NCBI RefSeq assembly: GCF_036346105.1
Contig: NZ_CP107811.1
Coordinates: 4,220,501 to 4,284,500, forward strand
DNA: 64,000 nt
Reading direction: 5' to 3'
Source of the DNA: Streptomyces sp. NBC_00539
GTDB lineage: Bacteria > Actinomycetota > Actinomycetes > Streptomycetales > Streptomycetaceae
Positions 1 through 64,000 of the stretch are shown here, piece after piece. Every line of letters begins with the position of its first letter. The stretch's first letter is position 1. Position numbers and translations under genes: made by a program. Under the pieces are notes generated by a model. That model was not told the origin of the DNA. It searched no databases and saw only the letters and a program-made list of their open reading frames with translations.

Positions 1-508
1 GTTCAAGCGCACCCCGGTCCCCGCGCTGATCCTGGCGTACGCGGCCTTCGAGGGCGTCTTCCTCGGCGTCATCAGCTCGGCCACCAGCACCTACATCGGT
101 GCGGGCGTGGTCATACAGGCCGTGCTGGGCACGATGTGCGTCTTCGCGGCCGTGCTCTTCGCGTACAAGATGCGCTGGATCCGCGTCACGCGCCGCTTCA
201 CCGGCTTCGTGATGGCCGCCGCCATGGGCTTCATGCTGCTCATGGTCGTGAACCTGCTGTTCTCCCTGTTCGGGGGCGGCGACGGCCTCGGCTTCCGCAG
301 TGGCGGCCTCGGCATCCTGTTCGGCGTCGTCGGTGTGATCCTCGGCGCGTGCTTCCTCGCCATGGACTTCAAGCAGGTCGAGGACGGCATCGCCTACGGC
401 GCCCCGCGCGAGGAGTCCTGGCTGGCGGCCTTCGGCCTCACCCTGACCCTGGTGTGGATCTACCTGGAGCTGCTGCGCCTGTTCCAGATCCTCTCCGGCG
501 ACGACTAG
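1..508 (+). CDS. Bax inhibitor-1/YccA-like membrane protein (5' partial)
   Basis: The open frame enters from the left edge (first full codon at position 2) and ends with TAG, leaving the last 168 residues. The visible part is almost entirely hydrophobic: about five membrane-spanning segments joined by short loops, with a charged loop near FKQVEDGIAYGAPREESW and a final helix rich in leucine. This end, with an acidic loop followed by a WIYLELLRLFQIL segment, is typical of the bacterial BI-1/YccA family, small multispanning proteins linked to proton-dependent calcium leak or stress tolerance. Its role here is not known. The gene has its own strong terminator and does not appear to share a transcript with its neighbours. 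Confidence 0.85.
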   Translation, partial: FKRTPVPALILAYAAFEGVFLGVISSATSTYIGAGVVIQAVLGTMCVFAAVLFAYKMRWIRVTRRFTGFVMAAAMGFMLLMVVNLLFSLFGGGDGLGFRSGGLGILFGVVGVILGACFLAMDFKQVEDGIAYGAPREESWLAAFGLTLTLVWIYLELLRLFQILSGDD

Positions 509-554
509 GGCCGGCCGGTTCCGGCTGCCCCGGCAGCCCGGGAGCCCCGGCAGA

Positions 555-592
555 GGAAGGCCCCGCGAGCGACTGTGCTCGCGGGGCCTTCC
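555..592 (+). terminator. Rho-independent-type terminator hairpin
   Basis: A perfect 16-bp inverted repeat (arms 555-570 and 577-592) with a 6-base loop sits 47 bases after the BI-1-like gene. The T-tract is weak, as is usual in Streptomyces. It can also serve the convergent DUF4287 gene. Confidence 0.8.
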
Positions 593-679
593 CGCGTCGT
601 GAAACGGTACGGATCCAGCGCTGCGGAGCGAAGCGCCACGGTCGGGGGTCGGTCGGGGGACTGGTCGGGGGGCAGCGGC

Positions 680-910
680 TCAGCCGAGTCTGCGGGCGGC
701 CCTGCGCAGGTCGTACTCGTGGATGATCGCCTTCGCCTGGCCGTACGAGAGGTCGTGCGCGCCGCGAAGCCAGCTGACCTTCTCCTCGAACCGGACGAGG
801 GAGGGGCCGTCGTCCACGGTGCGCAGCCAGTCGGACACTTCACGACCGGTGGTCAGGGGAATTCTGTCGATCATGTTGCGGTGTGTCTGCTCCGAGAACT
901 CTACGGACAT
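680..910 (-). CDS. DUF4287 domain-containing small protein
   Basis: A 76-residue soluble protein, the normal size for stand-alone streptomycete DUF4287 proteins. It has the features I recall for the family: an N-terminal helix with a TGREVSDWLRTV segment, FEEKVSWLR in the middle, and a C-terminal helix YGQAKAIIHEYDLRRAARRL. ATG at 910 is preceded by GGAGG at a good distance, which fixes the start. The family has no established function that I can name; the YGQAKAIIHEY segment recurs in proteins often attached to DUF5655-type domains. It is convergent with the BI-1-like gene and divergent from the next gene. Confidence 0.8.
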   Translation of the reverse strand: MSVEFSEQTHRNMIDRIPLTTGREVSDWLRTVDDGPSLVRFEEKVSWLRGAHDLSYGQAKAIIHEYDLRRAARRLG

Positions 911-995
911 GGGCGCCTCCGGAGGTATCGCCTTGTTCTCTTCACGACACCGTGCCTCAGGGTTCGCCCGTTGGCAATGGCGCCGGGGCGGCGCG

Positions 996-1001
996 TAAGG
1001 T
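996..1001 (+). promoter_or_regulatory. -10-like hexamer TAAGGT, suggests leaderless mRNA
   Basis: TAAGGT lies 7 bases before the GTG at 1009, so transcription would begin at or next to the start codon. No ribosome-binding site precedes that GTG, which fits a leaderless message. No convincing -35 element is visible. Confidence 0.45.
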
Positions 1002-1008
1002 CGGCCGG

Positions 1009-1368
1009 GTGCTCGATACTTCGCCCCTGACCGCCGCCGTCGAACGTTTCGCCGACCGGCTGCGGTCCGCTCCGCAGAGCCGGCTCCAGCGCGGCGCCGC
1101 CGCCGAGGCGCTGGAACTGGCCCGCCAACTGGCCTCGCGGGCCCAGCGGCTGGAGGACGCGGCCCGGGACCCCCGGGGGGCGGCTCCGGCGCGCGTCGTG
1201 CCGGACGAGGGCGTCTTCGTGGTCGGCGACCAGGTGGCGGTCACCGGCCAGGACCTCGCCGAGGCGCTGCGCGGCGTCCGCGAGGGGGAAAGCGGAACGG
1301 CCCCGTCCGAGATTCTGGACGAGGCCGTGCGGCTGGTGGAGCAGGCGGAACTCAGAGCGATGCGATGA
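1009..1368 (+). CDS. Conserved-looking hypothetical protein, 119 aa
   Basis: A soluble, mostly helical protein that I do not recognise. Residues 1-60 are rich in Ala, Arg and Leu (LQRGAAAEALELARQLASRAQRLEDAA), likely a long amphipathic helix. A short VVPDEGVFVVGDQVAVTGQDLAEAL segment and a final helix follow. The frame is open from 883, but the upstream part overlaps the neighbouring gene and has non-coding-like composition. GTG at 1009 is preferred because a TAAGGT hexamer sits 7 bases upstream. The 3' end overlaps the converging gene by 17 bp, so the two genes end tail to tail. Confidence 0.65.
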   Translation: MLDTSPLTAAVERFADRLRSAPQSRLQRGAAAEALELARQLASRAQRLEDAARDPRGAAPARVVPDEGVFVVGDQVAVTGQDLAEALRGVREGESGTAPSEILDEAVRLVEQAELRAMR

Positions 1369-2194
1369 CGCGGTCCGCGAGGATGTAGACGTTGCTGTCC
1401 GGGTCCTCGGAGTCCCCGCAGGAGAACGTGAGGGCGTAGGCGCCGGAGATCCCCGAGCCGCCCAGCAGGACCGGCGCGGTGCCCGAGCGCAGGGCCTCCG
1501 CCAGCCGCTCCGCGGTCTCCCGGTGCCCCGGGGTCATGCAGAGCGTGGTGCCGTCGGCGAAGACGTACACGTCCAGCGTGCCCAGCGGCCCGGGCCGGAC
1601 GTCCGCGAGGGCCGTACGGGCCTCCGCGAGCTCCTCCAGGCGGCTGACGGTGCGCTCGTGGTCCACGCCCGGGTGCGGGGCCTGGACGGGTACGAAGTCG
1701 GGGTGCGAGGGGTGACGCCGGCGGGCCGCGGCCAGCTCGGCGGAGTCCTCGGGGTAGTCGTCCAGGAGGTCCTCGCCGAGGACCGGCTCCAGCCCCACCA
1801 GGTCCGCCTGCCGGGGCAGGAAGAGCGGGCTGTCCTCGCCGAGACCGGGCAGGCCGCCCAGCAGCGAGGTCGGGGCCTCTCCGGCGAAGCTCGGCGAGGC
1901 GTCGGCGGCGTCGCGGGCCTCCTGCGCGGCCCAGAAGGCCCGCGCTTCGGCCAGCTCCCGCTCCCGCTCCTCGGCGAGGGCTTCGGCGACGGCGGCTCGT
2001 ATCTCGGCGGCGGGGGACTCCACGGCGCTGCGGGCGTGCGGCACGGTCGCTCCGCGCGGGTGGGCCGACATCGCCAGCTCGCCGCGCAGGGCCGTGACCT
2101 GCTTACGCAGACCGTGTACGGCGTGCAGCGCAGCGGCGCCCACGGCCGTGGCAGCGGCCGTGGTCAGCAGCAGGGCAAGAGACATGGCGCTCAC
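1352..2194 (-). CDS. Hypothetical membrane-anchored protein, 280 aa
   Basis: I do not recognise a family. Residues about 4-27 form one hydrophobic segment (MSLALLLTTAAATAVGAAAL), probably a membrane anchor or uncleaved signal. A basic helix (HGLRKQVTALRGEL) follows, then an Ala/Glu/Arg-rich helix at about 60-100 that could be a coiled coil, an acidic linker around 115-150, and a compact C-terminal domain (about 170-280) ending in SNVYILADRVIASL. GTG 2194 has AGGAG seven bases upstream. The 241-bp gap before it carries two inverted repeats. Function is unknown; the layout suggests a soluble domain tethered to the membrane. Confidence 0.7.
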   Translation of the reverse strand: MSAMSLALLLTTAAATAVGAAALHAVHGLRKQVTALRGELAMSAHPRGATVPHARSAVESPAAEIRAAVAEALAEERERELAEARAFWAAQEARDAADASPSFAGEAPTSLLGGLPGLGEDSPLFLPRQADLVGLEPVLGEDLLDDYPEDSAELAAARRRHPSHPDFVPVQAPHPGVDHERTVSRLEELAEARTALADVRPGPLGTLDVYVFADGTTLCMTPGHRETAERLAEALRSGTAPVLLGGSGISGAYALTFSCGDSEDPDSNVYILADRVIASL

Positions 2195-2343
2195 TGACTA
2201 ACTCCTGGTTGATTCGATCCCCCGACTTCCTACATCAGCTTGCCGTGTGCTGGGAATGGCATGCAGTGCATTACGTCATGAATTGGACAGGCCATAGGTC
2301 CCCCGGTGGTCTGACGCACTTCCCTGACCTGGGGAAATGCCGA

Positions 2344-2374
2344 TCCCCCAGGACATAGGTCACATCCTGGGGGA
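2344..2374. repeat. Perfect 10-bp inverted repeat
   Basis: The arms TCCCCCAGGA (2344-2353) and TCCTGGGGGA (2365-2374) are separated by 11 bases. It lies upstream of the minus-strand membrane-anchored gene and downstream of the thiolase, so it may be a second terminator element or an operator. An ATAGGTC heptamer occurs in its loop and again near 2292. Confidence 0.5.
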
Positions 2375-2408
2375 GATTCGGTCACAGGTCGGCCGCGACG
2401 GGGTTGAA

Positions 2409-2430
2409 ACCCGGCCGCGAACGGCCGGGT
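2409..2430 (-). terminator. Terminator of the thiolase gene
   Basis: ACCCGGCC (2409-2416) pairs with GGCCGGGT (2423-2430) across a 6-base loop, starting 7 bases beyond the thiolase stop codon on the minus strand. Confidence 0.65.
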
Positions 2431-2436
2431 CACGGC

Positions 2437-3657
2437 TCAGCTCAGGCGCTCGATGACCATGGCCATGCCCTGGCCACCGCCCACGCACATCGTCTCGAGG
2501 CCGAACTGCTTGTCGTGGAACTGGAGGCTGTTGATCAGCGTGCCGGTGATGCGCGCGCCGGTCATCCCGAACGGGTGACCGACGGCGATGGCCCCGCCGT
2601 TGACGTTCAGCTTCTCCAGCGGGATCTCCAGGTCCCGGTAGGACGGGATGACCTGCGCGGCGAACGCCTCGTTGATCTCGAACAGGTCGATGTCGCCGAC
2701 CGTCAGGCCGGCCCGCTTGAGGGCCTGCTTGGAGGCCTCGACCGGGCCCAGGCCCATGATCTCGGGGGACAGGCCGGTCACGCCGGTGGAGACGATCCGG
2801 GCCAGCGGGGTCAGGCCCAGCTCCCGCGCCTTGGTGTCGCTCATGATGACGAGCGCGGCGGCGCCGTCGTTCAGCGGGCAGCAGTTGGCGGCCGTCACCA
2901 GGCCGTCGGGGCGGAAGACGGGCTTGAGGCCCTGTACGCCCTCCAGCGTGACGCCCGCGCGCGGGCCGTCGTCCGTGGAGACGACCGTGCCGTCCGGGGT
3001 GGTGACCGGGGTGATCTCGCGTGCCCAGAACCCGTTCTTGATGGCTTCCTCGGCGAGGTTCTGCGAGCGCACGCCGAACTCGTCCATGTCCTGGCGGGTC
3101 ACGCCCTTGAGCCGGGCCAGGTTCTCGGCGGTCTGCCCCATCGCGATGTACGCGTCCGGGATCAGGCCGTCCTCGCGCGGGTCGTGCCAGGACGCGCCCT
3201 CGCTCTGCGCCACGGCGGCCGTACGGGCCTCGGCGTCGGCGAAGAGCGGGTTGTGGGTGTCGGGCAGGCCGTCGGAGGAGCCCTTCACGGAGCGGGAGAC
3301 CATCTCGACGCCCGCCGAGATGAACACGTCGCCCTCGCCCGCCTTGATGGCGTGCAGGGCCATGCGGGAGGTCTGGAGGGACGAGGAACAGTAACGGGTG
3401 ATCGTGCAGCCCGGCAGGTGGTCCATGCCCATCTGCACGGCGACGATGCGGCCCAGGTTGTGGCCCTGCTCGCCCCCCGGGAGGCCGCAGCCCAGCATCA
3501 GGTCGTCGATGTCGCGCGGGTCCAGCTCCGGGACCTTCGCCAGGGCGGCCTGGATGATCGTCGCGGTCAGGTCGTCCGGGCGGACGTCCTTGAGGGACCC
3601 CTTGAAGGCGCGCCCGATGGGCGAGCGGGCGGTGGAAACGATGACTGCTTCGGGCAT
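2437..3657 (-). CDS. Acetyl-CoA C-acetyltransferase (thiolase)
   Basis: Cytoplasmic thiolase that condenses or cleaves acyl-CoA thioesters. At 406 residues it is standard length. It carries all three catalytic blocks: nucleophilic Cys90 in YCSSSLQ, the GGAIAVGHPFGMTGAR block with the catalytic His, and the C-terminal CVGGGQGMAMVIE block with the general-base Cys. NEAFAAQ is also present. The subfamily resembles FadA-like or acetoacetyl-CoA thiolases; chain-length preference cannot be read from the sequence. It stands alone between terminator-like hairpins, with no beta-oxidation partner beside it. An acyl-CoA dehydrogenase lies 29 kb away. Confidence 0.95.
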   Translation of the reverse strand: MPEAVIVSTARSPIGRAFKGSLKDVRPDDLTATIIQAALAKVPELDPRDIDDLMLGCGLPGGEQGHNLGRIVAVQMGMDHLPGCTITRYCSSSLQTSRMALHAIKAGEGDVFISAGVEMVSRSVKGSSDGLPDTHNPLFADAEARTAAVAQSEGASWHDPREDGLIPDAYIAMGQTAENLARLKGVTRQDMDEFGVRSQNLAEEAIKNGFWAREITPVTTPDGTVVSTDDGPRAGVTLEGVQGLKPVFRPDGLVTAANCCPLNDGAAALVIMSDTKARELGLTPLARIVSTGVTGLSPEIMGLGPVEASKQALKRAGLTVGDIDLFEINEAFAAQVIPSYRDLEIPLEKLNVNGGAIAVGHPFGMTGARITGTLINSLQFHDKQFGLETMCVGGGQGMAMVIERLS

Positions 3658-3836
3658 CGGGGCTCCAAGGGGGTGCGTTGCGGCTCGTACCGGACCAGCA
3701 TGTGAAGTTACCGGCCCGTACCGTCGAGGTCACCGGCCTCGCGGTGTGATGAGGACCGCACCGGCGCCGCGGGCCGGGGGAGCCGGGGGGACGGCCGCGC
3801 CCGCGGCATCCCGCCCGGCGGCGGGGCAGGGCGGGA

Positions 3837-4964
3837 TCAGGGGCTGGAAACCGGGGCGTCGTCCGTGCTGTCGGTGGCCCCCGTGGCTCCTGTGCTCCCG
3901 GTGGTTCCCGTACTTCCCGTGGCCCCGCCCGTTACGCCCGTCACGCCCGTACCGGCCACCTCCGCCGGCTCGGCCGGCTGGCCGATGGGCTCCGACTCGG
4001 GGACCCGCCGGCGCCGCCGGTGCTTGAGCAGGGCCCACGGGCCGCGCGCCGGGGTGACCTCGGTGCCCGCCTCGCCCGCCGCGGCGGAGGCGGCCTTCGC
4101 CACCGGCAGCAGGTCCTCGTCGCGGGACACGTCGAGGCGGTCCGACCCGGGCCACAGCCCCAGCGCCGCGCACAGGGTCGGCAGGACGGCCATGGCGGCG
4201 GTCGCGTACCCCTCCGCCGACGGGTGGTAGGAGTCCGGGCCGAACATCTCGCGCGGGTTCGCCGCGAACTCCGGGCCCAGCAGGTCGCCCATCGACACCG
4301 TACGGCCGCCCAGCGCGACCACGCCGATCGTCTGGGCGGCCGCCAGCTGGCGCGAAGCCCGGCGGGCCAGCATGCGCAGCGGCTGGTAGACCGGTTCGAT
4401 CGTGCCCAGGTCCGGGCAGGTGCCGACGACGACCTCGGCGCCCGCCAGCCGCAGCCTGCGCACCGCCGCGGTCAGCAGCCGGACCGACTGGGTGGGCGGC
4501 ATCCGGCGGGTCACGTCGTTCGCGCCGATCATGATCACGCATACGTCGGGAGCCGGGGCGTCACCGTCCAGCAGCAGGCCCACCTGGCGGTCGAGGTCGT
4601 CCGACATCGCTCCCGACAGGGCCACGTTGCGCAGCTCCACCGGCCGCTCGGCCACCGCCGCCAGGCCCGAGGCCAGCAGGGCGCCCGGCGTCTGCCGTGC
4701 CCGTCGGACTCCGAGACCGGCGGCCGTGGAGTCGCCCAGCATGCCCAGCCGCAGCGGACCGGGACTAAGCTCGGGACCACCGAACTCGCTCCCGTACACC
4801 CCGTCCGCGCGGGGCGGATCGGGCAGGCCGGTGCCCACCGTGCGCTTGGCGAACTGGACCTCCGCCAGCACGAGCCCCACCGTGGCGACTCCGAGCAGCC
4901 CGAGGCCGCCCCCTCCGTACGCCGCGCCCGCCGCGATCCGGCGGGCCGTCCTCGCCCTGGACAC
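3837..4964 (-). CDS. SGNH/GDSL-type hydrolase with collagen-like tail
   Basis: A predicted esterase/lipase-like enzyme exported or anchored through one N-terminal hydrophobic segment (about 14-36). The SGNH blocks are in order: GMLGDST with nucleophile Ser79, LSGAMSD, GAND with Asn149, and DSYHPSAEGY with Asp244 and His247. After the catalytic domain (about 70-275) comes a basic stretch (KHRRRRR) and then, from about 338 to 368, a run of Gly-x-Thr triplets (GVTGVTGGATGSTGTTG and so on) that looks collagen-like. GTG 4964 has GAGGT seven bases upstream. It is divergent from cystathionine beta-synthase. The substrate is unknown; the tail suggests an extracytoplasmic spacer. Confidence 0.88.
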   Translation of the reverse strand: MSRARTARRIAAGAAYGGGGLGLLGVATVGLVLAEVQFAKRTVGTGLPDPPRADGVYGSEFGGPELSPGPLRLGMLGDSTAAGLGVRRARQTPGALLASGLAAVAERPVELRNVALSGAMSDDLDRQVGLLLDGDAPAPDVCVIMIGANDVTRRMPPTQSVRLLTAAVRRLRLAGAEVVVGTCPDLGTIEPVYQPLRMLARRASRQLAAAQTIGVVALGGRTVSMGDLLGPEFAANPREMFGPDSYHPSAEGYATAAMAVLPTLCAALGLWPGSDRLDVSRDEDLLPVAKAASAAAGEAGTEVTPARGPWALLKHRRRRRVPESEPIGQPAEPAEVAGTGVTGVTGGATGSTGTTGSTGATGATDSTDDAPVSSP

Positions 4965-5095
4965 CGTTGGGCACCTCGCTTTCCTGCCGGTCCCGATGAC
5001 CTTCCTGCCCCGTAGAGCCGGTCAGCCAATCCCTTTCCGCATACTCTGGCCGGACCTCCCGGAGAACCCGTGGAGTCCCCTCCTTGGAGAACATG

Positions 5096-6481
5096 GTGCA
5101 ATTCCACGACTCGATGATCAGCCTCGTCGGCAACACCCCGCTGGTGAAGCTCAACCGTGTGACCGAAGGCCTGCAGGCCACCGTCCTTGCGAAGGTCGAG
5201 TACTTCAATCCCGGTGGATCCGTGAAGGACCGGATCGCCGTCCGGATGATCGAGGCCGCCGAGCAGAGCGGTGCCCTCAAGCCCGGCGGCACCATCGTGG
5301 AGCCGACCAGTGGCAACACCGGTGTAGGACTCGCCATCGTGGCCCAGCAGAAGGGCTACAAGTGCATCTTCGTCTGCCCTGACAAGGTGTCCCTGGACAA
5401 GATCAACGTGCTGCGCGCGTACGGCGCCGACGTGGTCGTCTGCCCGACCGCCGTCGATCCCGAGCACCCGGACTCGTACTACAACGTCTCCGACCGCCTC
5501 GTGCGCGAGACGCCGGGCGCCTGGAAGCCCGACCAGTACAGCAACCCGAACAACCCCCGTTCGCACTACGAGACCACCGGTCCCGAGCTGTGGGAGCAGA
5601 CGGACGGGAAGATCACCCACTTCGTGGCCGGCGTCGGCACGGGCGGCACGATCTCGGGCACCGGCAACTACCTCAAGGAGGTGTCCGGCGGCAAGGTCAA
5701 GGTCATCGGCGCCGACCCGGAGGGCTCCGTGTACTCGGGCGGCTCGGGCCGTCCTTACCTGGTCGAGGGCGTCGGCGAGGACTTCTGGCCGACCGCCTAC
5801 GACCCGAACGTCACCGACGAGATCATCGCGGTGTCCGACAAGGACTCCTTCCAGATGACGCGCCGCCTCGCCAAGGAGGAGGGCCTGCTCGTCGGCGGGT
5901 CCTGCGGCATGGCGGTCGTCGCCGCCCTGAAGGCGGCCGAGGGCCTGGGCCCGGACGACGTCGTCGTCGTCCTGCTGCCGGACAGCGGCCGCGGCTACAT
6001 GAGCAAGATCTTCAGTGACGAGTGGATGGCCGGGCACGGCTTCCTGGAAGAGGCGGGCCCCTCGGCGCGCATCGGGGACGTGCTCGCGGACAAGGAGGGC
6101 GGCATCCCGTCCCTGGTCCACATGCACCCCGAGGAGACGGTCGGCGAGGCCATCGAGGTGCTGCGCGAATACGGCGTCTCGCAGATGCCGATCGTCAAGC
6201 CGGGCGCCGGTCACCCGGACGTGATGGCGGCCGAGGTGATCGGCTCCGTCGTCGAGAAGGAGCTGCTGGCGGCGCTGTTCGCGCAGCGGGCCTCGCTGGG
6301 CGACCCGCTCGAGAAGCACATGAGCGCGCCGCTGCCGCAGGTCGGCTCGGGTGAGCCGGTGGCCGAGCTGATGGCGGTACTGGGCGAGGCGGACGCGGCG
6401 ATCGTGCTGGTGGAGGGCAAGCCGACGGGTGTCGTCAGCCGCCAGGACCTGCTCGCGTTCCTCGCGAAGTCGGGCAAGTAG
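5096..6481 (+). CDS. cbs: Cystathionine beta-synthase
   Basis: PLP enzyme joining L-serine and L-homocysteine to cystathionine in reverse transsulfuration; cytoplasmic. Residues 1-320 are the fold-II PLP domain: Lys44 in GGSVKDR binds PLP, PTSGNTG binds the substrate, and GTGGTISG is the phosphate loop. Residues about 335-455 contain two CBS motifs, the regulatory module. GTG at 5096 is chosen because GGAGA ends five bases earlier and the resulting 461 residues match the family; TTG 5084 and ATG 5093 would leave no room for that site. It is divergent from the SGNH gene. Together with the cysteine dioxygenase near 56.5 kb it points to active control of cysteine supply. Confidence 0.95.
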   Translation: MQFHDSMISLVGNTPLVKLNRVTEGLQATVLAKVEYFNPGGSVKDRIAVRMIEAAEQSGALKPGGTIVEPTSGNTGVGLAIVAQQKGYKCIFVCPDKVSLDKINVLRAYGADVVVCPTAVDPEHPDSYYNVSDRLVRETPGAWKPDQYSNPNNPRSHYETTGPELWEQTDGKITHFVAGVGTGGTISGTGNYLKEVSGGKVKVIGADPEGSVYSGGSGRPYLVEGVGEDFWPTAYDPNVTDEIIAVSDKDSFQMTRRLAKEEGLLVGGSCGMAVVAALKAAEGLGPDDVVVVLLPDSGRGYMSKIFSDEWMAGHGFLEEAGPSARIGDVLADKEGGIPSLVHMHPEETVGEAIEVLREYGVSQMPIVKPGAGHPDVMAAEVIGSVVEKELLAALFAQRASLGDPLEKHMSAPLPQVGSGEPVAELMAVLGEADAAIVLVEGKPTGVVSRQDLLAFLAKSGK

Positions 6482-6483
6482 GC

Positions 6484-6515
<32 letters not shown>

Positions 6516-6903
6516 TCGCCGGGTGACGGCCGCCGGGGGCCGGCCGGGCTGTCGGTCGGGCTGTGTGCCCGGCCGCCGGCCCGGCCGATGTCGTCCCTCG
6601 TCCGGCCCGTCGCCCGATCGGTACGGGCCCGACACGTGACGGCAGCACCGGCTTAACACGGCTCCGGCACAGTGGTGGTTGTCGGCAGGGGAGCGGCAAG
6701 AGCCCCGGCCGGCACCACCGAACGGCGTTGGCGTACCTCCGGAGCGGCTCCCGGACCGCGTGAACGCCATGGACGCGGACGGCCCTGACCCGGCCCGTGT
6801 CCCGCGCGGGAACCGCCGTCGTCCCGCCCCCCGGGCAACCGGGGGTGCGGCGGTTCCCGCGCTCTCCTCTTTTCCGGGGCCCGGTTCGGTTCCGGGGCGC
6901 CAC
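6516..6903. other. Intergenic stretch without a recognisable gene
   Basis: About 390 bases between two converging genes. I see only GC-rich sequence with several overlapping GGCCGG-type inverted repeats near 6540-6590 and open frames of improbable composition (Arg/Pro/Gly-rich on both strands). No ribosome-binding site, RNA fold or conserved protein signature was recognised. Confidence 0.6.
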
Positions 6904-6942
6904 GCGCCTGACCCGCGGGGTGCGCCCCCGCGGGTCAGGCGC
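6904..6942 (-). terminator. 17-bp terminator hairpin overlapping the stop codon
   Basis: A perfect 17-bp inverted repeat (arms 6904-6920 and 6926-6942) with a 5-base loop. The right arm covers the last codons and the stop of the minus-strand membrane protein, so termination is built into the end of the coding sequence. Confidence 0.8.
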
Positions 6943-7324
6943 CCGTGCCGGCCCCCGCCGGGCGGCCGCGGCGGGGGAGCCGCTTGGTGGTGTGGGCGAA
7001 GTTCACCGCCACGACGCCCGCCCAGGCGACGAGCAGTCCGGCCAGGTGGGCCTGGGCGGCGGCGATGGCCGTCAGGGGGACCGCCAGCACCAGCGTGATG
7101 ACGGCGAATCCGAACCGTTCACCGAAGCCGCCGACGTCGAGCGAGGACCCGGCGGGGTCATCGCCGCGGGCCGTCGCCAGCCGGTCCTCCGCCAGTCGGC
7201 GTCTGACCTGCGTGTGGATCTTGTCGACGAACGAGTCCACCAGCGCGGCCTCGTACTCCGACCCCAGCTCCCGGCGCGCGTCCAACGTCGCGTCGAGTTC
7301 CTTCTTCAGCTCCTGGCGCTCCAT
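6935..7324 (-). CDS. Small hypothetical membrane protein, 129 aa
   Basis: The N-terminal half (residues 1-65) is charged and helical (MERQELKKELDATLDARREL, VDKIHTQVRRRLAEDR). It is followed by two hydrophobic segments at about 75-93 and 97-115, then a basic tail (HTTKRLPRRGR), so the N-terminal domain most likely faces the cytoplasm. ATG 7324 is chosen over an upstream in-frame ATG because the extra 31 residues run into promoter-like sequence. Proteins of this layout are common in Streptomyces and carry no function. It is divergent from the RpiR regulator. Confidence 0.7.
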   Translation of the reverse strand: MERQELKKELDATLDARRELGSEYEAALVDSFVDKIHTQVRRRLAEDRLATARGDDPAGSSLDVGGFGERFGFAVITLVLAVPLTAIAAAQAHLAGLLVAWAGVVAVNFAHTTKRLPRRGRPAGAGTGA

Positions 7325-7403
7325 GCGCCCACCGTAGGAACCCCCGCGCTCCCCGGCACTGGGGCTAGCCCCCGTCTCGCGGAGCGGCCCGCGGCTTGCC
7401 GTC

Positions 7404-7421
7404 CTGCATAACCACATGCAG
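7404..7421 (+). promoter_or_regulatory. Inverted repeat CTGCAT-N6-ATGCAG
   Basis: A perfect 6-bp dyad (7404-7409 and 7416-7421) in the divergent gap between the membrane protein and the RpiR regulator. CATGCAG recurs at 9848-9854 inside the hutU promoter region, so the motif may be shared. Confidence 0.4.
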
Positions 7422-7434
7422 AGTGCTCGGTGAC

Positions 7435-7444
7435 TGAATATTCA
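7435..7444 (+). promoter_or_regulatory. Palindrome TGAATATTCA, candidate RpiR operator
   Basis: A perfect 10-bp palindrome 25 bases upstream of the regulator start. AT-rich TGAAT...ATTCA dyads are plausible MurR/RpiR-type sites (inference). TGAAT half-sites also occur at the hutU promoter. Confidence 0.5.
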
Positions 7445-7469
7445 CCGGTACGGGGACGGAGGGGACGGG

Positions 7470-8312
7470 ATGAGCGACAGCCCGGCCGCGAGGCTGCAGA
7501 AGCTGTTCGAGGGACACCGGCTGACGCCGACCCAGCGGCGGATCGCGCACTGCATGGTGCGGGGCGCCGCGGAAGTGCCCTTCCTGTCGAGCGTGGAGCT
7601 CGCGGAACTGGCCGGGGTCAGCCAGCCGTCGGTGACCCGCTTCGCGGTGGCGCTCGGCTTCGACGGGTACCCGGCGCTCCGCCGCCACCTGCGCGAGGTG
7701 GCCCCGGCCGAGCGGCCGGAGGGCGGCCGGGAGGACCCGTACAACGAGTACCAGCAGGCCGTCCAGGGGGAGATCGAGAACCTGCGCAGGCTCTCGGCCA
7801 TGCTCTCCGACCCCGCCCCCGTCCAGGAGGCGGGCCGGCTGCTCGCCGGGTCCCGCCCGCTGCCGGTGCTGGGCCTGCGCGCGGCGTCCTCGCAGGCCAG
7901 GGGCTTCGCGTACTTCGCCGCCAAGGTGCACCCGGACGTACGGCTGCTCGACGAGGGCGGTTCGATGCTCGCCGACCGGATCGACGCGGCGGTGACGGCC
8001 GGGGCCTCGGCGATGCTGTGCTTCGCGCTGCCCCGGCATCCGCGCGAGGTGGTCGAGGCATTGGACCACGGGCGGGCGGCCGGGCTGACCGTGGTGACGG
8101 TCGCCGACTCCGCCTTCGCCCCGGTGGCGCGCCACTCGGACCTGCTGATCCCGGCCCCGGTGGGCACGGGCCTGGCCTTCGACACCGCGTGCGCCCCGAT
8201 GCTGCTGGGCCGGGTCCTCCTGGAGGCCATGGCCGACGCCCTCCCCGACGCCCAGTCCCGCCTGGAGGCCTTCGACGCGCGGGCGGCGTCGCGGGGGTTG
8301 TTCGTGGAGTGA
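7470..8312 (+). CDS. MurR/RpiR-family transcriptional regulator
   Basis: 280 residues. The N-terminal HTH_6 domain (about 5-80) includes LSSVELAELAGVSQPSVTRF and GFDGYPALRRHL, the recognition region of RpiR proteins. The SIS domain at about 120-250 (LPVLGLRAASSQARGFAYFA, ASAMLCFALP, GLTVVTVADS) normally binds a phosphosugar or similar ligand. GGAGGGG precedes ATG 7470. It lies next to the decarboxylase and the hut operon, so a role as their regulator is inferred from position and from shared TGAAT half-sites; the effector is unknown. A palindrome upstream suggests self-regulation. Confidence 0.9.
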   Translation: MSDSPAARLQKLFEGHRLTPTQRRIAHCMVRGAAEVPFLSSVELAELAGVSQPSVTRFAVALGFDGYPALRRHLREVAPAERPEGGREDPYNEYQQAVQGEIENLRRLSAMLSDPAPVQEAGRLLAGSRPLPVLGLRAASSQARGFAYFAAKVHPDVRLLDEGGSMLADRIDAAVTAGASAMLCFALPRHPREVVEALDHGRAAGLTVVTVADSAFAPVARHSDLLIPAPVGTGLAFDTACAPMLLGRVLLEAMADALPDAQSRLEAFDARAASRGLFVE

Positions 8313-8330
8313 GGCAAGGGAGCCCCGGCG

Positions 8331-8392
8331 TCCGTGGGGCGGGAGTGGGGGAAGGGAGCCCCCGCGTCACCCAGCGGCCCGCCCCCCACGGA
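8331..8392. terminator. Imperfect inverted repeat between converging genes
   Basis: TCCGTGGGGCGGG (8331-8343) can pair with CCCGCCCCCCACGGA (8378-8392) with two extra bases. A direct repeat AGGGAGCCCC also occurs twice here (8316-8331 and 8352-8363 regions). Probably a shared terminator for the regulator and the decarboxylase. Confidence 0.4.
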
Positions 8393-8404
8393 ACCCCGCC
8401 CCCC

Positions 8405-9793
8405 TCACAGCAGCGCGTCCCGCTGCCCGCCCCCCGCCTCCTCGACGAGTGAGGCCGGCGGCTGGGCCGGCCGGGCCAGGGCGAAGCGGACGTCGTCGGA
8501 GGCGGTCAGGGTGAAACCGTGGACCGCCGGTCGGGGCAGGCTGTTGTAGCCGTAGTGGGCGGTGAAGAAGTAGGCGCCGGTGTCGGGGACCCCGATCAGG
8601 TCGCCCGGCGACAGTTCCGGCAGCTCCCGGGCCGTCGCCAGCAGGTCCCCCGCGAAGCAGGCCGGGCCCGCGATGTCCTGGGCCAGCGGCGGGCCGGTCA
8701 GCGGGATGCCCTTGGTGTCGTACGGGAGGATCCGCAGCGGCCAGGACGCCGGGGCGTACACCGTGCGGGTGGCCAGCTGCACCCCCGCGTGGGTCACCGC
8801 GATGCGGCGGCCGCCCGTCGCCTTCGTGTACTCGACCCGCGCCAGGATCAGCCCCTGCTCGGCCAACAGGGACCGCCCGAACTCGGTGACCAGGCCGTAG
8901 CCGCCGTCGAACAGGGCGGGGACGGCCTCCCGCAGCGCCGTCACGTACTCGGCGTACGTCGGGGCGGTGGCGTCCGAGGCGAAGTTGACCGGGAGGCCGC
9001 CGCCGATGTCGAGGGTGTCGACCTGGCGCCGGCCGACGGCGGCGTTGATCTCCTGCGCCAGCGCGTGCAGTTCCCGTACGCCCTGCGCGATCAGGGCCAA
9101 CGGGACGCCCTGCGACCCGGAGTGGGCGTGCAGCCGGGTCAGCCACGGCCGGGCCCGGTAGGCCTCCACCAGCCAGGCGCGGGCCCCCGGATCGCGCAGC
9201 GGGACGCCGAACTTGGAGGTGGCGGTCGCCGTGGAGAGCGCGTCGATCGTGCCGGCGCCCGTCTGCGGGTTGACCCGTACGCCGACCGGCGAGCGGGGCG
9301 GCGCCGCGGACACCAGGGCGTCCAGCCGCTCCAGCTCCTGCCGGTTGTCGACGTTGACGGCGATGCCGAGGGCGAGGGCCTCCCGCAGCTCCGCCACCGT
9401 CTTCGCGGGGGAGTCCAGGACGGTGGCCTGCGGCGCCACCCCGGCCGCCCGGGCCAGCGCGAGCTCCCCGGGGCTCGCCACCTCGCAGCCGATCCCCTCG
9501 TCCGCGAGCAGCCGCAGCACCGGGACCAGGGGGGCGGCCTTCACCGCGAAGGCGTGCAGGACGGGCGTGCCCGGCGCGAGCTCCGAGGCGAACGCGCTGG
9601 TCAGGGCCTGGGCGGCGGCGCGGATCCCGGCGATGTCCAGGAGGCAGACCAGCGGCTGCGCCGTCTCCGCCCCGCCCACCAGGCCCTGTTCCACGGCGGC
9701 CCTGACGGCCAGGTCGCGCCGCCGGGCGGCGGAGTGCGCCGGCCGGTCGTAGGCCCCGTCGGAGGTCCTCTGGGAAGCACTGTCGCAAGCCAT
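8405..9793 (-). CDS. Fold-III PLP-dependent decarboxylase (Orn/DAP/Arg type 2)
   Basis: Alanine-racemase-fold decarboxylase of 462 residues. Lys85 in HAFAVKA should hold PLP, AHSGSQG and LDIGGGLPV are the phosphate-contact segments, TEFGR replaces the usual EPGR, GPACFAGDLL holds the Cys of the active-site loop, and a late PDTGAYFFTAHYGYN is the Tyr-containing block. The substrate-contacting residues differ from lysA-type diaminopimelate decarboxylase, so this is not the lysine-pathway enzyme; the amino-acid substrate is unknown. It is divergent from hutU and shares that promoter region, which hints at a substrate related to histidine breakdown, but this is only inference. Confidence 0.8.
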   Translation of the reverse strand: MACDSASQRTSDGAYDRPAHSAARRRDLAVRAAVEQGLVGGAETAQPLVCLLDIAGIRAAAQALTSAFASELAPGTPVLHAFAVKAAPLVPVLRLLADEGIGCEVASPGELALARAAGVAPQATVLDSPAKTVAELREALALGIAVNVDNRQELERLDALVSAAPPRSPVGVRVNPQTGAGTIDALSTATATSKFGVPLRDPGARAWLVEAYRARPWLTRLHAHSGSQGVPLALIAQGVRELHALAQEINAAVGRRQVDTLDIGGGLPVNFASDATAPTYAEYVTALREAVPALFDGGYGLVTEFGRSLLAEQGLILARVEYTKATGGRRIAVTHAGVQLATRTVYAPASWPLRILPYDTKGIPLTGPPLAQDIAGPACFAGDLLATARELPELSPGDLIGVPDTGAYFFTAHYGYNSLPRPAVHGFTLTASDDVRFALARPAQPPASLVEEAGGGQRDALL

Positions 9794-9831
9794 GTCCGCA
9801 TCCCATCATCCGGCGCGGTGGCCCGCAGCTG

Positions 9832-9873
9832 TTGACTGGATCTATTCATGCAGCGAGGATGTGAATGGATTGA
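9832..9873 (+). promoter_or_regulatory. hutU promoter with overlapping dyad
   Basis: TTGACT (9832-9837), a 17-bp spacer and GAGGAT (9855-9860) form a housekeeping-type promoter. An imperfect dyad TCTATTCAT (9841-9849) / GTGAATGGA (9861-9869) straddles the -10, and TGAATGGATTGA (9862-9873) is one base away from a TGAAT-N2-ATTCA site. Repressor binding here would block hutU transcription. Confidence 0.55.
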
Positions 9874-9897
9874 CCAACATCGGAGGAGGCACCCGCC

Positions 9898-11583
9898 ATG
9901 TCAGGACCCCGCCCCGTACGTGCCGCGCGAGGCACCGAGCTCAGCGCCCTGGGATGGCAGCAGGAAGCCGCCCTTCGGATGCTGCAGAACAACCTCGACC
10001 CCGAGGTCGCCGAGCACCCCGACAAGCTCGTCGTCTACGGGGGCACCGGCAAGGCCGCCCGTGACTGGCGCTCGTACGACGCGATGGTCCGCACCCTGCG
10101 CACCTTGAAGCAGGACGAGACGATGCTCGTCCAGTCCGGCCGCCCGGTCGGCGTGATGCAGACCCACGAGTGGGCGCCGCGCGTCCTGCTCGCCAACTCC
10201 AACCTCGTGGGTGACTGGGCCAACTGGGAGGAGTTCCGCCGTCTGGAGCACCTCGGTCTGACCATGTACGGGCAGATGACGGCCGGCTCCTGGATCTACA
10301 TCGGCACCCAGGGCATCCTCCAGGGCACCTACGAGACCTTCGCGGCCGTCGCCGCCAAGCTGCATTCGATCGGTAAGGGAGGGGTCGGCGGCACCCTGGC
10401 CGGCACCATCACCCTCACCGCCGGCCTCGGCGGCATGGGCGGCGCCCAGCCGCTCGCCGTGACGATGAACGACGGCGTCGCGATCTGCATCGACGTCGAC
10501 CCGCGCGCCATCGAGCGGCGCATCGAGCACCGCTACCTGGACGTGAAGGCCGACAACCTGCGGCACGCGCTCCAGCTCGCGGTCGAGGCGCGCGACGCCC
10601 GCAAGCCGCTCTCCATCGGCCTGCTCGGCAACGCGGCGGACCTGCTGCCGCAGATGCTCGCCGAGGGCGCCCCGATCGACATCGTGACGGACCAGACCTC
10701 CGCCCACGACCCGCTCGCCTACCTGCCGACCGGCGTCGCCTTCGACGACATGGCCGACTACGCGGCCAAGGACCCGGCGGGCTTCACCACCCGCGCCCGC
10801 GAGTCCATGGCCAAGCACGTCGAGGCCATGGTCGGCTTCATGGACGCCGGCGCCGAGGTCTTCGACTACGGCAACTCCATCCGCGGTGAGGCCCAGCTGG
10901 CCGGCTACGACCGCGCCTTCGCCTTCCCCGGTTTCGTCCCCGCCTACATCCGGCCCCTGTTCTGCGAGGGCAAGGGCCCCTTCCGCTGGGCGGCCCTGTC
11001 CGGCGAGGCCTCGGACATCCACAAGACCGACAAGGCGATGCTCGAGCTCTTCCCCGAGAACGAGTCCCTGCACCGCTGGATCAAGATGGCCGGCGAGCGC
11101 GTCCACTTCCAGGGCCTGCCCGCGCGGATCTGCTGGCTGGGCTACGGCGAGCGCGACAAGGCCGGTGAGCGCTTCAACGACATGGTCGCCTCCGGCGAGC
11201 TGGCGGCCCCGCTCGCCATCGGCCGAGACCACCTCGACTGCGGTTCGGTGGCCTCCCCGTACCGCGAGACCGAGGCCATGCTCGACGGCTCCGACGCGAT
11301 CGCCGACTGGCCGCTGCTCAACGCCATGGTCAACGTCGCCTCCGGCGCCTCCTGGGTCTCCATCCACCACGGCGGCGGCGTCGGCATGGGCCGCTCGATC
11401 CACGCGGGCCAGGTCTCGGTCGCCGACGGCACCAAGCTCGCCGGCGAGAAGATCCGCCGCGTCCTGACCAACGACCCCGGCATGGGCGTCATCCGCCACG
11501 TCGACGCCGGCTACGACATCGCCGAGACGGTGGCGGACGAGCGCGGCGTGCGCGTCCCGATGCGCGAGGGCGACGACGCGTGA
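9898..11583 (+). CDS. hutU: Urocanate hydratase
   Basis: NAD-dependent urocanase, second step of histidine degradation (urocanate to imidazolonepropionate); cytoplasmic. 561 residues, full length. Family landmarks are all present: [12 protein letters not shown] near the N terminus, [16 protein letters not shown], the NAD-binding stretch [27 protein letters not shown], and the C-terminal [14 protein letters not shown] and [13 protein letters not shown] blocks. GGAGGAGG lies 8 bases before ATG 9898. It is the first gene of a four-gene hut operon and overlaps the next gene by four bases (GTGA). HutH (histidine ammonia-lyase) is not in this window. Confidence 0.97.
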
Positions 11584-12851
11584 CCTCGCACACCCCCGAC
11601 CACGGCGCCGCCGGAGCCCCGGCCCCGGCGGCGCCCGGCGGCGCCCGCTCCTTCCACGGCATGTGGAACGAACTCGCCCCCATCGGCCGCCACGCGGACA
11701 CGGGCGGGTACCGCCGCTACGCGTGGACCGGCGCGGACGCCGACTGCCGGACCTGGTTCCAGGAGCAGGCTCTGGCCCGCGGGCTCACGTACGAGACGGA
11801 CCGCAACGGCAACCAGTGGGCCTGGCTCGGCGACCCCCTCGCGGGGGACGCCGTCGTCACCGGCTCGCACCTGGACTCCGTCCCCGACGGCGGCGCCTTC
11901 GACGGCCCCCTCGGCGTGGTGTCCTCCTTCGCGGCCCTGGACGAACTCCGCCACAGGGGTGCGGAGTTCTCCAGGCCGCTGGCCATCACCAACTTCGGCG
12001 ACGAGGAAGGGGCCCGCTTCGGTCTCGCCTGCGTCGGCTCCCGGCTCACCGCGGGGCAGCTGACCAAGGAGAAGGCGCACGCGCTCCGCGACGGGGAGGG
12101 CGTGAGCCTGCCCCGGGCCATGGAAGCCGCCGGATACGATCCCGACGCGATCGGGGCCGACCCCGAGCGCCTCGCCCGGATCGGCGCCTTCGTCGAGCTG
12201 CACGTCGAACAGGGACGGGCCCTGGACCTGTCCGGTGACCGCGTCGGCATCGCCTCCGCGATCTGGCCACACGGGCGCTGGCGCTTCGACTTCCGGGGCG
12301 AGGCCAACCACGCCGGCACCACCCGTCTCGTGGACCGGCGCGACCCGATGCTCACGTACGCGGCGACCGTCCTGGCCGCCCGCACCGAGGCGGCCCTCGC
12401 CGGGGCCGTCGCCACCTTCGGCAAGATCGCGGTCGAGCCCAACGGGGTCAACGCCATCCCCTCGCTCGTACGGGGCTGGCTCGACTCCCGCGCCGCCGAC
12501 CAGGCCACCCTCGACACGGTCGTCACCGCCATCGAGAAGGCCGCCCACGAGCGCGCGGAGCAGGACGGCATCGACCTGGCCGTGGTCCGGGAGTCCTTCA
12601 CCCCCGTCGTGGAGTTCGAGCACGCGCTGCGCGACGAACTGAACCGGATCCTGGGCGGGGCCGTCCCCGTCCTCGGCACGGGGGCGGGACACGACGCCGG
12701 AATCCTCTCCGCAGCCGTCCCGACCGCGATGCTGTTCGTACGCAACCCCACCGGCGTCTCCCACTCGCCGCGGGAGTTCGCCGCCGAGGACGACTGCGTC
12801 GCCGGAGTCCTCGCCCTCGCCGACGTACTGGAAGGTCTCGCGTGCCGTTGA
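11580..12851 (+). CDS. M20-family amidohydrolase (allantoate/N-carbamoyl amidase type) in hut operon
   Basis: Zinc-dependent amidase of the hydantoinase/carbamoylase type, 423 residues. Metal-binding signatures are [19 protein letters not shown] (His and bridging Asp) and [11 protein letters not shown] (Glu pair); a [16 protein letters not shown] dimerisation segment and a late [19 protein letters not shown] region follow. Family members hydrolyse allantoate, N-carbamoyl amino acids or related N-substituted amino acids. Here it is locked between hutU and hutF by overlaps of 4 and 10 bases. No HutG is seen, so it may remove the formyl group of N-formylglutamate at the end of the pathway. That role is inferred from position only. 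Confidence 0.85.
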
Positions 12852-14182
12852 AGACGTACTGGCTGGAACACGCCTGGCTCGGCACCCACGTCGAGCCGGG
12901 CGTCGCCCTGGAGGTGTCCGAGGACGGCCGGATCGCCGGGCTCGCCAGCGGCGTCCACGCCCCGCCGCGCGGCGCACAGGCCCTGCGGGGCCTCACCCTC
13001 CCCGGCCTGGCCAACGCGCACAGCCACGCCTTCCACCGGGCCCTGCGCTCCCTCGTCCAGGTCGGCAGCGGCACCTTCTGGACCTGGCGCGAGTTCATGT
13101 ACCAGGTCGCCCAGAACCTCACCCCCGACACGTACTTCGCGCTGGCGCGGGCGGTGTACGCGGAGATGGCCCTGGCCGGCATCACCAACGTCGGCGAGTT
13201 CCACTACCTCCACCACGCGCCCGGCGGTACCCCCTACGCCGACCCGAACGCCATGGGCGAGGCCCTGATCGAGGCGGCGGCCGCCGCGGGCATCCGGATC
13301 ACCCTCCTGGACACCGCCTACCTCTCCGCCGGCTTCGGCCAGGAGCCGAACGCCCACCAGCGCCGTTTCTCCGACGGCACCGCCGACGCCTGGGCCGAGC
13401 GCGTCAGCGCCCTGCGCCCCCGCGAGCACGCCCTGATCGGCGCGGCCGTCCACTCGGTCCGCGCCGTACCCGCGGGCCAGCTCGCCACGGTGGCCCGCTG
13501 GGCCGACGAACAGCGGGCCCCGCTGCACGTCCACCTCTCCGAGCAGACGGCGGAGAACGAGGCCTGCCAGGCCGCCCACGGCTGCACGCCCACGGAGCTC
13601 CTCGCCGAACACGGCGTGCTCGGCCCCCGCACCACCGGCGTCCACAACACGCACCTGACCGACCTGGACATCGGCCTCCTCGGCGGAACCGGCACCGGCA
13701 CCTGCATGTGCCCCACCACCGAACGCGACCTCGCCGACGGCATCGGCCCCGCCCGCCCGCTCCAGCAGGCGGGCAGCCCCCTCTCCCTCGGCAGCGACAG
13801 CCACGCGGTGATCGACCTGCTGGAGGAGGCCCGGGCGATGGAGCTGAACGAACGCCTCAGCAGCCGCACCCGCGGCCACTGGACGGCGAACGCCCTGCTC
13901 ACCGCCGCCACCGCCGACGGTCACGCCGCCCTCGGCCGCCCCGACGCGGGCCGCCTGGAGACCGGCGCCCTCGCCGACTTCACCACGATCGCCCTGGACT
14001 CCGTCAGGACCGCGGGGCCGCTGCCCCGACTGGGCGCCGAGACGGCCGTATTCGCCGCCTCCGCGGCGGACGTGCGCCACACGGTCGTGGGCGGCCGTCA
14101 CCTCGTACGGGACGGGGTGCACACCCTGGTCCCGGACGTCCCCGCAGCCCTCGCCGAGTCGATCGCGGCCGTACGCGGCTGA
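12842..14182 (+). CDS. hutF: Formimidoylglutamate deiminase
   Basis: Amidohydrolase-superfamily enzyme converting N-formimino-L-glutamate to N-formylglutamate and ammonia. 446 residues. The metal site begins with His60 and His62 in [22 protein letters not shown] supplies a further His and the substrate contact, and [22 protein letters not shown] carries the final Asp and a family-typical helix. GTG 12842 overlaps the amidase by 10 bases. Its presence shows that histidine is degraded through the five-step route via N-formylglutamate rather than the direct HutG formiminohydrolase route. Confidence 0.95.
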
Positions 14183-14199
14183 AGGAGCCCCTGAACACC

Positions 14200-15393
14200 A
14201 TGAGCACCCTGAACACCGCAAGCACCACGGTCATCACCAACATCGCCAACCTGGTCACGAACGACCCCTCCCTCGGTGACGCTTCCCCCCTCGGACTGAT
14301 CCAGGACGCGGCGGTCGTCATCGACGGCGACCGCATCGCCTGGGTCGGTGAATCAAGCAAAGCACCCGCCACCGACAACGCCTTCGACGCCGCCGGCCGG
14401 GCCGTGATCCCCGGCTTCGTGGACTCCCACTCCCACCTCGTCTTCGCGGGCGACCGCACCGCCGAGTTCAACGCCCGCATGTCGGGCCGCGCCTACTCCG
14501 CCGGCGGCATCCGCACCACCGTCGCCGCCACCCGTGCCGCCACCGACGCGCAACTCGAAGCCAACCTGCTGCGCCACCTCGACGAGGCCCGCCGCCAGGG
14601 CACCACCACCTTCGAGACCAAGTCCGGCTACGGCCTCACCGTCGAGGACGAGGCCCGCGCGCTGCGCATCGCCGCCGCGCACACCGAGGAGGTCACCTAC
14701 CTCGGCGCGCACATCGTCTCCCCGGACTACGCCGACGACCCGGCGGCCTACGTCGACCTCGTCACCGGCGACATGCTCACGGCCTGCGCCCCGCACGCCC
14801 GGTGGGTGGACGTCTTCTGCGAGAAGGGCGCCTTCGACGGCGACCAGGCCCGCGCGATCCTCACCGCCGGCGCCGCCGCCGGGCTCATCCCGCGCATCCA
14901 CGCCAACCAGCTCTCCCACGGCCCCGGCGTCCAGCTCGCCGTCGAACTCGAAGCCGCCTCCGCCGACCACTGCACCCACCTCACGGACGCCGACGTCGAC
15001 GCCCTCGCCCAGAGCGCCGCCACCGTCGCGACCCTGCTCCCCGGAGCCGAGTTCTCCACCCGCGCCCAGTGGCCCGACGCCCGTCGGCTCCTCGACGCGG
15101 GCGCCACCGTCGCCCTGTCCACCGACTGCAACCCCGGCTCCTCGTACACGAGTTCCATGCCGTTCTGCATCGCGCTCGCCGTCCGGGACATGAAGATGAC
15201 CCCCGACGAGGCCCTCTGGTCGGCCACCGCCGGCGGCGCCCGCGCCCTGCGCCGCACCGACATCGGCGTCCTGACCCCCGGCGCCCGCGCCGACCTGGCC
15301 CTGCTGGAGGCCCCCAGCCACGTCCACCTCGCCTACCGGCCCGGCGTCCCGCTGGTCTCCGCCGTCTGGCAGCGGGGCGTGCGCGCCGCCTGA
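14200..15393 (+). CDS. hutI: Imidazolonepropionase
   Basis: Opens the ring of 4-imidazolone-5-propionate to give N-formimino-L-glutamate, third step of histidine degradation. 397 residues, full length. The amidohydrolase metal motif is [12 protein letters not shown] (His77, His79). Family-specific segments are [40 protein letters not shown], and [16 protein letters not shown] with the catalytic Asp. The frame is open far upstream, but the ATG at 14200 follows GAAGGAG and gives the family length. It is the last gene of the hut operon and is followed by a hairpin. Confidence 0.96.
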
Positions 15394-15397
15394 GGAA

Positions 15398-15436
15398 CGG
15401 GGCGCGGCACCGCCTGAAAACCGGTGCGGCGCCCCG
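15398..15436 (+). terminator. hut operon terminator
   Basis: 15-base arms 15398-15412 and 15422-15436 pair with one mismatch around a 9-base A-rich loop, five bases after the hutI stop. Confidence 0.75.
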
Positions 15437-15542
15437 CTCGAACACCCTCGTCCTTTGTCTTCCCTCCATAAGGCCCCGGGCGTACCTTGAGCCACCGATC
15501 TGATGTTGCGTCAGTAACTTGTGGTCCGAGGGGAAGACGAAG

Positions 15543-16235
15543 GTGTCCAACCGGAAACGTTCCACCACGCTCGCACCGGTCCCCGCCCTGCTGTGCGCGG
15601 TGGCCGGATCGGCGGCCGCCCTGCTGGCGGCCGCCCCCGCGGCCCACGCCGACGTGGTCGACGTCGCGTACAACTGCCAGACCCCCATCGGGGACAAGTC
15701 GGCGGTCTCACCCATCGACGTCAAGGCCGTCAAGGACGGGGACGCCTACAAGCTGACGATGTCCTTCCAGAAGGGCGTCTCCTCCAGCCCCATCGAGCTC
15801 GGCAAGGGTGCGATGAACCCCAGCGCCGTCCTGCAGACCGACGGCGCCGAGAAGGTGTCGGTACCGGTCACCGGCCCCGCGAACTCCGAGGCCGTACCCG
15901 CCGACACCCCCATCAAGATCTCCGACCTCTCGGGCACCTACACCCCGAAGAAGAGCGGCAAGGTCACCTTCACCGCCGGTGTGCTCACCATCAAGGCGAT
16001 GGGCACCACCACCACCTGCACCCCCGGCAACAGCCCCAAGCCGTCCCTGGAACTCGACGTGACGGCCGCCGGCGGGGCGCAGCAGGAGCCCGCCCCCGAC
16101 ACCCTCCCGCAGACCGGCCCCGCCGACTCCGCCATCGCGCTCGGCACCCTCGGCGCCACGGTGCTGCTCTCCGGCGCGGCCGGCGTGCTCTGGCTGACCC
16201 GGCGGGGCCGGCGGGTCCAGCGGACCCGGCCCTGA
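15543..16235 (+). CDS. LPxTG-anchored surface protein, single repeat domain
   Basis: A 230-residue precursor. Residues 1-37 are a signal peptide (basic N region, alanine-rich core, AHA-D cleavage site). Residues about 38-175 form one extracellular domain with two cysteines, probably a disulfide-linked beta fold; PVTGPANSEAVP and SDLSGTYTPKKSGKVTF are its most distinctive parts. The end is a complete sorting signal: LPQTG (188-192), a hydrophobic stretch and the basic tail RRGRR, so a sortase should cut between T and G. The same domain occurs twice in the LAETG protein at 18450. GTG 15543 has a nearby AG-rich site. First gene of a four-gene operon. Confidence 0.85.
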   Translation: MSNRKRSTTLAPVPALLCAVAGSAAALLAAAPAAHADVVDVAYNCQTPIGDKSAVSPIDVKAVKDGDAYKLTMSFQKGVSSSPIELGKGAMNPSAVLQTDGAEKVSVPVTGPANSEAVPADTPIKISDLSGTYTPKKSGKVTFTAGVLTIKAMGTTTTCTPGNSPKPSLELDVTAAGGAQQEPAPDTLPQTGPADSAIALGTLGATVLLSGAAGVLWLTRRGRRVQRTRP

Positions 16236-16252
16236 ACGGAGCGGCCCCGCCC

Positions 16253-17365
16253 ATGCCCGTGCCCCACGCCCGCCGGCCCCGCCGGCCGCTCCCGCCCCGG
16301 CGTCGCGCCCCCGGGCGGCTGGGCCTCGCCCTCCTGACGCTGGCCGCGCTGCTCGGCGGGGTGCCCGCGCGGGCCGCCGCCGTAGACGCCGCCGACGGAC
16401 CCGGCTGGACCGCCGAGCCGGCCGCGGGCCGTGCGGGCGCCGCCGTACGCCCGTACTTCTACCTCGCCGGCGCCCCCGGCACGGTGCTGGAGGACAGCCT
16501 GGCACTGGCCAACCCCACCGACCAGGAGCACACCGTCACCCTGCGCGGGGCCGACGCCTACGACACCGCCGACGGGGCGTTCGCCGTACGGCCCGCGGCG
16601 AAACCCGGCCCGGACGGCGGCTCCGGCTCCGGCGCAGGATCCTGGATCAGCTTCGGCCGGGGCGCGGCCGTCCGGCTCCCCGCCCGTGCGCGCGCGGTCG
16701 TGCCCTTCACGGTCACCCTCCCGTCCGGCTCCCCGCCCGGCGACCACCCGGCCGCGCTGGTCGTCACCGAAGCCACCGAAGCCGGCCAGACCGCCCAAGC
16801 CGGCGAAGTCGCCCAAGCGGCCCGAGCCGGCCGCGAGGTGGCCGTACGGGTCCACCTGCGCGTCGGCGGCCCGGCCGTGGCGGCCCTGACCGTCGAGGAC
16901 GTCGCCGTACGGGGCCGGGCCGGGGCCGAGGTCATCACGTACACCCTGGTCAACCGGGGCAACGTCCCCCTCACCCCCACCCTCGCGGTCCGCGCCGACG
17001 GCAGCTTCGGCGAGGTCCCCGGGCGCGCCCCGCACGCCCTCCCCGTGGAACTGCTGCCCGGCCGGCGCATCGGGCTGACCGAACCCTGGCCCGGCGCCCC
17101 GCAGTTCGACCGCGTCCGCCTCACGCTCACCGTCACCGCCCCCGGCGCCGCCCGGGCCACCGCAGCCGCCTCCGCGTGGTGCCTGCCCCGTTCCCCCGCC
17201 GCCCGAACGGGCCTCGGCCTCCTCGCCCTCGGCGGGACGACCGCGGCCGCCCTGCTCCTCGTACGGACCCGGCGCAACCGCCGGTCGCGGGACCTCCGCG
17301 AGGACCCCGCACCCCCACCCCGACCGGACGAGCGGAGCCGACAGTTGACGGGAGCGTCCAGGTGA
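16253..17365 (+). CDS. WxL/DUF916-type secreted, membrane-anchored protein
   Basis: 370 residues with a long basic, Arg/Pro-rich N region followed by a hydrophobic signal (GLALLTLAALLGGVPARAAA). Residues about 55-180 (AGAPGTVLEDSLALANPTD, TVTLRGADAY, WISFGRGAAVRLPARARAVV, GDHPAALVV) match the immunoglobulin-like peptidoglycan-binding domain of WxL-interacting proteins. A second beta domain follows (about 195-300), then one transmembrane helix near 325-343 and a basic cytoplasmic tail. It begins 17 bases after the LPQTG gene and overlaps the next by four bases. It probably binds the cell wall next to the sorted proteins; the exact ligand is unknown. Confidence 0.75.
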   Translation: MPVPHARRPRRPLPPRRRAPGRLGLALLTLAALLGGVPARAAAVDAADGPGWTAEPAAGRAGAAVRPYFYLAGAPGTVLEDSLALANPTDQEHTVTLRGADAYDTADGAFAVRPAAKPGPDGGSGSGAGSWISFGRGAAVRLPARARAVVPFTVTLPSGSPPGDHPAALVVTEATEAGQTAQAGEVAQAARAGREVAVRVHLRVGGPAVAALTVEDVAVRGRAGAEVITYTLVNRGNVPLTPTLAVRADGSFGEVPGRAPHALPVELLPGRRIGLTEPWPGAPQFDRVRLTLTVTAPGAARATAAASAWCLPRSPAARTGLGLLALGGTTAAALLLVRTRRNRRSRDLREDPAPPPRPDERSRQLTGASR

Positions 17366-18453
17366 GCGCCCACGACGGCGGGATGGCCCGCGCCCGGATC
17401 ACGGCCCTGCTCACGGCGGGGCTGGCGGTGATGGCCCTGGCGCTGCTCCCTGCGGCCGCGCCGGCCGCCGTGGCCGCGGAGGGCAAGCCCGCCGCCGCGC
17501 TCTCGCTCCAGGAGGCCGCCAAGGGCGCCGGCCTCACCGTCACCGGCACCGGCTGGCGGGCCGGGACGCTGGTGATGCTGCTGATCTGCGGACAGAACAT
17601 GATCGGCGGCACCAACAGCTGCGCCAATGCCGACGGGGTGGCCGTCGCGGTCGGCGACGACGGGCACTTCACCGCGCGGCTCCCCGTCGTGGGGCCGCCC
17701 AAGCCGTGTCCCTGCGTGGTGAACGTGACCTCCGTCAACGGGGACCAGTCCACCGTCGCCCTGCCGCTCAAGATCACCGACCACCCCGTGGCCGAGCTGC
17801 CCGCCGAGTCCGGCACGGGCCGCCTCGCACTGCTCACCGGGGTCCGGCTGGAGGGCGACGACGGGGTCCTGACCTGGTTCGGGGCCCCGCCCACGCGGAA
17901 GTTCACGGTCACCGTCGGCAACCTCGGCTCCGCCCCGGTCAAGGACCCGGTCTTCCAGCTCGGCACCTCGCACGGGGTGTACGCGCCCCTGTGGGAAGAG
18001 GCCCGTTGGAAGGGCACCATCGCGCCCGGCGGCAAGGCGGAGGTCCGGCTGGACGTGAGCCTGGCCGCGGGTGCGCACGGGGACTACACGGTCTCGCTCA
18101 AGTACGGGGACGAGGTGGTGGCCACGCAGCCCTGGGGCGTGGGGCGCCCGTACGGGGTGCTGCTGTTCTGGGCCCTGCTGCTGGTGGTGGTCCCGACGGC
18201 CGTCTTCCGCCTCGGCATGGCCGTCGTCGACCGGGTCCGCCCGCGCGGCACGCCGGTCCCGCGCCCCGCCCCGGCCGCCACGGCGGCGGCCGCCGAAGCC
18301 CCCACGGCGGTACTGCCGTGGTTCACCCCGGACACCGCGCCGGAAACAGACGCACCACCCGCAGCACCGACACCACACGCACCACACGCACCACGTGCAC
18401 CGCAGACATCCGCACCGTCTGAGAACAGTCCGACGACGAAGGGACATTCGTGA
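17362..18453 (+). CDS. Membrane-anchored extracellular Ig-like (neocarzinostatin-like) protein
   Basis: 363 residues: signal peptide 1-40; an Ig-like domain (about 45-135) with GLTVTGTGWRAGTLVMLLIC and two Cys pairs (ICGQ/NSCAN and PCPCVV) in a pattern like neocarzinostatin-family beta sandwiches; a second beta domain (about 150-265) with TRKFTVTVGNLGSAPVKDP; one transmembrane helix (about 272-292); then a Pro/Ala/His-rich tail of about 65 residues. GTG 17362 overlaps the preceding stop (GTGA) and the end overlaps the next gene the same way, so translation is coupled. Function unknown; the fold assignment is moderate. Confidence 0.65.
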   Translation: MSAHDGGMARARITALLTAGLAVMALALLPAAAPAAVAAEGKPAAALSLQEAAKGAGLTVTGTGWRAGTLVMLLICGQNMIGGTNSCANADGVAVAVGDDGHFTARLPVVGPPKPCPCVVNVTSVNGDQSTVALPLKITDHPVAELPAESGTGRLALLTGVRLEGDDGVLTWFGAPPTRKFTVTVGNLGSAPVKDPVFQLGTSHGVYAPLWEEARWKGTIAPGGKAEVRLDVSLAAGAHGDYTVSLKYGDEVVATQPWGVGRPYGVLLFWALLLVVVPTAVFRLGMAVVDRVRPRGTPVPRPAPAATAAAAEAPTAVLPWFTPDTAPETDAPPAAPTPHAPHAPRAPQTSAPSENSPTTKGHS

Positions 18454-19739
18454 AGACCCAACGGAGGGTGAGCGCGGCCGCTGTCGCGCTGCTGTTCGGC
18501 GGCGCGGGCATCCTGCTGGCGGCCGCCCCCGCCCAGGCGGCCGACGTCTCCTACAAGGTGGAGTGCATCCCGCCCGCGGGCGGTGGGGGCCCGGTCCAGG
18601 GCACCACCACCGTCTCCCTCACCGCGCCCGCCACCGCGAAGGTCGGCGACGAGGTCGAGGTGGTGTGGAAGACCGTCAAACCGGCCTCCAACAACACCGA
18701 CCTCATGGACCTGGGCAAGGACACCGTCAAGCCCACCGGCTACGTGAAGCTCGGCGGCGCGCTCAGCGCGGAGGTCAAGCTGGAGGGGGAGCGGAAGAAC
18801 CCGCCCATCCCGAAGAAGGCCCCCATGGTCATGTCCGACATGAAGGGCAAGGTCAAGCTGACCAAGGCGGGCGACGTCACCATCACGCCGGGCAAGTACG
18901 ACGTGGACTTCAGCGGCTTCATCACGAAGTGCTCCCCGCAGGAGGCTGCGGGGGTCGGCGCCACCATCAAGGTCACCGAGGGCGGTGGCGGCACCACGGG
19001 CGGCTCGACCACCGGTGGCACCACGACCGGCGGTACGACCACCGGAGGCACGACGGGCGGCTCCACCGCCGGAGGCACCGGAGGTACCGGCGGCCAGACC
19101 GACTTCCCCGGCAAGCCCGTCGAAGTGGCCTTCGACTGCGGCGCCGTCGTCCCCGGCGGCATCAAGACCCCGGTCACCGTCAACGCGAAGAAGAACGGCA
19201 GCGGCTACGACCTCACCGTCAAGACCGCCAAGGGCGCGATGGCCAGCCCCATGGCCCTCCCGGCGGGCGCCCTCAAGCCCTCGATGGACATCAAGCTCGG
19301 CGGGGCCGACAGCGGCACGGTCAAGGTCACCGGCCCGGCCAACGCGGAGCCGATCCCGGACAAGGCCCCGGTCAGCCTCAGCGACATGACCGGCACCTAC
19401 AAGCCCGGCAAGACCGGCAAGGTGACGCTCAGCCCGGACCAGCTGACGATCGACGTCACGATGGCCCCGGGTGCCACGCCGATCAACGTCCCCTGCAAGG
19501 CCACCAGCAGCGGCGTCTCGCTGGAGCTGGACACCACCGCCCAGCCCGGCGGCTCCGGCTCGCCGTCCACCACCGGCAGCACCACCAGCGGCTCCGCCGC
19601 CTCGGGCGGCCTCGCCGAGACGGGCGCGGAGGACGGCGGCGGCCTCAAGGCCCTCGGCCTGGTCGCCGGCACGGTCATCCTGCTCGGCGCCGCGGTCTTC
19701 ACCTTCACCCCCTGGCGCCGCCTGCGCGGCAACCGCTGA
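18450..19739 (+). CDS. LAxTG-anchored surface protein with two repeat domains
   Basis: 429 residues: signal peptide 1-31, first extracellular domain (about 32-175), a flexible Thr/Gly linker built from TTGG units (about 177-212, DNA 18985-19095), second domain (about 215-365) and a Gly/Ser/Thr spacer. It ends in the sorting signal LAETG (388-392), a hydrophobic helix and a basic tail. LAxTG is the motif preferred by actinobacterial class E sortases. The second domain shares VTGPANAEPIPDKAPVSLSD and GTYKPGKTGKVTL with the single domain of the LPQTG protein at 15543. Last gene of the operon; no sortase gene is present in the window. Confidence 0.82.
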   Translation: MKTQRRVSAAAVALLFGGAGILLAAAPAQAADVSYKVECIPPAGGGGPVQGTTTVSLTAPATAKVGDEVEVVWKTVKPASNNTDLMDLGKDTVKPTGYVKLGGALSAEVKLEGERKNPPIPKKAPMVMSDMKGKVKLTKAGDVTITPGKYDVDFSGFITKCSPQEAAGVGATIKVTEGGGGTTGGSTTGGTTTGGTTTGGTTGGSTAGGTGGTGGQTDFPGKPVEVAFDCGAVVPGGIKTPVTVNAKKNGSGYDLTVKTAKGAMASPMALPAGALKPSMDIKLGGADSGTVKVTGPANAEPIPDKAPVSLSDMTGTYKPGKTGKVTLSPDQLTIDVTMAPGATPINVPCKATSSGVSLELDTTAQPGGSGSPSTTGSTTSGSAASGGLAETGAEDGGGLKALGLVAGTVILLGAAVFTFTPWRRLRGNR

Positions 19740-19865
19740 CCCCGCTGTCCGCCCTTCGTGTCATGCCCGACGGGATCCCTTGGGGGTGATCGTTCCTGCT
19801 TGCTAGCGTCCGGTTCGGCGGATATGCGGTTTTCATCCGCCGGACCGGCGAACGAGGGGCAGCTC

Positions 19866-20216
19866 ATGACATTCACGTCCGTGCTCGTGGCGGTGGCCGC
19901 CGCTGCTGCGTTCGGCATCGCCGGCGCCGCGCCGGCGGTCGCCGTACCGGCCGTGGCAGCCAAGGGCGCCTGCAAGGCGACCGCCGACATGGACCGCTGG
20001 GGCCGCCCCAACGTCACATCGGCCTGCTCGGGACGGCTGCCTTCCGGCGCCCGGCACCGCGCGGTGATCATCTGTGACACGGTCCAGGGCGTCCGCGAGC
20101 ACGTCGTCCGCCGCACCTACCACAGCCACTGGACCCCGACGGGAAGCAAGGCCAAGGTGGGCTGCGGGTTCAAGTCGTTCCTCGTGGGCTTCAAGTCCGA
20201 GACGCAGGGCGCCTGA
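19866..20216 (+). CDS. Small secreted protein of unknown function, 116 aa
   Basis: A signal peptide with an Ala/Val-rich core ends near AVPAVAAKG (about residue 33). The mature part is about 83 residues, basic, with four cysteines (GACKAT, SACSG, IICDT, VGCGF) that could form two disulfides. ATG 19866 follows GAGGGG at a good distance; the frame extends upstream only into promoter-like sequence. I do not recognise a family. It lies alone between the surface-protein operon and a strong terminator. Confidence 0.65.
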   Translation: MTFTSVLVAVAAAAAFGIAGAAPAVAVPAVAAKGACKATADMDRWGRPNVTSACSGRLPSGARHRAVIICDTVQGVREHVVRRTYHSHWTPTGSKAKVGCGFKSFLVGFKSETQGA

Positions 20217-20242
20217 GCGCCGGAGCGGTCCGGGAAGGCCGA

Positions 20243-20276
20243 AGGGCCCGGCACACCTTCCGGTGTGCCGGGCCCT
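20243..20276 (+). terminator. Strong hairpin terminator
   Basis: A perfect 15-bp stem (20243-20257 and 20262-20276) with a TTCC tetraloop between the converging secreted-protein and peptide-transporter genes; it can serve both. Confidence 0.88.
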
Positions 20277-20297
20277 CCACGTGCGAGGGAGGGTGCG

Positions 20298-21824
20298 TCA
20301 GCGCACGTCGCCCATGAGTTCCTTGACCTTCTTGCGGTACATGAACACCGCGAGGGCGGCCAGCGTGGCCAAGGTGGCCTCGATCGCCACGGCACCGGTG
20401 CCGTTGAGGTCCACGCCGAAGACGGACGGGTCCGACAGGAGGCTGGTGATCGAGTCACCCGCCGTCACCGCCAGGAACCAGACGCCCATCATCTGCGACG
20501 CGTACTTGCGCGGGGCCATCTTCGTGGTGACCGACAGGCCGACGGGGGAGATGCACAGCTCGCCGACCGTCTGGATCAGGTAGATGCCCACGAGCCACAT
20601 CGGGCTGACCAGCTGGCCGTTGGAGGACATGGCGACCGGCAGCAGGAAGAAGAAGAACGAGACGCCGATGAAGAACAGGCCGGCGGCGAACTTCCCGACG
20701 GTGGTGGGCTCCTTGCCCTTGCGGTTCAGCCACAGCCAGATCCAGGCGAAGACCGGGGCCAGCGCCATGATGAAGACCGGGTTCAGCGACTGGTACCACG
20801 AGGAGGGGAACTCGAAGCCGAGCAGCGAGCCGGAGGCCTTCGTCTCACCGAACGCCTGGACCGTCGAAGCGCCCTGGTCGTAGATCATCCAGAAGGCCGC
20901 GGCAGCCACGAAGAACCAGATGTAGCCGGTCATCTTCGACTGCTCGCCGCGGTCCAGTTCCTTGTCCCGCTTGATGCGCACGAGCACGGCGGTCGGGACG
21001 ATCAGACCGACCAGGGTGAGCGGGATGGTCGCCCACGCCTTGGTGAACATGCCGGCGACGCCGAGGGCGGTGTAGAAGACCGCCACGACGGCGACCGAGA
21101 CCGCGACCTTGCGCAGCCACGAGGTGCGCTCCTCGGCGGACAGCGGCTTGGGGACGACCGAGCTGACGGGGTTCAGGTGCTTGGTGCCCAGCAGGAAGAC
21201 GAGGAGGCCGATGCCCATACCGACGGCCGCCATCGCGAAGCCCAGGTGCCAGTTGACCTTCTGGCCCACGGTGCCGATCGCCAGCGGGGCGAAGAAGGCA
21301 CCCGCGTTGATGCCCATGTAGAAGATCGTGAAGCCACCGTCGCGGCGCGGGTCGTCCGCGTCCTTGTACAGCTGACCGACCATGGTGGAGATGTTGGCCT
21401 TGAGCAGGCCCGAACCGATCGCGACGAGCGCGAGACCGGCGTAGAAGGTCGCCTGTCCGGGGAGCGCCAGGATGACGTGGCCGGACATGATCGTCACGGC
21501 GGCGACCGTCACGGTCTTGCGCGGACCCCAGACGCGGTCGCCCAGCCAGCCGCCCGGCATGGCGAGCAGGTAGACCATGGAGACGTAGATGGAGAAGACG
21601 GCGATCGCCGTGCCCTCGTCCATGCCGATGCCGCCGCCCAGGCTGCCCTTCTTGGCGTCCGGGCCACCCGAGATCAGGTAAACGAGAAGAAGGGCCTTCA
21701 TGCCGTAGAAGCTGAAGCGCTCCCACATCTCGGTCATGAACAGAGTGGCCAGGCCACGGGGGTGGCCGAAGAAGGTCTTCTCGGCGGCCGGAGCCGCCGA
21801 TTCCTTCGTCAGGCTGGAAGCCAT
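20298..21824 (-). CDS. POT-family proton-coupled di/tripeptide transporter
   Basis: A 508-residue major-facilitator-type membrane protein with about 14 hydrophobic segments. The family signature is visible in the first helix (EMWERFSFYGMKALLLVYL, the ExxERFxYYG proton-coupling motif). GGWLGDRVWGPRKTV is the loop between helices 2 and 3, and FYMGINAGAFFAPLAIGTVG and GELCISPVGLSVTTKMAP are further POT segments. It imports small peptides with protons. AAGGA precedes ATG 21824. It is followed by a strong terminator and stands alone. Confidence 0.94.
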   Translation of the reverse strand: MASSLTKESAAPAAEKTFFGHPRGLATLFMTEMWERFSFYGMKALLLVYLISGGPDAKKGSLGGGIGMDEGTAIAVFSIYVSMVYLLAMPGGWLGDRVWGPRKTVTVAAVTIMSGHVILALPGQATFYAGLALVAIGSGLLKANISTMVGQLYKDADDPRRDGGFTIFYMGINAGAFFAPLAIGTVGQKVNWHLGFAMAAVGMGIGLLVFLLGTKHLNPVSSVVPKPLSAEERTSWLRKVAVSVAVVAVFYTALGVAGMFTKAWATIPLTLVGLIVPTAVLVRIKRDKELDRGEQSKMTGYIWFFVAAAAFWMIYDQGASTVQAFGETKASGSLLGFEFPSSWYQSLNPVFIMALAPVFAWIWLWLNRKGKEPTTVGKFAAGLFFIGVSFFFFLLPVAMSSNGQLVSPMWLVGIYLIQTVGELCISPVGLSVTTKMAPRKYASQMMGVWFLAVTAGDSITSLLSDPSVFGVDLNGTGAVAIEATLATLAALAVFMYRKKVKELMGDVR

Positions 21825-22313
21825 GGTCGATCCTTGCTTTTGATTCGGGCGCCTGGCTTCGTGAGCTCAACAGCGTCCGGTGGGGGGTGGCCGGCACCGG
21901 CGACGGACCGCCCACCCCACGCCTCGGGGTCCCGCCCCACGAAGTGGGAGCGAAGGAAGGTCCGTAACCGGGATCCACGCCCTGCGCGCATCCTTCACGC
22001 GAGGGCCCGGCCCCTAGGTCATTCACTTCATCCGGGGCGGACGGGGCACCACTTGACACGTGTACGCATCAAGCTGCCGATCCACCCAGGACAGAAGGGG
22101 AGACCCTCGGCCGTTTTCGGCACAAAGGTCCCCTGGGTAGTGCATCAGGCGTCTCGCCACCATACGACACGACACCGCCGCATATGGAAGGACTTGAGAC
22201 ATGGATCACAGGCGGCCCGGGAACCGTTCGACCATATTCGAAGGCGGCCGGTAGTCCATAAGCGCAGATCGGCAGGGGTGTCCGGGCTGGCCCACGATCC
22301 GGTCGCCGCGGAC
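21825..22313. other. Divergent intergenic region, no gene seen
   Basis: About 490 bases between the peptide transporter and the response regulator. It contains a TTGACA hexamer at 22053-22058, several CCCCACG/CGGGG patches and an AT-richer part (22190-22260). No convincing open frame, RNA gene or long repeat was seen. Confidence 0.5.
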
Positions 22314-22319
22314 TACCAT
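22314..22319 (+). promoter_or_regulatory. -10 hexamer TACCAT, suggests leaderless mRNA
   Basis: TACCAT ends 7 bases before the ATG of the response regulator, and no ribosome-binding site lies between, so the transcript probably starts at the start codon. Confidence 0.5.
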
Positions 22320-22326
22320 CACCCAC

Positions 22327-23004
22327 ATGACGCGTGTACTGCTCGCCGAGGACGACGCATCCATCTCGGAGCCCCTGGCCCGCGCCCTGCGCCGGGAGGG
22401 GTACGAGGTCGAGGTCCGGGAGGACGGCCCCACCGCCCTGGCCGCGGGGCTGCAGGGCGGCGTCGACCTCGTCGTCCTGGACCTGGGCCTGCCCGGCATG
22501 GACGGCCTGGAGGTGGCCCGACGACTGCGCGCGGAGGGGCACGGGTTCCCGATCCTGGTGCTGACCGCCCGCGCGGACGAGGTCGACACGGTCGTCGGCC
22601 TGGACGCGGGCGCCGACGACTACGTGACGAAGCCGTTCAGGCTCGCCGAACTGCTGGCGCGCGTACGGGCCCTGCTGCGGCGCGGTGCGAACGAGGCCTC
22701 GCAGACGCCGGCCACCCACGGGGTGCGGATCGACGTCGAGTCGCACCGGGCCTGGATGGGCGAGGAGGAGCTCCAGCTCACCGCGAAGGAGTTCGACCTC
22801 CTGCGGGTCCTCGTCCGTGACGCGGGCCGGGTCGTGACCCGCGACCAGCTGATGCGCGAGGTCTGGGACACCACGTGGTGGTCCTCGACCAAGACCCTCG
22901 ACATGCACATCTCCTGGCTCCGCAAGAAGCTGGGCGACGACGCCGCGAACCCCCGCTACATCGCGACCGTCCGGGGCGTCGGCTTCCGTTTCGAGAAGAG
23001 CTGA
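22327..23004 (+). CDS. OmpR-family response regulator
   Basis: 225 residues. Receiver domain 1-118: acidic pocket in LLAEDDA, phospho-acceptor Asp52 in VVLDLGLPGMDG, LTAR with the switch Thr, and DYVTKPF with the conserved Lys. Winged-helix DNA-binding domain about 128-222 (LTAKEFDLLRVLVRDAGRVVTRDQLMREVW, TLDMHISWLRKKLG, IATVRGVGFRFE). Paired with the kinase 49 bases downstream. Target genes are not evident; the system resembles CseB/CseC-like envelope-sensing pairs only in general layout. Confidence 0.95.
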   Translation: MTRVLLAEDDASISEPLARALRREGYEVEVREDGPTALAAGLQGGVDLVVLDLGLPGMDGLEVARRLRAEGHGFPILVLTARADEVDTVVGLDAGADDYVTKPFRLAELLARVRALLRRGANEASQTPATHGVRIDVESHRAWMGEEELQLTAKEFDLLRVLVRDAGRVVTRDQLMREVWDTTWWSSTKTLDMHISWLRKKLGDDAANPRYIATVRGVGFRFEKS

Positions 23005-23053
23005 ACGAAGAGCCGGAAGAAGAGCCGAGCGAGAACCGGGTGCGGACCGAGCC

Positions 23054-24319
23054 ATGCGCCGCCGTCTGATCAACTCCACGCTCGCCGTGGTGCTCGTCGT
23101 GATCGCCGTGTTCGGGGTCTCCCTGGTCATCGTGGAGACCCGGACCATCACCAGCAGCGCCCAGGACCGCATCGGGTCGGAGGCGCTGCGGCTGGTGGGC
23201 ATCGTCGAGACGGACGTCCTGGAGGGCAAGCCGGTCGACGCGGACGCGCTGGCCGACCAGCTGGACATGGGCAGGTACGCCCGCATCACCGTTCCCGGCC
23301 GGCCGCCCGTCGAGGTGGGAGAGCGGATCCCGGACAGCGTCATCCGCGGCACCGCCCGCGGGGAGCAGGGCGAGGTGGTGGTGGTCGAGGAGTCCCGCTC
23401 CACGGTCACCAAGGAGGTCGGACGGACCCTGGTGGTGGTCGGCGCGGTGGCGCTGCTGGCCGTCGTGGCGGCCGTCCTGCTCGCCGTCCGCCAGGCGAAC
23501 CGGCTGGCCTCACCGCTCACCGACCTCGCCGAGACGGCGGAACGGCTCGGCTCCGGCGACCCGCGGCCCCGCCACAAGCGCTACGGGGTCCCCGAGCTGG
23601 ACCGGGTGGCGGACGTACTGGACTCCAGCGCCGAGCGGATCGCCCGGATGCTCACCGCCGAGCGGCGCCTGGCCGCCGACGCCTCGCACCAGCTGCGGAC
23701 CCCGCTGACGGCCCTGTCGATGCGGCTGGAGGAGATCACGGTCACCGACGACCTGGAGACCGTACGGGAAGAGGCGAGCATCGCCCTGACCCAGGTGGAG
23801 CGGCTCACGGACGTGGTGCAGCGGCTGCTGACGAACTCCCGCGACCCGCGGACCGGCTCGGCGGTCCCCTTCGACCTGGACGAGGTCGTCAAGCAGCAGG
23901 TGGAGGAGTGGCGGCCGGCCTACCGCAGCGCCGGGCGGGCCATCGTGCGCTCGGGCAAGACGGGCGTGCGGGCCGTGGGCACGCCGGGGGCGGTGTCCCA
24001 GGTGCTGGCCACGCTCGTGGAGAACGCGCTGATGCACGGTGGCGGCACGGTGGCGCTGCGTACGCGGGTCATCGGCAACCAGGCGGTGCTGGAGGTCACG
24101 GACGAGGGCCCCGGCGTTCCGCCCGACCTCGGCAACCGGATCTTCGAGCGGGCCATCAGCGGCCGCAACTCGACCGGTATCGGCCTCGCCGTCGCCCGTG
24201 ACCTCGCGGAGGCGGACGGCGGCCGCCTGGAGCTGCTCCAGACGCAGCCGCCGGTGTTCGCCCTGTTCCTCAGCCGGACGGCGCCCGCGACGACGGAGCC
24301 CGAGCGTCCGGTCCGCTAG
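23054..24319 (+). CDS. Membrane sensor histidine kinase
   Basis: 421 residues: transmembrane helix 1 at about 8-28, a short extracytoplasmic sensor (about 29-122), helix 2 at about 123-146, HAMP linker (about 147-200, ANRLASPLTDLAETAERLGSGD), dimerisation domain with His212 in ADASHQLRTPLTAL, and an HATPase domain with LATLVENALMHGGG (N box), VTDEGPGVP (G1) and NSTGIGLAVARDLAEADGG (G2). Phosphorylates the adjacent response regulator. The last residues PVR and the stop are part of the inverted repeat shared with the converging GtrA gene. Confidence 0.95.
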   Translation: MRRRLINSTLAVVLVVIAVFGVSLVIVETRTITSSAQDRIGSEALRLVGIVETDVLEGKPVDADALADQLDMGRYARITVPGRPPVEVGERIPDSVIRGTARGEQGEVVVVEESRSTVTKEVGRTLVVVGAVALLAVVAAVLLAVRQANRLASPLTDLAETAERLGSGDPRPRHKRYGVPELDRVADVLDSSAERIARMLTAERRLAADASHQLRTPLTALSMRLEEITVTDDLETVREEASIALTQVERLTDVVQRLLTNSRDPRTGSAVPFDLDEVVKQQVEEWRPAYRSAGRAIVRSGKTGVRAVGTPGAVSQVLATLVENALMHGGGTVALRTRVIGNQAVLEVTDEGPGVPPDLGNRIFERAISGRNSTGIGLAVARDLAEADGGRLELLQTQPPVFALFLSRTAPATTEPERPVR

Positions 24320-24356
24320 CGGATCCCGCGCAGGGCCGGTACCGCTAGCGGACCGG
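24308..24356. terminator. Bidirectional terminator encoding both C termini
   Basis: CCGGTCCGCTAGCGG (24308-24322) and CCGCTAGCGGACCGG (24342-24356) are perfect 15-bp inverted arms around 19 bases. Each arm contains CCG GTC CGC TAG in its own gene's frame, so the kinase and the GtrA protein both end in Pro-Val-Arg-stop. Confidence 0.85.
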
Positions 24357-24908
24357 CGTGGCGGCCGGCTCCGGCGCGAGGGGCGCCGCCGGCGTCGCCG
24401 GCGTCGCCGTGGCGGGCTGCCCGTCGCGCTGTTCGACGACCAGCGAGGCCGCGGCGGGCGTGGGCAGCGCCTTGAACACCCACGTGCGGTAGGACCAGAA
24501 CCTGAAGATCGTGGCGATGCCGATACCGGTGAACTTGAAGAAGTTCGTCGCGAGCGAGCCGTCCCAGCCGAGCCCGTAGGTGGCGGTGTACAGCACGCCG
24601 TTCTCGATGACCAGGCCGATCACGCTGAACGCGGCGAACAGCGTCAGCTCGCGCGTGCGCGTGTGGCTGCTGTTGTCGGCGCGGTCCCGGTAGGCGAAGT
24701 AGCGGAAGCCGAGGTAGTTCGACGCGATGGCCACCACGGTCGCTATGACGCTGGCGCGCACCACCTGGAGGTCGGTCGTGCTGCGGATCAGGTTGAACAC
24801 GCCCATGTTCACCAGCACGCCCAGCCCGCCGACCGCCCCGAACTTGGCGACCTCCCGGGCCATACCGCGTATGCGTTCGAGGGCGGGGGCGTTCTTCGGC
24901 GTGCTCAT
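24345..24908 (-). CDS. GtrA-family membrane protein
   Basis: 187 residues with four hydrophobic segments (about 20-40, 48-70, 88-108, 118-142), matching GtrA-like flippases or helper proteins that move polyprenyl-linked sugars for wall glycan decoration. The FGAVGGLGVLVNMGVFNLIR and VASNYLGFRYFAYRD-like regions (here SNYLGFRYFAYRDRAD) and FRFWSYRTWVF are family-typical. The last 40 residues are Ala/Pro/Thr-rich and probably unstructured. It converges with the sensor kinase and shares its terminator. It fits with the envelope genes further right. Confidence 0.88.
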   Translation of the reverse strand: MSTPKNAPALERIRGMAREVAKFGAVGGLGVLVNMGVFNLIRSTTDLQVVRASVIATVVAIASNYLGFRYFAYRDRADNSSHTRTRELTLFAAFSVIGLVIENGVLYTATYGLGWDGSLATNFFKFTGIGIATIFRFWSYRTWVFKALPTPAAASLVVEQRDGQPATATPATPAAPLAPEPAATPVR

Positions 24909-25155
24909 GTGATGGATCAGTCCTGTCCGTCGTCGCCGCCCTGCGTGCGGGAGGCGTCACTCGTCGTCGACGAACCCACGTCTCGGCGCACAGTCTTCTG
25001 CGTCACACGTATCCGTCAACCGAATCTCGTCGCCCGTCCATGGTAAGTGCCGCCCCCCGGCTGCGTCCGCCCCCGGCGCCCCGTGCGACGCACGGCACAC
25101 GGGGGCCCGGCGAGTCCTCGCCAGGGCTGCGTCCGGATGGCGGAATACCGACGGA

Positions 25156-25161
25156 TACCCT
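25156..25161 (+). promoter_or_regulatory. -10 hexamer TACCCT, suggests leaderless purK mRNA
   Basis: TACCCT ends 6 bases before GTG 25168. The GGAGGA in between touches the start codon and is too close to act as a ribosome-binding site. Confidence 0.5.
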
Positions 25162-25167
25162 GGAGGA

Positions 25168-26307
25168 GTGACGTTCCCGGTAGTCGGCATGGTCGGCGGC
25201 GGACAGCTCGCCCGCATGACCCACGAGGCGGGTATCCCCCTCGGCATCAGATTCAAGCTCCTCAGTGACACCCCACAGGACTCGGCGGCCCAGGTCGTGA
25301 ACGATGTCGTCATCGGCGACTATCGCGACCTGGAGACGCTGCGTGCCTTCGCGCGCGGCTGTGACGTGATCACCTTCGACCACGAGCATGTACCCATCGA
25401 ACACCTGCGGGCCCTGGAAGCGGACGGCATCCCCGTCCGCCCGGGGCCCGACGCGTTGATGCATGCCGCCGACAAGGGGGTGATGCGCGCCCGCCTCGAC
25501 GAGATCGGCGCGCCCAGCCCCCGCCACCGGATCGTGAGCGATCCGGCGGACGCGGTGGCCTTCGCGGACGAGGTCGGCGGGTTCCCCGTCATCCTCAAGA
25601 CGGTGCGCGGCGGCTACGACGGCAAGGGCGTGTGGTTCGTCCGCACACCCGAGGACGCGCAGGCCCCCTTCAAGGCGGGCGTCCCCGTCCTGGCCGAGGA
25701 GAAGGTGGACTACGTCCGCGAGCTCGCGGCCAACATCGTCCGCTCCCCGCACGGCCAGGCGGTGGCCTACCCCGTGGTGGAGTCCGTCCAGGTCGACGGC
25801 GTGTGCGACACGGTGATCGCGCCCGCCCCGAACCTGTCGGAGGAGCTGGCGGGCGAGGCGCAGGCGCTGGCCCTGCGGATCGCGAAGGAACTCGGCGTGA
25901 CCGGTCACCTGGCCGTCGAACTGTTCGAGACCACCGACGGCCGGATCCTGGTCAACGAACTGGCCATGCGCCCGCACAACAGCGGCCACTGGACCCAGGA
26001 CGGCGCGGTCACCTCCCAGTTCGCCAACCACGTACGGGCGGTCCTGGACCTGCCGCTGGGCGACCCGCGCCCGCGCGCCCGCTGGACGGTCATGGCGAAC
26101 GTCCTGGGCGGCGATTACCCCGACATGTACGCGGCCTACCTGCACTGCATGGCCCACGACCCGCAGCTCAAGATCCACATGTACGGCAAGGACGTGAAAC
26201 ACGGCCGCAAGGTCGGCCACGTCAACACCTACGGCGACGACCTGGACGATGTGCTGGAGCGCGCACGTCACGCAGCCGGCTACCTCAGAGGGACGATCAC
26301 CGAATGA
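25168..26307 (+). CDS. purK: 5-(carboxyamino)imidazole ribonucleotide synthase
   Basis: ATP-grasp enzyme of purine biosynthesis: AIR + ATP + bicarbonate to N5-CAIR; cytoplasmic. 379 residues. N-terminal [11 protein letters not shown] nucleotide-contact loop, TFDHEHVP, the ATP-grasp lid [13 protein letters not shown], and C-terminal [27 protein letters not shown] with the metal-binding Glu/Asn. The stop overlaps the purE start (ATGA), so the two enzymes are translationally coupled. Confidence 0.97.
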
Positions 26308-26852
26308 GCACCAGCTCTACCGCAGGCCCCTCGGGCCCCGTCATCGGCATTGTCATGGGCTCCGACTCGGACTGGCCGGTCATGGAGGCCGCAGCCCAGG
26401 CGCTGGACGAGTTCGAGATCCCCTACGAGGTCGACGTCGTCTCCGCGCACCGGATGCCGCGCGAGATGATCGCGTACGGGGAGCGGGCCGACGCACGCGG
26501 CCTCAAGGCCATCATCGCGGGCGCCGGCGGCGCCGCCCACCTGCCCGGCATGCTCGCGTCGGTCACCCCGCTGCCCGTGATCGGCGTCCCGGTACCGCTC
26601 AGGTACCTCGACGGCATGGACTCCCTGCTGTCGATCGTCCAGATGCCCGCCGGGGTTCCCGTGGCCACCGTCTCCGTCGCCGGAGCGCGCAACGCGGGCC
26701 TGCTGGCCGTACGGATGCTGGCCGCGCACGACACGGAGCTGCTGGCCCGGATGCGGGACTTCCAGCAGGAGCTGAACGACCAGGCCACCGAGAAGGGCAA
26801 GCGGCTGCGTACGAAGGTCGCCGGCACGGAGTCCTTCGGGTTCGGCAAGTGA
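26304..26852 (+). CDS. purE: N5-CAIR mutase
   Basis: Converts N5-CAIR to CAIR, the step after PurK. 182 residues. Class I PurE signatures: [13 protein letters not shown] phosphate loop, VSAHRMP with the catalytic His, and [18 protein letters not shown] 26304 overlaps the purK stop. Its own stop overlaps the GTG of the dipeptidase, placing all three in one transcript. Confidence 0.97.
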
Positions 26853-28027
26853 GCGCCGCGCAGCGCCTGGCCGAGGCGCGCGAGCTGCTGGCCGAGCACC
26901 CCGTGGTGGACGGCCACAACGACCTGCCCTGGGCGCTGCGCGAGCAGGCCCGCTACGACCTGGACCGGCTGGACATCGCCGGCGACCAGCGCGGCACCCT
27001 GCACACCGACATCCCCCGGCTGCGCGCCGGGGGTGTCGGTGCGCAGTTCTGGTCCGTCTTCGTACGGTCGGACTACGCGGGCGACACGGCGGTCAGCGCC
27101 ACCCTCGAACAGATCGACGGCGTCGCCCAGCTGATCGCCCGTTACCCCGAGGACTTCGCCCGGGCGCTGACGGCGGACGACATGGAGACGGCCCGCGCCG
27201 AGGGCCGGATCGCCTCGCTGATGGGCGCCGAGGGCGGGCACTCCATCAACAACTCGCTCGCCACCCTGCGCGCCCTGCACCAGCTCGGCGTGCGGTACAT
27301 GACGCTCACGCACAACGACACCATCGACTGGGCGGACTCGGCCACCGACGAGGCCCGGCACGGCGGCCTCACCGGCTTCGGCCGCGAGGTCGTGCGCGAG
27401 ATGAACCGCATCGGCATGCTCGTCGACCTCTCGCACGTCGCCGAGACGACGATGCGGGACGCCATCGAGGTGTCCACCGCGCCGGTGATCTTCTCGCACT
27501 CCTCCGCGCGTGCCGTGTGCGACCACCCGCGCAACGTCCCGGACGACGTGCTGGCGCTGCTCCCGGCCAACGGCGGGGTGGCCATGGCCACCTTCGTGCC
27601 GAAGTTCATCCTGCCCGGGGCCGTGGAGTGGACGCTGGCCGCCGACGAGAACCTGCGCGCGCACGGCTTCCACCACCTCGACACCACGCCCGGGGCGATG
27701 GCCCTGCACCGGGCCTTCGAGGCGGAGCACCCGCGCCCGGTGGCCACGGCCGCCACCGTCGCGGACCACCTGGACCACATGCGCGAGGTGGCGGGCGTCG
27801 ACCACATCGGCATCGGCGGCGACTACGACGGCACGGCCTTCACCCCGTGCGGGCTGGACGACGTGGCGGGCTACCCGAACCTGATCGCGGAGCTGCTGAC
27901 CCGCGGCTGGTCCCGTGCCGACCTGGCCAAGCTGACCTGGTCCAACGCGGTACGGGCGCTGCGCGACGCCGAAGCGGTGGCGCGCGACCTGTCGGCGACC
28001 CGCGGCCCCTCCAACGCGGTGATCTAG
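26849..28027 (+). CDS. Zinc dipeptidase (membrane/renal dipeptidase family, M19)
   Basis: 392 residues, catalytically complete. Metal ligands by comparison with the M19 family: His23 and Asp25 in DGHNDLPW, bridging Glu128 in MGAEGGHS, His in [10 protein letters not shown] and His in CDHPRN; the catalytic-site GIGGDYDG follows. No signal peptide is seen, so it probably acts on dipeptides in the cytoplasm. It is coupled to purE by a GTGA overlap, a surprising partner for purine genes. A terminator follows, separating it from its degenerate paralog. Confidence 0.93.
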
Positions 28028-28040
28028 AGCCGGGACGCCT

Positions 28041-28081
28041 TGGCGTTCGGGTGCCCGCCCCGCGGTGACACCCGAACGCCA
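28041..28081 (+). terminator. Terminator of the purK-purE-dipeptidase operon
   Basis: A perfect 13-bp stem (28041-28053 and 28069-28081) with a 15-base loop, 13 bases after the dipeptidase stop. Confidence 0.8.
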
Positions 28082-28171
28082 CACCCGCCGTGAACCCGGG
28101 CGCCCCGCGTGTCACCGTGGCCAGACGAACCCCGCTTCTCTCCCTGCTGCGCCGAGACCGGAGCGAACGCC

Positions 28172-29251
28172 ATGGCCGACTTGCAGGACGAACCCCTTCC
28201 GAGCCCCGGCACCGACGTGGGCCCCGGCTCCTTGGGATCCGACGACCTCGCCGCCCAGGGCGCGGCACCCGGGGCCCTGGACCGGGCCATGGAGCTGCTG
28301 TCCGAGCACCCCGTCGCCGACGGCTGCAACACCCTGGTCTGGACGCTGCGCCAGAGCCCGTACCACGACATCGACACCCCGGACCTCGGTGTCGACACCG
28401 ACATCCCCAGGCTGCGCGCCGGCGGGGTCGGCGCCCAGTTCTGGTCCCTGCTGACGCCGAGCGAGGCGCCGGCCTGCGACCAGGTGGTCTCCGAGACCCT
28501 GGAGCAGATCGACGTGGCGCTGTCCCTCGTGCGCCGCTACCCCGACAGCCTGTGCCTCGCGCTGACCCCCGGCGACATGGTGGACGCCCGCAACCGGGGC
28601 CGGATCGCCGCGTTCCTCGGCCCGGTGCCCGGCCGGACGCTGAGCGGCTCGCTGGGGGCGCTGCGCGCGTTCCACGCGCTGGGCGTACGCGTCCTCGCGC
28701 CCGCCGGGGCGCCCTGGGCGCGGGAGGGCCTGACGGTCTTCGGCCACGAGGTGGTCAAGGAGATGAACCGGCTGGGCATGCTGGTGGACCTGGCCGGATG
28801 CCCGTCGGCGGTGGCCTGCCAGCTCGCGGGCGCCTCCAAAGCGCCGGTCATCATCTCGAACACCGGGGCCGCGGCCCTCAACCCGCATCCGTCGAACGTG
28901 GCCGACGAGGTGCTGCTCGCGCTGCGCGCGGCGGGCGGGCTGGCGATGGTCACCTTCGACACCGAGCGGACCGGGGACTCCCTGCACGCGGTGGCGGACC
29001 ACGTGGACCACGTACGGGCGCTCGCGGGCCCGAACGGCGTCGGCCTCGGCGCCGCTTTCGGGGCCGAACCCGGCAGCCCCCGCCCGGCCGGCCTGACCGA
29101 CCCCTCGGGCTACCCGAGGCTGGTCGCCGAACTCCTGGAGCGCGGTTGGACGGAACCCGACCTGGCCCTGCTCACCTGGGGCAACGCCCAACGCGTCCTG
29201 CGTGACGCGGAGTTCACCGGCCGCGCGGCCCAACACCGCCGCCCGGCCTAG
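28172..29251 (+). CDS. Dipeptidase-like pseudoenzyme (M19 fold, metal site lost)
   Basis: 359 residues, clearly a tandem paralog of the preceding dipeptidase: shared blocks include [25 protein letters not shown] versus [19 protein letters not shown] and LVAELLERGW. Yet the metal site is gone: DGHND is DGCNT (Cys52, Thr54), MGAEGGH is LGPVPGR, FSHSS is ISNTG, and GGDYDG is GAAFGA. Only the last ligand His (HPSN) remains. The frame is intact with normal codon use, so this is a maintained protein rather than a decayed gene. ATG 28172 is chosen over the upstream 28109 because the extra residues look non-coding. It lies beyond a terminator, so it has its own promoter. Role unknown. Confidence 0.8.
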   Translation: MADLQDEPLPSPGTDVGPGSLGSDDLAAQGAAPGALDRAMELLSEHPVADGCNTLVWTLRQSPYHDIDTPDLGVDTDIPRLRAGGVGAQFWSLLTPSEAPACDQVVSETLEQIDVALSLVRRYPDSLCLALTPGDMVDARNRGRIAAFLGPVPGRTLSGSLGALRAFHALGVRVLAPAGAPWAREGLTVFGHEVVKEMNRLGMLVDLAGCPSAVACQLAGASKAPVIISNTGAAALNPHPSNVADEVLLALRAAGGLAMVTFDTERTGDSLHAVADHVDHVRALAGPNGVGLGAAFGAEPGSPRPAGLTDPSGYPRLVAELLERGWTEPDLALLTWGNAQRVLRDAEFTGRAAQHRRPA

Positions 29252-29315
29252 CCTGCCCGGCCCCGGCGGGCGCCGCGCAGCGCCCGGCCCAGCCGCGCGC
29301 TCCCACACGCGCGCC

Positions 29316-29365
29316 CCGGCCCCGCGCTCCGGCCCCGCGCTCCAGCCGCGCGCTCTAGCCGCGCT
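29316..29365. repeat. 13-bp degenerate tandem repeat
   Basis: CCGGCCCCGCGCT occurs at 29316-29328 and 29329-29341, followed by CCAGCCGCGCGCT (29342-29354) and a partial unit that includes the stop codon of the minus-strand GT87 gene. Confidence 0.75.
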
Positions 29366-30674
29366 CGGCCCGGGCGGGTCCGGGTGTCCGGGCCGGGCCG
29401 GGCTCCACGCCTGCGGTGCTGACGGTCGCCTTCCACAGCCGGACGCCGGACCAGACGGTCGCGTAGAGCAGGACGCCGTTGCGGGCGCACAGCAGGAGCG
29501 TGCCGAACCAGGTGTTCTGCAGGACGTCGCCGTACCAGACGGGGAACACCAGCGACGTCAGCACCGCGGCGGCGGCCAGCAGCCATGCGACCGGGCGCTG
29601 GGTGGTGTGCCTGGAGGTCAGGCAGACGGCCGCGAGGCCGAGCAGCCAGATCATGTACTGGGGGCTGATGACGCGGCTGGTCACGGTGAACACCATGACC
29701 GCGCAGAGCGCGGCGTCCAGCGGGGTCGCGGTCGTCCAGCGACGCGCCTTGACCCGCCACAGGAGCAGCAGCAGGAAGCCGGCCACGGTGAGGGCGAGCG
29801 AGGCCCGCGCGATGACCGGGACGTACGGGCCGACGTACTCGAAGGCGCCGTACTGGAAGGCGATCTTCCCCGGCCAGACCTTCGTCCTCATGGCGAGCAT
29901 CAGCGCCGAGCCGCCGACGGACTCGACCTGGACGCCCCGGTCGCCCTGGTTGCCGAGGAAGCCGAGGGAGTCCCGGAAGAGGGCCGCGAAGACGGCGAGC
30001 AGCGCCGCGCAGGACAGGGCGGCCGCGACGACGGCCTCCCGCGTGGACCTGCCGCGCGGGGTGCCCAGCAGGGTGAGCAGCGGCCACACCTTGACCATCG
30101 CGCCGATGCCCGCGATCACACCGCCGAGCCGGGGGCGGTGGCGCAGGCACAACAGCGAACCGACCGCGAGCAGCGTCACCTGGAGGTCGTAGCGCGCGAA
30201 CGGCGTCGCCATCAGCAGCGGCAGCGTGACCAGCCAGAGCAGGGCGCCGGCCATGCTGCCGTCACTGCGGCGGGCGGCGCGGACCAGGCCGGCGAGGATG
30301 ACGCCGTCGCAGAGCACCGTCAGGGCGACGAAGGCCTGGAAGTAGGTGAGGAACGGCAGCAGGTCGGGCGAGAGGAAGATCGCCGCGGCCGCCGGCGGGT
30401 ACTGCCAGGTGATGTCGTCGTGCGGCATCGACCATGTGATCAGGACTTGGTACCAGGTGTGGTACGTCCCGCTGACGTCCACGCGCACGAGGTTCGAGCT
30501 GTGGAAGTCGTGCACGAGCAGCCACAGCATCAGCGCCCGGGTGGCCGACCAGAGGGCCACTACCCCCACGAGGGCGCCGCGTCCCCGCCCGGCTCCCGGG
30601 GAGGTTCCCTGCCCGTCGTGCGGGGCCGCCGGGGCCGAGTCGGGGGCGGCCGGGGGGCTGCTGGTAGCGCTCAT
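29355..30674 (-). CDS. GT87/DUF2029-type membrane glycosyltransferase
   Basis: A 439-residue polytopic protein with about 11 hydrophobic segments. It resembles polyprenyl-phosphate-mannose-dependent mannosyltransferases of the GT87 (DUF2029) class: an early extracytoplasmic loop with Asp residues (LLVHDFHSSNLVRVDVSGTY), the WQYPPAAA motif, and later RVISPQYMIWLLGL. Such enzymes use lipid-linked mannose outside the membrane. A polyprenyl-phosphate mannosyltransferase that could supply this donor is 5 kb away. The first 35 residues are Pro/Ala/Gly-rich. Its upstream gap carries the 35-bp hairpin array. Confidence 0.8.
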   Translation of the reverse strand: MSATSSPPAAPDSAPAAPHDGQGTSPGAGRGRGALVGVVALWSATRALMLWLLVHDFHSSNLVRVDVSGTYHTWYQVLITWSMPHDDITWQYPPAAAAIFLSPDLLPFLTYFQAFVALTVLCDGVILAGLVRAARRSDGSMAGALLWLVTLPLLMATPFARYDLQVTLLAVGSLLCLRHRPRLGGVIAGIGAMVKVWPLLTLLGTPRGRSTREAVVAAALSCAALLAVFAALFRDSLGFLGNQGDRGVQVESVGGSALMLAMRTKVWPGKIAFQYGAFEYVGPYVPVIARASLALTVAGFLLLLLWRVKARRWTTATPLDAALCAVMVFTVTSRVISPQYMIWLLGLAAVCLTSRHTTQRPVAWLLAAAAVLTSLVFPVWYGDVLQNTWFGTLLLCARNGVLLYATVWSGVRLWKATVSTAGVEPGPARTPGPARAERG

Positions 30675-30735
30675 CGGCCGCCACTCTACCGATCCGCCGC
30701 CCCGCGAGGTGCCCGGTGCGGACGGGGTGCGGGCG

Positions 30736-30866
30736 CTCGGACGCGCGGCGTCCGGCTGAGGCCCCGGACCCTCGGGCGCGCGGCGCCCGGCTGAGGCCCC
30801 GGGCCCTCGGGCGCGCGGCGCCCGGCTGAGGCCCCGGACCCTCGGACGCGTGGCATCCGGCTGAGG
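30736..30866. repeat. 35-bp tandem repeat array, each unit a hairpin
   Basis: Units begin at 30736, 30771, 30806 and 30841 (three full, one partial). Each holds a 6-7 bp stem with a 3-base loop: GGACGC-GCG-GCGTCC in unit 1 and GGGCGC-GCG-GCGCCC in units 2 and 3, so both arms change together. In unit 4 the minus-strand RNA keeps the stem with a G-U pair. The array ends 10 bases from the stop of the minus-strand UDP-glucose dehydrogenase gene. Confidence 0.88.
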
Positions 30867-30875
30867 CGCGCCCCT

Positions 30876-32219
30876 TCAGGCGCGCGGCCGCCCCATCGCC
30901 CGGTAGGTCCACCCGGCGCCCCGCCACAGGTCGGGGTCGAGGGCGTTGCGGCCGTCCAGGACGAGGCGGTCGGTGACGACCTCGCCCAGCGCGGCCGGGT
31001 CCAGCTCGCGGAACTCCCGCCACTCGGTGAGGTGCAGGACGACCTCCGCGCCCCGCGCCGCCGCGACGGCGGACTCCGCGTAGCCGAGGGTCGGGAAGAC
31101 GCGCCGCGCGTTCTCCATGCCCTTCGGGTCGTAGACGGTGACCTGGCCGCCCTGGAGGTGGATCTGCCCGGCGACGTTCAGCGCGGGGGAGTCGCGCACG
31201 TCGTCGGAGTCCGGCTTGAAGGTGGCGCCGAGCACCGCGACGCGCTTGCCGAGGAAGGAGCCGCCGACCGCTTCGCGCGCCAGCTCCACCATGTGCCCGC
31301 GGCGGCGCATGTTGATGGAGTCGACCTCGCGCAGGAACGTCAGCGCCTGGTCCGCGCCCAGCTCGCCCGCCCGCGCCATGAACGCCCGGATGTCCTTGGG
31401 CAGGCAGCCGCCGCCGAAGCCGATGCCGGCCCGCAGGAACTTGGAGCCGATCCGCTCGTCGTAGCCGATCGCCTCCGCCAGCTTCACCACGTCACCGCCG
31501 GCCGCCTCGCAGACCTCGGCCATGGCGTTGATGAAGGAGATCTTCGTCGCGAGGAAGGAATTGGCGGCCGTCTTGACCAGCTCCGCGGTGGGGAAGTCCG
31601 TCACCACCAGCGGTGTGCCCTCAGCCATCGGCGTCTCGTAGACCTCCCGCAGCACCTTCTCGCCGCGGTCGCCCTGTACGCCGATCACGATCCGGTCCGG
31701 GTGCAGGGTGTCCTGCACCGCGAAGCCCTCCCGCAGGAACTCCGGGTTCCACGCCAGCTCCACGTCCGCGCCCGCCGGGGCCAGCGCCGCCAGCTTCGCC
31801 GAGAGGCGCTCCGCGGAGCCCACCGGAACCGTGGACTTGCCCACGACCAGCACGGGCCGGGTCAGGTGCGGGGCCAGCGATTCCAGCGCGGAGTCCACGT
31901 ACGACATGTCGCAGGCGTACTCACCGTGCTTCTGCGGAGTGTTGACGCACAGGAAGTGGACGTCGCCGAAGGCGCCGACCTCCTCCCAGGAGCGGGTGAA
32001 GCGCAGCCGCCCGGACGACCCGGGCAGCCCGGCCACGTGCGCGGCCAGCAGCTCCTCCAGCCCGGGTTCGTACATGGGGACCCGGCCCGCGGCCAGCATC
32101 TCGATCTTCTCCGGCACCACGTCCAGGCCCAGCACCTCGAAGCCCAGCTCGGCCATGGCGGCGGCGTGCGTCGCGCCGAGGTAGCCGGTGCCGATCACAG
32201 TGATCTTGAGGGGGGCCAT
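30876..32219 (-). CDS. UDP-glucose 6-dehydrogenase family
   Basis: 447 residues. Two-step NAD-dependent oxidation of UDP-glucose (or a related UDP-sugar) to the uronate, a precursor for acidic wall polysaccharides. N-terminal Rossmann loop GTGYLGATHAAAMAELG; VGKSTVPVGSAE; NPEFLREGFAV with the catalytic Glu; FINAMAEVCE; nucleophile Cys272 in GFGGGCLPKDI; and C-terminal GATFKPDSDDVRDSPAL. ATG 32219 follows GGAG; the frame extends further upstream but without support. It is divergent from the acyl-CoA dehydrogenase. A tandem hairpin array lies just downstream. Confidence 0.94.
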   Translation of the reverse strand: MAPLKITVIGTGYLGATHAAAMAELGFEVLGLDVVPEKIEMLAAGRVPMYEPGLEELLAAHVAGLPGSSGRLRFTRSWEEVGAFGDVHFLCVNTPQKHGEYACDMSYVDSALESLAPHLTRPVLVVGKSTVPVGSAERLSAKLAALAPAGADVELAWNPEFLREGFAVQDTLHPDRIVIGVQGDRGEKVLREVYETPMAEGTPLVVTDFPTAELVKTAANSFLATKISFINAMAEVCEAAGGDVVKLAEAIGYDERIGSKFLRAGIGFGGGCLPKDIRAFMARAGELGADQALTFLREVDSINMRRRGHMVELAREAVGGSFLGKRVAVLGATFKPDSDDVRDSPALNVAGQIHLQGGQVTVYDPKGMENARRVFPTLGYAESAVAAARGAEVVLHLTEWREFRELDPAALGEVVTDRLVLDGRNALDPDLWRGAGWTYRAMGRPRA

Positions 32220-32380
32220 GGGTGCTCCAGAGGTGCGGGGCCGTTTGCGGCCACTGAGCATAGTCGGGCCCGCCAGGGGGGACGCTCCCCACGAAGGCAC
32301 CAGGGGCCCCCGCTGTCACGCAGCTCACGTACGCCGTACATATCGCTGCCCTGACGCCGGAGACTAAGCTTCGGGTTACT

Positions 32381-32392
32381 TAACGGTAGTTA
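32381..32392. promoter_or_regulatory. TAAC-GGTA-GTTA dyad, candidate operator
   Basis: A short AT-richer dyad (TAAC 32381-32384, GTTA 32389-32392) in the 240-bp divergent gap, inside the sequence TTACTTAACGGTAGTTAGCA. It lies 68 bases before the acyl-CoA dehydrogenase start. TetR-type fatty-acid regulators use similar TTA-rich dyads; which protein binds here is unknown. Confidence 0.4.
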
Positions 32393-32459
32393 GCATCACG
32401 GATCGCGCGCCGACACCACGCAGCGCGCACCACGCATCACACCTGGGGAGTGAGAGATC

Positions 32460-33632
32460 TTGGCGGGTTCTGCCGACTTCGACCTGTACCGCCCGGCCGA
32501 GGAGCACGACATGCTCCGCGAGTCCGTCCGCTCGCTCGCCGAGGCGAAGATCCTGCCGTTCGCCGCGGCGGTCGACGAGGAGTCGCGCTTCCCGCAGGAG
32601 GCCCTCGACGCGCTGGTCGCCAACGACCTGCACGCCGTCCACGTGCCCGAGACCTACGGCGGCGCCGGCGCGGACGCGCTCGCCACCGTGATCGTGATCG
32701 AGGAAGTGGCCCGTGTCTGCGCCTCCTCCTCCCTCATCCCGGCCGTGAACAAGCTCGGCTCGCTCCCGGTGATCCTCTCCGGTTCCGAGGAGCTCAAGGC
32801 CAAGTACCTCGGCCCGCTGGCCAAGGGCGACGCGATGTTCTCGTACGCCCTCTCCGAGCCCGACGCGGGCTCCGACGCCGCGGGCATGAAGACCCGCGCG
32901 GTGCGCGACGGCGACTTCTGGGTCCTCAACGGCGTCAAGCGCTGGATCACCAACGCGGGCGTCTCCGAGTACTACACGGTCATGGCGGTCACCGACCCGG
33001 AGAAGCGCTCCAAGGGCATCAGCGCCTTCGTCGTGGAGAAGGGCGACGAGGGCGTCTCCTTCGGCGCGCCGGAGAAGAAGCTCGGCATCAAGGGCTCCCC
33101 GACCCGCGAGGTCTACCTCGACAACGTGCGGATCCCCGCGGACCGCATGATCGGCGCCGAGGGCACCGGCTTCGCCACCGCGATGAAGACGCTGGACCAC
33201 ACCCGCATCACCATCGCGGCGCAGGCCCTCGGCATCGCCCAGGGCGCCCTGGACTACGCCAAGGGCTACGTCCAGGAGCGCAAGCAGTTCGGCAAGCCGA
33301 TCGGTGACTTCCAGGGCGTGCAGTTCATGCTCGCGGACATGGCCATGAAGATCGAGGCCGCCCGCCAGCTCACCTACTCGGCCGCCGCCAAGTCCGAGCG
33401 CGTTTCCGCCGGCGGTGACAAGGAGGACCTCACGTTCTTCGGCGCCGCCGCCAAGTGCTTCGCCTCCGACGTCGCCATGGAGGTCACCACCGACGCGGTC
33501 CAACTCCTCGGTGGCTACGGCTACACCCGCGACTACCCGGTCGAGCGCATGATGCGCGACGCCAAGATCACCCAGATCTACGAGGGCACGAACCAGGTCC
33601 AGCGCATCGTCATGGCGCGCAACCTCCCCTGA
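32460..33632 (+). CDS. Acyl-CoA dehydrogenase
   Basis: FAD enzyme of 390 residues introducing the alpha-beta double bond into acyl-CoA. Typical blocks: MFSYALSEPDAGSDAAGMKTRA (flavin and substrate contacts), WITNAGVSEYYTVMAVTD, RVQFM-like helix here FQGVQFMLADMAMKIEAARQL, QLLGGYGYTRDYPVERMMRDAKITQIYEGT with catalytic Glu375. It starts with TTG at 32460, supported by GGGGAG about nine bases upstream and by the AGSADFDLYRP start typical of actinobacterial members. It is followed by a terminator; its electron-transfer partners are not nearby. Confidence 0.94.
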   Translation: MAGSADFDLYRPAEEHDMLRESVRSLAEAKILPFAAAVDEESRFPQEALDALVANDLHAVHVPETYGGAGADALATVIVIEEVARVCASSSLIPAVNKLGSLPVILSGSEELKAKYLGPLAKGDAMFSYALSEPDAGSDAAGMKTRAVRDGDFWVLNGVKRWITNAGVSEYYTVMAVTDPEKRSKGISAFVVEKGDEGVSFGAPEKKLGIKGSPTREVYLDNVRIPADRMIGAEGTGFATAMKTLDHTRITIAAQALGIAQGALDYAKGYVQERKQFGKPIGDFQGVQFMLADMAMKIEAARQLTYSAAAKSERVSAGGDKEDLTFFGAAAKCFASDVAMEVTTDAVQLLGGYGYTRDYPVERMMRDAKITQIYEGTNQVQRIVMARNLP

Positions 33633-33646
33633 TCGTCCGCCCGCCC

Positions 33647-33671
33647 GCCCGGCCGGATCCCCCGGCCGGGC
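33647..33671 (+). terminator. Terminator after acyl-CoA dehydrogenase
   Basis: GCCCGGCCGG (33647-33656) pairs with CCGGCCGGGC (33662-33671) around a 5-base loop. Confidence 0.7.
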
Positions 33672-33981
33672 CGGCCCGGCCGGCGCCTTCGTTCCGCCGA
33701 GCCGCCCGGGCCGGACACCACGACGGACCTGAACGCCGACGGCCGTCGGGTATCGAATCCGCAACAACGCCACGGGCCTTCCTCCCTTCCCGCGTGCGCG
33801 GCCGTCCGGCCCCGACGTCGTCGAGGGTCCCGACCTGCCCCGCGGGCAACGGTGTTCCGCGCCGCAGGCCCCGCGCCCGCCGCCACACGCCCCCGCAGCA
33901 CGCGCCGCCTCCGGCCTTCGGGCGCCCCCGCATGGGCTAAATTTGAACCTTCGTACGCCTGAACCGGTTGGGGAGAAAGCA
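33672..33981 (+). other. Intergenic region with promoter-like end
   Basis: 310 bases with no convincing gene. The right end switches from GC-rich sequence to GGGCTAAATTTGAACC. TAAATT (33938-33943) can serve as a -10 for the pyrophosphorylase gene, giving a leader of about 30 bases with GGGGAG at 33970-33975. Confidence 0.55.
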
Positions 33982-35064
33982 ATGACGGAAGCGATCCTGC
34001 TGGTTGGCGGGCAGGGGACGCGGCTGCGTCCCGTGACGGTGAACACCCCCAAGCCGATGGTTCCGGCCGCAGGTGTCCCGTTCCTCGCACACCAGATAGC
34101 CAGGGCCGCCGCCGCCGGTGTCACCCACATCGTGATGGCCACCTGCTACCTCGCCGAGGTCTTCGAGCCCTACTTCGGTGACGGTTCGGACTTCGGCATC
34201 AAGCTGGAGTACGTCGTCGAGGACGAACCCCTCGGCACCGGCGGCGCCATCCGCAACGCCGCCCAGCGGCTGACGGGCGGACCGGACGCCCCCGTCCTCG
34301 TCTTCAACGGCGACATCCTCACCGGCCTGGACATCGCCGGCCTGGTCGAGTCCCACCAGACGGCCGGGGCCGACGTCTCCCTGCACCTGGTGCGGGTCGA
34401 GGACCCGCGCGCCTTCGGCCTGGTCCCGACGGATGCCGAGGGGCGGGTGCTGGCCTTCACCGAGAAGCCGCAGACCCCCGAGGAGATCGTCACCGACCAG
34501 ATCAACGCCGGCTGCTACGTCTTCCGCCGCAGCGTCATCGACTCCATCCCGGCCGGTCGGCCGGTATCGGTCGAACGCGAGACCTTCCCCGGCCTGCTGG
34601 CCTCCGGCGCCAAGCTGCACGGCGTCACCGAGGACACCTACTGGCTGGACCTCGGCAAGCCCGAGTCGTTCGTCCAGGCCTCCGCGGACCTCGTGCGCGG
34701 TATCGTCTCCTCCCCGGCGGTCCCCGGCCCGCGCGGTGAGGCCCTGGTGCTCCCGGGCGCCGAGGTGGCGGAAGGCGCCAAGCTGTCGGGCGGTACCGTT
34801 GTCGGGGCTGGCGCCCGCATCGGGGCGGGAGCGGTCGTACAGGGCTCCATCGTCCTGGAAGGCGCGATCATCGGTGCGGACACCCACGTGAGCGCCAGCC
34901 TGATCGGCGCCCGCGCTTCGGTGGGTTCGCGCACGGTGCTTGACGGCGCGGTCATCGGGGACGGCGCCGTGGTAGGGGCTGACAACGAACTCCGCGCAGG
35001 GGCACGGGTGTGGTGCGAGGCAGAGCTGCCTTCCGCATCCGTCCGCTTCTCCTCCGACCGGTGA
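33982..35064 (+). CDS. NDP-sugar pyrophosphorylase (mannose-1-phosphate guanylyltransferase type)
   Basis: 360 residues. Nucleotidyltransferase domain 1-235: AILLVGGQGTRLRPVT with the nucleotide-binding loop, TPKPMVPAAG, EPLGTGGAIRNA, VFNGDIL with the metal-binding Asp, and DTYWLDLGKPESF. A left-handed beta-helix of hexapeptide repeats (about 245-345) follows, as in GDP-mannose pyrophosphorylases. ATG 33982 follows GGGGAG. The next gene, 24 bases downstream, uses GDP-mannose to make polyprenyl-phosphate mannose, so the pair probably forms a donor-supply operon; strict sugar specificity cannot be read from sequence. Confidence 0.9.
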   Translation: MTEAILLVGGQGTRLRPVTVNTPKPMVPAAGVPFLAHQIARAAAAGVTHIVMATCYLAEVFEPYFGDGSDFGIKLEYVVEDEPLGTGGAIRNAAQRLTGGPDAPVLVFNGDILTGLDIAGLVESHQTAGADVSLHLVRVEDPRAFGLVPTDAEGRVLAFTEKPQTPEEIVTDQINAGCYVFRRSVIDSIPAGRPVSVERETFPGLLASGAKLHGVTEDTYWLDLGKPESFVQASADLVRGIVSSPAVPGPRGEALVLPGAEVAEGAKLSGGTVVGAGARIGAGAVVQGSIVLEGAIIGADTHVSASLIGARASVGSRTVLDGAVIGDGAVVGADNELRAGARVWCEAELPSASVRFSSDR

Positions 35065-35088
35065 CCAACTCCAGTGAGGCATAACCCT

Positions 35089-35895
35089 GTGATAGGCGAG
35101 CAGCAGACTCCCCGCGCGACCGACGTCGCATCCACGAAGCTCCCCGACAGCTGGGCGCACACCCCGCTCACCGTGGTCATGCCCACGTACAACGAGGCGG
35201 GCAACCTGCCGGGCATGGTCGAGCTGCTCATGGGCCTCGACCAGCCGGGCCTGCGGCTGCTGGTCGTCGACGACTCCTCGCCCGACGGCACCGGCAAGAT
35301 CGCCGACGAGCTCGCCGAGGGTTTCCTCACCAAGGACGGCAAGCCGCGCATGTCGGTCCTGCACCGCACCGCCAAGGACGGCCTCGGCCGCGCCTACGCG
35401 GCCGGCATGGCCAAGGCCGTCGAGGACGGCGCCGAGTACGTGCTCCAGATGGACGCGGACGGCTCCCACCCCGCCGCCAAGATCGCCGAGATGCTGGGCG
35501 TCGCCCGCTCCACCGGCGCCGGTCTGGTCGTCGGCAGCCGCTACGTCCCCGGCGGCACCCTCTCCGACGCCTGGGGCGCGCACCGCAAGCTGCTCTCCCG
35601 CTGGGCCAACGCCTACGCGAGCACCATCCTCGGCACCCGCGTCCGCGACATCACGGGCGGCTTCAACCTGTGGAGCGCCGACGCGCTCAAGGCGATCGAC
35701 CTCGCGTCGATCGGCAGCGCCGGCTACAGCTTCCAGGTGGAGATGAAGTACAAGGCCCTGCGCCGCGGCTTCCAGGTCATGGAGGTGCCGATCCACTTCG
35801 AGGACCGCACCGTCGGCGAGTCCAAGATGAACCTCGCGGTGCAGCTCGAGTCCATCGCCATGCCGTGGAAGCTCCGCGCCCGCGCCGGCAAGTAA
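35089..35895 (+). CDS. Polyprenyl-phosphate mannosyltransferase (GT2, Ppm/DPM1-like)
   Basis: 268 residues. Transfers mannose from GDP-mannose to polyprenyl phosphate on the cytoplasmic face. GT2 fold: VVMPTYNEAGNLPGMVE, LLVVDDSSPDGTGKIADE, metal-binding MDADGSHP (Asp122, Asp124), GSRYVPGGTLSDAWGAHRKLLSRWAN and DITGGFNLW. There is no membrane domain, as in DPM1-type enzymes. GTG 35089 has GTGAGG about ten bases upstream; GTG 35074 is an alternative start five codons earlier. The product should feed the membrane mannosyltransferases in this region and protein O-mannosylation. Confidence 0.9.
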   Translation: MIGEQQTPRATDVASTKLPDSWAHTPLTVVMPTYNEAGNLPGMVELLMGLDQPGLRLLVVDDSSPDGTGKIADELAEGFLTKDGKPRMSVLHRTAKDGLGRAYAAGMAKAVEDGAEYVLQMDADGSHPAAKIAEMLGVARSTGAGLVVGSRYVPGGTLSDAWGAHRKLLSRWANAYASTILGTRVRDITGGFNLWSADALKAIDLASIGSAGYSFQVEMKYKALRRGFQVMEVPIHFEDRTVGESKMNLAVQLESIAMPWKLRARAGK

Positions 35896-35912
35896 CGGCT
35901 CAGGACGCAGGG

Positions 35913-35942
35913 AAGGGGGCACCCCCTCGGGGGTGCCCCCTT
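35913..35942. terminator. Bidirectional hairpin terminator
   Basis: AAGGGGGCACCCCC (35913-35926) pairs with GGGGGTGCCCCCTT (35929-35942), located between converging genes with A and T tracts at the two ends. Confidence 0.85.
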
Positions 35943-35948
35943 CGCCGT

Positions 35949-37100
35949 TTACGCGGACGGTCGGGCGCGCGCCGGGCGGGTCTCCAGCCACTGCCTCAGC
36001 AGCTGGGCGGACGGCCGTTCCACGAAGCGCTGGATCAGCCAGGACGCCGCCAGTATCACGGCGACCGCCGACAGCAGCAGCGTCCACGGTTCGACGTCGC
36101 GGTGCCATTGGCGCAGCAGGGTGATGCCGATCTGCTGGTGCAGCAGGTACAGCGGGTACGACATCGCGCCGCCGACCGGCAGCCACCGCCAGTCGATCCG
36201 GTCGAGCCGGCGCAGGGCGACGGCGGCCATCACGAGGTAGCAGGCGCTGACGACGACCAGGCACGCCTCCCAGGACAGCCGGTCGCCCTTGACGGTGTTC
36301 CAGTGGACGATGTCGTTCAGCCAGCGCTGCATCAGCAGCCACGAGAAGCCCAGCAGGGCCCACGGCTCGCCGGCGCGCGGGCCTTCCCGGCGGATCAGGT
36401 AGAAGCAGATGCCGGAGACGAACAGCGGTGAGTAGACCGGGTTCGCCAGGGTGTCGAGGACGGGCAGCCCGGACGTCGGCGCCAGGAGCGAGGCCACCGT
36501 CCAGATCCAGCAGAAGTTCATCACTTTGCGGTACGTCAGCCCCGTCCGGGCGACCACGGCGAAGAGCAGGTAGAACCGGACCTCGGACCACAGCGTCCAG
36601 TACGACATGTCCAGTTGATTGCTCCTGAGCGGCGTCTGGAACATCGTCAGGTTCGTCAGGACCTGACTCAACCCGGGCCCGGCCCCGCCCAAAGGCTCGC
36701 CGTCGACGAGCAGGACGGCCGTGGTGACCAGCACGCAGAACCAGTAGGCCGGTCCGAGGCGGACCACGCGGCTGCGCAGGTAGCCGCCGAGCGGCCGTCC
36801 CCAGGCCGACATGCAGATGACGAAGCCGCTGATCATGAAGAACAGCTCGACGCCGAGCCAGCTGTAGCGGCCGAACGTCGTCAGCCAGCCGAAGGCGTCG
36901 CGCCCCCAGAGTCCCTCGCGCGTGTAGTGGTGGAAGAGCACGGCCACCGCCGCGACGATGCGCAGCCCGTCCAGGACGTGCAGCCGCGGCCCGGACGCGA
37001 GCCCGGGCGACGCCCGTCCGGGGATGCCGGGCGGGCTCGCGAGGTGGTCACCGTCTGACTGCGGCCTGGGGAAGGCGCGCGGGGACGGGTGCAGGGACAT
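35949..37100 (-). CDS. Acyltransferase-3 family membrane O-acyltransferase (copy A)
   Basis: 383 residues with about 10 transmembrane segments. The N-terminal block LHVLDGLRIVAAVAVLFHHY carries the His of the acyltransferase-3 family, followed by SWLGVELFFMISGFVICMS and RSRVVRLGPAYWF. Such enzymes add acetyl or other acyl groups to surface polysaccharides or lipids. It is a paralog of the gene at 39349 (shared VLTNLTM, YWTLW, RFYLLFAVVA, GLTYRKV). GGAG precedes ATG 37100. Its neighbours are an LCP ligase and the mannose-donor genes. The acceptor is unknown. Confidence 0.9.
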   Translation of the reverse strand: MSLHPSPRAFPRPQSDGDHLASPPGIPGRASPGLASGPRLHVLDGLRIVAAVAVLFHHYTREGLWGRDAFGWLTTFGRYSWLGVELFFMISGFVICMSAWGRPLGGYLRSRVVRLGPAYWFCVLVTTAVLLVDGEPLGGAGPGLSQVLTNLTMFQTPLRSNQLDMSYWTLWSEVRFYLLFAVVARTGLTYRKVMNFCWIWTVASLLAPTSGLPVLDTLANPVYSPLFVSGICFYLIRREGPRAGEPWALLGFSWLLMQRWLNDIVHWNTVKGDRLSWEACLVVVSACYLVMAAVALRRLDRIDWRWLPVGGAMSYPLYLLHQQIGITLLRQWHRDVEPWTLLLSAVAVILAASWLIQRFVERPSAQLLRQWLETRPARARPSA

Positions 37101-37272
37101 GGACGCTCCAGAGGGAGGAGGGACGCCCGTCCGGTTCCGTGCCGCACCGAAAGCACGGACTCCCGGACTCCCCCCCGGCGTGTGAGCCGCAACACGTTCT
37201 TCGGCAACCTACCGGACCGCTCCCGCACCCCGGCGCACGCCGGCACCCGCGCCGCCGCGCCCCCGCACCGGG

Positions 37273-38538
37273 TCAGCGGCTCTGTACCGTGACCTTCTCG
37301 TCGTTCTGGATCTGCTTCACCAACTGCTGCACCTTGGCCTTGTCCCAGATCAGGTTGCCGCCGCGCTCACCGGAGATGGGCATGTTCATCGACACCCCGT
37401 CACCGCCGTTGACGCCCTTCATGGCGAAGAACATCTGCCCCATGTCCCACAGCCCCATGTCCTTGTCCACGATCACGGTGTCCAGTCCTGCGCCCATCAC
37501 CGGGTACAGGGCGAAGGGATTGAGGATCGTCGACGGCGTCGCCGCCTGACTGGCCAGGGCCGACAGGAACTTCTGCTGGTTCTTCGTCCGTTGCAGGTCG
37601 GACTCGGCGAAGGCGTACCGGGTACGGACGAAGGCCAGCGACTGGCTGCCGTTCAGCGTCTGCCGGCCGGCCTTGAAGTCGGCTCCGGACTTCTCGTCCT
37701 TGAACCCCTTCTCGATGTCCAGCTCCACGCCGCCCAGCGCGTCCACGATGTTCGCGAAGCCGGCGAAGCCGATCTCGGCGTAGTGGTCGATGCGCAGGCC
37801 CGTGTTGAACTCGATCGTGCGCACGAGCAGCTCCGGGCCGTCCTCCGCGTACGCCGCGTTGAGCTTGACCCGGCGGCCCTGGGCGGGGAACTTCTTGCCG
37901 GACTGCGAGCCGACGAAGGACGGGACCTCCACGTCCGAGTCGCGCGGCAGCGAGATCATGGTGTTCCCGCTGGAGCACTTCGCCAGGATCATCATCGAGT
38001 CGGTGCGCTTGCCCTCGGCCGAGCCGGTGTGGAGCTTCTTCTTCTCCTCGTCGGACATGCCCTCGCGGCTGTCGGAGCCGACGATGAGGTACGTCGTGCA
38101 GTCGCCCTCCTTGGGGCGCTCGATGACCTTCGACAGGTCCACCTCGCGGCGCACCTTGGAGTCGGCCCAGAAATAGGTGCCGACCGTGGTGACCACCAGC
38201 GCGGAGACCAGGACGATCGAGCCGATCTTGATCCGCTTGCGCCAGTCGACGACGGCGCGGACGGGTACGGGTTCGTCGCCGCCCCGACCCGGGCGCAGAG
38301 GGCCGCCGGGCGGCCGCCCGCCCCCGCCGCCCGCGGGCGTGCCGTAGACCTGCCCGGTGTTGTAGCCGCTGTCGTAGGAGCCGGGGCTCTGCACCTGCTG
38401 CGGCGGCACGCCGTACGCGGGCTGCCGCACCGGAGGGTCGGCGGGCGGCCGGGGCGGGCCGGGCTGCCGGACGGGCGGCTGCTGCCGCTGGATGTGCCGC
38501 ATCCGCTGCGGACCCTCGGGCTCGGGCCAGTCATTCAT
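37273..38538 (-). CDS. LCP (LytR-CpsA-Psr) family glycopolymer ligase 1
   Basis: 421 residues. A proline/glutamine-rich cytoplasmic tail (1-100, with repeated PPVRQP units), one transmembrane helix (about 104-123) and an extracytoplasmic LCP domain. The phosphate- and metal-binding residues of the family are visible: GSDSR (154-158), RTDSM (178-182), SLPRD (196-200), LNAAY, RIDHY and VRTRYAF. LCP enzymes move lipid-linked glycopolymers onto peptidoglycan. This copy has no LytR_C domain. It is divergent from the thioesterase and upstream of acyltransferase copy A. Confidence 0.93.
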   Translation of the reverse strand: MNDWPEPEGPQRMRHIQRQQPPVRQPGPPRPPADPPVRQPAYGVPPQQVQSPGSYDSGYNTGQVYGTPAGGGGGRPPGGPLRPGRGGDEPVPVRAVVDWRKRIKIGSIVLVSALVVTTVGTYFWADSKVRREVDLSKVIERPKEGDCTTYLIVGSDSREGMSDEEKKKLHTGSAEGKRTDSMMILAKCSSGNTMISLPRDSDVEVPSFVGSQSGKKFPAQGRRVKLNAAYAEDGPELLVRTIEFNTGLRIDHYAEIGFAGFANIVDALGGVELDIEKGFKDEKSGADFKAGRQTLNGSQSLAFVRTRYAFAESDLQRTKNQQKFLSALASQAATPSTILNPFALYPVMGAGLDTVIVDKDMGLWDMGQMFFAMKGVNGGDGVSMNMPISGERGGNLIWDKAKVQQLVKQIQNDEKVTVQSR

Positions 38539-38632
38539 GTGCCCAAGGATGCCTTCCCGGCGGAGCCGCCCGACAGCCCGGTGGGCACTTCGTACCGGTG
38601 CTGTTGCAGAGCTGATGCTTCGGGGACGGCTT

Positions 38633-38638
38633 TAAGGT
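38633..38638 (+). promoter_or_regulatory. -10 hexamer TAAGGT, suggests leaderless mRNA
   Basis: TAAGGT ends 6 bases before ATG 38645, with no ribosome-binding site between. Confidence 0.5.
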
Positions 38639-38644
38639 GTTCGT

Positions 38645-39181
38645 ATGACAGAGATAGCGGGCGATCCGCCGGGCAAGCCGATCTCGGCTTCCCGGACCAC
38701 CCTCAGCCACATCATGACCGCCAACGACACGAACCTCCTGGGCACCGTCCACGGTGGAGTGATCATGAAGCTGGTGGACGACGCGGCGGGCGCCGTGGCC
38801 GGGCGCCACTCGGGCGGTCCCGCGGTCACCGCGTCCATGGACGAGATGGCCTTCCTCGCCCCGGTCCGGGTCGGCGACCTCGTCCACGTGAAGGCCCAGT
38901 GCAACTGGACCGGCCGCACCTCCATGGAGATCGGCGTACGGGTCCTCGCGGAGCGCTGGAACGAATCCACCCCCGCCACCCAGGTCGGCAGCGCCTACCT
39001 CGTCTTCGCGGCGGTCGACGCCGACGGCAAGCCGCGCGTGGTACCGCCCGTCCTCCCGGAGACGGAGCAGGACGAGCGCCGCTTCCAGGAGGCCCAGATC
39101 CGCCGCACCCACCGGCTGGCCCGCCGCCAGGCGATCATGGCACTGCGCGAGGAGCGCGCCGCCCAGGGGTTCGAGGCCTGA
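38645..39181 (+). CDS. Acyl-CoA thioesterase (hotdog fold)
   Basis: 178 residues. Single hotdog domain of the cytosolic acyl-CoA hydrolase type: LSHIMTANDTNLLGTVHGGVIMKLVDDAAGAVAGRHSG contains the Asn/Asp and the HGG turn with the central helix. TASMDEMAFLAPVRVGDLVHVKA and TSMEIGVRVLAE are the following strands. It hydrolyses acyl-CoA to the free acid; chain preference unknown. It is probably translated from a leaderless message. A 14-bp palindrome (39184-39197) follows the stop. Confidence 0.92.
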   Translation: MTEIAGDPPGKPISASRTTLSHIMTANDTNLLGTVHGGVIMKLVDDAAGAVAGRHSGGPAVTASMDEMAFLAPVRVGDLVHVKAQCNWTGRTSMEIGVRVLAERWNESTPATQVGSAYLVFAAVDADGKPRVVPPVLPETEQDERRFQEAQIRRTHRLARRQAIMALREERAAQGFEA

Positions 39182-39348
39182 GCCCACGCGCGCGTGGAGC
39201 GGAACGGCGCGTGTTTCGAATCACGGAACCGCCATCACGTCGTGCGGCGCCGTAAGCCGCCCGTAAGGTTGCGTCAGACGTCGGGGCGTGCGCGCCAGCG
39301 GATGCGACGTCGGATCCCGAGCCGGACACATCGCGGAGTCGAGCCCCC

Positions 39349-40518
39349 ATGTCAGCTGTGATACCACCCCCGCCTGTGCTGGATGCCGTGCCCGCGCGAA
39401 CGGCTCCCCGGGCCGCGGGCGCCGCGCGCCGCCCCCGGCTCTACGTCCTGGACGGACTGCGCCTGATAGCGGCACTCTCCGTGGTCTCCTTCCACTGGGC
39501 CGGCGTCAACATCCACCCCGAGGTCTGGGGCTCGACCCCGCGGACGCTGATGCCGAGCGTCCACCGGGTGGCCTCCTACGGGTGGATGGGCGTCCAGCTG
39601 TTCTTCCTCATCAGCGGCTTCGTCATCTGCATGTCCTGCTGGGGCCGTTCTCCCCGGGACTACTTCACCTCCCGGGTCGTGCGGCTCTACCCGGCCTACT
39701 GGGTCGGCATCGTCATCACCACCCTCGTGGTGAACTTCGCGGCAACCGTCCGCGCCAGCCGCAAACCGATGAGCATCAGCGACGTGCTGACCAACCTCAC
39801 GATGCTGGAGCGCCCCCTCGGCGTGACCGAGGCCGACGGCGTCTACTGGACGCTCTGGATCGAGCTCCGCTTCTACCTGCTCTTCGCAGTCGTCGCCGTC
39901 ATGGGCCTGACGTACCGCCGGGTGCTGGCGTTCTGCGGGATCTGGACGATCCTCGCGGTGATCACGCCGAGTGCGGACAGCAAGCTGATGGACACCGTCT
40001 TCATGCCGCAGGACGCCCCGTACTTCATCGCGGGCGTCGCGATGTACCTCATCTACCGGTTCGGCGTGAACCCGCTGCTGCTCGGGGTGGTCGCCTTCTC
40101 CTGGCTGTTGGCGCAGAACCGGCTGCACATCACCGTGGGCGGCTACGAGTACGAGGTGCACCACACCCTGTCCTGGCCGGTGATGGCCGCCGTCTCCGCC
40201 GGAGCCTTCCTGGTCATGCTCGCCGCGGCGATGGGCGCCCTCAACTGGATCCGCTGGAAGTGGCTCACGGTGGCCGGTGCGCTCACCTACCCCGTCTACC
40301 TGCTCCACCAGGAGCTCGGCTGGGCGATGATCCGCTGGGGCCGCAACCACGGCATCGCACCGTTCCCGCTGCTGGCCCTCTGTCTGACCGCCGTCCTGCT
40401 GCTCTCCTGGCTCGTCCACCGCTTCGCCGAGCGGCCGTTGTCGGCGGCGCTCAAGCGGTTGCTGGACGGGGCGAAGGTCTCGCTGCCCAAGAGCGATCCG
40501 CCGGTCCGCTCCAGGTGA
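39349..40518 (+). CDS. Acyltransferase-3 family membrane O-acyltransferase (copy B)
   Basis: 389 residues, about 10 transmembrane segments. LYVLDGLRLIAALSVVSFHW has the family His, then WMGVQLFFLISGFVICMSCWG, SRVVRLYPAYWVG, and a C-terminal LHQELGWAMI helix. Similar along its length to copy A at 35949 but with different loops. The next gene, 142 bases on and after a weak hairpin, is a GT39-type glycosyltransferase, suggesting that both modify the same surface polymer. Acceptor and acyl donor are unknown. Confidence 0.9.
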   Translation: MSAVIPPPPVLDAVPARTAPRAAGAARRPRLYVLDGLRLIAALSVVSFHWAGVNIHPEVWGSTPRTLMPSVHRVASYGWMGVQLFFLISGFVICMSCWGRSPRDYFTSRVVRLYPAYWVGIVITTLVVNFAATVRASRKPMSISDVLTNLTMLERPLGVTEADGVYWTLWIELRFYLLFAVVAVMGLTYRRVLAFCGIWTILAVITPSADSKLMDTVFMPQDAPYFIAGVAMYLIYRFGVNPLLLGVVAFSWLLAQNRLHITVGGYEYEVHHTLSWPVMAAVSAGAFLVMLAAAMGALNWIRWKWLTVAGALTYPVYLLHQELGWAMIRWGRNHGIAPFPLLALCLTAVLLLSWLVHRFAERPLSAALKRLLDGAKVSLPKSDPPVRSR

Positions 40519-40523
40519 CGCAG

Positions 40524-40544
40524 GGCGCCCCCGCAGGGGGAGCC
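40524..40544 (+). terminator. Weak hairpin after acyltransferase copy B
   Basis: Nine-base arms (40524-40532 and 40536-40544) with a 3-base loop and one mismatch directly follow the stop codon. Confidence 0.45.
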
Positions 40545-40660
40545 GCCGCGGATTGGTTGCGGCCACGGAGACTGATCTACCCTGGAACGTCGAGCCCGGT
40601 CCGGATTTCCCATGCGCCGGCGCACCGCAGCCGTCCCGTGGACCCGGAAGGTACGAGCAG

Positions 40661-42175
40661 ATGACGAGCAGGAGTACGGCTGCCATACCGGAGGCCGGCT
40701 CGGTCCGCCGCGTGCCGCACCCGGCGACCGGCGGCGCACCGGCTTCGCGGGCGGCGCGCTTCGACTGGCTGTGGGCGGCGCTGCTGACGCTCGCCGTCAC
40801 CGTCTACGGAAGCGCCGGAGCGCAGCCCTGGCGCGACGAGCTGGCCAGCTGGAGCGCCGCCTCGCGCAGCACCGGGGACCTGATCGAGACGCTCGGCCAC
40901 GTGGACGCCGTCTCCGGCCTCTACTACCTGGTCCTGCACTTCTGGATGTCCGCCTTCGGCGACTCCGAGACGATGCTGCGCATGCCGTCGGCGCTGGCCA
41001 TGGCCGCGGCCGCGGGCTTCGTCGTACTGACGGCCCGTCGGCTCTTCGACCGCCGCACTTCCGTCTTCGCCGGCCTCCTCTTCGCCCTGCTCCCGTCGGT
41101 CTCCCGGTACGGGCAGGAAGCCCGGTCGTACGCCTTCGTCCTGCTGGCGGTCACCGCCGCCACCTGGCTGCTGATGCGGGCGCTCGACCGGCCGACCCTG
41201 CGGCGCTGGGCCCCGTACGCCCTCGCGGTCGCGCTGGCCGGGCTGTTCCACATCGTCTCGCTGCTGTTCCTGCTGCCCCACGCGCTGATCGTGGTGCTGC
41301 GCTGGCGGCGCGACCGCCGTGGCCGCACCGTCGGTGCCTATGCCCTCACGACCGTCGTCGCGCTGGTGCCGGTGATCCCGCTGGTGCTGCTGGGGCAGCG
41401 TCAGGTGGGCCGGCAGATCAGCTGGATCAAGACCCCGCACCTGCGGAACCTCGCCGACCTGTGGAGCGCCCTCTACGGCAGCCCGCTCGTCGCCCTCGCC
41501 GTCGCGGCGGCCGCGCTGCTCCCCCTCGCATGGGCCCGGGGCCGGCGACCCGCGCTGGAGCTCGGCCTGATCGGAGCGGTCCCCATCGCGGCCGACTTCC
41601 TGGTCTCGCAGGGCAGCACCTCCTACTTCATGGACCGGTACCTGCTGTTCACGGTCCCCGCCTGGGTGGTGCTGGCCGCCGCCGGTCTGGCCGCGGTCAA
41701 GCCGAAGGCGGTGGGCGTGGCCGGGCTGGCGGCCATCGTGCTCCTGGGCCTCCCCGACCAGCGCCAGTTGCGCACGGAGCTCGTGAAGGTGGGCCTCGAC
41801 GGCGAGGCGGCCGCGGGGATCATCGCCAAGGGCTACCAGCCCGGGGACGGGTTCGTGCCCGTCCGGGGCTCCGACAGCGTGTACATGATCGACTTCCAGG
41901 TGGAGTACTTCCTCCCCGGCCGCGTCAAGCTCCGTGACGTGTTCTCCGAGCGCACCGCGGTGCAGCGCGACGACCTGTTCCCGCGGGAGTGCCCCCTGCC
42001 CGTCGCCTGCCTCGACAGCACGCGCCGCATCTGGGTCGTCACCTGGAGCGGGACGGACAACCCGTACCACAAGCTGCCCGGGGCGCAGGCGAAGGCACTG
42101 CAGAGCCACTACAAGGTGATCCGCAAGACCAGCGTCCGCGGACTCCAGGTGTCCCTGCTGGAGCGGACGAAGTAG
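40661..42175 (+). CDS. GT39/ArnT-like polytopic glycosyltransferase
   Basis: 504 residues with about 10 membrane helices. The first extracytoplasmic loop GAQPWRDELASWSAAS carries the Asp-Glu pair of GT-C enzymes that use polyprenyl-phosphate sugars. TARRLFDRRTSVFAGLLFALLPSVSRYGQEARSYAF is the typical following region (early catalytic core). The C-terminal 110 residues form a soluble extracytoplasmic domain. ATG 40661 has GGAAGG upstream. It ends 9 bases before the converging LCP gene 2. Likely adds mannose or another lipid-linked sugar to an envelope polymer. Confidence 0.85.
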   Translation: MTSRSTAAIPEAGSVRRVPHPATGGAPASRAARFDWLWAALLTLAVTVYGSAGAQPWRDELASWSAASRSTGDLIETLGHVDAVSGLYYLVLHFWMSAFGDSETMLRMPSALAMAAAAGFVVLTARRLFDRRTSVFAGLLFALLPSVSRYGQEARSYAFVLLAVTAATWLLMRALDRPTLRRWAPYALAVALAGLFHIVSLLFLLPHALIVVLRWRRDRRGRTVGAYALTTVVALVPVIPLVLLGQRQVGRQISWIKTPHLRNLADLWSALYGSPLVALAVAAAALLPLAWARGRRPALELGLIGAVPIAADFLVSQGSTSYFMDRYLLFTVPAWVVLAAAGLAAVKPKAVGVAGLAAIVLLGLPDQRQLRTELVKVGLDGEAAAGIIAKGYQPGDGFVPVRGSDSVYMIDFQVEYFLPGRVKLRDVFSERTAVQRDDLFPRECPLPVACLDSTRRIWVVTWSGTDNPYHKLPGAQAKALQSHYKVIRKTSVRGLQVSLLERTK

Positions 42176-42184
42176 TCCGGGCCG

Positions 42185-43702
42185 TCACGTGCCGCAGTTG
42201 ACCTGGTCGCCGGTGGCGACCGCGAAACGGCCCTGGTAGGGGTCGTCCGCGCGGACCGGGACCACCTTCTGGTAGTCCGTACCGGCCGTCACAAGGACCG
42301 TGCGGCCCTGGCCCGCCACCGCGCGCAGCTCGCTGCCGGGCAGGGCGGTCGCCACCGTGCGGGCCGAGCGGTCCCAGCGGGGGTCGTAGGTGATCACCGT
42401 GCGCTTGACGTCCCGGCGGGCGCCGCCGCCGGGGACCCCGGTGGTGTCGAAGCCGGTGGCGCGCAGCGCGGAGTCCACCCGGCCGCCGAGGCCGTCGATG
42501 CGGGTGCCGTTCTCCACCTGGACGCGGATCTGGTCGGGCGGCACGTCGACCGGGACCGCCGCCGGGGGCCGGCCGCCGCCGCCCTGGGCGGGCTGTCCCG
42601 GCCGCCCGGCGGGGGCGTCCGCCAGCGGCCGGTCCTCGCGGAGCGACTCGAAGAGCTTGGCCGCCTTCGCCTCGTCCCACTTCACGGTCGAGCCGATCCC
42701 CTTGACCTCGTACGCGGTGTCGCCGACCGGGACCGAGGCGAACTCGGACGAGGAGGGGGTGAAGCCGCGCATCGCCTGCCCCAGGGCCAGCATCTGCTCC
42801 GAACCGAAGTCCCGGTCGGCCCGCACCGAGCCCAGCAGCGTCGAGCTGACCTGCTTGAACTTCACCGGGTTCAGCAGCACCCCGCTGCTCGTGGCCTGCT
42901 TGATCAGGGCCGCGATGAACCGCTGCTGGCGCTGCATCCGGCCGAGGTCCGCGGCCCCGTCGACGTGGCGCGAGCGTACGTACTGCAGGGCCTGGCCCCC
43001 CGTGAGCCTGTGGGTGCCGGGCAGCAGCTCCAGACCGGTGTAGCTGTCGCGCATCGTCTTGGCGGTGCAGATCGTCACACCGCCCACCGCGTCGACGGTC
43101 TTCATGAAGCTGGTGAAGTCGACCTCCAGGTAGTGGTCGATCTTCACCCGGGTCATGTTCTCCACGGTGCGCACGGTCAGGTTGGGGCCACCCTCCGAGT
43201 ACGCGGCGTTCAGTTTGACGGGGTGCGCCTTGTGCGGCCGGCCGGTGTTCTGGTCCTGGTGGGCGGGGACCTCGGCGTAGCTGTCCCTGGGCAGGCTGAT
43301 CACGGTCGCCCGGTCCCGGTCGGCGGACAGGTGCACCAGCATGATCGTGTCCGTGCAGTGGCACGGTGCCCCGCCGAGGCGGTACTCGCGCTTCTCCTCC
43401 GGCGTGATCTTGTCCCGGCCGTCGGTGCCGACGAGCAGGAAGTTCATCCCGTGCCCGGCCTGCGGGCGGTTCTTCATGTCCTTGAACGGGTCCACCCGGT
43501 CGATCCCGGTGTCCAGACCGGTCATGACGGCGTGCCCGACGGCCCCGCAGGACAGCACCACCACCGCCAGGCCGCCCGCGAACCGCACTCCCCACCGGGG
43601 GCCGTCCCCGGGGCGCCGGACCGGGCCGCCACCACCACCGTGCGGCGCGCGCCGGGGCGGCCGTGGCCGGGCGGGACGGGTGGGACGGTGCGGCTGGGGC
43701 AC
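42185..43702 (-). CDS. LCP family glycopolymer ligase 2, with LytR_C domain
   Basis: 505 residues: short basic/proline-rich cytoplasmic tail, transmembrane helix (about 40-62), LCP domain with GTDGRD, CTDTIM, SLPRD (136-140), LNAAYSEGG, KIDHY and VRSRH, and a C-terminal LytR_C domain (about 395-495, IRVQVENGTRIDGLGGRV). GTG 43702 is chosen because GGAGGT sits exactly six bases upstream; a GTG three codons earlier overlaps that site. Divergent from a GT2 gene. Transfers a lipid-linked polymer to the cell wall; the polymer is not identified. Confidence 0.93.
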   Translation of the reverse strand: MPQPHRPTRPARPRPPRRAPHGGGGGPVRRPGDGPRWGVRFAGGLAVVVLSCGAVGHAVMTGLDTGIDRVDPFKDMKNRPQAGHGMNFLLVGTDGRDKITPEEKREYRLGGAPCHCTDTIMLVHLSADRDRATVISLPRDSYAEVPAHQDQNTGRPHKAHPVKLNAAYSEGGPNLTVRTVENMTRVKIDHYLEVDFTSFMKTVDAVGGVTICTAKTMRDSYTGLELLPGTHRLTGGQALQYVRSRHVDGAADLGRMQRQQRFIAALIKQATSSGVLLNPVKFKQVSSTLLGSVRADRDFGSEQMLALGQAMRGFTPSSSEFASVPVGDTAYEVKGIGSTVKWDEAKAAKLFESLREDRPLADAPAGRPGQPAQGGGGRPPAAVPVDVPPDQIRVQVENGTRIDGLGGRVDSALRATGFDTTGVPGGGARRDVKRTVITYDPRWDRSARTVATALPGSELRAVAGQGRTVLVTAGTDYQKVVPVRADDPYQGRFAVATGDQVNCGT

Positions 43703-43954
43703 GGGGGACACCTCCGCGGGGGAGCAGCGGGGAACGGCGGGAGCGGCGGGAACGGCAGAGAGCGACGGGGAACGGCAGGGGGGCGACAGGGGCGCAAGGC
43801 CCGATATCGGAGAGTTTGTCGGCTATGGGGGATTGGCGAATCGTCAGAACAGTAGGCCCATACGATCAGCGTCCGTCCGTACCGCCCGTCCGCCGCGCAC
43901 CCGGTTCCCCCGTACGCGGTAACGTGACACCGATACCCGACCGTGAAGGACCAC

Positions 43955-44995
43955 ATGCCCGCCCAGCAGCCCGCAGTCTCGGTGATCATGCCGGTGCTCG
44001 ACGAGGAACGCCACCTGCGTGACTCGGTCCAGCACATCCTCGGCCAGGAGTACGCAGGCGAGATGGAGGTGGTGATCGCGCTCGGGCCGTCCACGGACCG
44101 CACCGACGAGATCGCCGCCGAGCTCGTACGCGAGACCGCGTCCAACGAACGAGCCCGCGTCCACACCGTCCCGAACCCCACCGGCCGCACCCCGGCCGCC
44201 CTCAACGCCGCCATCAAGGCCTCGCGTCACCCGATCGTGGTACGCGTCGACGGCCACGGCATGCTCTCCCCGAACTACATCGCCACCGCCGTCCGGCTCC
44301 TGGAGGAGACCGGTGCGCAGAACGTCGGCGGGATCATGCACGCCGAGGGCGAGAACGCCTGGGAGGACGCCGTCGCCGCCGCGATGACGTCGAAGATCGG
44401 CGTCGGCAACGCGGCCTTCCACACCGGCGGCGAGGCCGGCCCGGCCGAGACCGTCTACCTGGGCGTCTTCCGGCGCGAAGCGCTGGAGCAGCAGGGCGGC
44501 TACAACGAGGAGTTCATCCGCGCCCAGGACTGGGAGCTGAACTTCCGCATCCGCGAGGCCGGCGGACTCATCTGGTTCTCGCCCGAGCTCAAGGTCCAGT
44601 ACCGTCCGAGGCCCTCCGTGCGGGCGCTCGCCAAGCAGTACAAGGACTACGGGCGCTGGCGCCACGTGGTGGCCCGCTACCACTCGGGCTCCATCAACCT
44701 GCGCTACCTCGCCCCGCCGGCCGCCGTCTGCGCCATCGCCGCCGGCCTGGTGGCGGGCGTCGCCGTGACCCCCTGGGCCTTCGCCGTCCCGGCGGGCTAC
44801 CTCGCGGCGATCACCGCGGGCTCGATCCCGGCCGGCAAGGGGCTCTCGCTCAAGGCCCGGGCGCAGATCCCGGTGGCCCTGGCCACGATGCACATGTGCT
44901 GGGGCTTCGGCTTCCTGACCAGCCCGCGCGCGCTGGCGGCCAAGGTCATCGCCAGCCGCCGCCCGTCGGTGCGCCGGGACCCCTCGGAGGTCTGA
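43955..44995 (+). CDS. Family 2 glycosyltransferase
   Basis: 346 residues. GT2 domain about 5-235: VSVIMPVLDEERHLRDSV, LGPSTDRTDEIA, a VVRVDGHGML segment in place of the canonical DxD, and QDWELNFRIREAGG with the catalytic-base region. The C-terminal 90 residues include two or three hydrophobic segments, suggesting membrane attachment. ATG 43955 has AAGGA a few bases upstream; GTG 43943 is an alternative. Sits between two divergently and convergently placed LCP genes, so it probably builds a polymer that they attach. A 21-bp terminator follows. Confidence 0.88.
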   Translation: MPAQQPAVSVIMPVLDEERHLRDSVQHILGQEYAGEMEVVIALGPSTDRTDEIAAELVRETASNERARVHTVPNPTGRTPAALNAAIKASRHPIVVRVDGHGMLSPNYIATAVRLLEETGAQNVGGIMHAEGENAWEDAVAAAMTSKIGVGNAAFHTGGEAGPAETVYLGVFRREALEQQGGYNEEFIRAQDWELNFRIREAGGLIWFSPELKVQYRPRPSVRALAKQYKDYGRWRHVVARYHSGSINLRYLAPPAAVCAIAAGLVAGVAVTPWAFAVPAGYLAAITAGSIPAGKGLSLKARAQIPVALATMHMCWGFGFLTSPRALAAKVIASRRPSVRRDPSEV

Positions 44996-45011
44996 GCGGC
45001 CCGTACGGCAA

Positions 45012-45057
45012 AAGGGGGTGGCCCCGGTCCGCAGCAGCGGACCGGGGCCACCCCCTT
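45012..45057. terminator. 21-bp bidirectional terminator
   Basis: The arms 45012-45032 and 45037-45057 are perfectly complementary with an AGCA loop, flanked by AA and TT, between the converging GT2 and LCP-3 genes. It is the longest stem in the window. Confidence 0.92.
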
Positions 45058-45074
45058 CGCGTTCCCGGCTCAGG

Positions 45075-46763
45075 TCACCACCGGTAGGGCTTGTACACGT
45101 CCATGCACTGGCTGCTGTCCGCGCCGTTGATCGCCTCGGCCGTGTCCGGGACCGATCCGGCCGCCGGGGGAGCCTGCTGCGGGTACGCGGTCCCCTCCCG
45201 CCAGTCGGCGCCCACGATCAGCGTGATCCGGGAGACGTCGGCCGACTGCTGCACCGCGGTCGCCGGGATGCCCAGCGCCGCCGCGACGCTCTGCGCCTCG
45301 TCGGCCCGGTCCGCGCTCGGGTAGCGGACCACGGTGGTCTTCTCCGGGATCAGCGCGCTGTCCGCCTTGGCCCCGGTGAACCCCTTGCCGACCAGCGCCC
45401 CGGCGACCGCGGAGGCCCGCTGCGGCACCAGCGGCATCCCGGCGCCCGTGCCGTTGACCACGTGCACCGTGATCTTGTCGGGCGTGGTGACCGGCTGCTG
45501 CGACGCGCCCGCGCCCGGCGCGCTCTGGCTGGGCTGGGCGGCCGGCTGGCCGGGCTGCGGGCTCGCGGAAGCCTGCGGGTCGCCGTTCTTGTCGAAGGCC
45601 ACGTCCTTGCGGACCATCGTCCACAGCTTGTCGGCGTCGCCCTGGTTGACGATCAGCCGGTCACTGTCCCGGGGGTCCTGGAGCGTCGGCATCGTCGTCA
45701 TCGTGATGCGGTTGACCGGCACGTCCTTGAGCTGCATCGTCAGGCCGTACAGCTTCTTGACCGAGCCGATCTCCTCGGAGACCTCCAGCGCCTTCGTACC
45801 CGCCTCCGCCAGGGCCGTGATCCTGCCGACGTCGGTGAAGGCGTTCTGGCCCTTCAGCTCGCGCATCATCGAGTTCATGTACATGTGCTGGGCCTGCGCC
45901 CGGCCCAGGTCGCTGCTGAACGCGTGCCGGGTGCGCAGCCACTGGAGCGCCTGCTCGCCCTTGATCTTGGTGACGCCAGCCTTGAGCTTGAGGCCGGAGC
46001 CGCCGCTGGAGGTGGGCAGGGGACGGTCCCAGACGTTGTCCTTCACGCAGACGTCGACGCCGCCGATCGCGTCCGCCATCTGCACGACCCCGGAGAAGTC
46101 GATCATCATCCAGTGGTCGATGTAGACGTTGGTCAGCTTCTCCCAGGTGGCGAGGGTGCAGCCGGGGCCCCCGCGCCCGAGGGACTCGTTGATCATGGCG
46201 TGCGTCTTCTTGAACTTCTCGCCGCTCTTCGGGTCCGTGCACTCGGGTACGTCCACCACGGTGTCGCGCGGAATGCTGACCACCGAGGCGTTCTTGCGGT
46301 CCGCGGAGACGTGCAGGAGCATCTGTACGTCGGCCAGCGGAGGCGCCCCGATGCTGTCCCGGCCCCCGCCGAGTTCGACGTTCTCCGGCTTGTTCCGGCT
46401 GTCCGAGCCGAGCAGCAGGATGTTCAGCGGACGCTGGCCCTTGGCGTTCGCCTCGGACTTGGCCACACCGCTCTCACCGCTCAGTCGCTGGCCGCTGCGG
46501 ATGTTGCCGTCGAGGTGCCGGTAGTAGAGGTACCCGGCCCCCGACGTCGCGAGGACCAGGAACGCCAGCACCGAGGCCACCCAGAACAGCGCCCGCCGCC
46601 GGCGACGGCGGACGGGCCGCCCGCGGCGCCCCGGGGGCCGGGCCCCCGCGGAACCCGACCGCGGTGGGGGCACGACGCCGGTCGTGCCCCCGCCGCCGCC
46701 GGGTATGCCGTCGCCGGTGGCCTGGTCGGGCGCCCCCTCCCCACGCACGCTGCTGTGCCTCAC
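45075..46763 (-). CDS. LCP family glycopolymer ligase 3, with LytR_C domain
   Basis: 562 residues: a Gly/Pro/Arg-rich cytoplasmic tail ending in RRRRRR, transmembrane helix about 59-82, LCP domain (LLLGSDSR, SIPRDTVVDVP, MINESLGRGGPGC, YIDHWMMIDF, WLRTRHAF), a Gln/Ala/Pro/Ser linker and a LytR_C domain (ITVHVVNGTGAGMPLV). GTG 46763 is preferred because GAGGGGGG lies about five bases upstream; GTG 46784 has no such site. First of three LCP genes in a row on the minus strand. Confidence 0.92.
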   Translation of the reverse strand: MRHSSVRGEGAPDQATGDGIPGGGGGTTGVVPPPRSGSAGARPPGRRGRPVRRRRRRALFWVASVLAFLVLATSGAGYLYYRHLDGNIRSGQRLSGESGVAKSEANAKGQRPLNILLLGSDSRNKPENVELGGGRDSIGAPPLADVQMLLHVSADRKNASVVSIPRDTVVDVPECTDPKSGEKFKKTHAMINESLGRGGPGCTLATWEKLTNVYIDHWMMIDFSGVVQMADAIGGVDVCVKDNVWDRPLPTSSGGSGLKLKAGVTKIKGEQALQWLRTRHAFSSDLGRAQAQHMYMNSMMRELKGQNAFTDVGRITALAEAGTKALEVSEEIGSVKKLYGLTMQLKDVPVNRITMTTMPTLQDPRDSDRLIVNQGDADKLWTMVRKDVAFDKNGDPQASASPQPGQPAAQPSQSAPGAGASQQPVTTPDKITVHVVNGTGAGMPLVPQRASAVAGALVGKGFTGAKADSALIPEKTTVVRYPSADRADEAQSVAAALGIPATAVQQSADVSRITLIVGADWREGTAYPQQAPPAAGSVPDTAEAINGADSSQCMDVYKPYRW

Positions 46764-46840
46764 GCGTACCCCCCTCAAGATCACATCGGTCAGAGTGCTG
46801 CCGGGCCTACCGGCTGCCGGCCGCGGTTCAGCGGCCGGTC

Positions 46841-46926
46841 GACGAGCAGGGCGGATGACCGCCCGACGAGCAGGGCGGATGACCGCCCGAGGAACAGGGC
46901 GGATGACCGCCCGACGAACACGGCGG
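46841..46926. repeat. 24-bp tandem repeat array, each unit a hairpin
   Basis: Units at 46841, 46865 and 46889 plus a partial copy at 46913. Each contains GGGCGG-ATGA-CCGCCC, a perfect 6-bp stem with a 4-base loop. The array lies just downstream of the LCP-4 stop codon (minus strand) and upstream of LCP-3. Confidence 0.88.
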
Positions 46927-46961
46927 CTCGGCGCCGCCCCCCACGACGCCCTGGGGCGCCG

Positions 46962-48698
46962 TTACTTGGCGCAGATCGCCTTGTCGGCCTCTACCCGCTG
47001 GAGCCCCTCCGGCGCCTGCTCCGGCACCGGGCCCGAGATCGGGACACCCGGCTCCTTGAAGTCGGCGCCGAGCGTCAGCTTCATCGGGGTGCGCGGCGCG
47101 GCGTCCGCCGGGCCGACCTTGAGGGCCGAACCCGCGAGCCCCATCATGTCCGCCAGCGCCCGGGCCTGGTCGGCCTGGTTGGGCGCGTACTCCAGCTGCG
47201 TGGTGTCGACCTTCACCGGAGCGTTGCCCAGGTTGCTGGCCTTGCCCACGCCCTTGCTGTTCTGCAGCCAGGTCAAGGTGGTCGAGGCCGACCCGGCCGG
47301 ACCGCCGCCGTTGAGGACGTTCACCCGGACGTCCGCCGCGGGCGCGCGGTTGCCCTGGAGCTGCGCGTCCTGCTTGTTCTTGGCGTCCTGCGCCGCCGCC
47401 TTCTCCTTCTGCTCGACCTCCGTGAGCGAGACGTCGCCCCGGATCATCCGCAGCAGCGGATCGGCCTGCGAGGGGTTGGGTACGACGGTGATGTGCTTGC
47501 CCGGGGGGTCGTTCGGGTTGTCGACCACCGGCAGCGTCGTGAAGGTGATGTTCTTGAGGTTTATGTTCTTCAACTCGCCCGCGAGCGAGGTGAGCTGCTT
47601 GATGGACCCTATTCCCTGATCGACGCTCAGCGACTTGGTGGCCGCCTCGGCCAGGGAGAGGAACTTCTTCGGACTGGTCAGCGTCTCCTTGGACTTCATC
47701 TCGCGCATCATCGAGCCGAGGAACTGCTGCTGCGTCTTGATGCGGTCCAGGTCGCTCGCGTTGCCGAAGGCGTGCCGGGTGCGTACGAAGGCCAGCGCCT
47801 GCTCGCCCTGCAGCCGGCTCTCGCCCGCCGGCAGGTCGAGTTTGGAGTCCTTGTCGTGGACGGCCTTCTCCACGCACACCGGGACACCGCCGACGGCCGT
47901 GCTCAGGTTCTTCACCGCGTTGAAGTCGACCATCATGAAGTGGTCGACCTGGATGCCGGTGATCTGCTGCACCGTGCGCATCGTGCAGCCCGGGTCGCGG
48001 CCCTCTTGGCCCAGGCTCTCGTTGAACCGCACCGCGTGCTGGCCGGGAATGTCCTTGACCGCCCCGTCCTGCTTCGTCGGGCACACCGGGATGTTGGTGA
48101 TCAGGTCGCGCGGGATGGACAACGCCGTCGCGTTGCTGCGGTCCTTCGAGACGTGGAACAGGATCGTCGTGTCCGCGTGGCCGACGCTGTTCGCGTCCCC
48201 GTAGCCCTCGTTGCCCTCACCGCTGCGCTTGTCGGTTCCGATGACCAGGATGTTGATGGGCTGGTCCTTCTTGAAGCCGCCCGTGCCCGCCGAACCGGTG
48301 TCGATGACGTTCAGGTTGCTGTTGAGGTGCTCGTAGTACAGGTACGCGCCCAACGAACCGGCGACGAGCACGAACGCGAGGGTTCCGCCGCCGACGACCA
48401 GCGCCTTCCTGCCACGGAACGGGGGCTTCCCGCCGCCGCCCTTGCGGGAGCGCCCGGGCCGGCGCCCGCCGCCCCCGGGCGGGGCGTCGCCGCGCCGGGG
48501 TCCGGGAACCGCCGGGGAGGCGGGGGAGGTGGCGGGGGGAGCCGTACGCGAGGTGCGCGCTCTGCGGGGGGAGGCGACGGACGGCTGCTGCGCAGCGGAA
48601 TCGCCCAGTCGCAATTCGTAGTTGCCGGTGCGGGGGTTGAGAACCCACTGGTCAGCGGGGTCGATTTCGTCCGCCCGCCCACGGCTTTGCGCATCCAC
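46962..48698 (-). CDS. LCP family glycopolymer ligase 4, with LytR_C domain
   Basis: 578 residues. The N terminus (DEIDPADQWVLNPRTGNYEL) and a basic Gly/Pro/Arg-rich tail are cytoplasmic; transmembrane helix about 99-121; LCP domain with VIGTDKRSG, DTTILFHVS, SIPRDLITNIP, FNESLGQEG, QVDHFMMVDF and VRTRHAFG; LytR_C-like domain about 440-540 (VRVNVLNGGGPAG). GTG 48698 is preceded by GAGGA. Closely related in plan to LCP-3 and LCP-5. Tandem hairpins follow its stop codon. Confidence 0.92.
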   Translation of the reverse strand: MDAQSRGRADEIDPADQWVLNPRTGNYELRLGDSAAQQPSVASPRRARTSRTAPPATSPASPAVPGPRRGDAPPGGGGRRPGRSRKGGGGKPPFRGRKALVVGGGTLAFVLVAGSLGAYLYYEHLNSNLNVIDTGSAGTGGFKKDQPINILVIGTDKRSGEGNEGYGDANSVGHADTTILFHVSKDRSNATALSIPRDLITNIPVCPTKQDGAVKDIPGQHAVRFNESLGQEGRDPGCTMRTVQQITGIQVDHFMMVDFNAVKNLSTAVGGVPVCVEKAVHDKDSKLDLPAGESRLQGEQALAFVRTRHAFGNASDLDRIKTQQQFLGSMMREMKSKETLTSPKKFLSLAEAATKSLSVDQGIGSIKQLTSLAGELKNINLKNITFTTLPVVDNPNDPPGKHITVVPNPSQADPLLRMIRGDVSLTEVEQKEKAAAQDAKNKQDAQLQGNRAPAADVRVNVLNGGGPAGSASTTLTWLQNSKGVGKASNLGNAPVKVDTTQLEYAPNQADQARALADMMGLAGSALKVGPADAAPRTPMKLTLGADFKEPGVPISGPVPEQAPEGLQRVEADKAICAK

Positions 48699-48919
48699 GG
48701 TTGCTCGAATCCTCCGTCGGTGCCTCGCGACGCGCCTCCCCCAAGGCGCACGGTCAACGTCCGGCTGCTGGTGCCCGGCGTCCTTAGCGGCCTGGGCACC
48801 GGATCGCTCACCTTATCCGGCCATGTCGGCCGCAAACCATGGCGGTGACGAAACCCACCCCCCGCATAACGCCCAAAACGCCCAACCCGTGCGGTTAACC
48901 CGTGGCTTTTTGGATTGCT

Positions 48920-50143
48920 TTACCGGCATCCCGGGGTGTCCGCCGTGGTGCCGGTGAAAGTGGGGACGGGTGAGGGGGGCGCACCGGTTCCGACCAGCCA
49001 CGGGTAGACGGTCCGCGGCCCGTCCGTCGGGGACGGTCCCGCGGGCGGCTGCGGAGCCGTCGGCGAGGGCGGGACGACCGTCAGCGGCTGGTCCGCCCGC
49101 AGTTGACTGAAGAGCCGGTCCGCGTCCGGTTCGACGAGTTCGTCCCGGTTCGGGTCGGCGGCGTACGGGCGGCGCGGCACCGTGAGGAACATGACCTGGT
49201 CACTCGGTACGTCCCTCACCCCGCGTACCAGTTCGTACAGGCCCCGCAACGAGGCCAGCTCCGGGTCCGCGGTCACCGACGACGTCGCCGCGTCCAGCAG
49301 CGGGTAGAGCCGCCCCGGATTCAGCAACACCCCGTTGCTCTGCACCTTCTGCACCAGGGCGCCCAGGAACTGCTGCTGGCGCCGCATCCGTTCGGTGTCG
49401 CTGCCGTCGCCCAGGCTGTAACGGGCGCGCACGAAACCGAGGGCCTGCTCCCCGTGCAGCAGCTGGCGGCCGGCCGGCAGCCGCAGCTTCGCCTCCGGGT
49501 CGTTCATCGGCTGCTGCACGCACACCTCCACGCCGCCGACCGCGTCGACCATCTTCTTGAACCCGCCGAAGTCCAGCACCATGTGGTGGTCGACCCTGAT
49601 CCCGGAGAGCTTCTCCACCGTACGGATCGTGCAGGCCGCCCCGCCCCACTGGTACGCCCAGTTGAACTGCGCCCGCTGCGCCTGCGTGCGGCTCCCGTCC
49701 GCCGTCAGGCAGGCCGGGATCTCCGTCACCAGGTCACGGGGTATCGACACGGCCGTCGCGCTCTTCCGGTCCGCCGGCAGGTGCAGCAGGATCGCGGTGT
49801 CCGAGCGCTGGGTGCCCTTGTCCCGGCCGTAACGGGCGTTGTCCTTGCCCGAACGGGTGTCCGAGCCGATGAGGAGGATGTTCTGGGCTCCGTCGGTGAG
49901 GTGCCTCGGGCGGTCCCGCTCGTAGCGCTCCAACTCGGCGGCGACGGAGGCGTCCGCCCGGATGTTGCCCTCCAGCTTCCGGTACAGCCACCAGCCGGCA
50001 GCCGCCCCAGCCAGCACCAGCAGGGCCAGCCCGAGCGCGATCCAGCGCAGCAGACGGCGCCGGCGGTCACGCGCAGGCGCCAGAACGCCTGCGGGCCCTC
50101 CGGTGCCGCCTCGTATGCCCGCGCTGCCCCTCAACTTCCGCAC
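48920..50143 (-). CDS. LCP family glycopolymer ligase 5
   Basis: 407 residues with a short basic N terminus, transmembrane helix about 31-53 and an LCP domain (LLIGSDTRSGKDN, SDTAILLHLP, SIPRDLVTEIP, FNWAYQWGG, RVDHHMVLDF, VRARYSLGDGSD). It ends in a Pro/Ser/Thr tail and lacks the LytR_C domain. The frame is open to 50260, but the extra 39 residues are unlike a signal. GTG 50143 has GAGG(GG) just upstream and gives the usual short cytoplasmic tail. The TIGR03089 gene begins further upstream on the same strand. Confidence 0.9.
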   Translation of the reverse strand: MRKLRGSAGIRGGTGGPAGVLAPARDRRRRLLRWIALGLALLVLAGAAAGWWLYRKLEGNIRADASVAAELERYERDRPRHLTDGAQNILLIGSDTRSGKDNARYGRDKGTQRSDTAILLHLPADRKSATAVSIPRDLVTEIPACLTADGSRTQAQRAQFNWAYQWGGAACTIRTVEKLSGIRVDHHMVLDFGGFKKMVDAVGGVEVCVQQPMNDPEAKLRLPAGRQLLHGEQALGFVRARYSLGDGSDTERMRRQQQFLGALVQKVQSNGVLLNPGRLYPLLDAATSSVTADPELASLRGLYELVRGVRDVPSDQVMFLTVPRRPYAADPNRDELVEPDADRLFSQLRADQPLTVVPPSPTAPQPPAGPSPTDGPRTVYPWLVGTGAPPSPVPTFTGTTADTPGCR

Positions 50144-50296
50144 CGTCCCCTCACCCGTACCGATCGGCCGCACGGGTGGGTACGGCCTGTGCCGATCCTG
50201 CCCCCGGGCGGCCGGGGCGGCCCGGGGGCAGGGCCTTGTAAAGGGCCGTACGGGTGACAAATAGCGGTAGTGCGGGCGGTAAGGGCCCGGCGCCGG

Positions 50297-51046
50297 TCAG
50301 GCGGTGTGCGTGACCCGCTCGCTCTCGACCCGCTGCGCCAGCCCGGCCTCCGTCAGCCGGTCCAGGTTCCGGCACAGCACCACCGAGCCGCCCGAGGCGA
50401 GAGCGGCGAAGAGCCCCGCCGAGAGCCCCTCCCAGGTGTCGTAGCCCAGCCCGGACAGCACCCGTGACCCCTCGCCGAGGCCCCGCCGGGCCGCGTCCTC
50501 GCGGGCACGCGCGACGACCTGGGCGTACGAGAGCTCCTCCCCGCCCACCACCAGCCCGGGGGCGTCCGCGTCGACCGGCTGGAACGGTGCGAACCGGTCG
50601 CCCTGCCCCGGCACCTCCACGGCGTAGTCCGCGAACCCGGCCGGCGGCTGCGGGAAACGCCCGCCCAGCGGCCGCAGCGCGAGCGCCACCCGCTCCCCGG
50701 AGCACGCGGCGGCCTCCTCCAGGGTGTCCGGCCCGCTCACCACCACATCGGCGTCGGCCGGATCCCCGCCCACCTCGGCGACGACCCCGACGGAGGCGCA
50801 GGCGAGCAGCCACACCGCGCTCTGCCAGTGCGCGGGGAGCAGCAGCGCGAGCCGGGTATCGGGCTCGGCGCCCAGGTCGCCCTGGAGCAGATTGGCGGTC
50901 TTGGCCACCCAATTGGCGAAGGTGGCGACGGACAATTCGACGCGCTCGCCGGTGGCGTCGTCGTAGAAGGTGACGAGCGGGCGGCCCGGATCGGCGGCGA
51001 GCGCGGATCGCAGCAGGTCGGCAGGGGTGCGGTCAGTGGCGTTCAC
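50297..51046 (-). CDS. TIGR03089-type protein (stand-alone AMP-binding-like domain)
   Basis: 249 residues, matching the actinobacterial TIGR03089 family, which resembles the N-terminal part of acyl-CoA synthetases but lacks the rest. RTPADLLRSALAADPGRPLVTFYDDATGERVELSVATFANWVAKTAN-type start, LALLLPAHWQSAVWLLAC in the middle and VLSGLGYDTWEGLSAGLFAALASGGSVVLCR at the end are the characteristic segments (partial views). The P-loop-like Ser/Thr/Gly adenylate motif and the C-terminal lid of true synthetases are absent, so it is probably not an adenylating enzyme. GTG 51046 is the start. Function unknown. Confidence 0.85.
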   Translation of the reverse strand: MNATDRTPADLLRSALAADPGRPLVTFYDDATGERVELSVATFANWVAKTANLLQGDLGAEPDTRLALLLPAHWQSAVWLLACASVGVVAEVGGDPADADVVVSGPDTLEEAAACSGERVALALRPLGGRFPQPPAGFADYAVEVPGQGDRFAPFQPVDADAPGLVVGGEELSYAQVVARAREDAARRGLGEGSRVLSGLGYDTWEGLSAGLFAALASGGSVVLCRNLDRLTEAGLAQRVESERVTHTA

Positions 51047-51184
51047 CCGCCACAGGGTACGCGGGGCCCTCCGCCGTACGGCGGCCCGCGGCTCCCCCGT
51101 ACGGGGGAGGGGTATCCGTGATCCAGCGGACGGGCCGTCAGTTCCCCGATGGCGGTTCGGGATGAGCGTGTCCAGCATTTTTCC

Positions 51185-52606
51185 ATGCGTGGATTCCTTG
51201 CTTCCTCGATCGGCGTCGCGACGGCTGCCGCACTGGCCCTGCCGCTCGCCCTGACCACTCCGGCCCTGGCGGCCGTGCCCCTCGGCGCGGCCGCCCCCGT
51301 GAACCCAGCCGGGTCCACCCAGTCGCTGCCGCTGGTCCCCCTGGGACGGGCGGCGGACCGCACCCCCGGCGTCCCCGGCATGAGCGCCGCCCCGCGCCTG
51401 CCCGAGACCCGCGGCCTGACGGCACGCGAGGTCAAGACGTTCTCGCTGGTCGGCGTCGTCTGGGACGACGCGCACACCCGGCTCCTCGGCCGCGTACAGG
51501 TCCGCACCCGCTCCGCCCGGACGGCGACCTGGTCCGACTGGCAGGACATCGAGACCCACAACGGCGATCACGCGGCCGACCCCGACGCGGCCGAACGCGG
51601 CTCCGGACGCGTACGCGGCAGCACCGCCCCGCTGTGGGTCGGCGAATCGGACGGCGTCGAGGTCCGCGTCCAGGCCGAACAGGGCACCCGGGCGACCTCG
51701 CCGCTGCCGTCGGGCATGCGGCTCGAACTGGTCGACCCCGGTACGCAGACCCGTACGACGGTCGCCGACGGCAAGAACCCCGGCGGGACCGGCCGGCGCG
51801 CGCCGGGGCGTCCGCAGGACGACGACAAGGGCGACGCGGAACCGGCCCCCGGCATGACCATGGAGATGACGGAGTCCTCCGCCGCGAACGTCCCGCTGGC
51901 CGCGCTCGGAGCCGACGAGATCACGGCGCTGGACAAGGCCGACTCCACCGCCGACGCGATCGCCGCGAGCGACGGCGGCCTCACCGCCGCCGCCCGCCCC
52001 TACATCGGGCCGCGGCCGCGGATCGTCACCCGCAAGGGATGGGGCGCGGACGAGGGCCTGCGCGAGTCCGGCTTCGTGTACACGAGCACGGTGAAGGCGG
52101 CCTTCGTCCACCACACCGCCTCCGGCAACAACTACGCCTGCGAGGAGGCCCCGTCGGTCCTGCGCAGCCTGTACCGCTACCACGTGCTGAGCGAGGGGTG
52201 GCGCGACATCGGCTACAACTTCGCCGTCGACAAGTGCGGCACGGTGTACGAGGGCCGGGCGGGCGGAGTCGCCAAGCCGGTGCTCGGCGCGCACACCATG
52301 GGCTTCAACACGAACAGCATGGGCGTCGCGGTGATCGGCACCTTCACCAACACCACCCCGCCGGCCGCGGCGGTCAAGGCGGTGGCCGGTCTGACGGCGT
52401 GGAAACTCGGCCTCTTCGGCGTCGACCCCCGCGCGAAGACGACCCTCACCTCGGGCGGCGGCAACCGGTTCAAGAAGGGCACCAAGGTCCGGATGAACGT
52501 CATCTCGGGCCACCGCGACGGCTTCGCCACGGAATGCCCCGGCCGCCGCCTCTACGACGAACTCCCCCCGACCCGCACCACCTCGGCCAAACTCCAGGGC
52601 CGCTGA
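51185..52606 (+). CDS. Secreted PGRP-type N-acetylmuramoyl-L-alanine amidase
   Basis: 473 residues. Signal peptide 1-31 (MRGFLASSIG start, leucine-rich core, ALA-A). Residues about 70-175 form a beta domain often found in streptomycete cell-wall amidases (VVWDDAHTRLLGRVQVRTRS, TWSDWQDIE). The PGRP/amidase domain is at about 275-460: AAFVHHTAS with His309/His310, GWRDIGYNFAVDKCGTVYEGR, and zinc ligands His443 (SGHRDG) and Cys451 (TECPG). Cleaves the bond between muramic acid and the peptide. ATG 51185 gives a clean signal peptide; ATG 51149 is an alternative. Fits with the wall-polymer genes next door. Confidence 0.9.
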   Translation: MRGFLASSIGVATAAALALPLALTTPALAAVPLGAAAPVNPAGSTQSLPLVPLGRAADRTPGVPGMSAAPRLPETRGLTAREVKTFSLVGVVWDDAHTRLLGRVQVRTRSARTATWSDWQDIETHNGDHAADPDAAERGSGRVRGSTAPLWVGESDGVEVRVQAEQGTRATSPLPSGMRLELVDPGTQTRTTVADGKNPGGTGRRAPGRPQDDDKGDAEPAPGMTMEMTESSAANVPLAALGADEITALDKADSTADAIAASDGGLTAAARPYIGPRPRIVTRKGWGADEGLRESGFVYTSTVKAAFVHHTASGNNYACEEAPSVLRSLYRYHVLSEGWRDIGYNFAVDKCGTVYEGRAGGVAKPVLGAHTMGFNTNSMGVAVIGTFTNTTPPAAAVKAVAGLTAWKLGLFGVDPRAKTTLTSGGGNRFKKGTKVRMNVISGHRDGFATECPGRRLYDELPPTRTTSAKLQGR

Positions 52607-52949
52607 CCCCCACCGCGCCCCGGGCCCGCACCAGCCTCGCCGGCGAGTGGGGCCCGCACGACCCGCCCGCCCCCGTGTGAGGCCCGGGCCCGCTAAATCA
52701 GCCCGCCGCCGTGTGAGGCCGGGCCCGCTAAATCAGCCTCGCCGGCGTTTGAGGCGCGGGGTCCGGGGCGGAGCCCCGGGAAGCCCGGCGCAGCCGGGGC
52801 CGCTCGCGCAGCGGCGCCGCACCCGCCCCGCCCCGGGGCTCGGCCCCACCGCCGGGCCCGGGGCGCCCGGGTCGGCAAGACCGGCCCCGCCGCCGGGCCA
52901 CGGCCCCCGCACGGCCGACCACCCCCCGCCCCCGGGATACGCTCAAGGC
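52607..52949. repeat. Intergenic repeat block, 36-bp units and GC hairpins
   Basis: No gene. Units of 36 bases start at 52675 and 52711 (GTGTGAGG...CGCTAAATCAGC) with a partial third at 52747 and an older copy near 52632. They are followed by CCGGGGCGGAGCCCCGG-type hairpins around 52760-52810. This combination resembles the dispersed intergenic repeats common in Streptomyces chromosomes. Confidence 0.75.
52938..52943 (+). promoter_or_regulatory. -10 hexamer TACGCT, suggests leaderless mRNA
   Basis: TACGCT ends 6 bases before GTG 52950, with no ribosome-binding site between. Confidence 0.5.
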
Positions 52950-53945
52950 GTGGCCGCCCGCTTCGACCCCCTCACCCCCACCGCCGCCCGCGGCGGCCGC
53001 ACCGGCGTGCCCGCAGGCCCCGGCCGCCCCGCCGGAGCCGGCGCCCGCAGCCGCGTCTGGGCCCCGCCCGGCCCCGTCGACCTCGGCCTCACCCTCGGCC
53101 CCCTGCGCCGCGGCCCCGCCGACCCCACCTTCCGCACCACCCCCGACGGCTCCGTCTGGAAGACCAGCCGCACCCCCGACGGCCCCGCCACCCTCCGCCT
53201 GGCCGCCGCCGCCCACGAGGTCCGGGCCGAAGCCTGGGGCCCCGGCGCGGCCTGGGCCCTCGACACGCTGCCCGCCCTGCTCGGGGCCGACGACGACCCC
53301 GCCGCCTTCGTCCCCCGCCACCGCCTCCTGCACGCCAGCCACCGCCGCCGGCCGGGCCTGCGCCTGACCCGGACCGGTCTGGTGCTGGAGTCCCTCATCC
53401 CGACGGTGCTGGAGCAGAAGGTCACCGCCGACGAGGCCTACCGCGCCTGGCGCCGCCTGGTCCGCCAGTACGGCGAGCCCGCCCCCGGCCCGCGCCAGGA
53501 CCTGTACGTGATGCCCTCCGCCCGGACCTGGACCCTGATCCCCTCCTGGGACTGGCACAAGGCCGGCGTCGACATGAAGCGCTCCGCCACCATCCTGCGC
53601 GCCGCCCGCGTCGCGAACCGGCTGGAGGAGGCGGCGTCCATGGCCCCCCTGGCGGCCGCGCAGCGCCTGGAGGCGGTCCCCGGCATCGGCCCCTGGACCT
53701 CCGCCGAGACCCTCCAGCGCAGCAACGGCGACCCCGACGCCGTCACCACCGGCGACCTCCACCTGCCCGGGATCATCGGCTACGCCCTCGCCGGGGACCG
53801 GGACGCCGACGACGCCGTCATGCTGGAGCTCCTCGCCCCGTACGCGGGCCAGCGCCACCGCGCCGCCCGTCTCGTCCTCCTCGCCGGCCACGCCCCGCCC
53901 CGCCGGGCCCCGCGCATGTACCGCACGGACATCGGCAAGATCTGA
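52950..53945 (+). CDS. DNA-3-methyladenine glycosylase-like (HhH-GPD) protein
   Basis: 331 residues. Base-excision repair glycosylase of the AlkA-like HhH-GPD superfamily. Residues about 150-310 hold the helical core: LVLESLIPTVLEQKVTADEA, then the helix-hairpin-helix AVPGIGPWTSAETLQ and TTGDLHLPGIIG with the catalytic Asp. No Fe-S cluster Cys motif is present. The N-terminal third (WAPPGPVDLGLTLGPLRRGP) is the small beta domain of AlkA-type proteins. The frame is open further upstream through repeat sequence; GTG 52950 with its -10 hexamer is preferred. It converges with fbiB. Confidence 0.85.
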   Translation: MAARFDPLTPTAARGGRTGVPAGPGRPAGAGARSRVWAPPGPVDLGLTLGPLRRGPADPTFRTTPDGSVWKTSRTPDGPATLRLAAAAHEVRAEAWGPGAAWALDTLPALLGADDDPAAFVPRHRLLHASHRRRPGLRLTRTGLVLESLIPTVLEQKVTADEAYRAWRRLVRQYGEPAPGPRQDLYVMPSARTWTLIPSWDWHKAGVDMKRSATILRAARVANRLEEAASMAPLAAAQRLEAVPGIGPWTSAETLQRSNGDPDAVTTGDLHLPGIIGYALAGDRDADDAVMLELLAPYAGQRHRAARLVLLAGHAPPRRAPRMYRTDIGKI

Positions 53946-53956
53946 CGCCGGCTGCG

Positions 53957-55252
53957 TCACCGGACCTCGATGAAGGCCTCCGCCTCCCGCGCGGGCCGCT
54001 CCGCCGGGGCCGCGGCCGGGTGGCCCACCGCCACCGCCCCCATCGGGTCCCAGCCCTCGGGCAGCGCCAGCACCTTGCGCACGACGTCCCGGCAGAACAT
54101 CGTCGAGGAGACCCACGCCGAGCCCAGCCGCTCCCCGGCCAGCGCGACCAGGAAGTTCTGGACGCCCGCGCCCATCGCGACCACGAACATCTCCCGCTCG
54201 GCCGCGTCCCGCCGCGCGTGCCCGTAGTCGTGCGCACCGTCCGTCACCATGCACGGCACCACCAGGTAAGGGGCGCCGCGCAGGACATCGCCCCGCCGGA
54301 CCCGCTTGGCGATGGACTCCTCGGACTTGCCGTCGCGCCGCAGGTCCTCCACCCACGCGTCCCGCATCGCGTCGAGCAGCTCCAGCCGAGCCGCCGCCGA
54401 CTCCAGCAGCACGAACCGCCACGGCGTCGTGTGGTGCGGCGCCGGTGCCGTCACCGCCGCCGCCACCGCGCGCCGGACCGCGCCCGGGTCCACCGGCTCC
54501 GCCGTGAAGGCCCGTACGGTACGGCGCTGCGTCACGGCCTCCCGTACGGCCTCCGAGGTGCCGAGCCGGAACATGTCGTCGCCCGCCGGCCGGACCAGGT
54601 CCGCCGCCGAGGAACCCTCACCGAGGAGGTGGGGCAGTCCGCGCACGACGGCCACCGGCAGCCCGGCCGCCTTGCCCTTGACGAGGTCGCCGGCCGCGGC
54701 GAGTTCGTCCGCGGTGGCGACGACCGTCGCGCTCAGCGGGTTGCCGTGCGCGTCGGAGCCGCCCCGCAGGTCGTCCAGTACGCGCACCCCCGCCGCGCCG
54801 ATCGCCACGTCGGTGAGCCCGGTGCGCCAGGGGCGCCCGAAGGTATCCGTCACGATGACGCCCACGTCTACCGCGAGCGCCTCCCGCAGCCCTTCCCGGA
54901 TCGCGGCCGCGGAGGCGTCGGGGTCCTCGGGGAGCAGCAGCACCGTGCCGGGCCCGGTGTTCGAGGCGTCCACGCCGGCGGCCGCCATCACCAGGCCCCG
55001 CCGGTCCTCCACGATCCGCAGGGCGCCCCGGCGGGCGACCACCCGTACCGTCTCGGCGTCTATCGCCTCCTCGCGCGAATCGGCGCGGACGATCCGTCCC
55101 TCCGCCTTGGAAACGATCTTGGACGTGACCAGCAGGACGTCGCCGTCCCGCAGCCCCGGCCCGGCGGCGGCGATCAGGCGGGCGAGGTCGTCACCGGGCC
55201 GGACCTCCGGTATCCCGGGGACGGCGCGCACCTCGTACGAGGGGGCACTCAC
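53957..55252 (-). CDS. fbiB: Coenzyme F420 gamma-glutamyl ligase / dehydro-F420 reductase
   Basis: 431 residues, two domains. Residues about 1-245 are the F420-0:L-glutamate ligase ([76 protein letters not shown]), adding glutamates to the cofactor tail. Residues about 255-431 are an FMN-binding nitroreductase-like domain ([49 protein letters not shown]) that completes F420 by reducing dehydro-F420. This fused form is typical of actinobacteria. GTG 55252 overlaps the fbiA stop by four bases. Confidence 0.96.
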
Positions 55253-56208
55253 CGGGAGGCCTCCGCCAGCTCCAGCGCGGCGCGGGCCATCGCGGCCGTG
55301 GCAGCGGTGTCGGTCATCATCAGCGGTACCGCGCGGCAGGCGATCCCGGCGGCCTCCACCTCGGCGACGGCGTCCGCGTCGGCGGTGTCGACGAGCCAGC
55401 CGTCGAGCAGCCCGGTCCCGTAGTGCAGGGCGACCGCGGCGGCGGTGGACTCGACGCCCACGGCGGCCAGCACCTTGTCCGCCATCCCGCGCACGGGGGC
55501 GCCCCCGACGATGGGGGAGAGGCCGACGACCGGCGCCCCGGCGGCGGCCACGGCCTCCCGGATGCCGGGCACGGCGAGGATGGTGCCCACCGACACGACG
55601 GGGTTGGACGGCGGGAAGATGATCACGTCGGCGGCGGCGATGGCCTCCAGCACGCCGGGCGCCGGCTTGGCCTGTTCGGCGCCGACGGGCACCACGGCCT
55701 CGGCGTCGACGCAGGCGCGCATCCGGACCCAGTACTCCTGGAAGTGGACGACCCTGCGCTCGCCGGTCTCGGGGTCGTTGAGGGCGACGTGCGTCTCGAC
55801 GCGGTCGTCGGACATGGGCAGCAGCCGTACGCCGGGCTGCCAGCGGTCGCAGAGGGCCTCGGTGACGGCGCTGAGCGGGTAGCCGGCGCCGAGCATCTGC
55901 GTGCGGACGATGTGGGTGGCGAAGTCGCGGTCGCCGAGGCCGAACCAGGCGGGCCCGACCCCGTACGCCGCGAGTTCCTCCTTGACGGTGAAGGACTCGT
56001 CGGTGCGGCCCCAGCCCTGGTCCTCGTTGATGCCACCGCCGAGGGTGTACATCACCGTGTCCAGATCGGGGCACACCTTGAGCCCGAACAGGTGAATGTC
56101 GTCACCGGTGTTGCCGATGACCGTGATGTCCGCTTCGGGGACGGCGGACTTGAGTCCGCGCAGGAAACGGGCGCCGCCGATACCGCCGGCCAGAACAACA
56201 ATGCGCAT
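55249..56208 (-). CDS. fbiA: 2-phospho-L-lactate/phosphoenolpyruvate transferase (CofD-like)
   Basis: 319 residues. Joins the activated PEP or phospholactate unit to the deazaflavin Fo, making (dehydro-)F420-0. Family blocks: [16 protein letters not shown] at the N terminus, [83 protein letters not shown] and [17 protein letters not shown]. First gene of the fbiA-fbiB operon. A CAGACT hexamer six bases upstream of the ATG would allow a leaderless transcript. Confidence 0.96.
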
Positions 56209-56273
56209 GCGGCCAGTCTGTCAGCCGGCCGCGCGCCGTCGCCCCGGGGTGGCGGCGCGGCGGCCGCGGGGCG

Positions 56274-56840
56274 TCAGGCGCCCACCGGGGCGTCGGCGAG
56301 GGCCTCGGGCCGGGCCGGGGAGCAGCTGTGCATGGGCATCTCGGTCAGGCCGGGGTAGTAGACGTGCAGGCTGACGGCTCCGTCGAGGGTGTCGTTGACG
56401 ACCTCGTGGGCGTAGCCGGGGGCGAAGACGCGCTGGGCCCCGGCGGTCAGGGTGAGCGGGCCGCGCCGGCCGTGCTCGGTGAGCTCGCCCTCCAGCACGG
56501 TCAGCACGCCGGAGGAGTCACCGTGGTCGTGCAGGCCGCTGCCCTGCCCGGGGACCCAGCTGAGCAGCCACACCTCGTAGCCGGGTCCGGTGCGCAGGCG
56601 GTGGTACCAGCGGGTGGTGGCGTCGTAGCGCACCAGGTGCTCCCACTGGGTGCGGTCGGCGGCGATGGAGCGGGCGAGGCCCACGAACTCGGCGACGGTG
56701 GCCGGGTGTTCGCGGGCGGGCTGGAGCAGGTGCTGCACGGAGAGGATGTCGCCGGCGATCTGGAGGTCGCTCTCGACCACGGCGGGGGCGGCGGCACCGG
56801 TCGCGGGGGCGGCGGCGCTGTGCTGGGAGGTGCTGTTCAT
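56274..56840 (-). CDS. Cysteine dioxygenase
   Basis: 188 residues. Iron-dependent oxidation of L-cysteine to cysteine sulfinate, limiting toxic free cysteine; cytoplasmic cupin. Ligands are His104 and His106 in GSGLHDHGDSSGV and His145 in GYAHEVVN; Tyr161/Tyr162 of VYYPG sits where the active-site tyrosine is expected. ATG 56840 follows GAGGA. The gene is preceded, 86 bases upstream, by a 28-codon ORF rich in Cys codons that probably controls it in response to cysteine supply. Confidence 0.93.
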   Translation of the reverse strand: MNSTSQHSAAAPATGAAAPAVVESDLQIAGDILSVQHLLQPAREHPATVAEFVGLARSIAADRTQWEHLVRYDATTRWYHRLRTGPGYEVWLLSWVPGQGSGLHDHGDSSGVLTVLEGELTEHGRRGPLTLTAGAQRVFAPGYAHEVVNDTLDGAVSLHVYYPGLTEMPMHSCSPARPEALADAPVGA

Positions 56841-56926
56841 CGGGGGAGTCCTCGACGGATGTCAGTCGTGCTGGCGGTCGCTGTGGGGGTAGCCGGTTGC
56901 TCGGAGGAGGCGGGGCTCCTGAGGCA

Positions 56927-57013
56927 TCAACAGCTGCAACAGCGACAGCGAACCTGGGCAGCGCACAGGAACCCACGAATGGGGGTCCGGGTGGCGGCTG
57001 CGGGCGCTGACAT
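56927..57013 (-). CDS. Polycysteine leader peptide upstream of cysteine dioxygenase
   Basis: A 28-residue ORF beginning with ATG at 57013. Its last twelve residues are CAAQVRCRCCSC: five cysteines in total, four of them in the final six positions, immediately before TGA. Cysteine is otherwise very rare in these proteins, so chance is unlikely. There is no ribosome-binding site before the ATG. TTGACA lies on the minus strand at 57050-57045, so the transcript may start at or near the ATG. Between its stop and the dioxygenase start, a CCTCCTC stretch could pair with the GAGGA ribosome-binding site. Expected role: translation speed through the Cys codons sets dioxygenase expression. Confidence 0.75.
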   Translation of the reverse strand: MSAPAAATRTPIRGFLCAAQVRCRCCSC

Positions 57014-57377
57014 GCGTACAAGGAGAACGGTTAGGGCGTCGGACTGTCAACCCAATGTCGGCAATGGCCGAAAAGATTCACCTCATCCGGTTACCCGGCG
57101 CGGAGAAAGGTTTGTGCAGTGCCGACCAGGGCATGTGGCGCTGGGTATGGCCCTTCCGACCGATCTCAAACCTCATGGCGTCATCGTGACCGGAATGTGA
57201 TCCGCACCGCATCTTCGGCCGGATCGCAACCACACCCCCGAGTGACGCGTGGGTTCAGGGTGAGGGCGGGAGCTTCGCGGCACCTGTGGCATGTGTCGCG
57301 ATTTTTGGCGATATGAACACTTACGGCATTCGCTTGGTTCCGCAGAGTGAATAAGGGGCCCAATAGCAGACCCCGGC
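57014..57377. other. Divergent intergenic region, no gene
   Basis: About 360 bases between the leader ORF and the whiB promoter. It is AT-richer than the flanks near 57060-57080 and 57295-57360, as expected of regulatory DNA. TTGACA on the minus strand (57050-57045) fits the leader transcript. No further open frame with coding character was seen. Confidence 0.5.
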
Positions 57378-57407
57378 TTGACTGCTCCGGAGCCGCGCAC
57401 TTGTAAT
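57378..57407 (+). promoter_or_regulatory. whiB promoter
   Basis: TTGACT (57378-57383), an 18-bp spacer and TGTAAT (57402-57407): the best match to a housekeeping-type promoter in the window. Predicted start about 57414, giving a leader of roughly 67 bases. Confidence 0.6.
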
Positions 57408-57416
57408 TTCACTCGT

Positions 57417-57442
57417 GTCGTTACGTAGCGATGAGTAACGAC
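57417..57442 (+). promoter_or_regulatory. Inverted repeat GTCGTTAC-N10-GTAACGAC
   Basis: A perfect 8-bp dyad (57417-57424 and 57435-57442) just after the predicted transcription start of whiB and 38 bases before the ATG. It could be an operator or a 5' hairpin in the leader. Confidence 0.6.
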
Positions 57443-57480
57443 AACACCACGGGGACGCACAGACAGAGCGAGGGGCGCAC

Positions 57481-57744
57481 ATGACCGAGCTGTTTCAGGA
57501 ACTGCTGGTCGAGGAGGCGGACGAGGAGCTCGGATGGCAGGAGCGCGCTCTGTGCGCCCAGACCGACCCCGAATCCTTCTTTCCCGAGAAGGGCGGCTCC
57601 ACCCGCGAAGCCAAGAAGGTCTGCCTCGCCTGCGAGGTCCGCTCCGAATGCCTTGAGTACGCCCTCGCCAACGACGAGCGATTCGGCATCTGGGGCGGTC
57701 TCTCAGAGCGCGAGCGCCGCCGCCTGAAAAAGGCAGCCGTCTGA
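57481..57744 (+). CDS. whiB: WhiB sporulation regulator
   Basis: 87 residues, matching the Streptomyces developmental regulator WhiB in length and sequence. Four cysteines that hold a [4Fe-4S] cluster: Cys25 (RALCAQT), Cys48 and Cys51 (KVCLACE) and Cys57 (SECLEY). GIWGG (69-73) and the basic tail ERERRRLKKAAV follow. WhiB works with WhiA to start sporulation septation in aerial hyphae. It has its own promoter with a nearby dyad and a terminator after it. Identity is strong; D/E-rich N terminus MTELFQELLVEEADEELGW is also WhiB-like. Confidence 0.95.
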   Translation: MTELFQELLVEEADEELGWQERALCAQTDPESFFPEKGGSTREAKKVCLACEVRSECLEYALANDERFGIWGGLSERERRRLKKAAV

Positions 57745-57796
57745 GCCTGCTCCAGGCAAGGACGGACAGACCCAACCGCATAGCGAACCAAGCCGA

Positions 57797-57835
57797 CGGT
57801 CCGCCTCCCGCACCTTCCCCGCAGGAGGCGGACCG
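57797..57835 (+). terminator. whiB terminator
   Basis: A perfect 12-bp stem (57797-57808 and 57824-57835) with a 15-base loop, 52 bases after the whiB stop. Confidence 0.8.
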
Positions 57836-57953
57836 GCGCGTTCCGAGCCGTTAGTGTGGCGCTGTCCAGCAGCCTCCGAGGGCACACCACCCCCGGACCT
57901 TCCCCCAGGACCCGTCCCGGGGGAACCCCCACGGTCGGAGGGCCCGTTCCGCG

Positions 57954-60900
57954 ATGTCCCTGCACAGCAGCTCGACGGCCTCCCACCAGGCGGCCGGCAC
58001 CCCCGAGTTCCCCCGGCACGTCGTCACCGCGGTCCTCGTCGCCCACGACGGCGCCCGCTGGCTGCCCCGTACCCTCGCCGGCCTCCTCGCCCAGGAACGC
58101 CCCGCACAGCAGTACGTCGCCGCCGACACCGGAAGCTCCGACGACTCCGCGCGACTGCTCGCCGAAGCCCTCGGCCCCGACAAGGTCCTCCACCTCGCCC
58201 GCCGCACCGGATTCGGCACCGCCGTGGACGAAGCCGCCCGCACCGCCGGCGCACTGACCCCCGAGGACCTGCCCTACCTCAAGCGCCCCAGCGGCTGGGA
58301 CCCCGTCAGCCGCACATGGCGCGACGACACCTACGACCTCCCCGAACTCCCCCACGGCGAACCCGTCCAATGGCTCTGGCTGCTCCACGACGACAGCGCC
58401 CCCGAAGCCGACGCCCTCACCGAACTCCTGCGCGTCGCCGACGAGAACCCCGACGCCGCCGTCATCGGCCCCAAACTCCGCGGCTGGTACGACAAGAAGC
58501 AGCTCCTCGAAGCCGGCGTCACCATCGCCCGCAGCGGCCGCCGCTGGACCGGCCTCGACCGCCGCGAACAGGACCAGGGCCAGCACGACCAGATCCGCCC
58601 CGTCCTGTCCGTCTCCACCGCCGGCATGCTCGTGCGCCGCGACGTCTACGACGCCCTCGGCGGCTTCGACCGGCGCCTGCCCCTCATGCGCGACGACGTC
58701 GACCTCTGCTGGCGCGCCCACAGCGCCGGCCACACCGTCCTCGTCGCCCCCGACGCCGTTATGCGGCACGCCGAGGCCGCCGCCCGCGAACGCCGCACCG
58801 TCGACTGCGCCGGCCGCTCCTCCGTCAGCCCCCACCGCGTCGACAAGGCCGGCGCCGTCTACACCGTGCTGGCCAACTCCTCCGGCCGCGCCCTGCCCTA
58901 CGTACTCCTGCGCCTGATCGTCGGCACCCTGCTGCGCACCCTCGGCTACCTCCTCGGCAAAGCCCCCGGCCAGGCCGTCGACGAGTTCACCGGCCTCCTC
59001 GCCACCCTGCTGCGGCCCGGCCGGATCCTCGCCGCCCGCAAGGCCCGCCGCCGCCCCGCCGTCCCCGCCGCCGAACTGCGCCCCCTCTTCCCGCCCCCCG
59101 GCTCCACCCTGCGCGCCAACGCCGAACAGCTCGCCGGGTACTTCGGCGCGGACGGTGACACCGACACCGCCGGCGCGAGCCGGCACGGCGCCGTCACCGG
59201 CCCCCTCGAACCCGGGTCCGAGGACGCCGACTACCTGGAGGGCGAACAGTCCGGACGGCTCAAGCGGATCGCCCGCAACCCCGCCCCCGCCCTGTTCGCC
59301 CTCCTCCTGCTCGTCTCCCTCATCTCCTGCCGCGCCCTCCTCTTCGGCGGCTCCCTCATGGGCGGCGCCCTGCTGCCCGCCCCCGACCGGGCCCTGGACC
59401 TCTGGCGCACCTACACCTCCGACTGGCAGCCCGTCGGCCCCGGGACCACCGCCGGCGCCCCGCCCTACCTCGCCGTCCTCGGCGCCGTCGCCACCTTGCT
59501 GTTCGGCTCCGCGCCGGCCGCCGTCGCCCTGCTGCTCGTCTGCTCGGTGCCCCTCGCCGGGCTCACCGCCTACTTCGCCTCCCGGCCGCTCGTCGAGTCC
59601 CGGCTGCTGCGCGCCTGGGCCGCCGTCGCCTACGCCTTCCTGCCCGCCGTGACCGGAGCGCTCGCCGGCGGCCGCCTCGGCACGGCCGTCCTCGCGATCC
59701 TGCTCCCCCTCATCGCCCGCTCCGCAGCCACCGCCTTCGGCCTCGGCGCGCCCGCCGGCTCCCCCGACGGCAGCTGGCGCGCCGCGTGGACCACCACCCT
59801 CCTGCTGACCCTGGCCACCGCCTTCACCCCCGTCGTCTGGCCGCTCGCCGCAGTCCTCGGCGCCGCCGCCCTCCTCACGCGCCCCGCACGCCGCGCCGCG
59901 TACGCGCTCCGGCTCCTTGCCGTCCTCGCCGTACCGCTGCTCGCACTCGCCCCCTGGTCCCTCGGCCTGTTCACGCACCCCGACCGCTTCCTGCGCGAGG
60001 CCGGCCTGCCCTACGGATCCGGCTCCGCCACCGCCCTCGACCTGCTCGGCGCCGGTCCCGGCGGCCCCGGCACCACCGGCGGCACGCTCCTGCTCGGCGT
60101 CGTGCTCGCCGCCCTCGCGGCCCTGCTCCGCCCCGACCGGCGGTTCGCCGTCCGCGCCGCCTGGACCACCGCCCTGGCCGGCCTGAGCCTCGCCGTCCTC
60201 CTCAACCACGGCGCCTGGGCCGGCCCCGCCACCCTCGTGTACGGCCTCGGCCTGCTGGCGGCCGCCGTGGTCGGCGCGGACGGCGCCAAGGAGCGCGTGG
60301 CCGCCCGCAGCTTCGGCTGGCGCCAGCCCCTCGCCGCCCTCATCGCGCTGGGCGCCGCCACCGGCCCCCTCATCGGCGCCGCCGCCTGGATGGTCTCCGG
60401 CGCAGACGGACCCCTCCAGCGGCGCGACCCCGTCCAGCTCCCCGCCTTCGTCGCCGCCCAGGCCGACGACAGCAACCGCAGCCGCACCCTGGTCCTCGGC
60501 GGAACCTCGCCCGCCACCGTCTCCTACGCGCTGATCCGTGGCTCCGGGGCGCGCCTCGGCGACGCCGAACTCCTCGCCGGGGCGGGCGCCGAACCGCGCC
60601 TGGCGAAGGTGGTGTCCAGCCTGGTCTCCGGCTCCGGCGCCGACCAGAGCGCGCAGCTGGGCGGCTTCGCCGTCCGCTACATCGTCCTGCCCGCCGACGG
60701 GCCCCGCCGGTTCCGCCAGGTCCTCGACGCCACCCCCGGCCTCAAGTCGGGCCGCCAGGACGACGGCACCGCCGTCTGGGAGGTCGAACGCTCCCTCGCC
60801 CGTGCCGTCATCGTCCCCGGCAAGCCGGGCCAGGCACCCATCGCCGTCGAGGCGGAACCCGTCGAGGCCCACACCAAGATCCCCGCTGGGGAGGAGGGCC

Positions 60901-61541
60901 GGGTGCTGCGGATCGCCGACCGGGCCGCCCCCGGCTGGAAGGCCACCCTCGACGGCAAGCCCCTGAGGCCGAGGACCCTGGACGGCTGGGCCCAGGGCTT
61001 CGAACTGCCCGCCGCGGGCGGCCGCCTGGACCTCACCTACCAGGACTCCCTCGCCCGCGACGCCTGGCACTGGGCGCAGGGCCTGCTCGCCCTGCTCCTC
61101 CTCGTCCTGGCCCTCCCCGGCCGCCGGGCCCGGCTCGACGACGACCTCCCCGAGGAGGCGGCCGCCGTCCCCGAGCAGCCCGGCCCGGGCGAGGGCCGCC
61201 GCGCCCGCCGCCTGCGCGCCGAAGCGGAGGCACAGGGCGGGGCCCCCGCGCCCGCCGAAGCGGCCGCCGCCGACCCGTACGCGCAGATCCCGGCCCAGCC
61301 GTCCTACGGGGAACAGCCCTACGGGCAGCAGGCCTACGGGGACGGGACGTACGGGGAGGAGACGTACGCCTACCAGGCCTACCCGTACGAGCAGCCGCAG
61401 CAGCCGTACGCCGAGCCGTACCCGTACCAGCAGCAGCCGTACGACCCGTACCAGCAACCACCGCAGCAACAGCCACAGCAGGAACCGCCGTACACCTACG
61501 GACAGCACGACCCGCGTCCGGACGGGAGCACCCAGCAGTGA
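57954..61541 (+). CDS. Large GT2 glycosyltransferase-membrane fusion protein, 1195 aa
   Basis: N-terminal GT2 domain (about 20-290): VTAVLVAHDGARWLPRTLAGL, WLWLLHDDSAPEADAL with the metal-binding Asp pair, VLSVSTAGMLVRRDVYDALGGFD, and LMRDDVDLCWRAHSAGH with the catalytic base. The middle (about 430-850) has a dozen or more hydrophobic segments. An extracytoplasmic domain (about 850-1045) and a last helix (about 1050-1072) follow. The final 80 residues are rich in Tyr, Gln and Pro (YGEQPYGQQAYGD, PYQQQPYDPYQQ). GGAGGG precedes ATG 57954. Its stop overlaps the start of the DUF5719 gene, so the two products likely act together in making a surface glycan. The polymer is unknown. Confidence 0.87.
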   Translation: MSLHSSSTASHQAAGTPEFPRHVVTAVLVAHDGARWLPRTLAGLLAQERPAQQYVAADTGSSDDSARLLAEALGPDKVLHLARRTGFGTAVDEAARTAGALTPEDLPYLKRPSGWDPVSRTWRDDTYDLPELPHGEPVQWLWLLHDDSAPEADALTELLRVADENPDAAVIGPKLRGWYDKKQLLEAGVTIARSGRRWTGLDRREQDQGQHDQIRPVLSVSTAGMLVRRDVYDALGGFDRRLPLMRDDVDLCWRAHSAGHTVLVAPDAVMRHAEAAARERRTVDCAGRSSVSPHRVDKAGAVYTVLANSSGRALPYVLLRLIVGTLLRTLGYLLGKAPGQAVDEFTGLLATLLRPGRILAARKARRRPAVPAAELRPLFPPPGSTLRANAEQLAGYFGADGDTDTAGASRHGAVTGPLEPGSEDADYLEGEQSGRLKRIARNPAPALFALLLLVSLISCRALLFGGSLMGGALLPAPDRALDLWRTYTSDWQPVGPGTTAGAPPYLAVLGAVATLLFGSAPAAVALLLVCSVPLAGLTAYFASRPLVESRLLRAWAAVAYAFLPAVTGALAGGRLGTAVLAILLPLIARSAATAFGLGAPAGSPDGSWRAAWTTTLLLTLATAFTPVVWPLAAVLGAAALLTRPARRAAYALRLLAVLAVPLLALAPWSLGLFTHPDRFLREAGLPYGSGSATALDLLGAGPGGPGTTGGTLLLGVVLAALAALLRPDRRFAVRAAWTTALAGLSLAVLLNHGAWAGPATLVYGLGLLAAAVVGADGAKERVAARSFGWRQPLAALIALGAATGPLIGAAAWMVSGADGPLQRRDPVQLPAFVAAQADDSNRSRTLVLGGTSPATVSYALIRGSGARLGDAELLAGAGAEPRLAKVVSSLVSGSGADQSAQLGGFAVRYIVLPADGPRRFRQVLDATPGLKSGRQDDGTAVWEVERSLARAVIVPGKPGQAPIAVEAEPVEAHTKIPAGEEGRVLRIADRAAPGWKATLDGKPLRPRTLDGWAQGFELPAAGGRLDLTYQDSLARDAWHWAQGLLALLLLVLALPGRRARLDDDLPEEAAAVPEQPGPGEGRRARRLRAEAEAQGGAPAPAEAAAADPYAQIPAQPSYGEQPYGQQAYGDGTYGEETYAYQAYPYEQPQQPYAEPYPYQQQPYDPYQQPPQQQPQQEPPYTYGQHDPRPDGSTQQ

Positions 61542-63010
61542 AGCAGCGCGCCCCCCTCACGCTGGCGGCCGTCGCGGCGGCGCTGGCGGCCCTCACCGCC
61601 GTCGCCTCCCTCACCGCCCCGGCAGCCGCCCCCGCCGACGCGAAGAAGACGGCCGGCACCCGGATGCCGGTGGAACAGTCCGTACTGGCGTGCCCCGCGC
61701 CCAGTTCCTCCGACATCGCCGAGACCACGTACACCTCGCTCACCCCCGGCACCGCCGGCGGCAAGGGCTCGGCCCGGCTCTCGGCCAAGGACGGCAAGAC
61801 GGTCCTGGAGCCGAAGGAACCGGGCAAGCCCGTCGGCGCGACCGCCTCCGGCGCCGAGGCACCCGCCCTCACCGGTGTCGCCTCGGGGAACCTCGCACCG
61901 GGCTGGACCGCCCAGCAGACCACGAAGGTCGCGGCGGGCCAGGCGCGCGGCCTCCTCGGGGTCGGCTGCACCGCGCCCGGCACCGACTTCTGGTTCCCCG
62001 GGGTCAGCACCGCCAAGGGCCGCCAGGACTACATCCACCTCACCAACCCCGACGACACCGTCGCCGAAGTCGACATCAAGCTCTACGGCCCCGACGGGCT
62101 GCTCAAGGACAAGCCGGGCACCCCCGACCGCGTCATCCAGGTCGACCCCCACTCCACCGCCCGCGTCCTGCTCTCCCCCCTCGTCCCCGACACCCAGGTC
62201 GCCGACGTCACCGCCCACGTCACGACCGGCTCGGGACGGGTCGGCGCCTCCGCGCAGATCTCCGAAGACGGCGTCGGCGCCGACTGGCTGCCGGCCTCCA
62301 CCGACCCGGCCGGGTCGCTGGTCCTGCCGGGCATCCCCGCCGACGCCACCTCCGTACGGCTGGTCGCCTACGCGCCCGGCGACGACGACGCCGAACTGAA
62401 CCTCCGTCTCGCGGGACCCGGCGGCGCCATCACCCCCGCCGGCAACGAGCAGTTGCACGTCAAGGCCGGTATGACGGCGAGCGTGGACCTCAAGGACGTG
62501 ACCCGTGGCGAGACGGGCTCGCTGCTGCTGACCCCGGCGGACGCGAAGAAGCCCGTACCGGTCGTCGCGGCGGTACGGGTGGTGCGCGGCAGCGGGGCGA
62601 AACAGGAGCTCGGCTTCCTCCCGGCGACCTCCCCGGTCGGCGCGAGGGCGACGGTCGCCGACAACCGCACCGACGACAAGGCGACCGCGCTGGCCCTCAC
62701 GGCGGTCGGCGCCGACGCGAGGGTACGCGTCACGGCCTCACCGGGCACCGAGGGCGGCCAGGCGGCCGTCCGGGAACTCACCGTCAAGGCCGGCACCACC
62801 CAGGCCCTTTCCCCCGCCCCCGCCCCGACCGGCGGCAAGGGGGCGTACGCCCTGACCATCGAGACCCTCTCCGGCGGCCCGGTCCACGCCTCCAGGACCC
62901 TGACCCTGCCGCAGGACGGCATCCCGATGTTCACGGTCCAGCCGTTCTCGGACGACCGTTCGACGGTGGCGGTACCGAAGCCGTCCCAAGACCTCGGGGT
63001 CCTCTTCTGA
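61538..63010 (+). CDS. DUF5719-like secreted protein
   Basis: 490 residues with a signal peptide or anchor (1-35, ALAALTAVASLTAPAAAPADA) and no other membrane segment. The mature part is a beta-rich extracellular protein with repeated units such as WFPGVSTAKGRQDYIHLTNPDDTVAEV, SARISEDGVGADW-like (here SAQISEDGVGADWLPAS) and VLPGIPADATSVRLVAYAPG. This fits streptomycete DUF5719 proteins, normally found after the large GT2/membrane protein. GTG 61538 overlaps the preceding stop by four bases. Function unknown; co-translation implies a shared role. Confidence 0.78.
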   Translation: MKQRAPLTLAAVAAALAALTAVASLTAPAAAPADAKKTAGTRMPVEQSVLACPAPSSSDIAETTYTSLTPGTAGGKGSARLSAKDGKTVLEPKEPGKPVGATASGAEAPALTGVASGNLAPGWTAQQTTKVAAGQARGLLGVGCTAPGTDFWFPGVSTAKGRQDYIHLTNPDDTVAEVDIKLYGPDGLLKDKPGTPDRVIQVDPHSTARVLLSPLVPDTQVADVTAHVTTGSGRVGASAQISEDGVGADWLPASTDPAGSLVLPGIPADATSVRLVAYAPGDDDAELNLRLAGPGGAITPAGNEQLHVKAGMTASVDLKDVTRGETGSLLLTPADAKKPVPVVAAVRVVRGSGAKQELGFLPATSPVGARATVADNRTDDKATALALTAVGADARVRVTASPGTEGGQAAVRELTVKAGTTQALSPAPAPTGGKGAYALTIETLSGGPVHASRTLTLPQDGIPMFTVQPFSDDRSTVAVPKPSQDLGVLF

Positions 63011-63019
63011 AAGAGGGGG

Positions 63020-63048
63020 CTCTCCGAAAGGGTTCTCTCCGAAAGGGG
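63020..63048 (+). repeat. Direct repeat of CTCTCCGAAAGGG
   Basis: Two copies of a 15-base unit (63020-63034 and 63035-63048) directly after the DUF5719 stop. Each contains a short CCGAAAGG hairpin. Confidence 0.7.
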
Positions 63049-63050
63049 CT

Positions 63051-63064
63051 CCCTCCAAGGAGGG
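63051..63064. terminator. Short hairpin between converging genes
   Basis: CCCTCC (63051-63056) pairs with GGAGGG (63059-63064); a probable shared weak terminator. Confidence 0.45.
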
Positions 63065-63076
63065 CCTGATCCCGGG

Positions 63077-63571
63077 CTAGTCCTGTCCGTAGCGCGGGTC
63101 CACGATCTCCGGGGAGAGCCCCAGCAGGTCCGCCACCTGCTCCACCACGACCTCGTGGACCAGCAGCGCCCGCTCGTCCCGCGACTTCGCCCGGATCTCC
63201 ACCGGCCGCCGGAACACCACGATCCGGGCCGGCCGGCCCTCGCCCGCGTCCGTCAGCCCGCCGAGCGGGACGGCCTCGTCGTTCCAGCCGCCCTCCGGGC
63301 CACCCGGGGGCCCCGGCACGTCCGCGATCACGAACTCCACCTCGGCCAGCTGCGGCCACCGCCGCTCCAGCCGCTCCACCGAATCCCGCACCAGGTCACC
63401 GAAGAGCTCCGACCGGCTCGCCGCCAGCGGAACCTGAGGGGGCGCCACCGGCCCCCGCATGCCCCGCCCGTGCCGGTCACGGCGACGGGGCCGCGGCTCG
63501 GAGGGCGGGGGAAGGGGGCCTGCGGAGGAGGGGCCGGGAGGGCTCGGGGGAGTCAGCGGGCTGTCCGTCAC
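63077..63571 (-). CDS. Zincin-like (DUF1025-type) protein with altered HExxH
   Basis: 164 residues. The first 50 are Pro/Arg/Gly-rich and disordered. The rest matches the small 'metallopeptidase family' fold: DLVRDSVERLERRWPQLAEVEFVIADVPG, ARIVVFRRPVEIRAKSRDER and LLVHEVVVEQVADLLGLSPE. Catalytic zincins of this fold have HExxHHFG; here it is His139-Glu140-Val-Val-Val143-Glu144-Gln145, so the second metal His is missing. I recall the same change in other actinobacterial members, so it is probably a lineage feature. Proteolytic activity is doubtful. GTG 63571 start. Converges with the DUF5719 gene. Confidence 0.78.
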   Translation of the reverse strand: MTDSPLTPPSPPGPSSAGPLPPPSEPRPRRRDRHGRGMRGPVAPPQVPLAASRSELFGDLVRDSVERLERRWPQLAEVEFVIADVPGPPGGPEGGWNDEAVPLGGLTDAGEGRPARIVVFRRPVEIRAKSRDERALLVHEVVVEQVADLLGLSPEIVDPRYGQD

Positions 63572-63729
63572 CCCCGCAGGGTAGCCCCGACCCGGCCGCC
63601 GGGCGGGGGCGCGGCCCGGTCACGGACCGATGTCGTACCGCGAACGATCCGGCCAAGGTTCCCGGGCGTTCGGGGCGACACGGCCGGGTGGCCGACGGCG
63701 GAGTCGTCGCGGCCCGGTCAAGAGTGCGG

Positions 63730-63735
63730 TACCGT
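63730..63735 (+). promoter_or_regulatory. -10 hexamer TACCGT, suggests leaderless mRNA
   Basis: TACCGT ends 8 bases before GTG 63744, with no ribosome-binding site between. Confidence 0.45.
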
Positions 63736-63743
63736 CCAACGTC

Positions 63744-64000
63744 GTGAGCCTTGTACGTCGCTGTTCGCGCACCGCGTGCGGCCGCCCTGCCGTCGCCACA
63801 CTGACGTACGTCTACGCCGACTCGACCGCAGTTCTCGGCCCGCTCGCCACCTACGCCGAACCCCACTGTTACGACCTGTGCGCCGAGCACTCCGAGCGCC
63901 TGACCGCCCCCAGGGGCTGGGAAGTCGTACGCCTGACGGACGGCGGCCCCCCTTCGCGCCCCAGCGGCGACGACCTCGAAGCGCTGGCCAACGCCGTGCG
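63744..64000 (+). CDS. DUF3499 family protein (3' partial)
   Basis: The first 85 residues are present and the frame runs off the right edge. It has the look of the actinobacterial DUF3499 family: RRCSRTACGRPAVATLTYVY at the N terminus and PHCYDLCAEHSERLTAPRGWEVV after it. The paired cysteines (CSRTAC and HCYDLC, then a His) suggest a small zinc-binding module. A -10 hexamer just before GTG 63744 supports the start. Function is not known. Confidence 0.88.
   Translation, partial: MSLVRRCSRTACGRPAVATLTYVYADSTAVLGPLATYAEPHCYDLCAEHSERLTAPRGWEVVRLTDGGPPSRPSGDDLEALANAV

Follow-up and report, generated by a model that had tools for sequence, protein, structure and literature searches.

A conserved polycysteine leader ORF as a candidate ribosome-read attenuator of a cysteine dioxygenase gene in Streptomyces

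Introduction

A short open reading frame (ORF) that ends in a run of Cys codons precedes a putative cysteine dioxygenase gene in Streptomyces sp. NBC_00539, and it puts a question in testable form: when Cys-tRNA runs short, is an enzyme that degrades cysteine switched on or off by its Cys-codon leader? Canestrari et al. are said to have presented, in 2020 (in Mol Microbiol), the polycysteine leaderless short ORFs of mycobacteria as attenuators, in which the ribosome-binding site is reportedly sequestered by RNA, a stalled ribosome displaces the sequestering RNA, and expression rises when Cys-tRNA is short. Such mycobacterial ORFs are also described in a further report (PMC9031893).

The reading favoured here is that the Streptomyces ORF controls the dioxygenase gene as a cysteine attenuator, read by the ribosome on a leaderless mRNA, in which a stalled ribosome would switch expression on, and this joint reading is held to be moderately probable. 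Its two parts differ in strength, in that the leader is very probably an attenuator as such, and expression that rises upon stalling is fairly likely, given an attenuator. What the sequences show is a conserved ORF, its potential to pair with the dioxygenase start and a codon choice in keeping with that pairing; translation, stalling, the leaderless start and the polarity are inferred. If true, ribosome-read cysteine attenuation would extend from mycobacteria to a genus-wide element of Streptomyces, and a catabolic gene would come under this form of control.

The polycysteine leader ORF and its locus

The window, meaning the whole 64,000-nt stretch of DNA that was analysed, carries the following features:

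56927..57013, minus strand: polycysteine leader ORF, MSAPAAATRTPIRGFLCAAQVRCRCCSC, from its translation, with a counterpart in 118 of 121 loci
56930..56947, minus strand: Cys codon tract TGT CGC TGT TGC AGC TGT, abutting the TGA stop, from the sequence
56274..56840, minus strand: putative cysteine dioxygenase gene (CDO_I; Pfam PF05995, E 4.8e-21)
56849..56853, minus strand: GAGGA, Shine-Dalgarno site of the dioxygenase, from the sequence; GAGGA lies at most 22 nt from the start in 87 of the 112 loci with an assigned start

The ORF comprises 28 codons with a TGA stop and ends 86 nt 5' of the dioxygenase ATG (56840), and its length, position and last twelve residues agree with their description in the initial annotation. 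The 64-kb window contains 191 ORFs of 15-50 aa, and in no other of these do the final 12 residues include 5 or more Cys; when the window was simulated 30 times with a first-order Markov model, an ORF of this kind never arose. Across the 7.5-Mb genome, four Cys codons in a row close to a TGA were sought by pattern; the search returned 7 forward and 0 reverse sites, and its reversed control 4 and 2.

The 188-aa product of the downstream gene is a CDO_I protein by Pfam, retains by eye the Y-x-R pattern that we take to be the motif of true cysteine dioxygenases, and matches solved chains that carry the name cysteine dioxygenase. It is called here a putative cysteine dioxygenase. Its gene is followed on the same strand by cofD, after a gap of 65 nt, and then by an F420 ligase/nitroreductase gene (span 53957-56840, minus strand), and it is divergent from whiB. 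The whiB gene is divergent in all 80 named loci and cofD lies downstream in 79 of these, the exception (L058) being a short contig end; given this position of cofD directly downstream, coenzyme F420 genes may be affected by the leader too.

The leader peptide of the window had no NCBIfam match at E up to 1, and the NCBIfam models NF042934, NF042933 and NF042936 matched none of six leader peptides, that of the window included, at E up to 10. No Pfam or Rfam model matched the leader element; an Rfam search of 56700-57490 at E up to 10 returned only a weak whalefall-1 match on the opposite strand, and loci L046, L069, L148 and L081 had no Rfam match at the gathering score.

Conservation across Streptomyces

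The sample of 121 loci is comprised of the window, the best 80 of 409 relatives in named genomes, ranked by dioxygenase protein (78 titled Streptomyces and 2 titled Actinobacteria bacterium), and 40 divergent loci of the same genus, chosen from the low-identity rows of two samples rather than at random; loci L083-L144 and L185-L189 were left out of the leader count. A TTGACA hexamer and, 35-37 nt further on, the start codon ATG of a short ORF containing 3 or more Cys are present in 118 of these 121 loci, a layout whose form is partly set by the search, since an exact TTGACA, a nearby ATG and Cys were required, and a count that does not stand for independent trials, since the loci are related and partly picked by similarity. 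The layout is found in all 81 of the window and its 80 best relatives; a plain ORF count gave 78 of 80, to which the promoter-anchored count adds L082 and L076, the latter with a degraded tail.

All 118 leaders stop at TGA and 111 of them end in Cys-TGA, with lengths of 19-49 codons and 3 to 7 Cys each; the 118 leader regions are all distinct and encode 103 distinct peptides, the bodies of which differ between clades. Seven leaders do not end in Cys (for example, ...CRCSSCRSH), and those of L076 and L153 are degraded or odd. Three loci (L146, L172 and L184) keep TTGACA and have no leader ORF, and the third codon of their dioxygenase is AAC, not AGC, possibly through one event. Among 12 more distant homologues, two weak and unconvincing Cys-rich ORFs were seen. 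The leader ORF of the window is real and conserved, and the comparison across Streptomyces that the initial annotation had proposed, for a conserved ORF with terminal Cys codons, bears out its interpretation in part, namely a Cys-codon leader of the dioxygenase that is conserved in the genus and resembles the mycobacterial polycysteine attenuators.

Putative promoter and transcript start

Two hexamers precede the leader ORF:

57045..57050, minus strand: TTGACA, -35-like hexamer, 35-37 nt 5' of the leader ATG in 118 of 121 loci, an exact match being required by the search
57021..57026, minus strand: TCTCCT, non-canonical, putative -10-like hexamer (T[GC]TCCT), 17-18 nt after TTGACA

A column profile over 116 loci reads TTGACA, 17-18 nt, T[GC]TCCT, 7 nt and ATG, where the -10-like element is without its usual A; a sigma-70 consensus scan gave no promoter site within 56780-57490. 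The distance from TTGACA to ATG fits a transcript start at the ATG, and there is no Shine-Dalgarno site 5' of the leader ATG, from which we infer that the mRNA is probably leaderless, with transcription beginning at or very near the A of that ATG. A TTGAC occurs 36-37 nt before the ATG in 3 of the 7 other leaders of the genome that were examined.

The combination of TTGACA with the unusual T[GC]TCCT (57021-57050, minus strand) may depend on an activator or on a different sigma factor. Two conserved blocks, ACAAACCTTTC and one resembling ACCGGATGAGGTGAAAC, lie 5' of the promoter at about 57075-57115 on the minus strand, and are a possible regulator site.

Predicted pairing of the Cys codons with the dioxygenase start

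In clades other than that of the window, the Cys codons of the leader (e.g. CGC UGU CGC UGU UCC) are complementary to the start of the dioxygenase (AUG AAC AGC GAC), and a ribosome on the tract should therefore free that start. The mechanism proposed is that, in ribosome-free RNA of most clades sampled, the Cys codons would pair with the dioxygenase start (AUG-AACAGCGAC) and keep it closed. Ribosomes would translate the leader, whose final codons would require Cys-tRNA; scarce Cys-tRNA would hold a ribosome on the Cys run, breaking the helix and exposing the start, such that a shortage of Cys-tRNA would give more dioxygenase.

The loci were grouped into clade 2 (36 loci), the rest (44 loci) and the window's clade (32 loci with a start assigned), and for each locus we measured the longest contiguous helix, with G-U pairs allowed, that the 3'-terminal 33 nt of the leader can form with the dioxygenase start. 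Starts were assigned by the pattern AAC[A/G] after ATG or GTG, which kept 78 of 81 loci for the codon analysis and 112 of 118 for the promoter profile, folding and helix measure, and which could hide TCN Ser codons. The starts of the six loci dropped for want of an assigned start (L028, L031, L034, L153, L154 and L179) were read by eye as ATGAACAGC in L034, L154 and L179, ATGCGC in L028 and L031, and seemingly ATGCTCAGC in L153, so no TCN codon was hidden by the pattern.

The mean longest helix between tract and start is 12.5 bp in clade 2, where control stretches give 5.5 bp, and 11.2 bp in the rest, where they give 5.4 bp; the first 33 nt of the leader form a helix of only about 4 bp with the dioxygenase start. 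A helix of at least 9 bp is available in 35 of 36 loci of clade 2 and in 38 of 44 of the rest.

Masked folding was used to predict how an occupying ribosome alters the cost of opening the dioxygenase start; the folding model, which does not consistently open the start behind seven further Cys leaders of this genome, is hence yet to be validated on known cases. With a ribosome on the last Cys codon, the predicted cost changes by -3.99 kcal/mol in clade 2 and -3.67 kcal/mol in the rest, and with one on the first by -3.68 and -2.02 kcal/mol, respectively; the control ribosome at codon 10 gives -0.49 and +0.13 kcal/mol. In the rest group, a ribosome at the stop gives -2.58 kcal/mol, and one at the first Cys codon leaves the start more open in 26 of 44 loci and less open by more than 1 kcal/mol in 8 of 44. 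Synonymous recoding of the tract reduces the effect from -3.50 to -1.21 in clade 2 (n=15) and from -3.96 to -1.00 in the rest (n=18), and synonymous recoding of the dioxygenase start reduces it to -1.69 and -1.80 in the same sets. The real sequence exceeds the mean of the tract recodings in 10 of 15 loci of clade 2 and 16 of 18 of the rest, and the mean of the start recodings in 12 of 15 and 15 of 18.

Codon usage on both sides of the helix is in keeping with these values. UGU accounts for 422 of the 599 Cys codons in the 118 leader ORFs, against 0 of 15 in five genes of the window, and residue 3 of the dioxygenase, where it is Ser (76 cases), is always encoded by AGC (the Ser3 codon). The three loci that have no leader carry AAC at this codon, which counts in favour of the pairing. 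The commonest codon has a median frequency of 0.81 over 68 comparable dioxygenase columns, and four other degenerate columns are as codon-conserved as Ser3 (also 0.98). Codon choice favours the pairing of tract and start.

The energy of the whole duplex was tried as a further measure of this pairing and set aside, as the real pair (-26.1) is stronger than its recoded forms (-22.0 and -18.7) and not stronger than pairs with other gene starts (-24.2 to -32.8). An anti-Shine-Dalgarno element in the leader body (GGGUUCCU with AGGAACCC, by eye) was likewise set aside; the window has GAGGACUCCC at that place, and the match is not constant from clade to clade.

The window's own clade

The window belongs to a clade of 35 loci with TP[IV]RG in the leader, in which codon 4 of the dioxygenase is mostly not GAC (ACC in the window). 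The helix between tract and start averages 7.5 bp here, against 5.7 bp, and reaches at least 9 bp in 4 of 32 loci; that of the window is 6 bp. Occupancy of the tract does not open the start in the folding model (mean -0.36 kcal/mol over 32 loci; +0.35 in the window), and a wider start region gives -1.36 for the window and a 15-locus mean of +0.18. The Cys tract of this clade pairs instead with the spacer, at ACAGC[GA]ACC, for which the model gives no last step. The RNA features of the clade are as follows:

56939..56946, minus strand: 5' arm of the tract-spacer helix, GUCGCUGU, from alignment and RNAalifold
56877..56884, minus strand: 3' arm of the tract-spacer helix, ACAGCGAC, with one covarying pair
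56969..56988, minus strand: P1 hairpin (GGACCC...GGGUUC) within the ORF body, from the RNAalifold consensus over 20 of the 35 clade loci
56859..56865, minus strand: CUGACAU, complementary over 7 bp to the leader 5' end AUGUCAG, from the 20-locus alignment

RNAalifold on 20 of the 35 loci returned 53 pairs, and the variable pair of the tract-spacer helix is changed on both sides, with a small covariation term (-0.7); the exact motif occurs in 29 of the 35 loci, and among these the pair is U-A in 15, U-G in 9, C-G in 5 and C-A in 0. The pairs of P1 are nearly invariant over the 20 loci, and a loose CCC...GGG pattern occurs in 106 of the 118 leader ORFs. CUGACAU lies a short way 5' of the Shine-Dalgarno site, and its possible pairing with AUGUCAG, being invariant in the 20 loci, offers no covariation evidence.

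A different mask had been suggested at first, namely that a CCTCCTC stretch after the ORF covers GAGGA. The stretch is indeed present, 15-25 nt past the stop, but it is not conserved as a GAGGA mask: it occurs in 6 of the 118 spacers, and among the 35 of the window's clade the window alone has it; the shorter TCCTC occurs in 25 of 118 and 6 of 35. On this lack of conservation the mask is rejected.

Relation to known leaders

The Streptomyces leader resembles in its layout the polycysteine attenuators of mycobacteria. It has in common with the mycobacterial ORFs a Cys codon run, no Shine-Dalgarno site, a leaderless-type promoter spacing and a downstream gene of cysteine metabolism, the Cys-codon ORF being found 5' of such a gene in 118 of 121 loci; displacement of a start mask by the ribosome is predicted on average for the 80 loci of other clades and not for the 32 of the window's clade. 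It differs in that its target degrades cysteine and that its Cys codons, mostly UGU, are themselves the predicted anti-start sequence in most clades sampled; its host genus is Streptomyces, and its peptide fits none of the NCBIfam leader models.

Candidate leaders of cys operons in Mycobacterium and Propionibacterium acnes, and of cbs in Bifidobacterium, were given by Seliverstov et al. 2005 (PMC1262725). These also have a Cys codon run near the stop and no conserved terminator, but they precede other genes (the cys operon and cbs), and no Streptomyces cysteine leader is named in the part of that report available (PMC1262725). The accessible portion of the S. lividans reannotation gives 8 leader peptides, none named for cysteine and none with a dioxygenase, though the metL peptide has three Cys. 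No Cys leader linked to a Streptomyces cdo was found in the literature surveyed, outside which most subscription journals fall.

The genome of the window also has six matches above cut-off to NF042934, a cis_reg_atten model named 'putative leader peptide'. Leaders of this type precede a sulfite reductase gene, a ThiS-PALP pair, a flavin reductase gene and, by eye, a rhodanese-like gene followed by DUF1416, and one (MTGSDVRLWRRVHMDLLRYAGCVCRPSC, at 1486-1572 of locus L209, G000:C1:2008587-2011643) precedes a second CDO_I gene with a rhodanese. In other genomes of the genus, 11 second dioxygenases were searched by motif, and 7 of them have an HVDL-type leader upstream. The leaders of NF042934, NF042933 (Ms5788A) and NF042936 (Ms4527A) thus share a genome and similar targets with the window leader, a second dioxygenase included, but are HVDL...SAxC-like with mostly few Cys, whereas the window leader matches no NCBIfam model.

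Proposed polarity and alternative readings

In the clades with pairing, a ribosome on the Cys run is predicted by masked folding to open the start, so a long stall should raise expression, a polarity that would match that of the mycobacterial polycysteine attenuators. The folding model, the Cys leaders before the second dioxygenase and published RNA-seq favour this polarity; against it counts that to degrade cysteine while Cys-tRNA is short makes no clear metabolic sense.

The published data can be linked to the locus by gene order. In the window's genome, whiB is flanked on one side by glycosyltransferase, DUF5719 and Zincin_1 genes, the last of which we take to be the former DUF1025, and on the other by the dioxygenase. 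In S. coelicolor, SCO3034 is whiB and SCO3031 a DUF1025 gene linked to SCO3034 (PMC4255298), and SCO3035 should by synteny be the counterpart of the window dioxygenase, if the order around whiB is the same there. Under 0.15 mM H2O2, SCO3035 rises 6.54-fold together with cysNDCHI, cysA, cysM, metI and metN (PMC4991794). The hbpS-senS-senR mutant had no up-regulated genes (PMC4991794), so the induction of SCO3035 may act at the promoter. SCO3035 is mentioned once in the main text of that report, in a table, as 'hypothetical protein', and its co-induction with cys genes seemingly goes undiscussed there (PMC4991794). Two feather studies report cdo up 50.2- and 8.3-fold in Streptomyces (PMC7181669) and up at 96 h, with genes of sulfate reduction and cysteine assimilation rising too (PMC12763843); induction on feather medium can be read either way and does not settle the cysteine state of the cells.

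The best surviving alternative is the one first put forward for this locus, in which the logic had to favour expression with plentiful Cys-tRNA: the ORF would then be finished and the start opened, perhaps with reinitiation, and stalling would keep it closed. This has metabolic sense and gains from the feather studies (PMC7181669; PMC12763843) and from the rest group, where the predicted opening of the start is greater with the ribosome at the last Cys codon or the stop (-3.67 and -2.58) than at the first Cys codon (-2.02). Yet in clade 2 a stall at the first Cys codon has almost the same effect as one at the last (-3.68 vs -3.99), and masked folding opens the start wherever the pairing exists, the window's clade excepted. 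Further points against it are that SCO3035 is co-induced with cysteine biosynthesis (PMC4991794), that the late rise of cdo coincides with a rise of cysteine-assimilation genes (PMC12763843), and that the second dioxygenase has a leader of the cis_reg_atten family that also precedes cysteine-assimilation genes of the genome. The CCTCCTC mask it called upon is not conserved (6 of 118), and the polarity came from metabolic reasoning, with no RNA feature found that gives it. This alternative is judged unlikely.

An arrest-peptide sensor would yield a sensible polarity from the same RNA: high free cysteine would hold the ribosome at UGA, with the tract covered and the start open. TnaC and SpeFL sense a free small molecule in this way via a fixed arrest peptide, and they too are leader ORFs before a catabolic gene, with an arrest peptide in place of a codon run. 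The TGA stop of all 118 leaders and the Cys end of 111 would suit such a sensor, but TGA is the usual stop of Streptomyces anyway, the peptide body varies between clades, 7 of the 118 leaders end in a residue other than Cys, and a Cys number of 3 to 7 fits the counting of codons rather than a fixed arrest motif, all of which makes the sensor quite improbable.

Rho control, with a C-rich spacer as the Rho site and leader translation deciding termination before the dioxygenase, is equally hard to favour, as it leaves the complementarity of tract and start, and its codon bias, unexplained. The spacers of these leaders average 48% C and 24% G, a simple consensus scan reported no intrinsic terminator on the minus strand within 56780-57490, the published changes are at the mRNA level (PMC7181669; PMC4991794), and Rho has been proposed for mycobacterial cys leaders (PMC1262725). 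That the Cys run is not read as a sensor at all, its conservation being that of an RNA/DNA element or inertia, is most improbable: synonymous sites are strongly conserved in the leader region within the window's clade, through RNA/DNA-level constraint or close kinship, and the loci are related, but ATG, a Cys-rich frame and TGA are kept in 118 of 121 loci despite lengths of 19-49 codons and 103 distinct peptides.

Beyond the ribosome-read attenuator with expression raised by stalling, we advance, tentatively and as somewhat short of probable, the broader claim that a Streptomyces cysteine dioxygenase belongs to a cysteine-shortage leader regulon, in which stalled ribosomes would turn it on along with cysteine biosynthesis, with sensor codons that double as antisense to the start. 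If this were true, the enzyme would serve sulfur salvage or redox turnover and not the disposal of excess cysteine.

Outside the leaders counted above, eight loci of a third family had no leader before the dioxygenase. A leader ending in VSAACCCCR, with an NF042934 score below cut-off, lies 5' of a sodium:dicarboxylate-type (SDF) symporter gene in the window's genome (L214, G000:C1:4034174-4037227), and a CCCLCC-type leader, MYQRADRLHHVKLRRVASALCCCLCCRPSL, precedes a dioxygenase homologue in another family of the order (L226, in genome G101).
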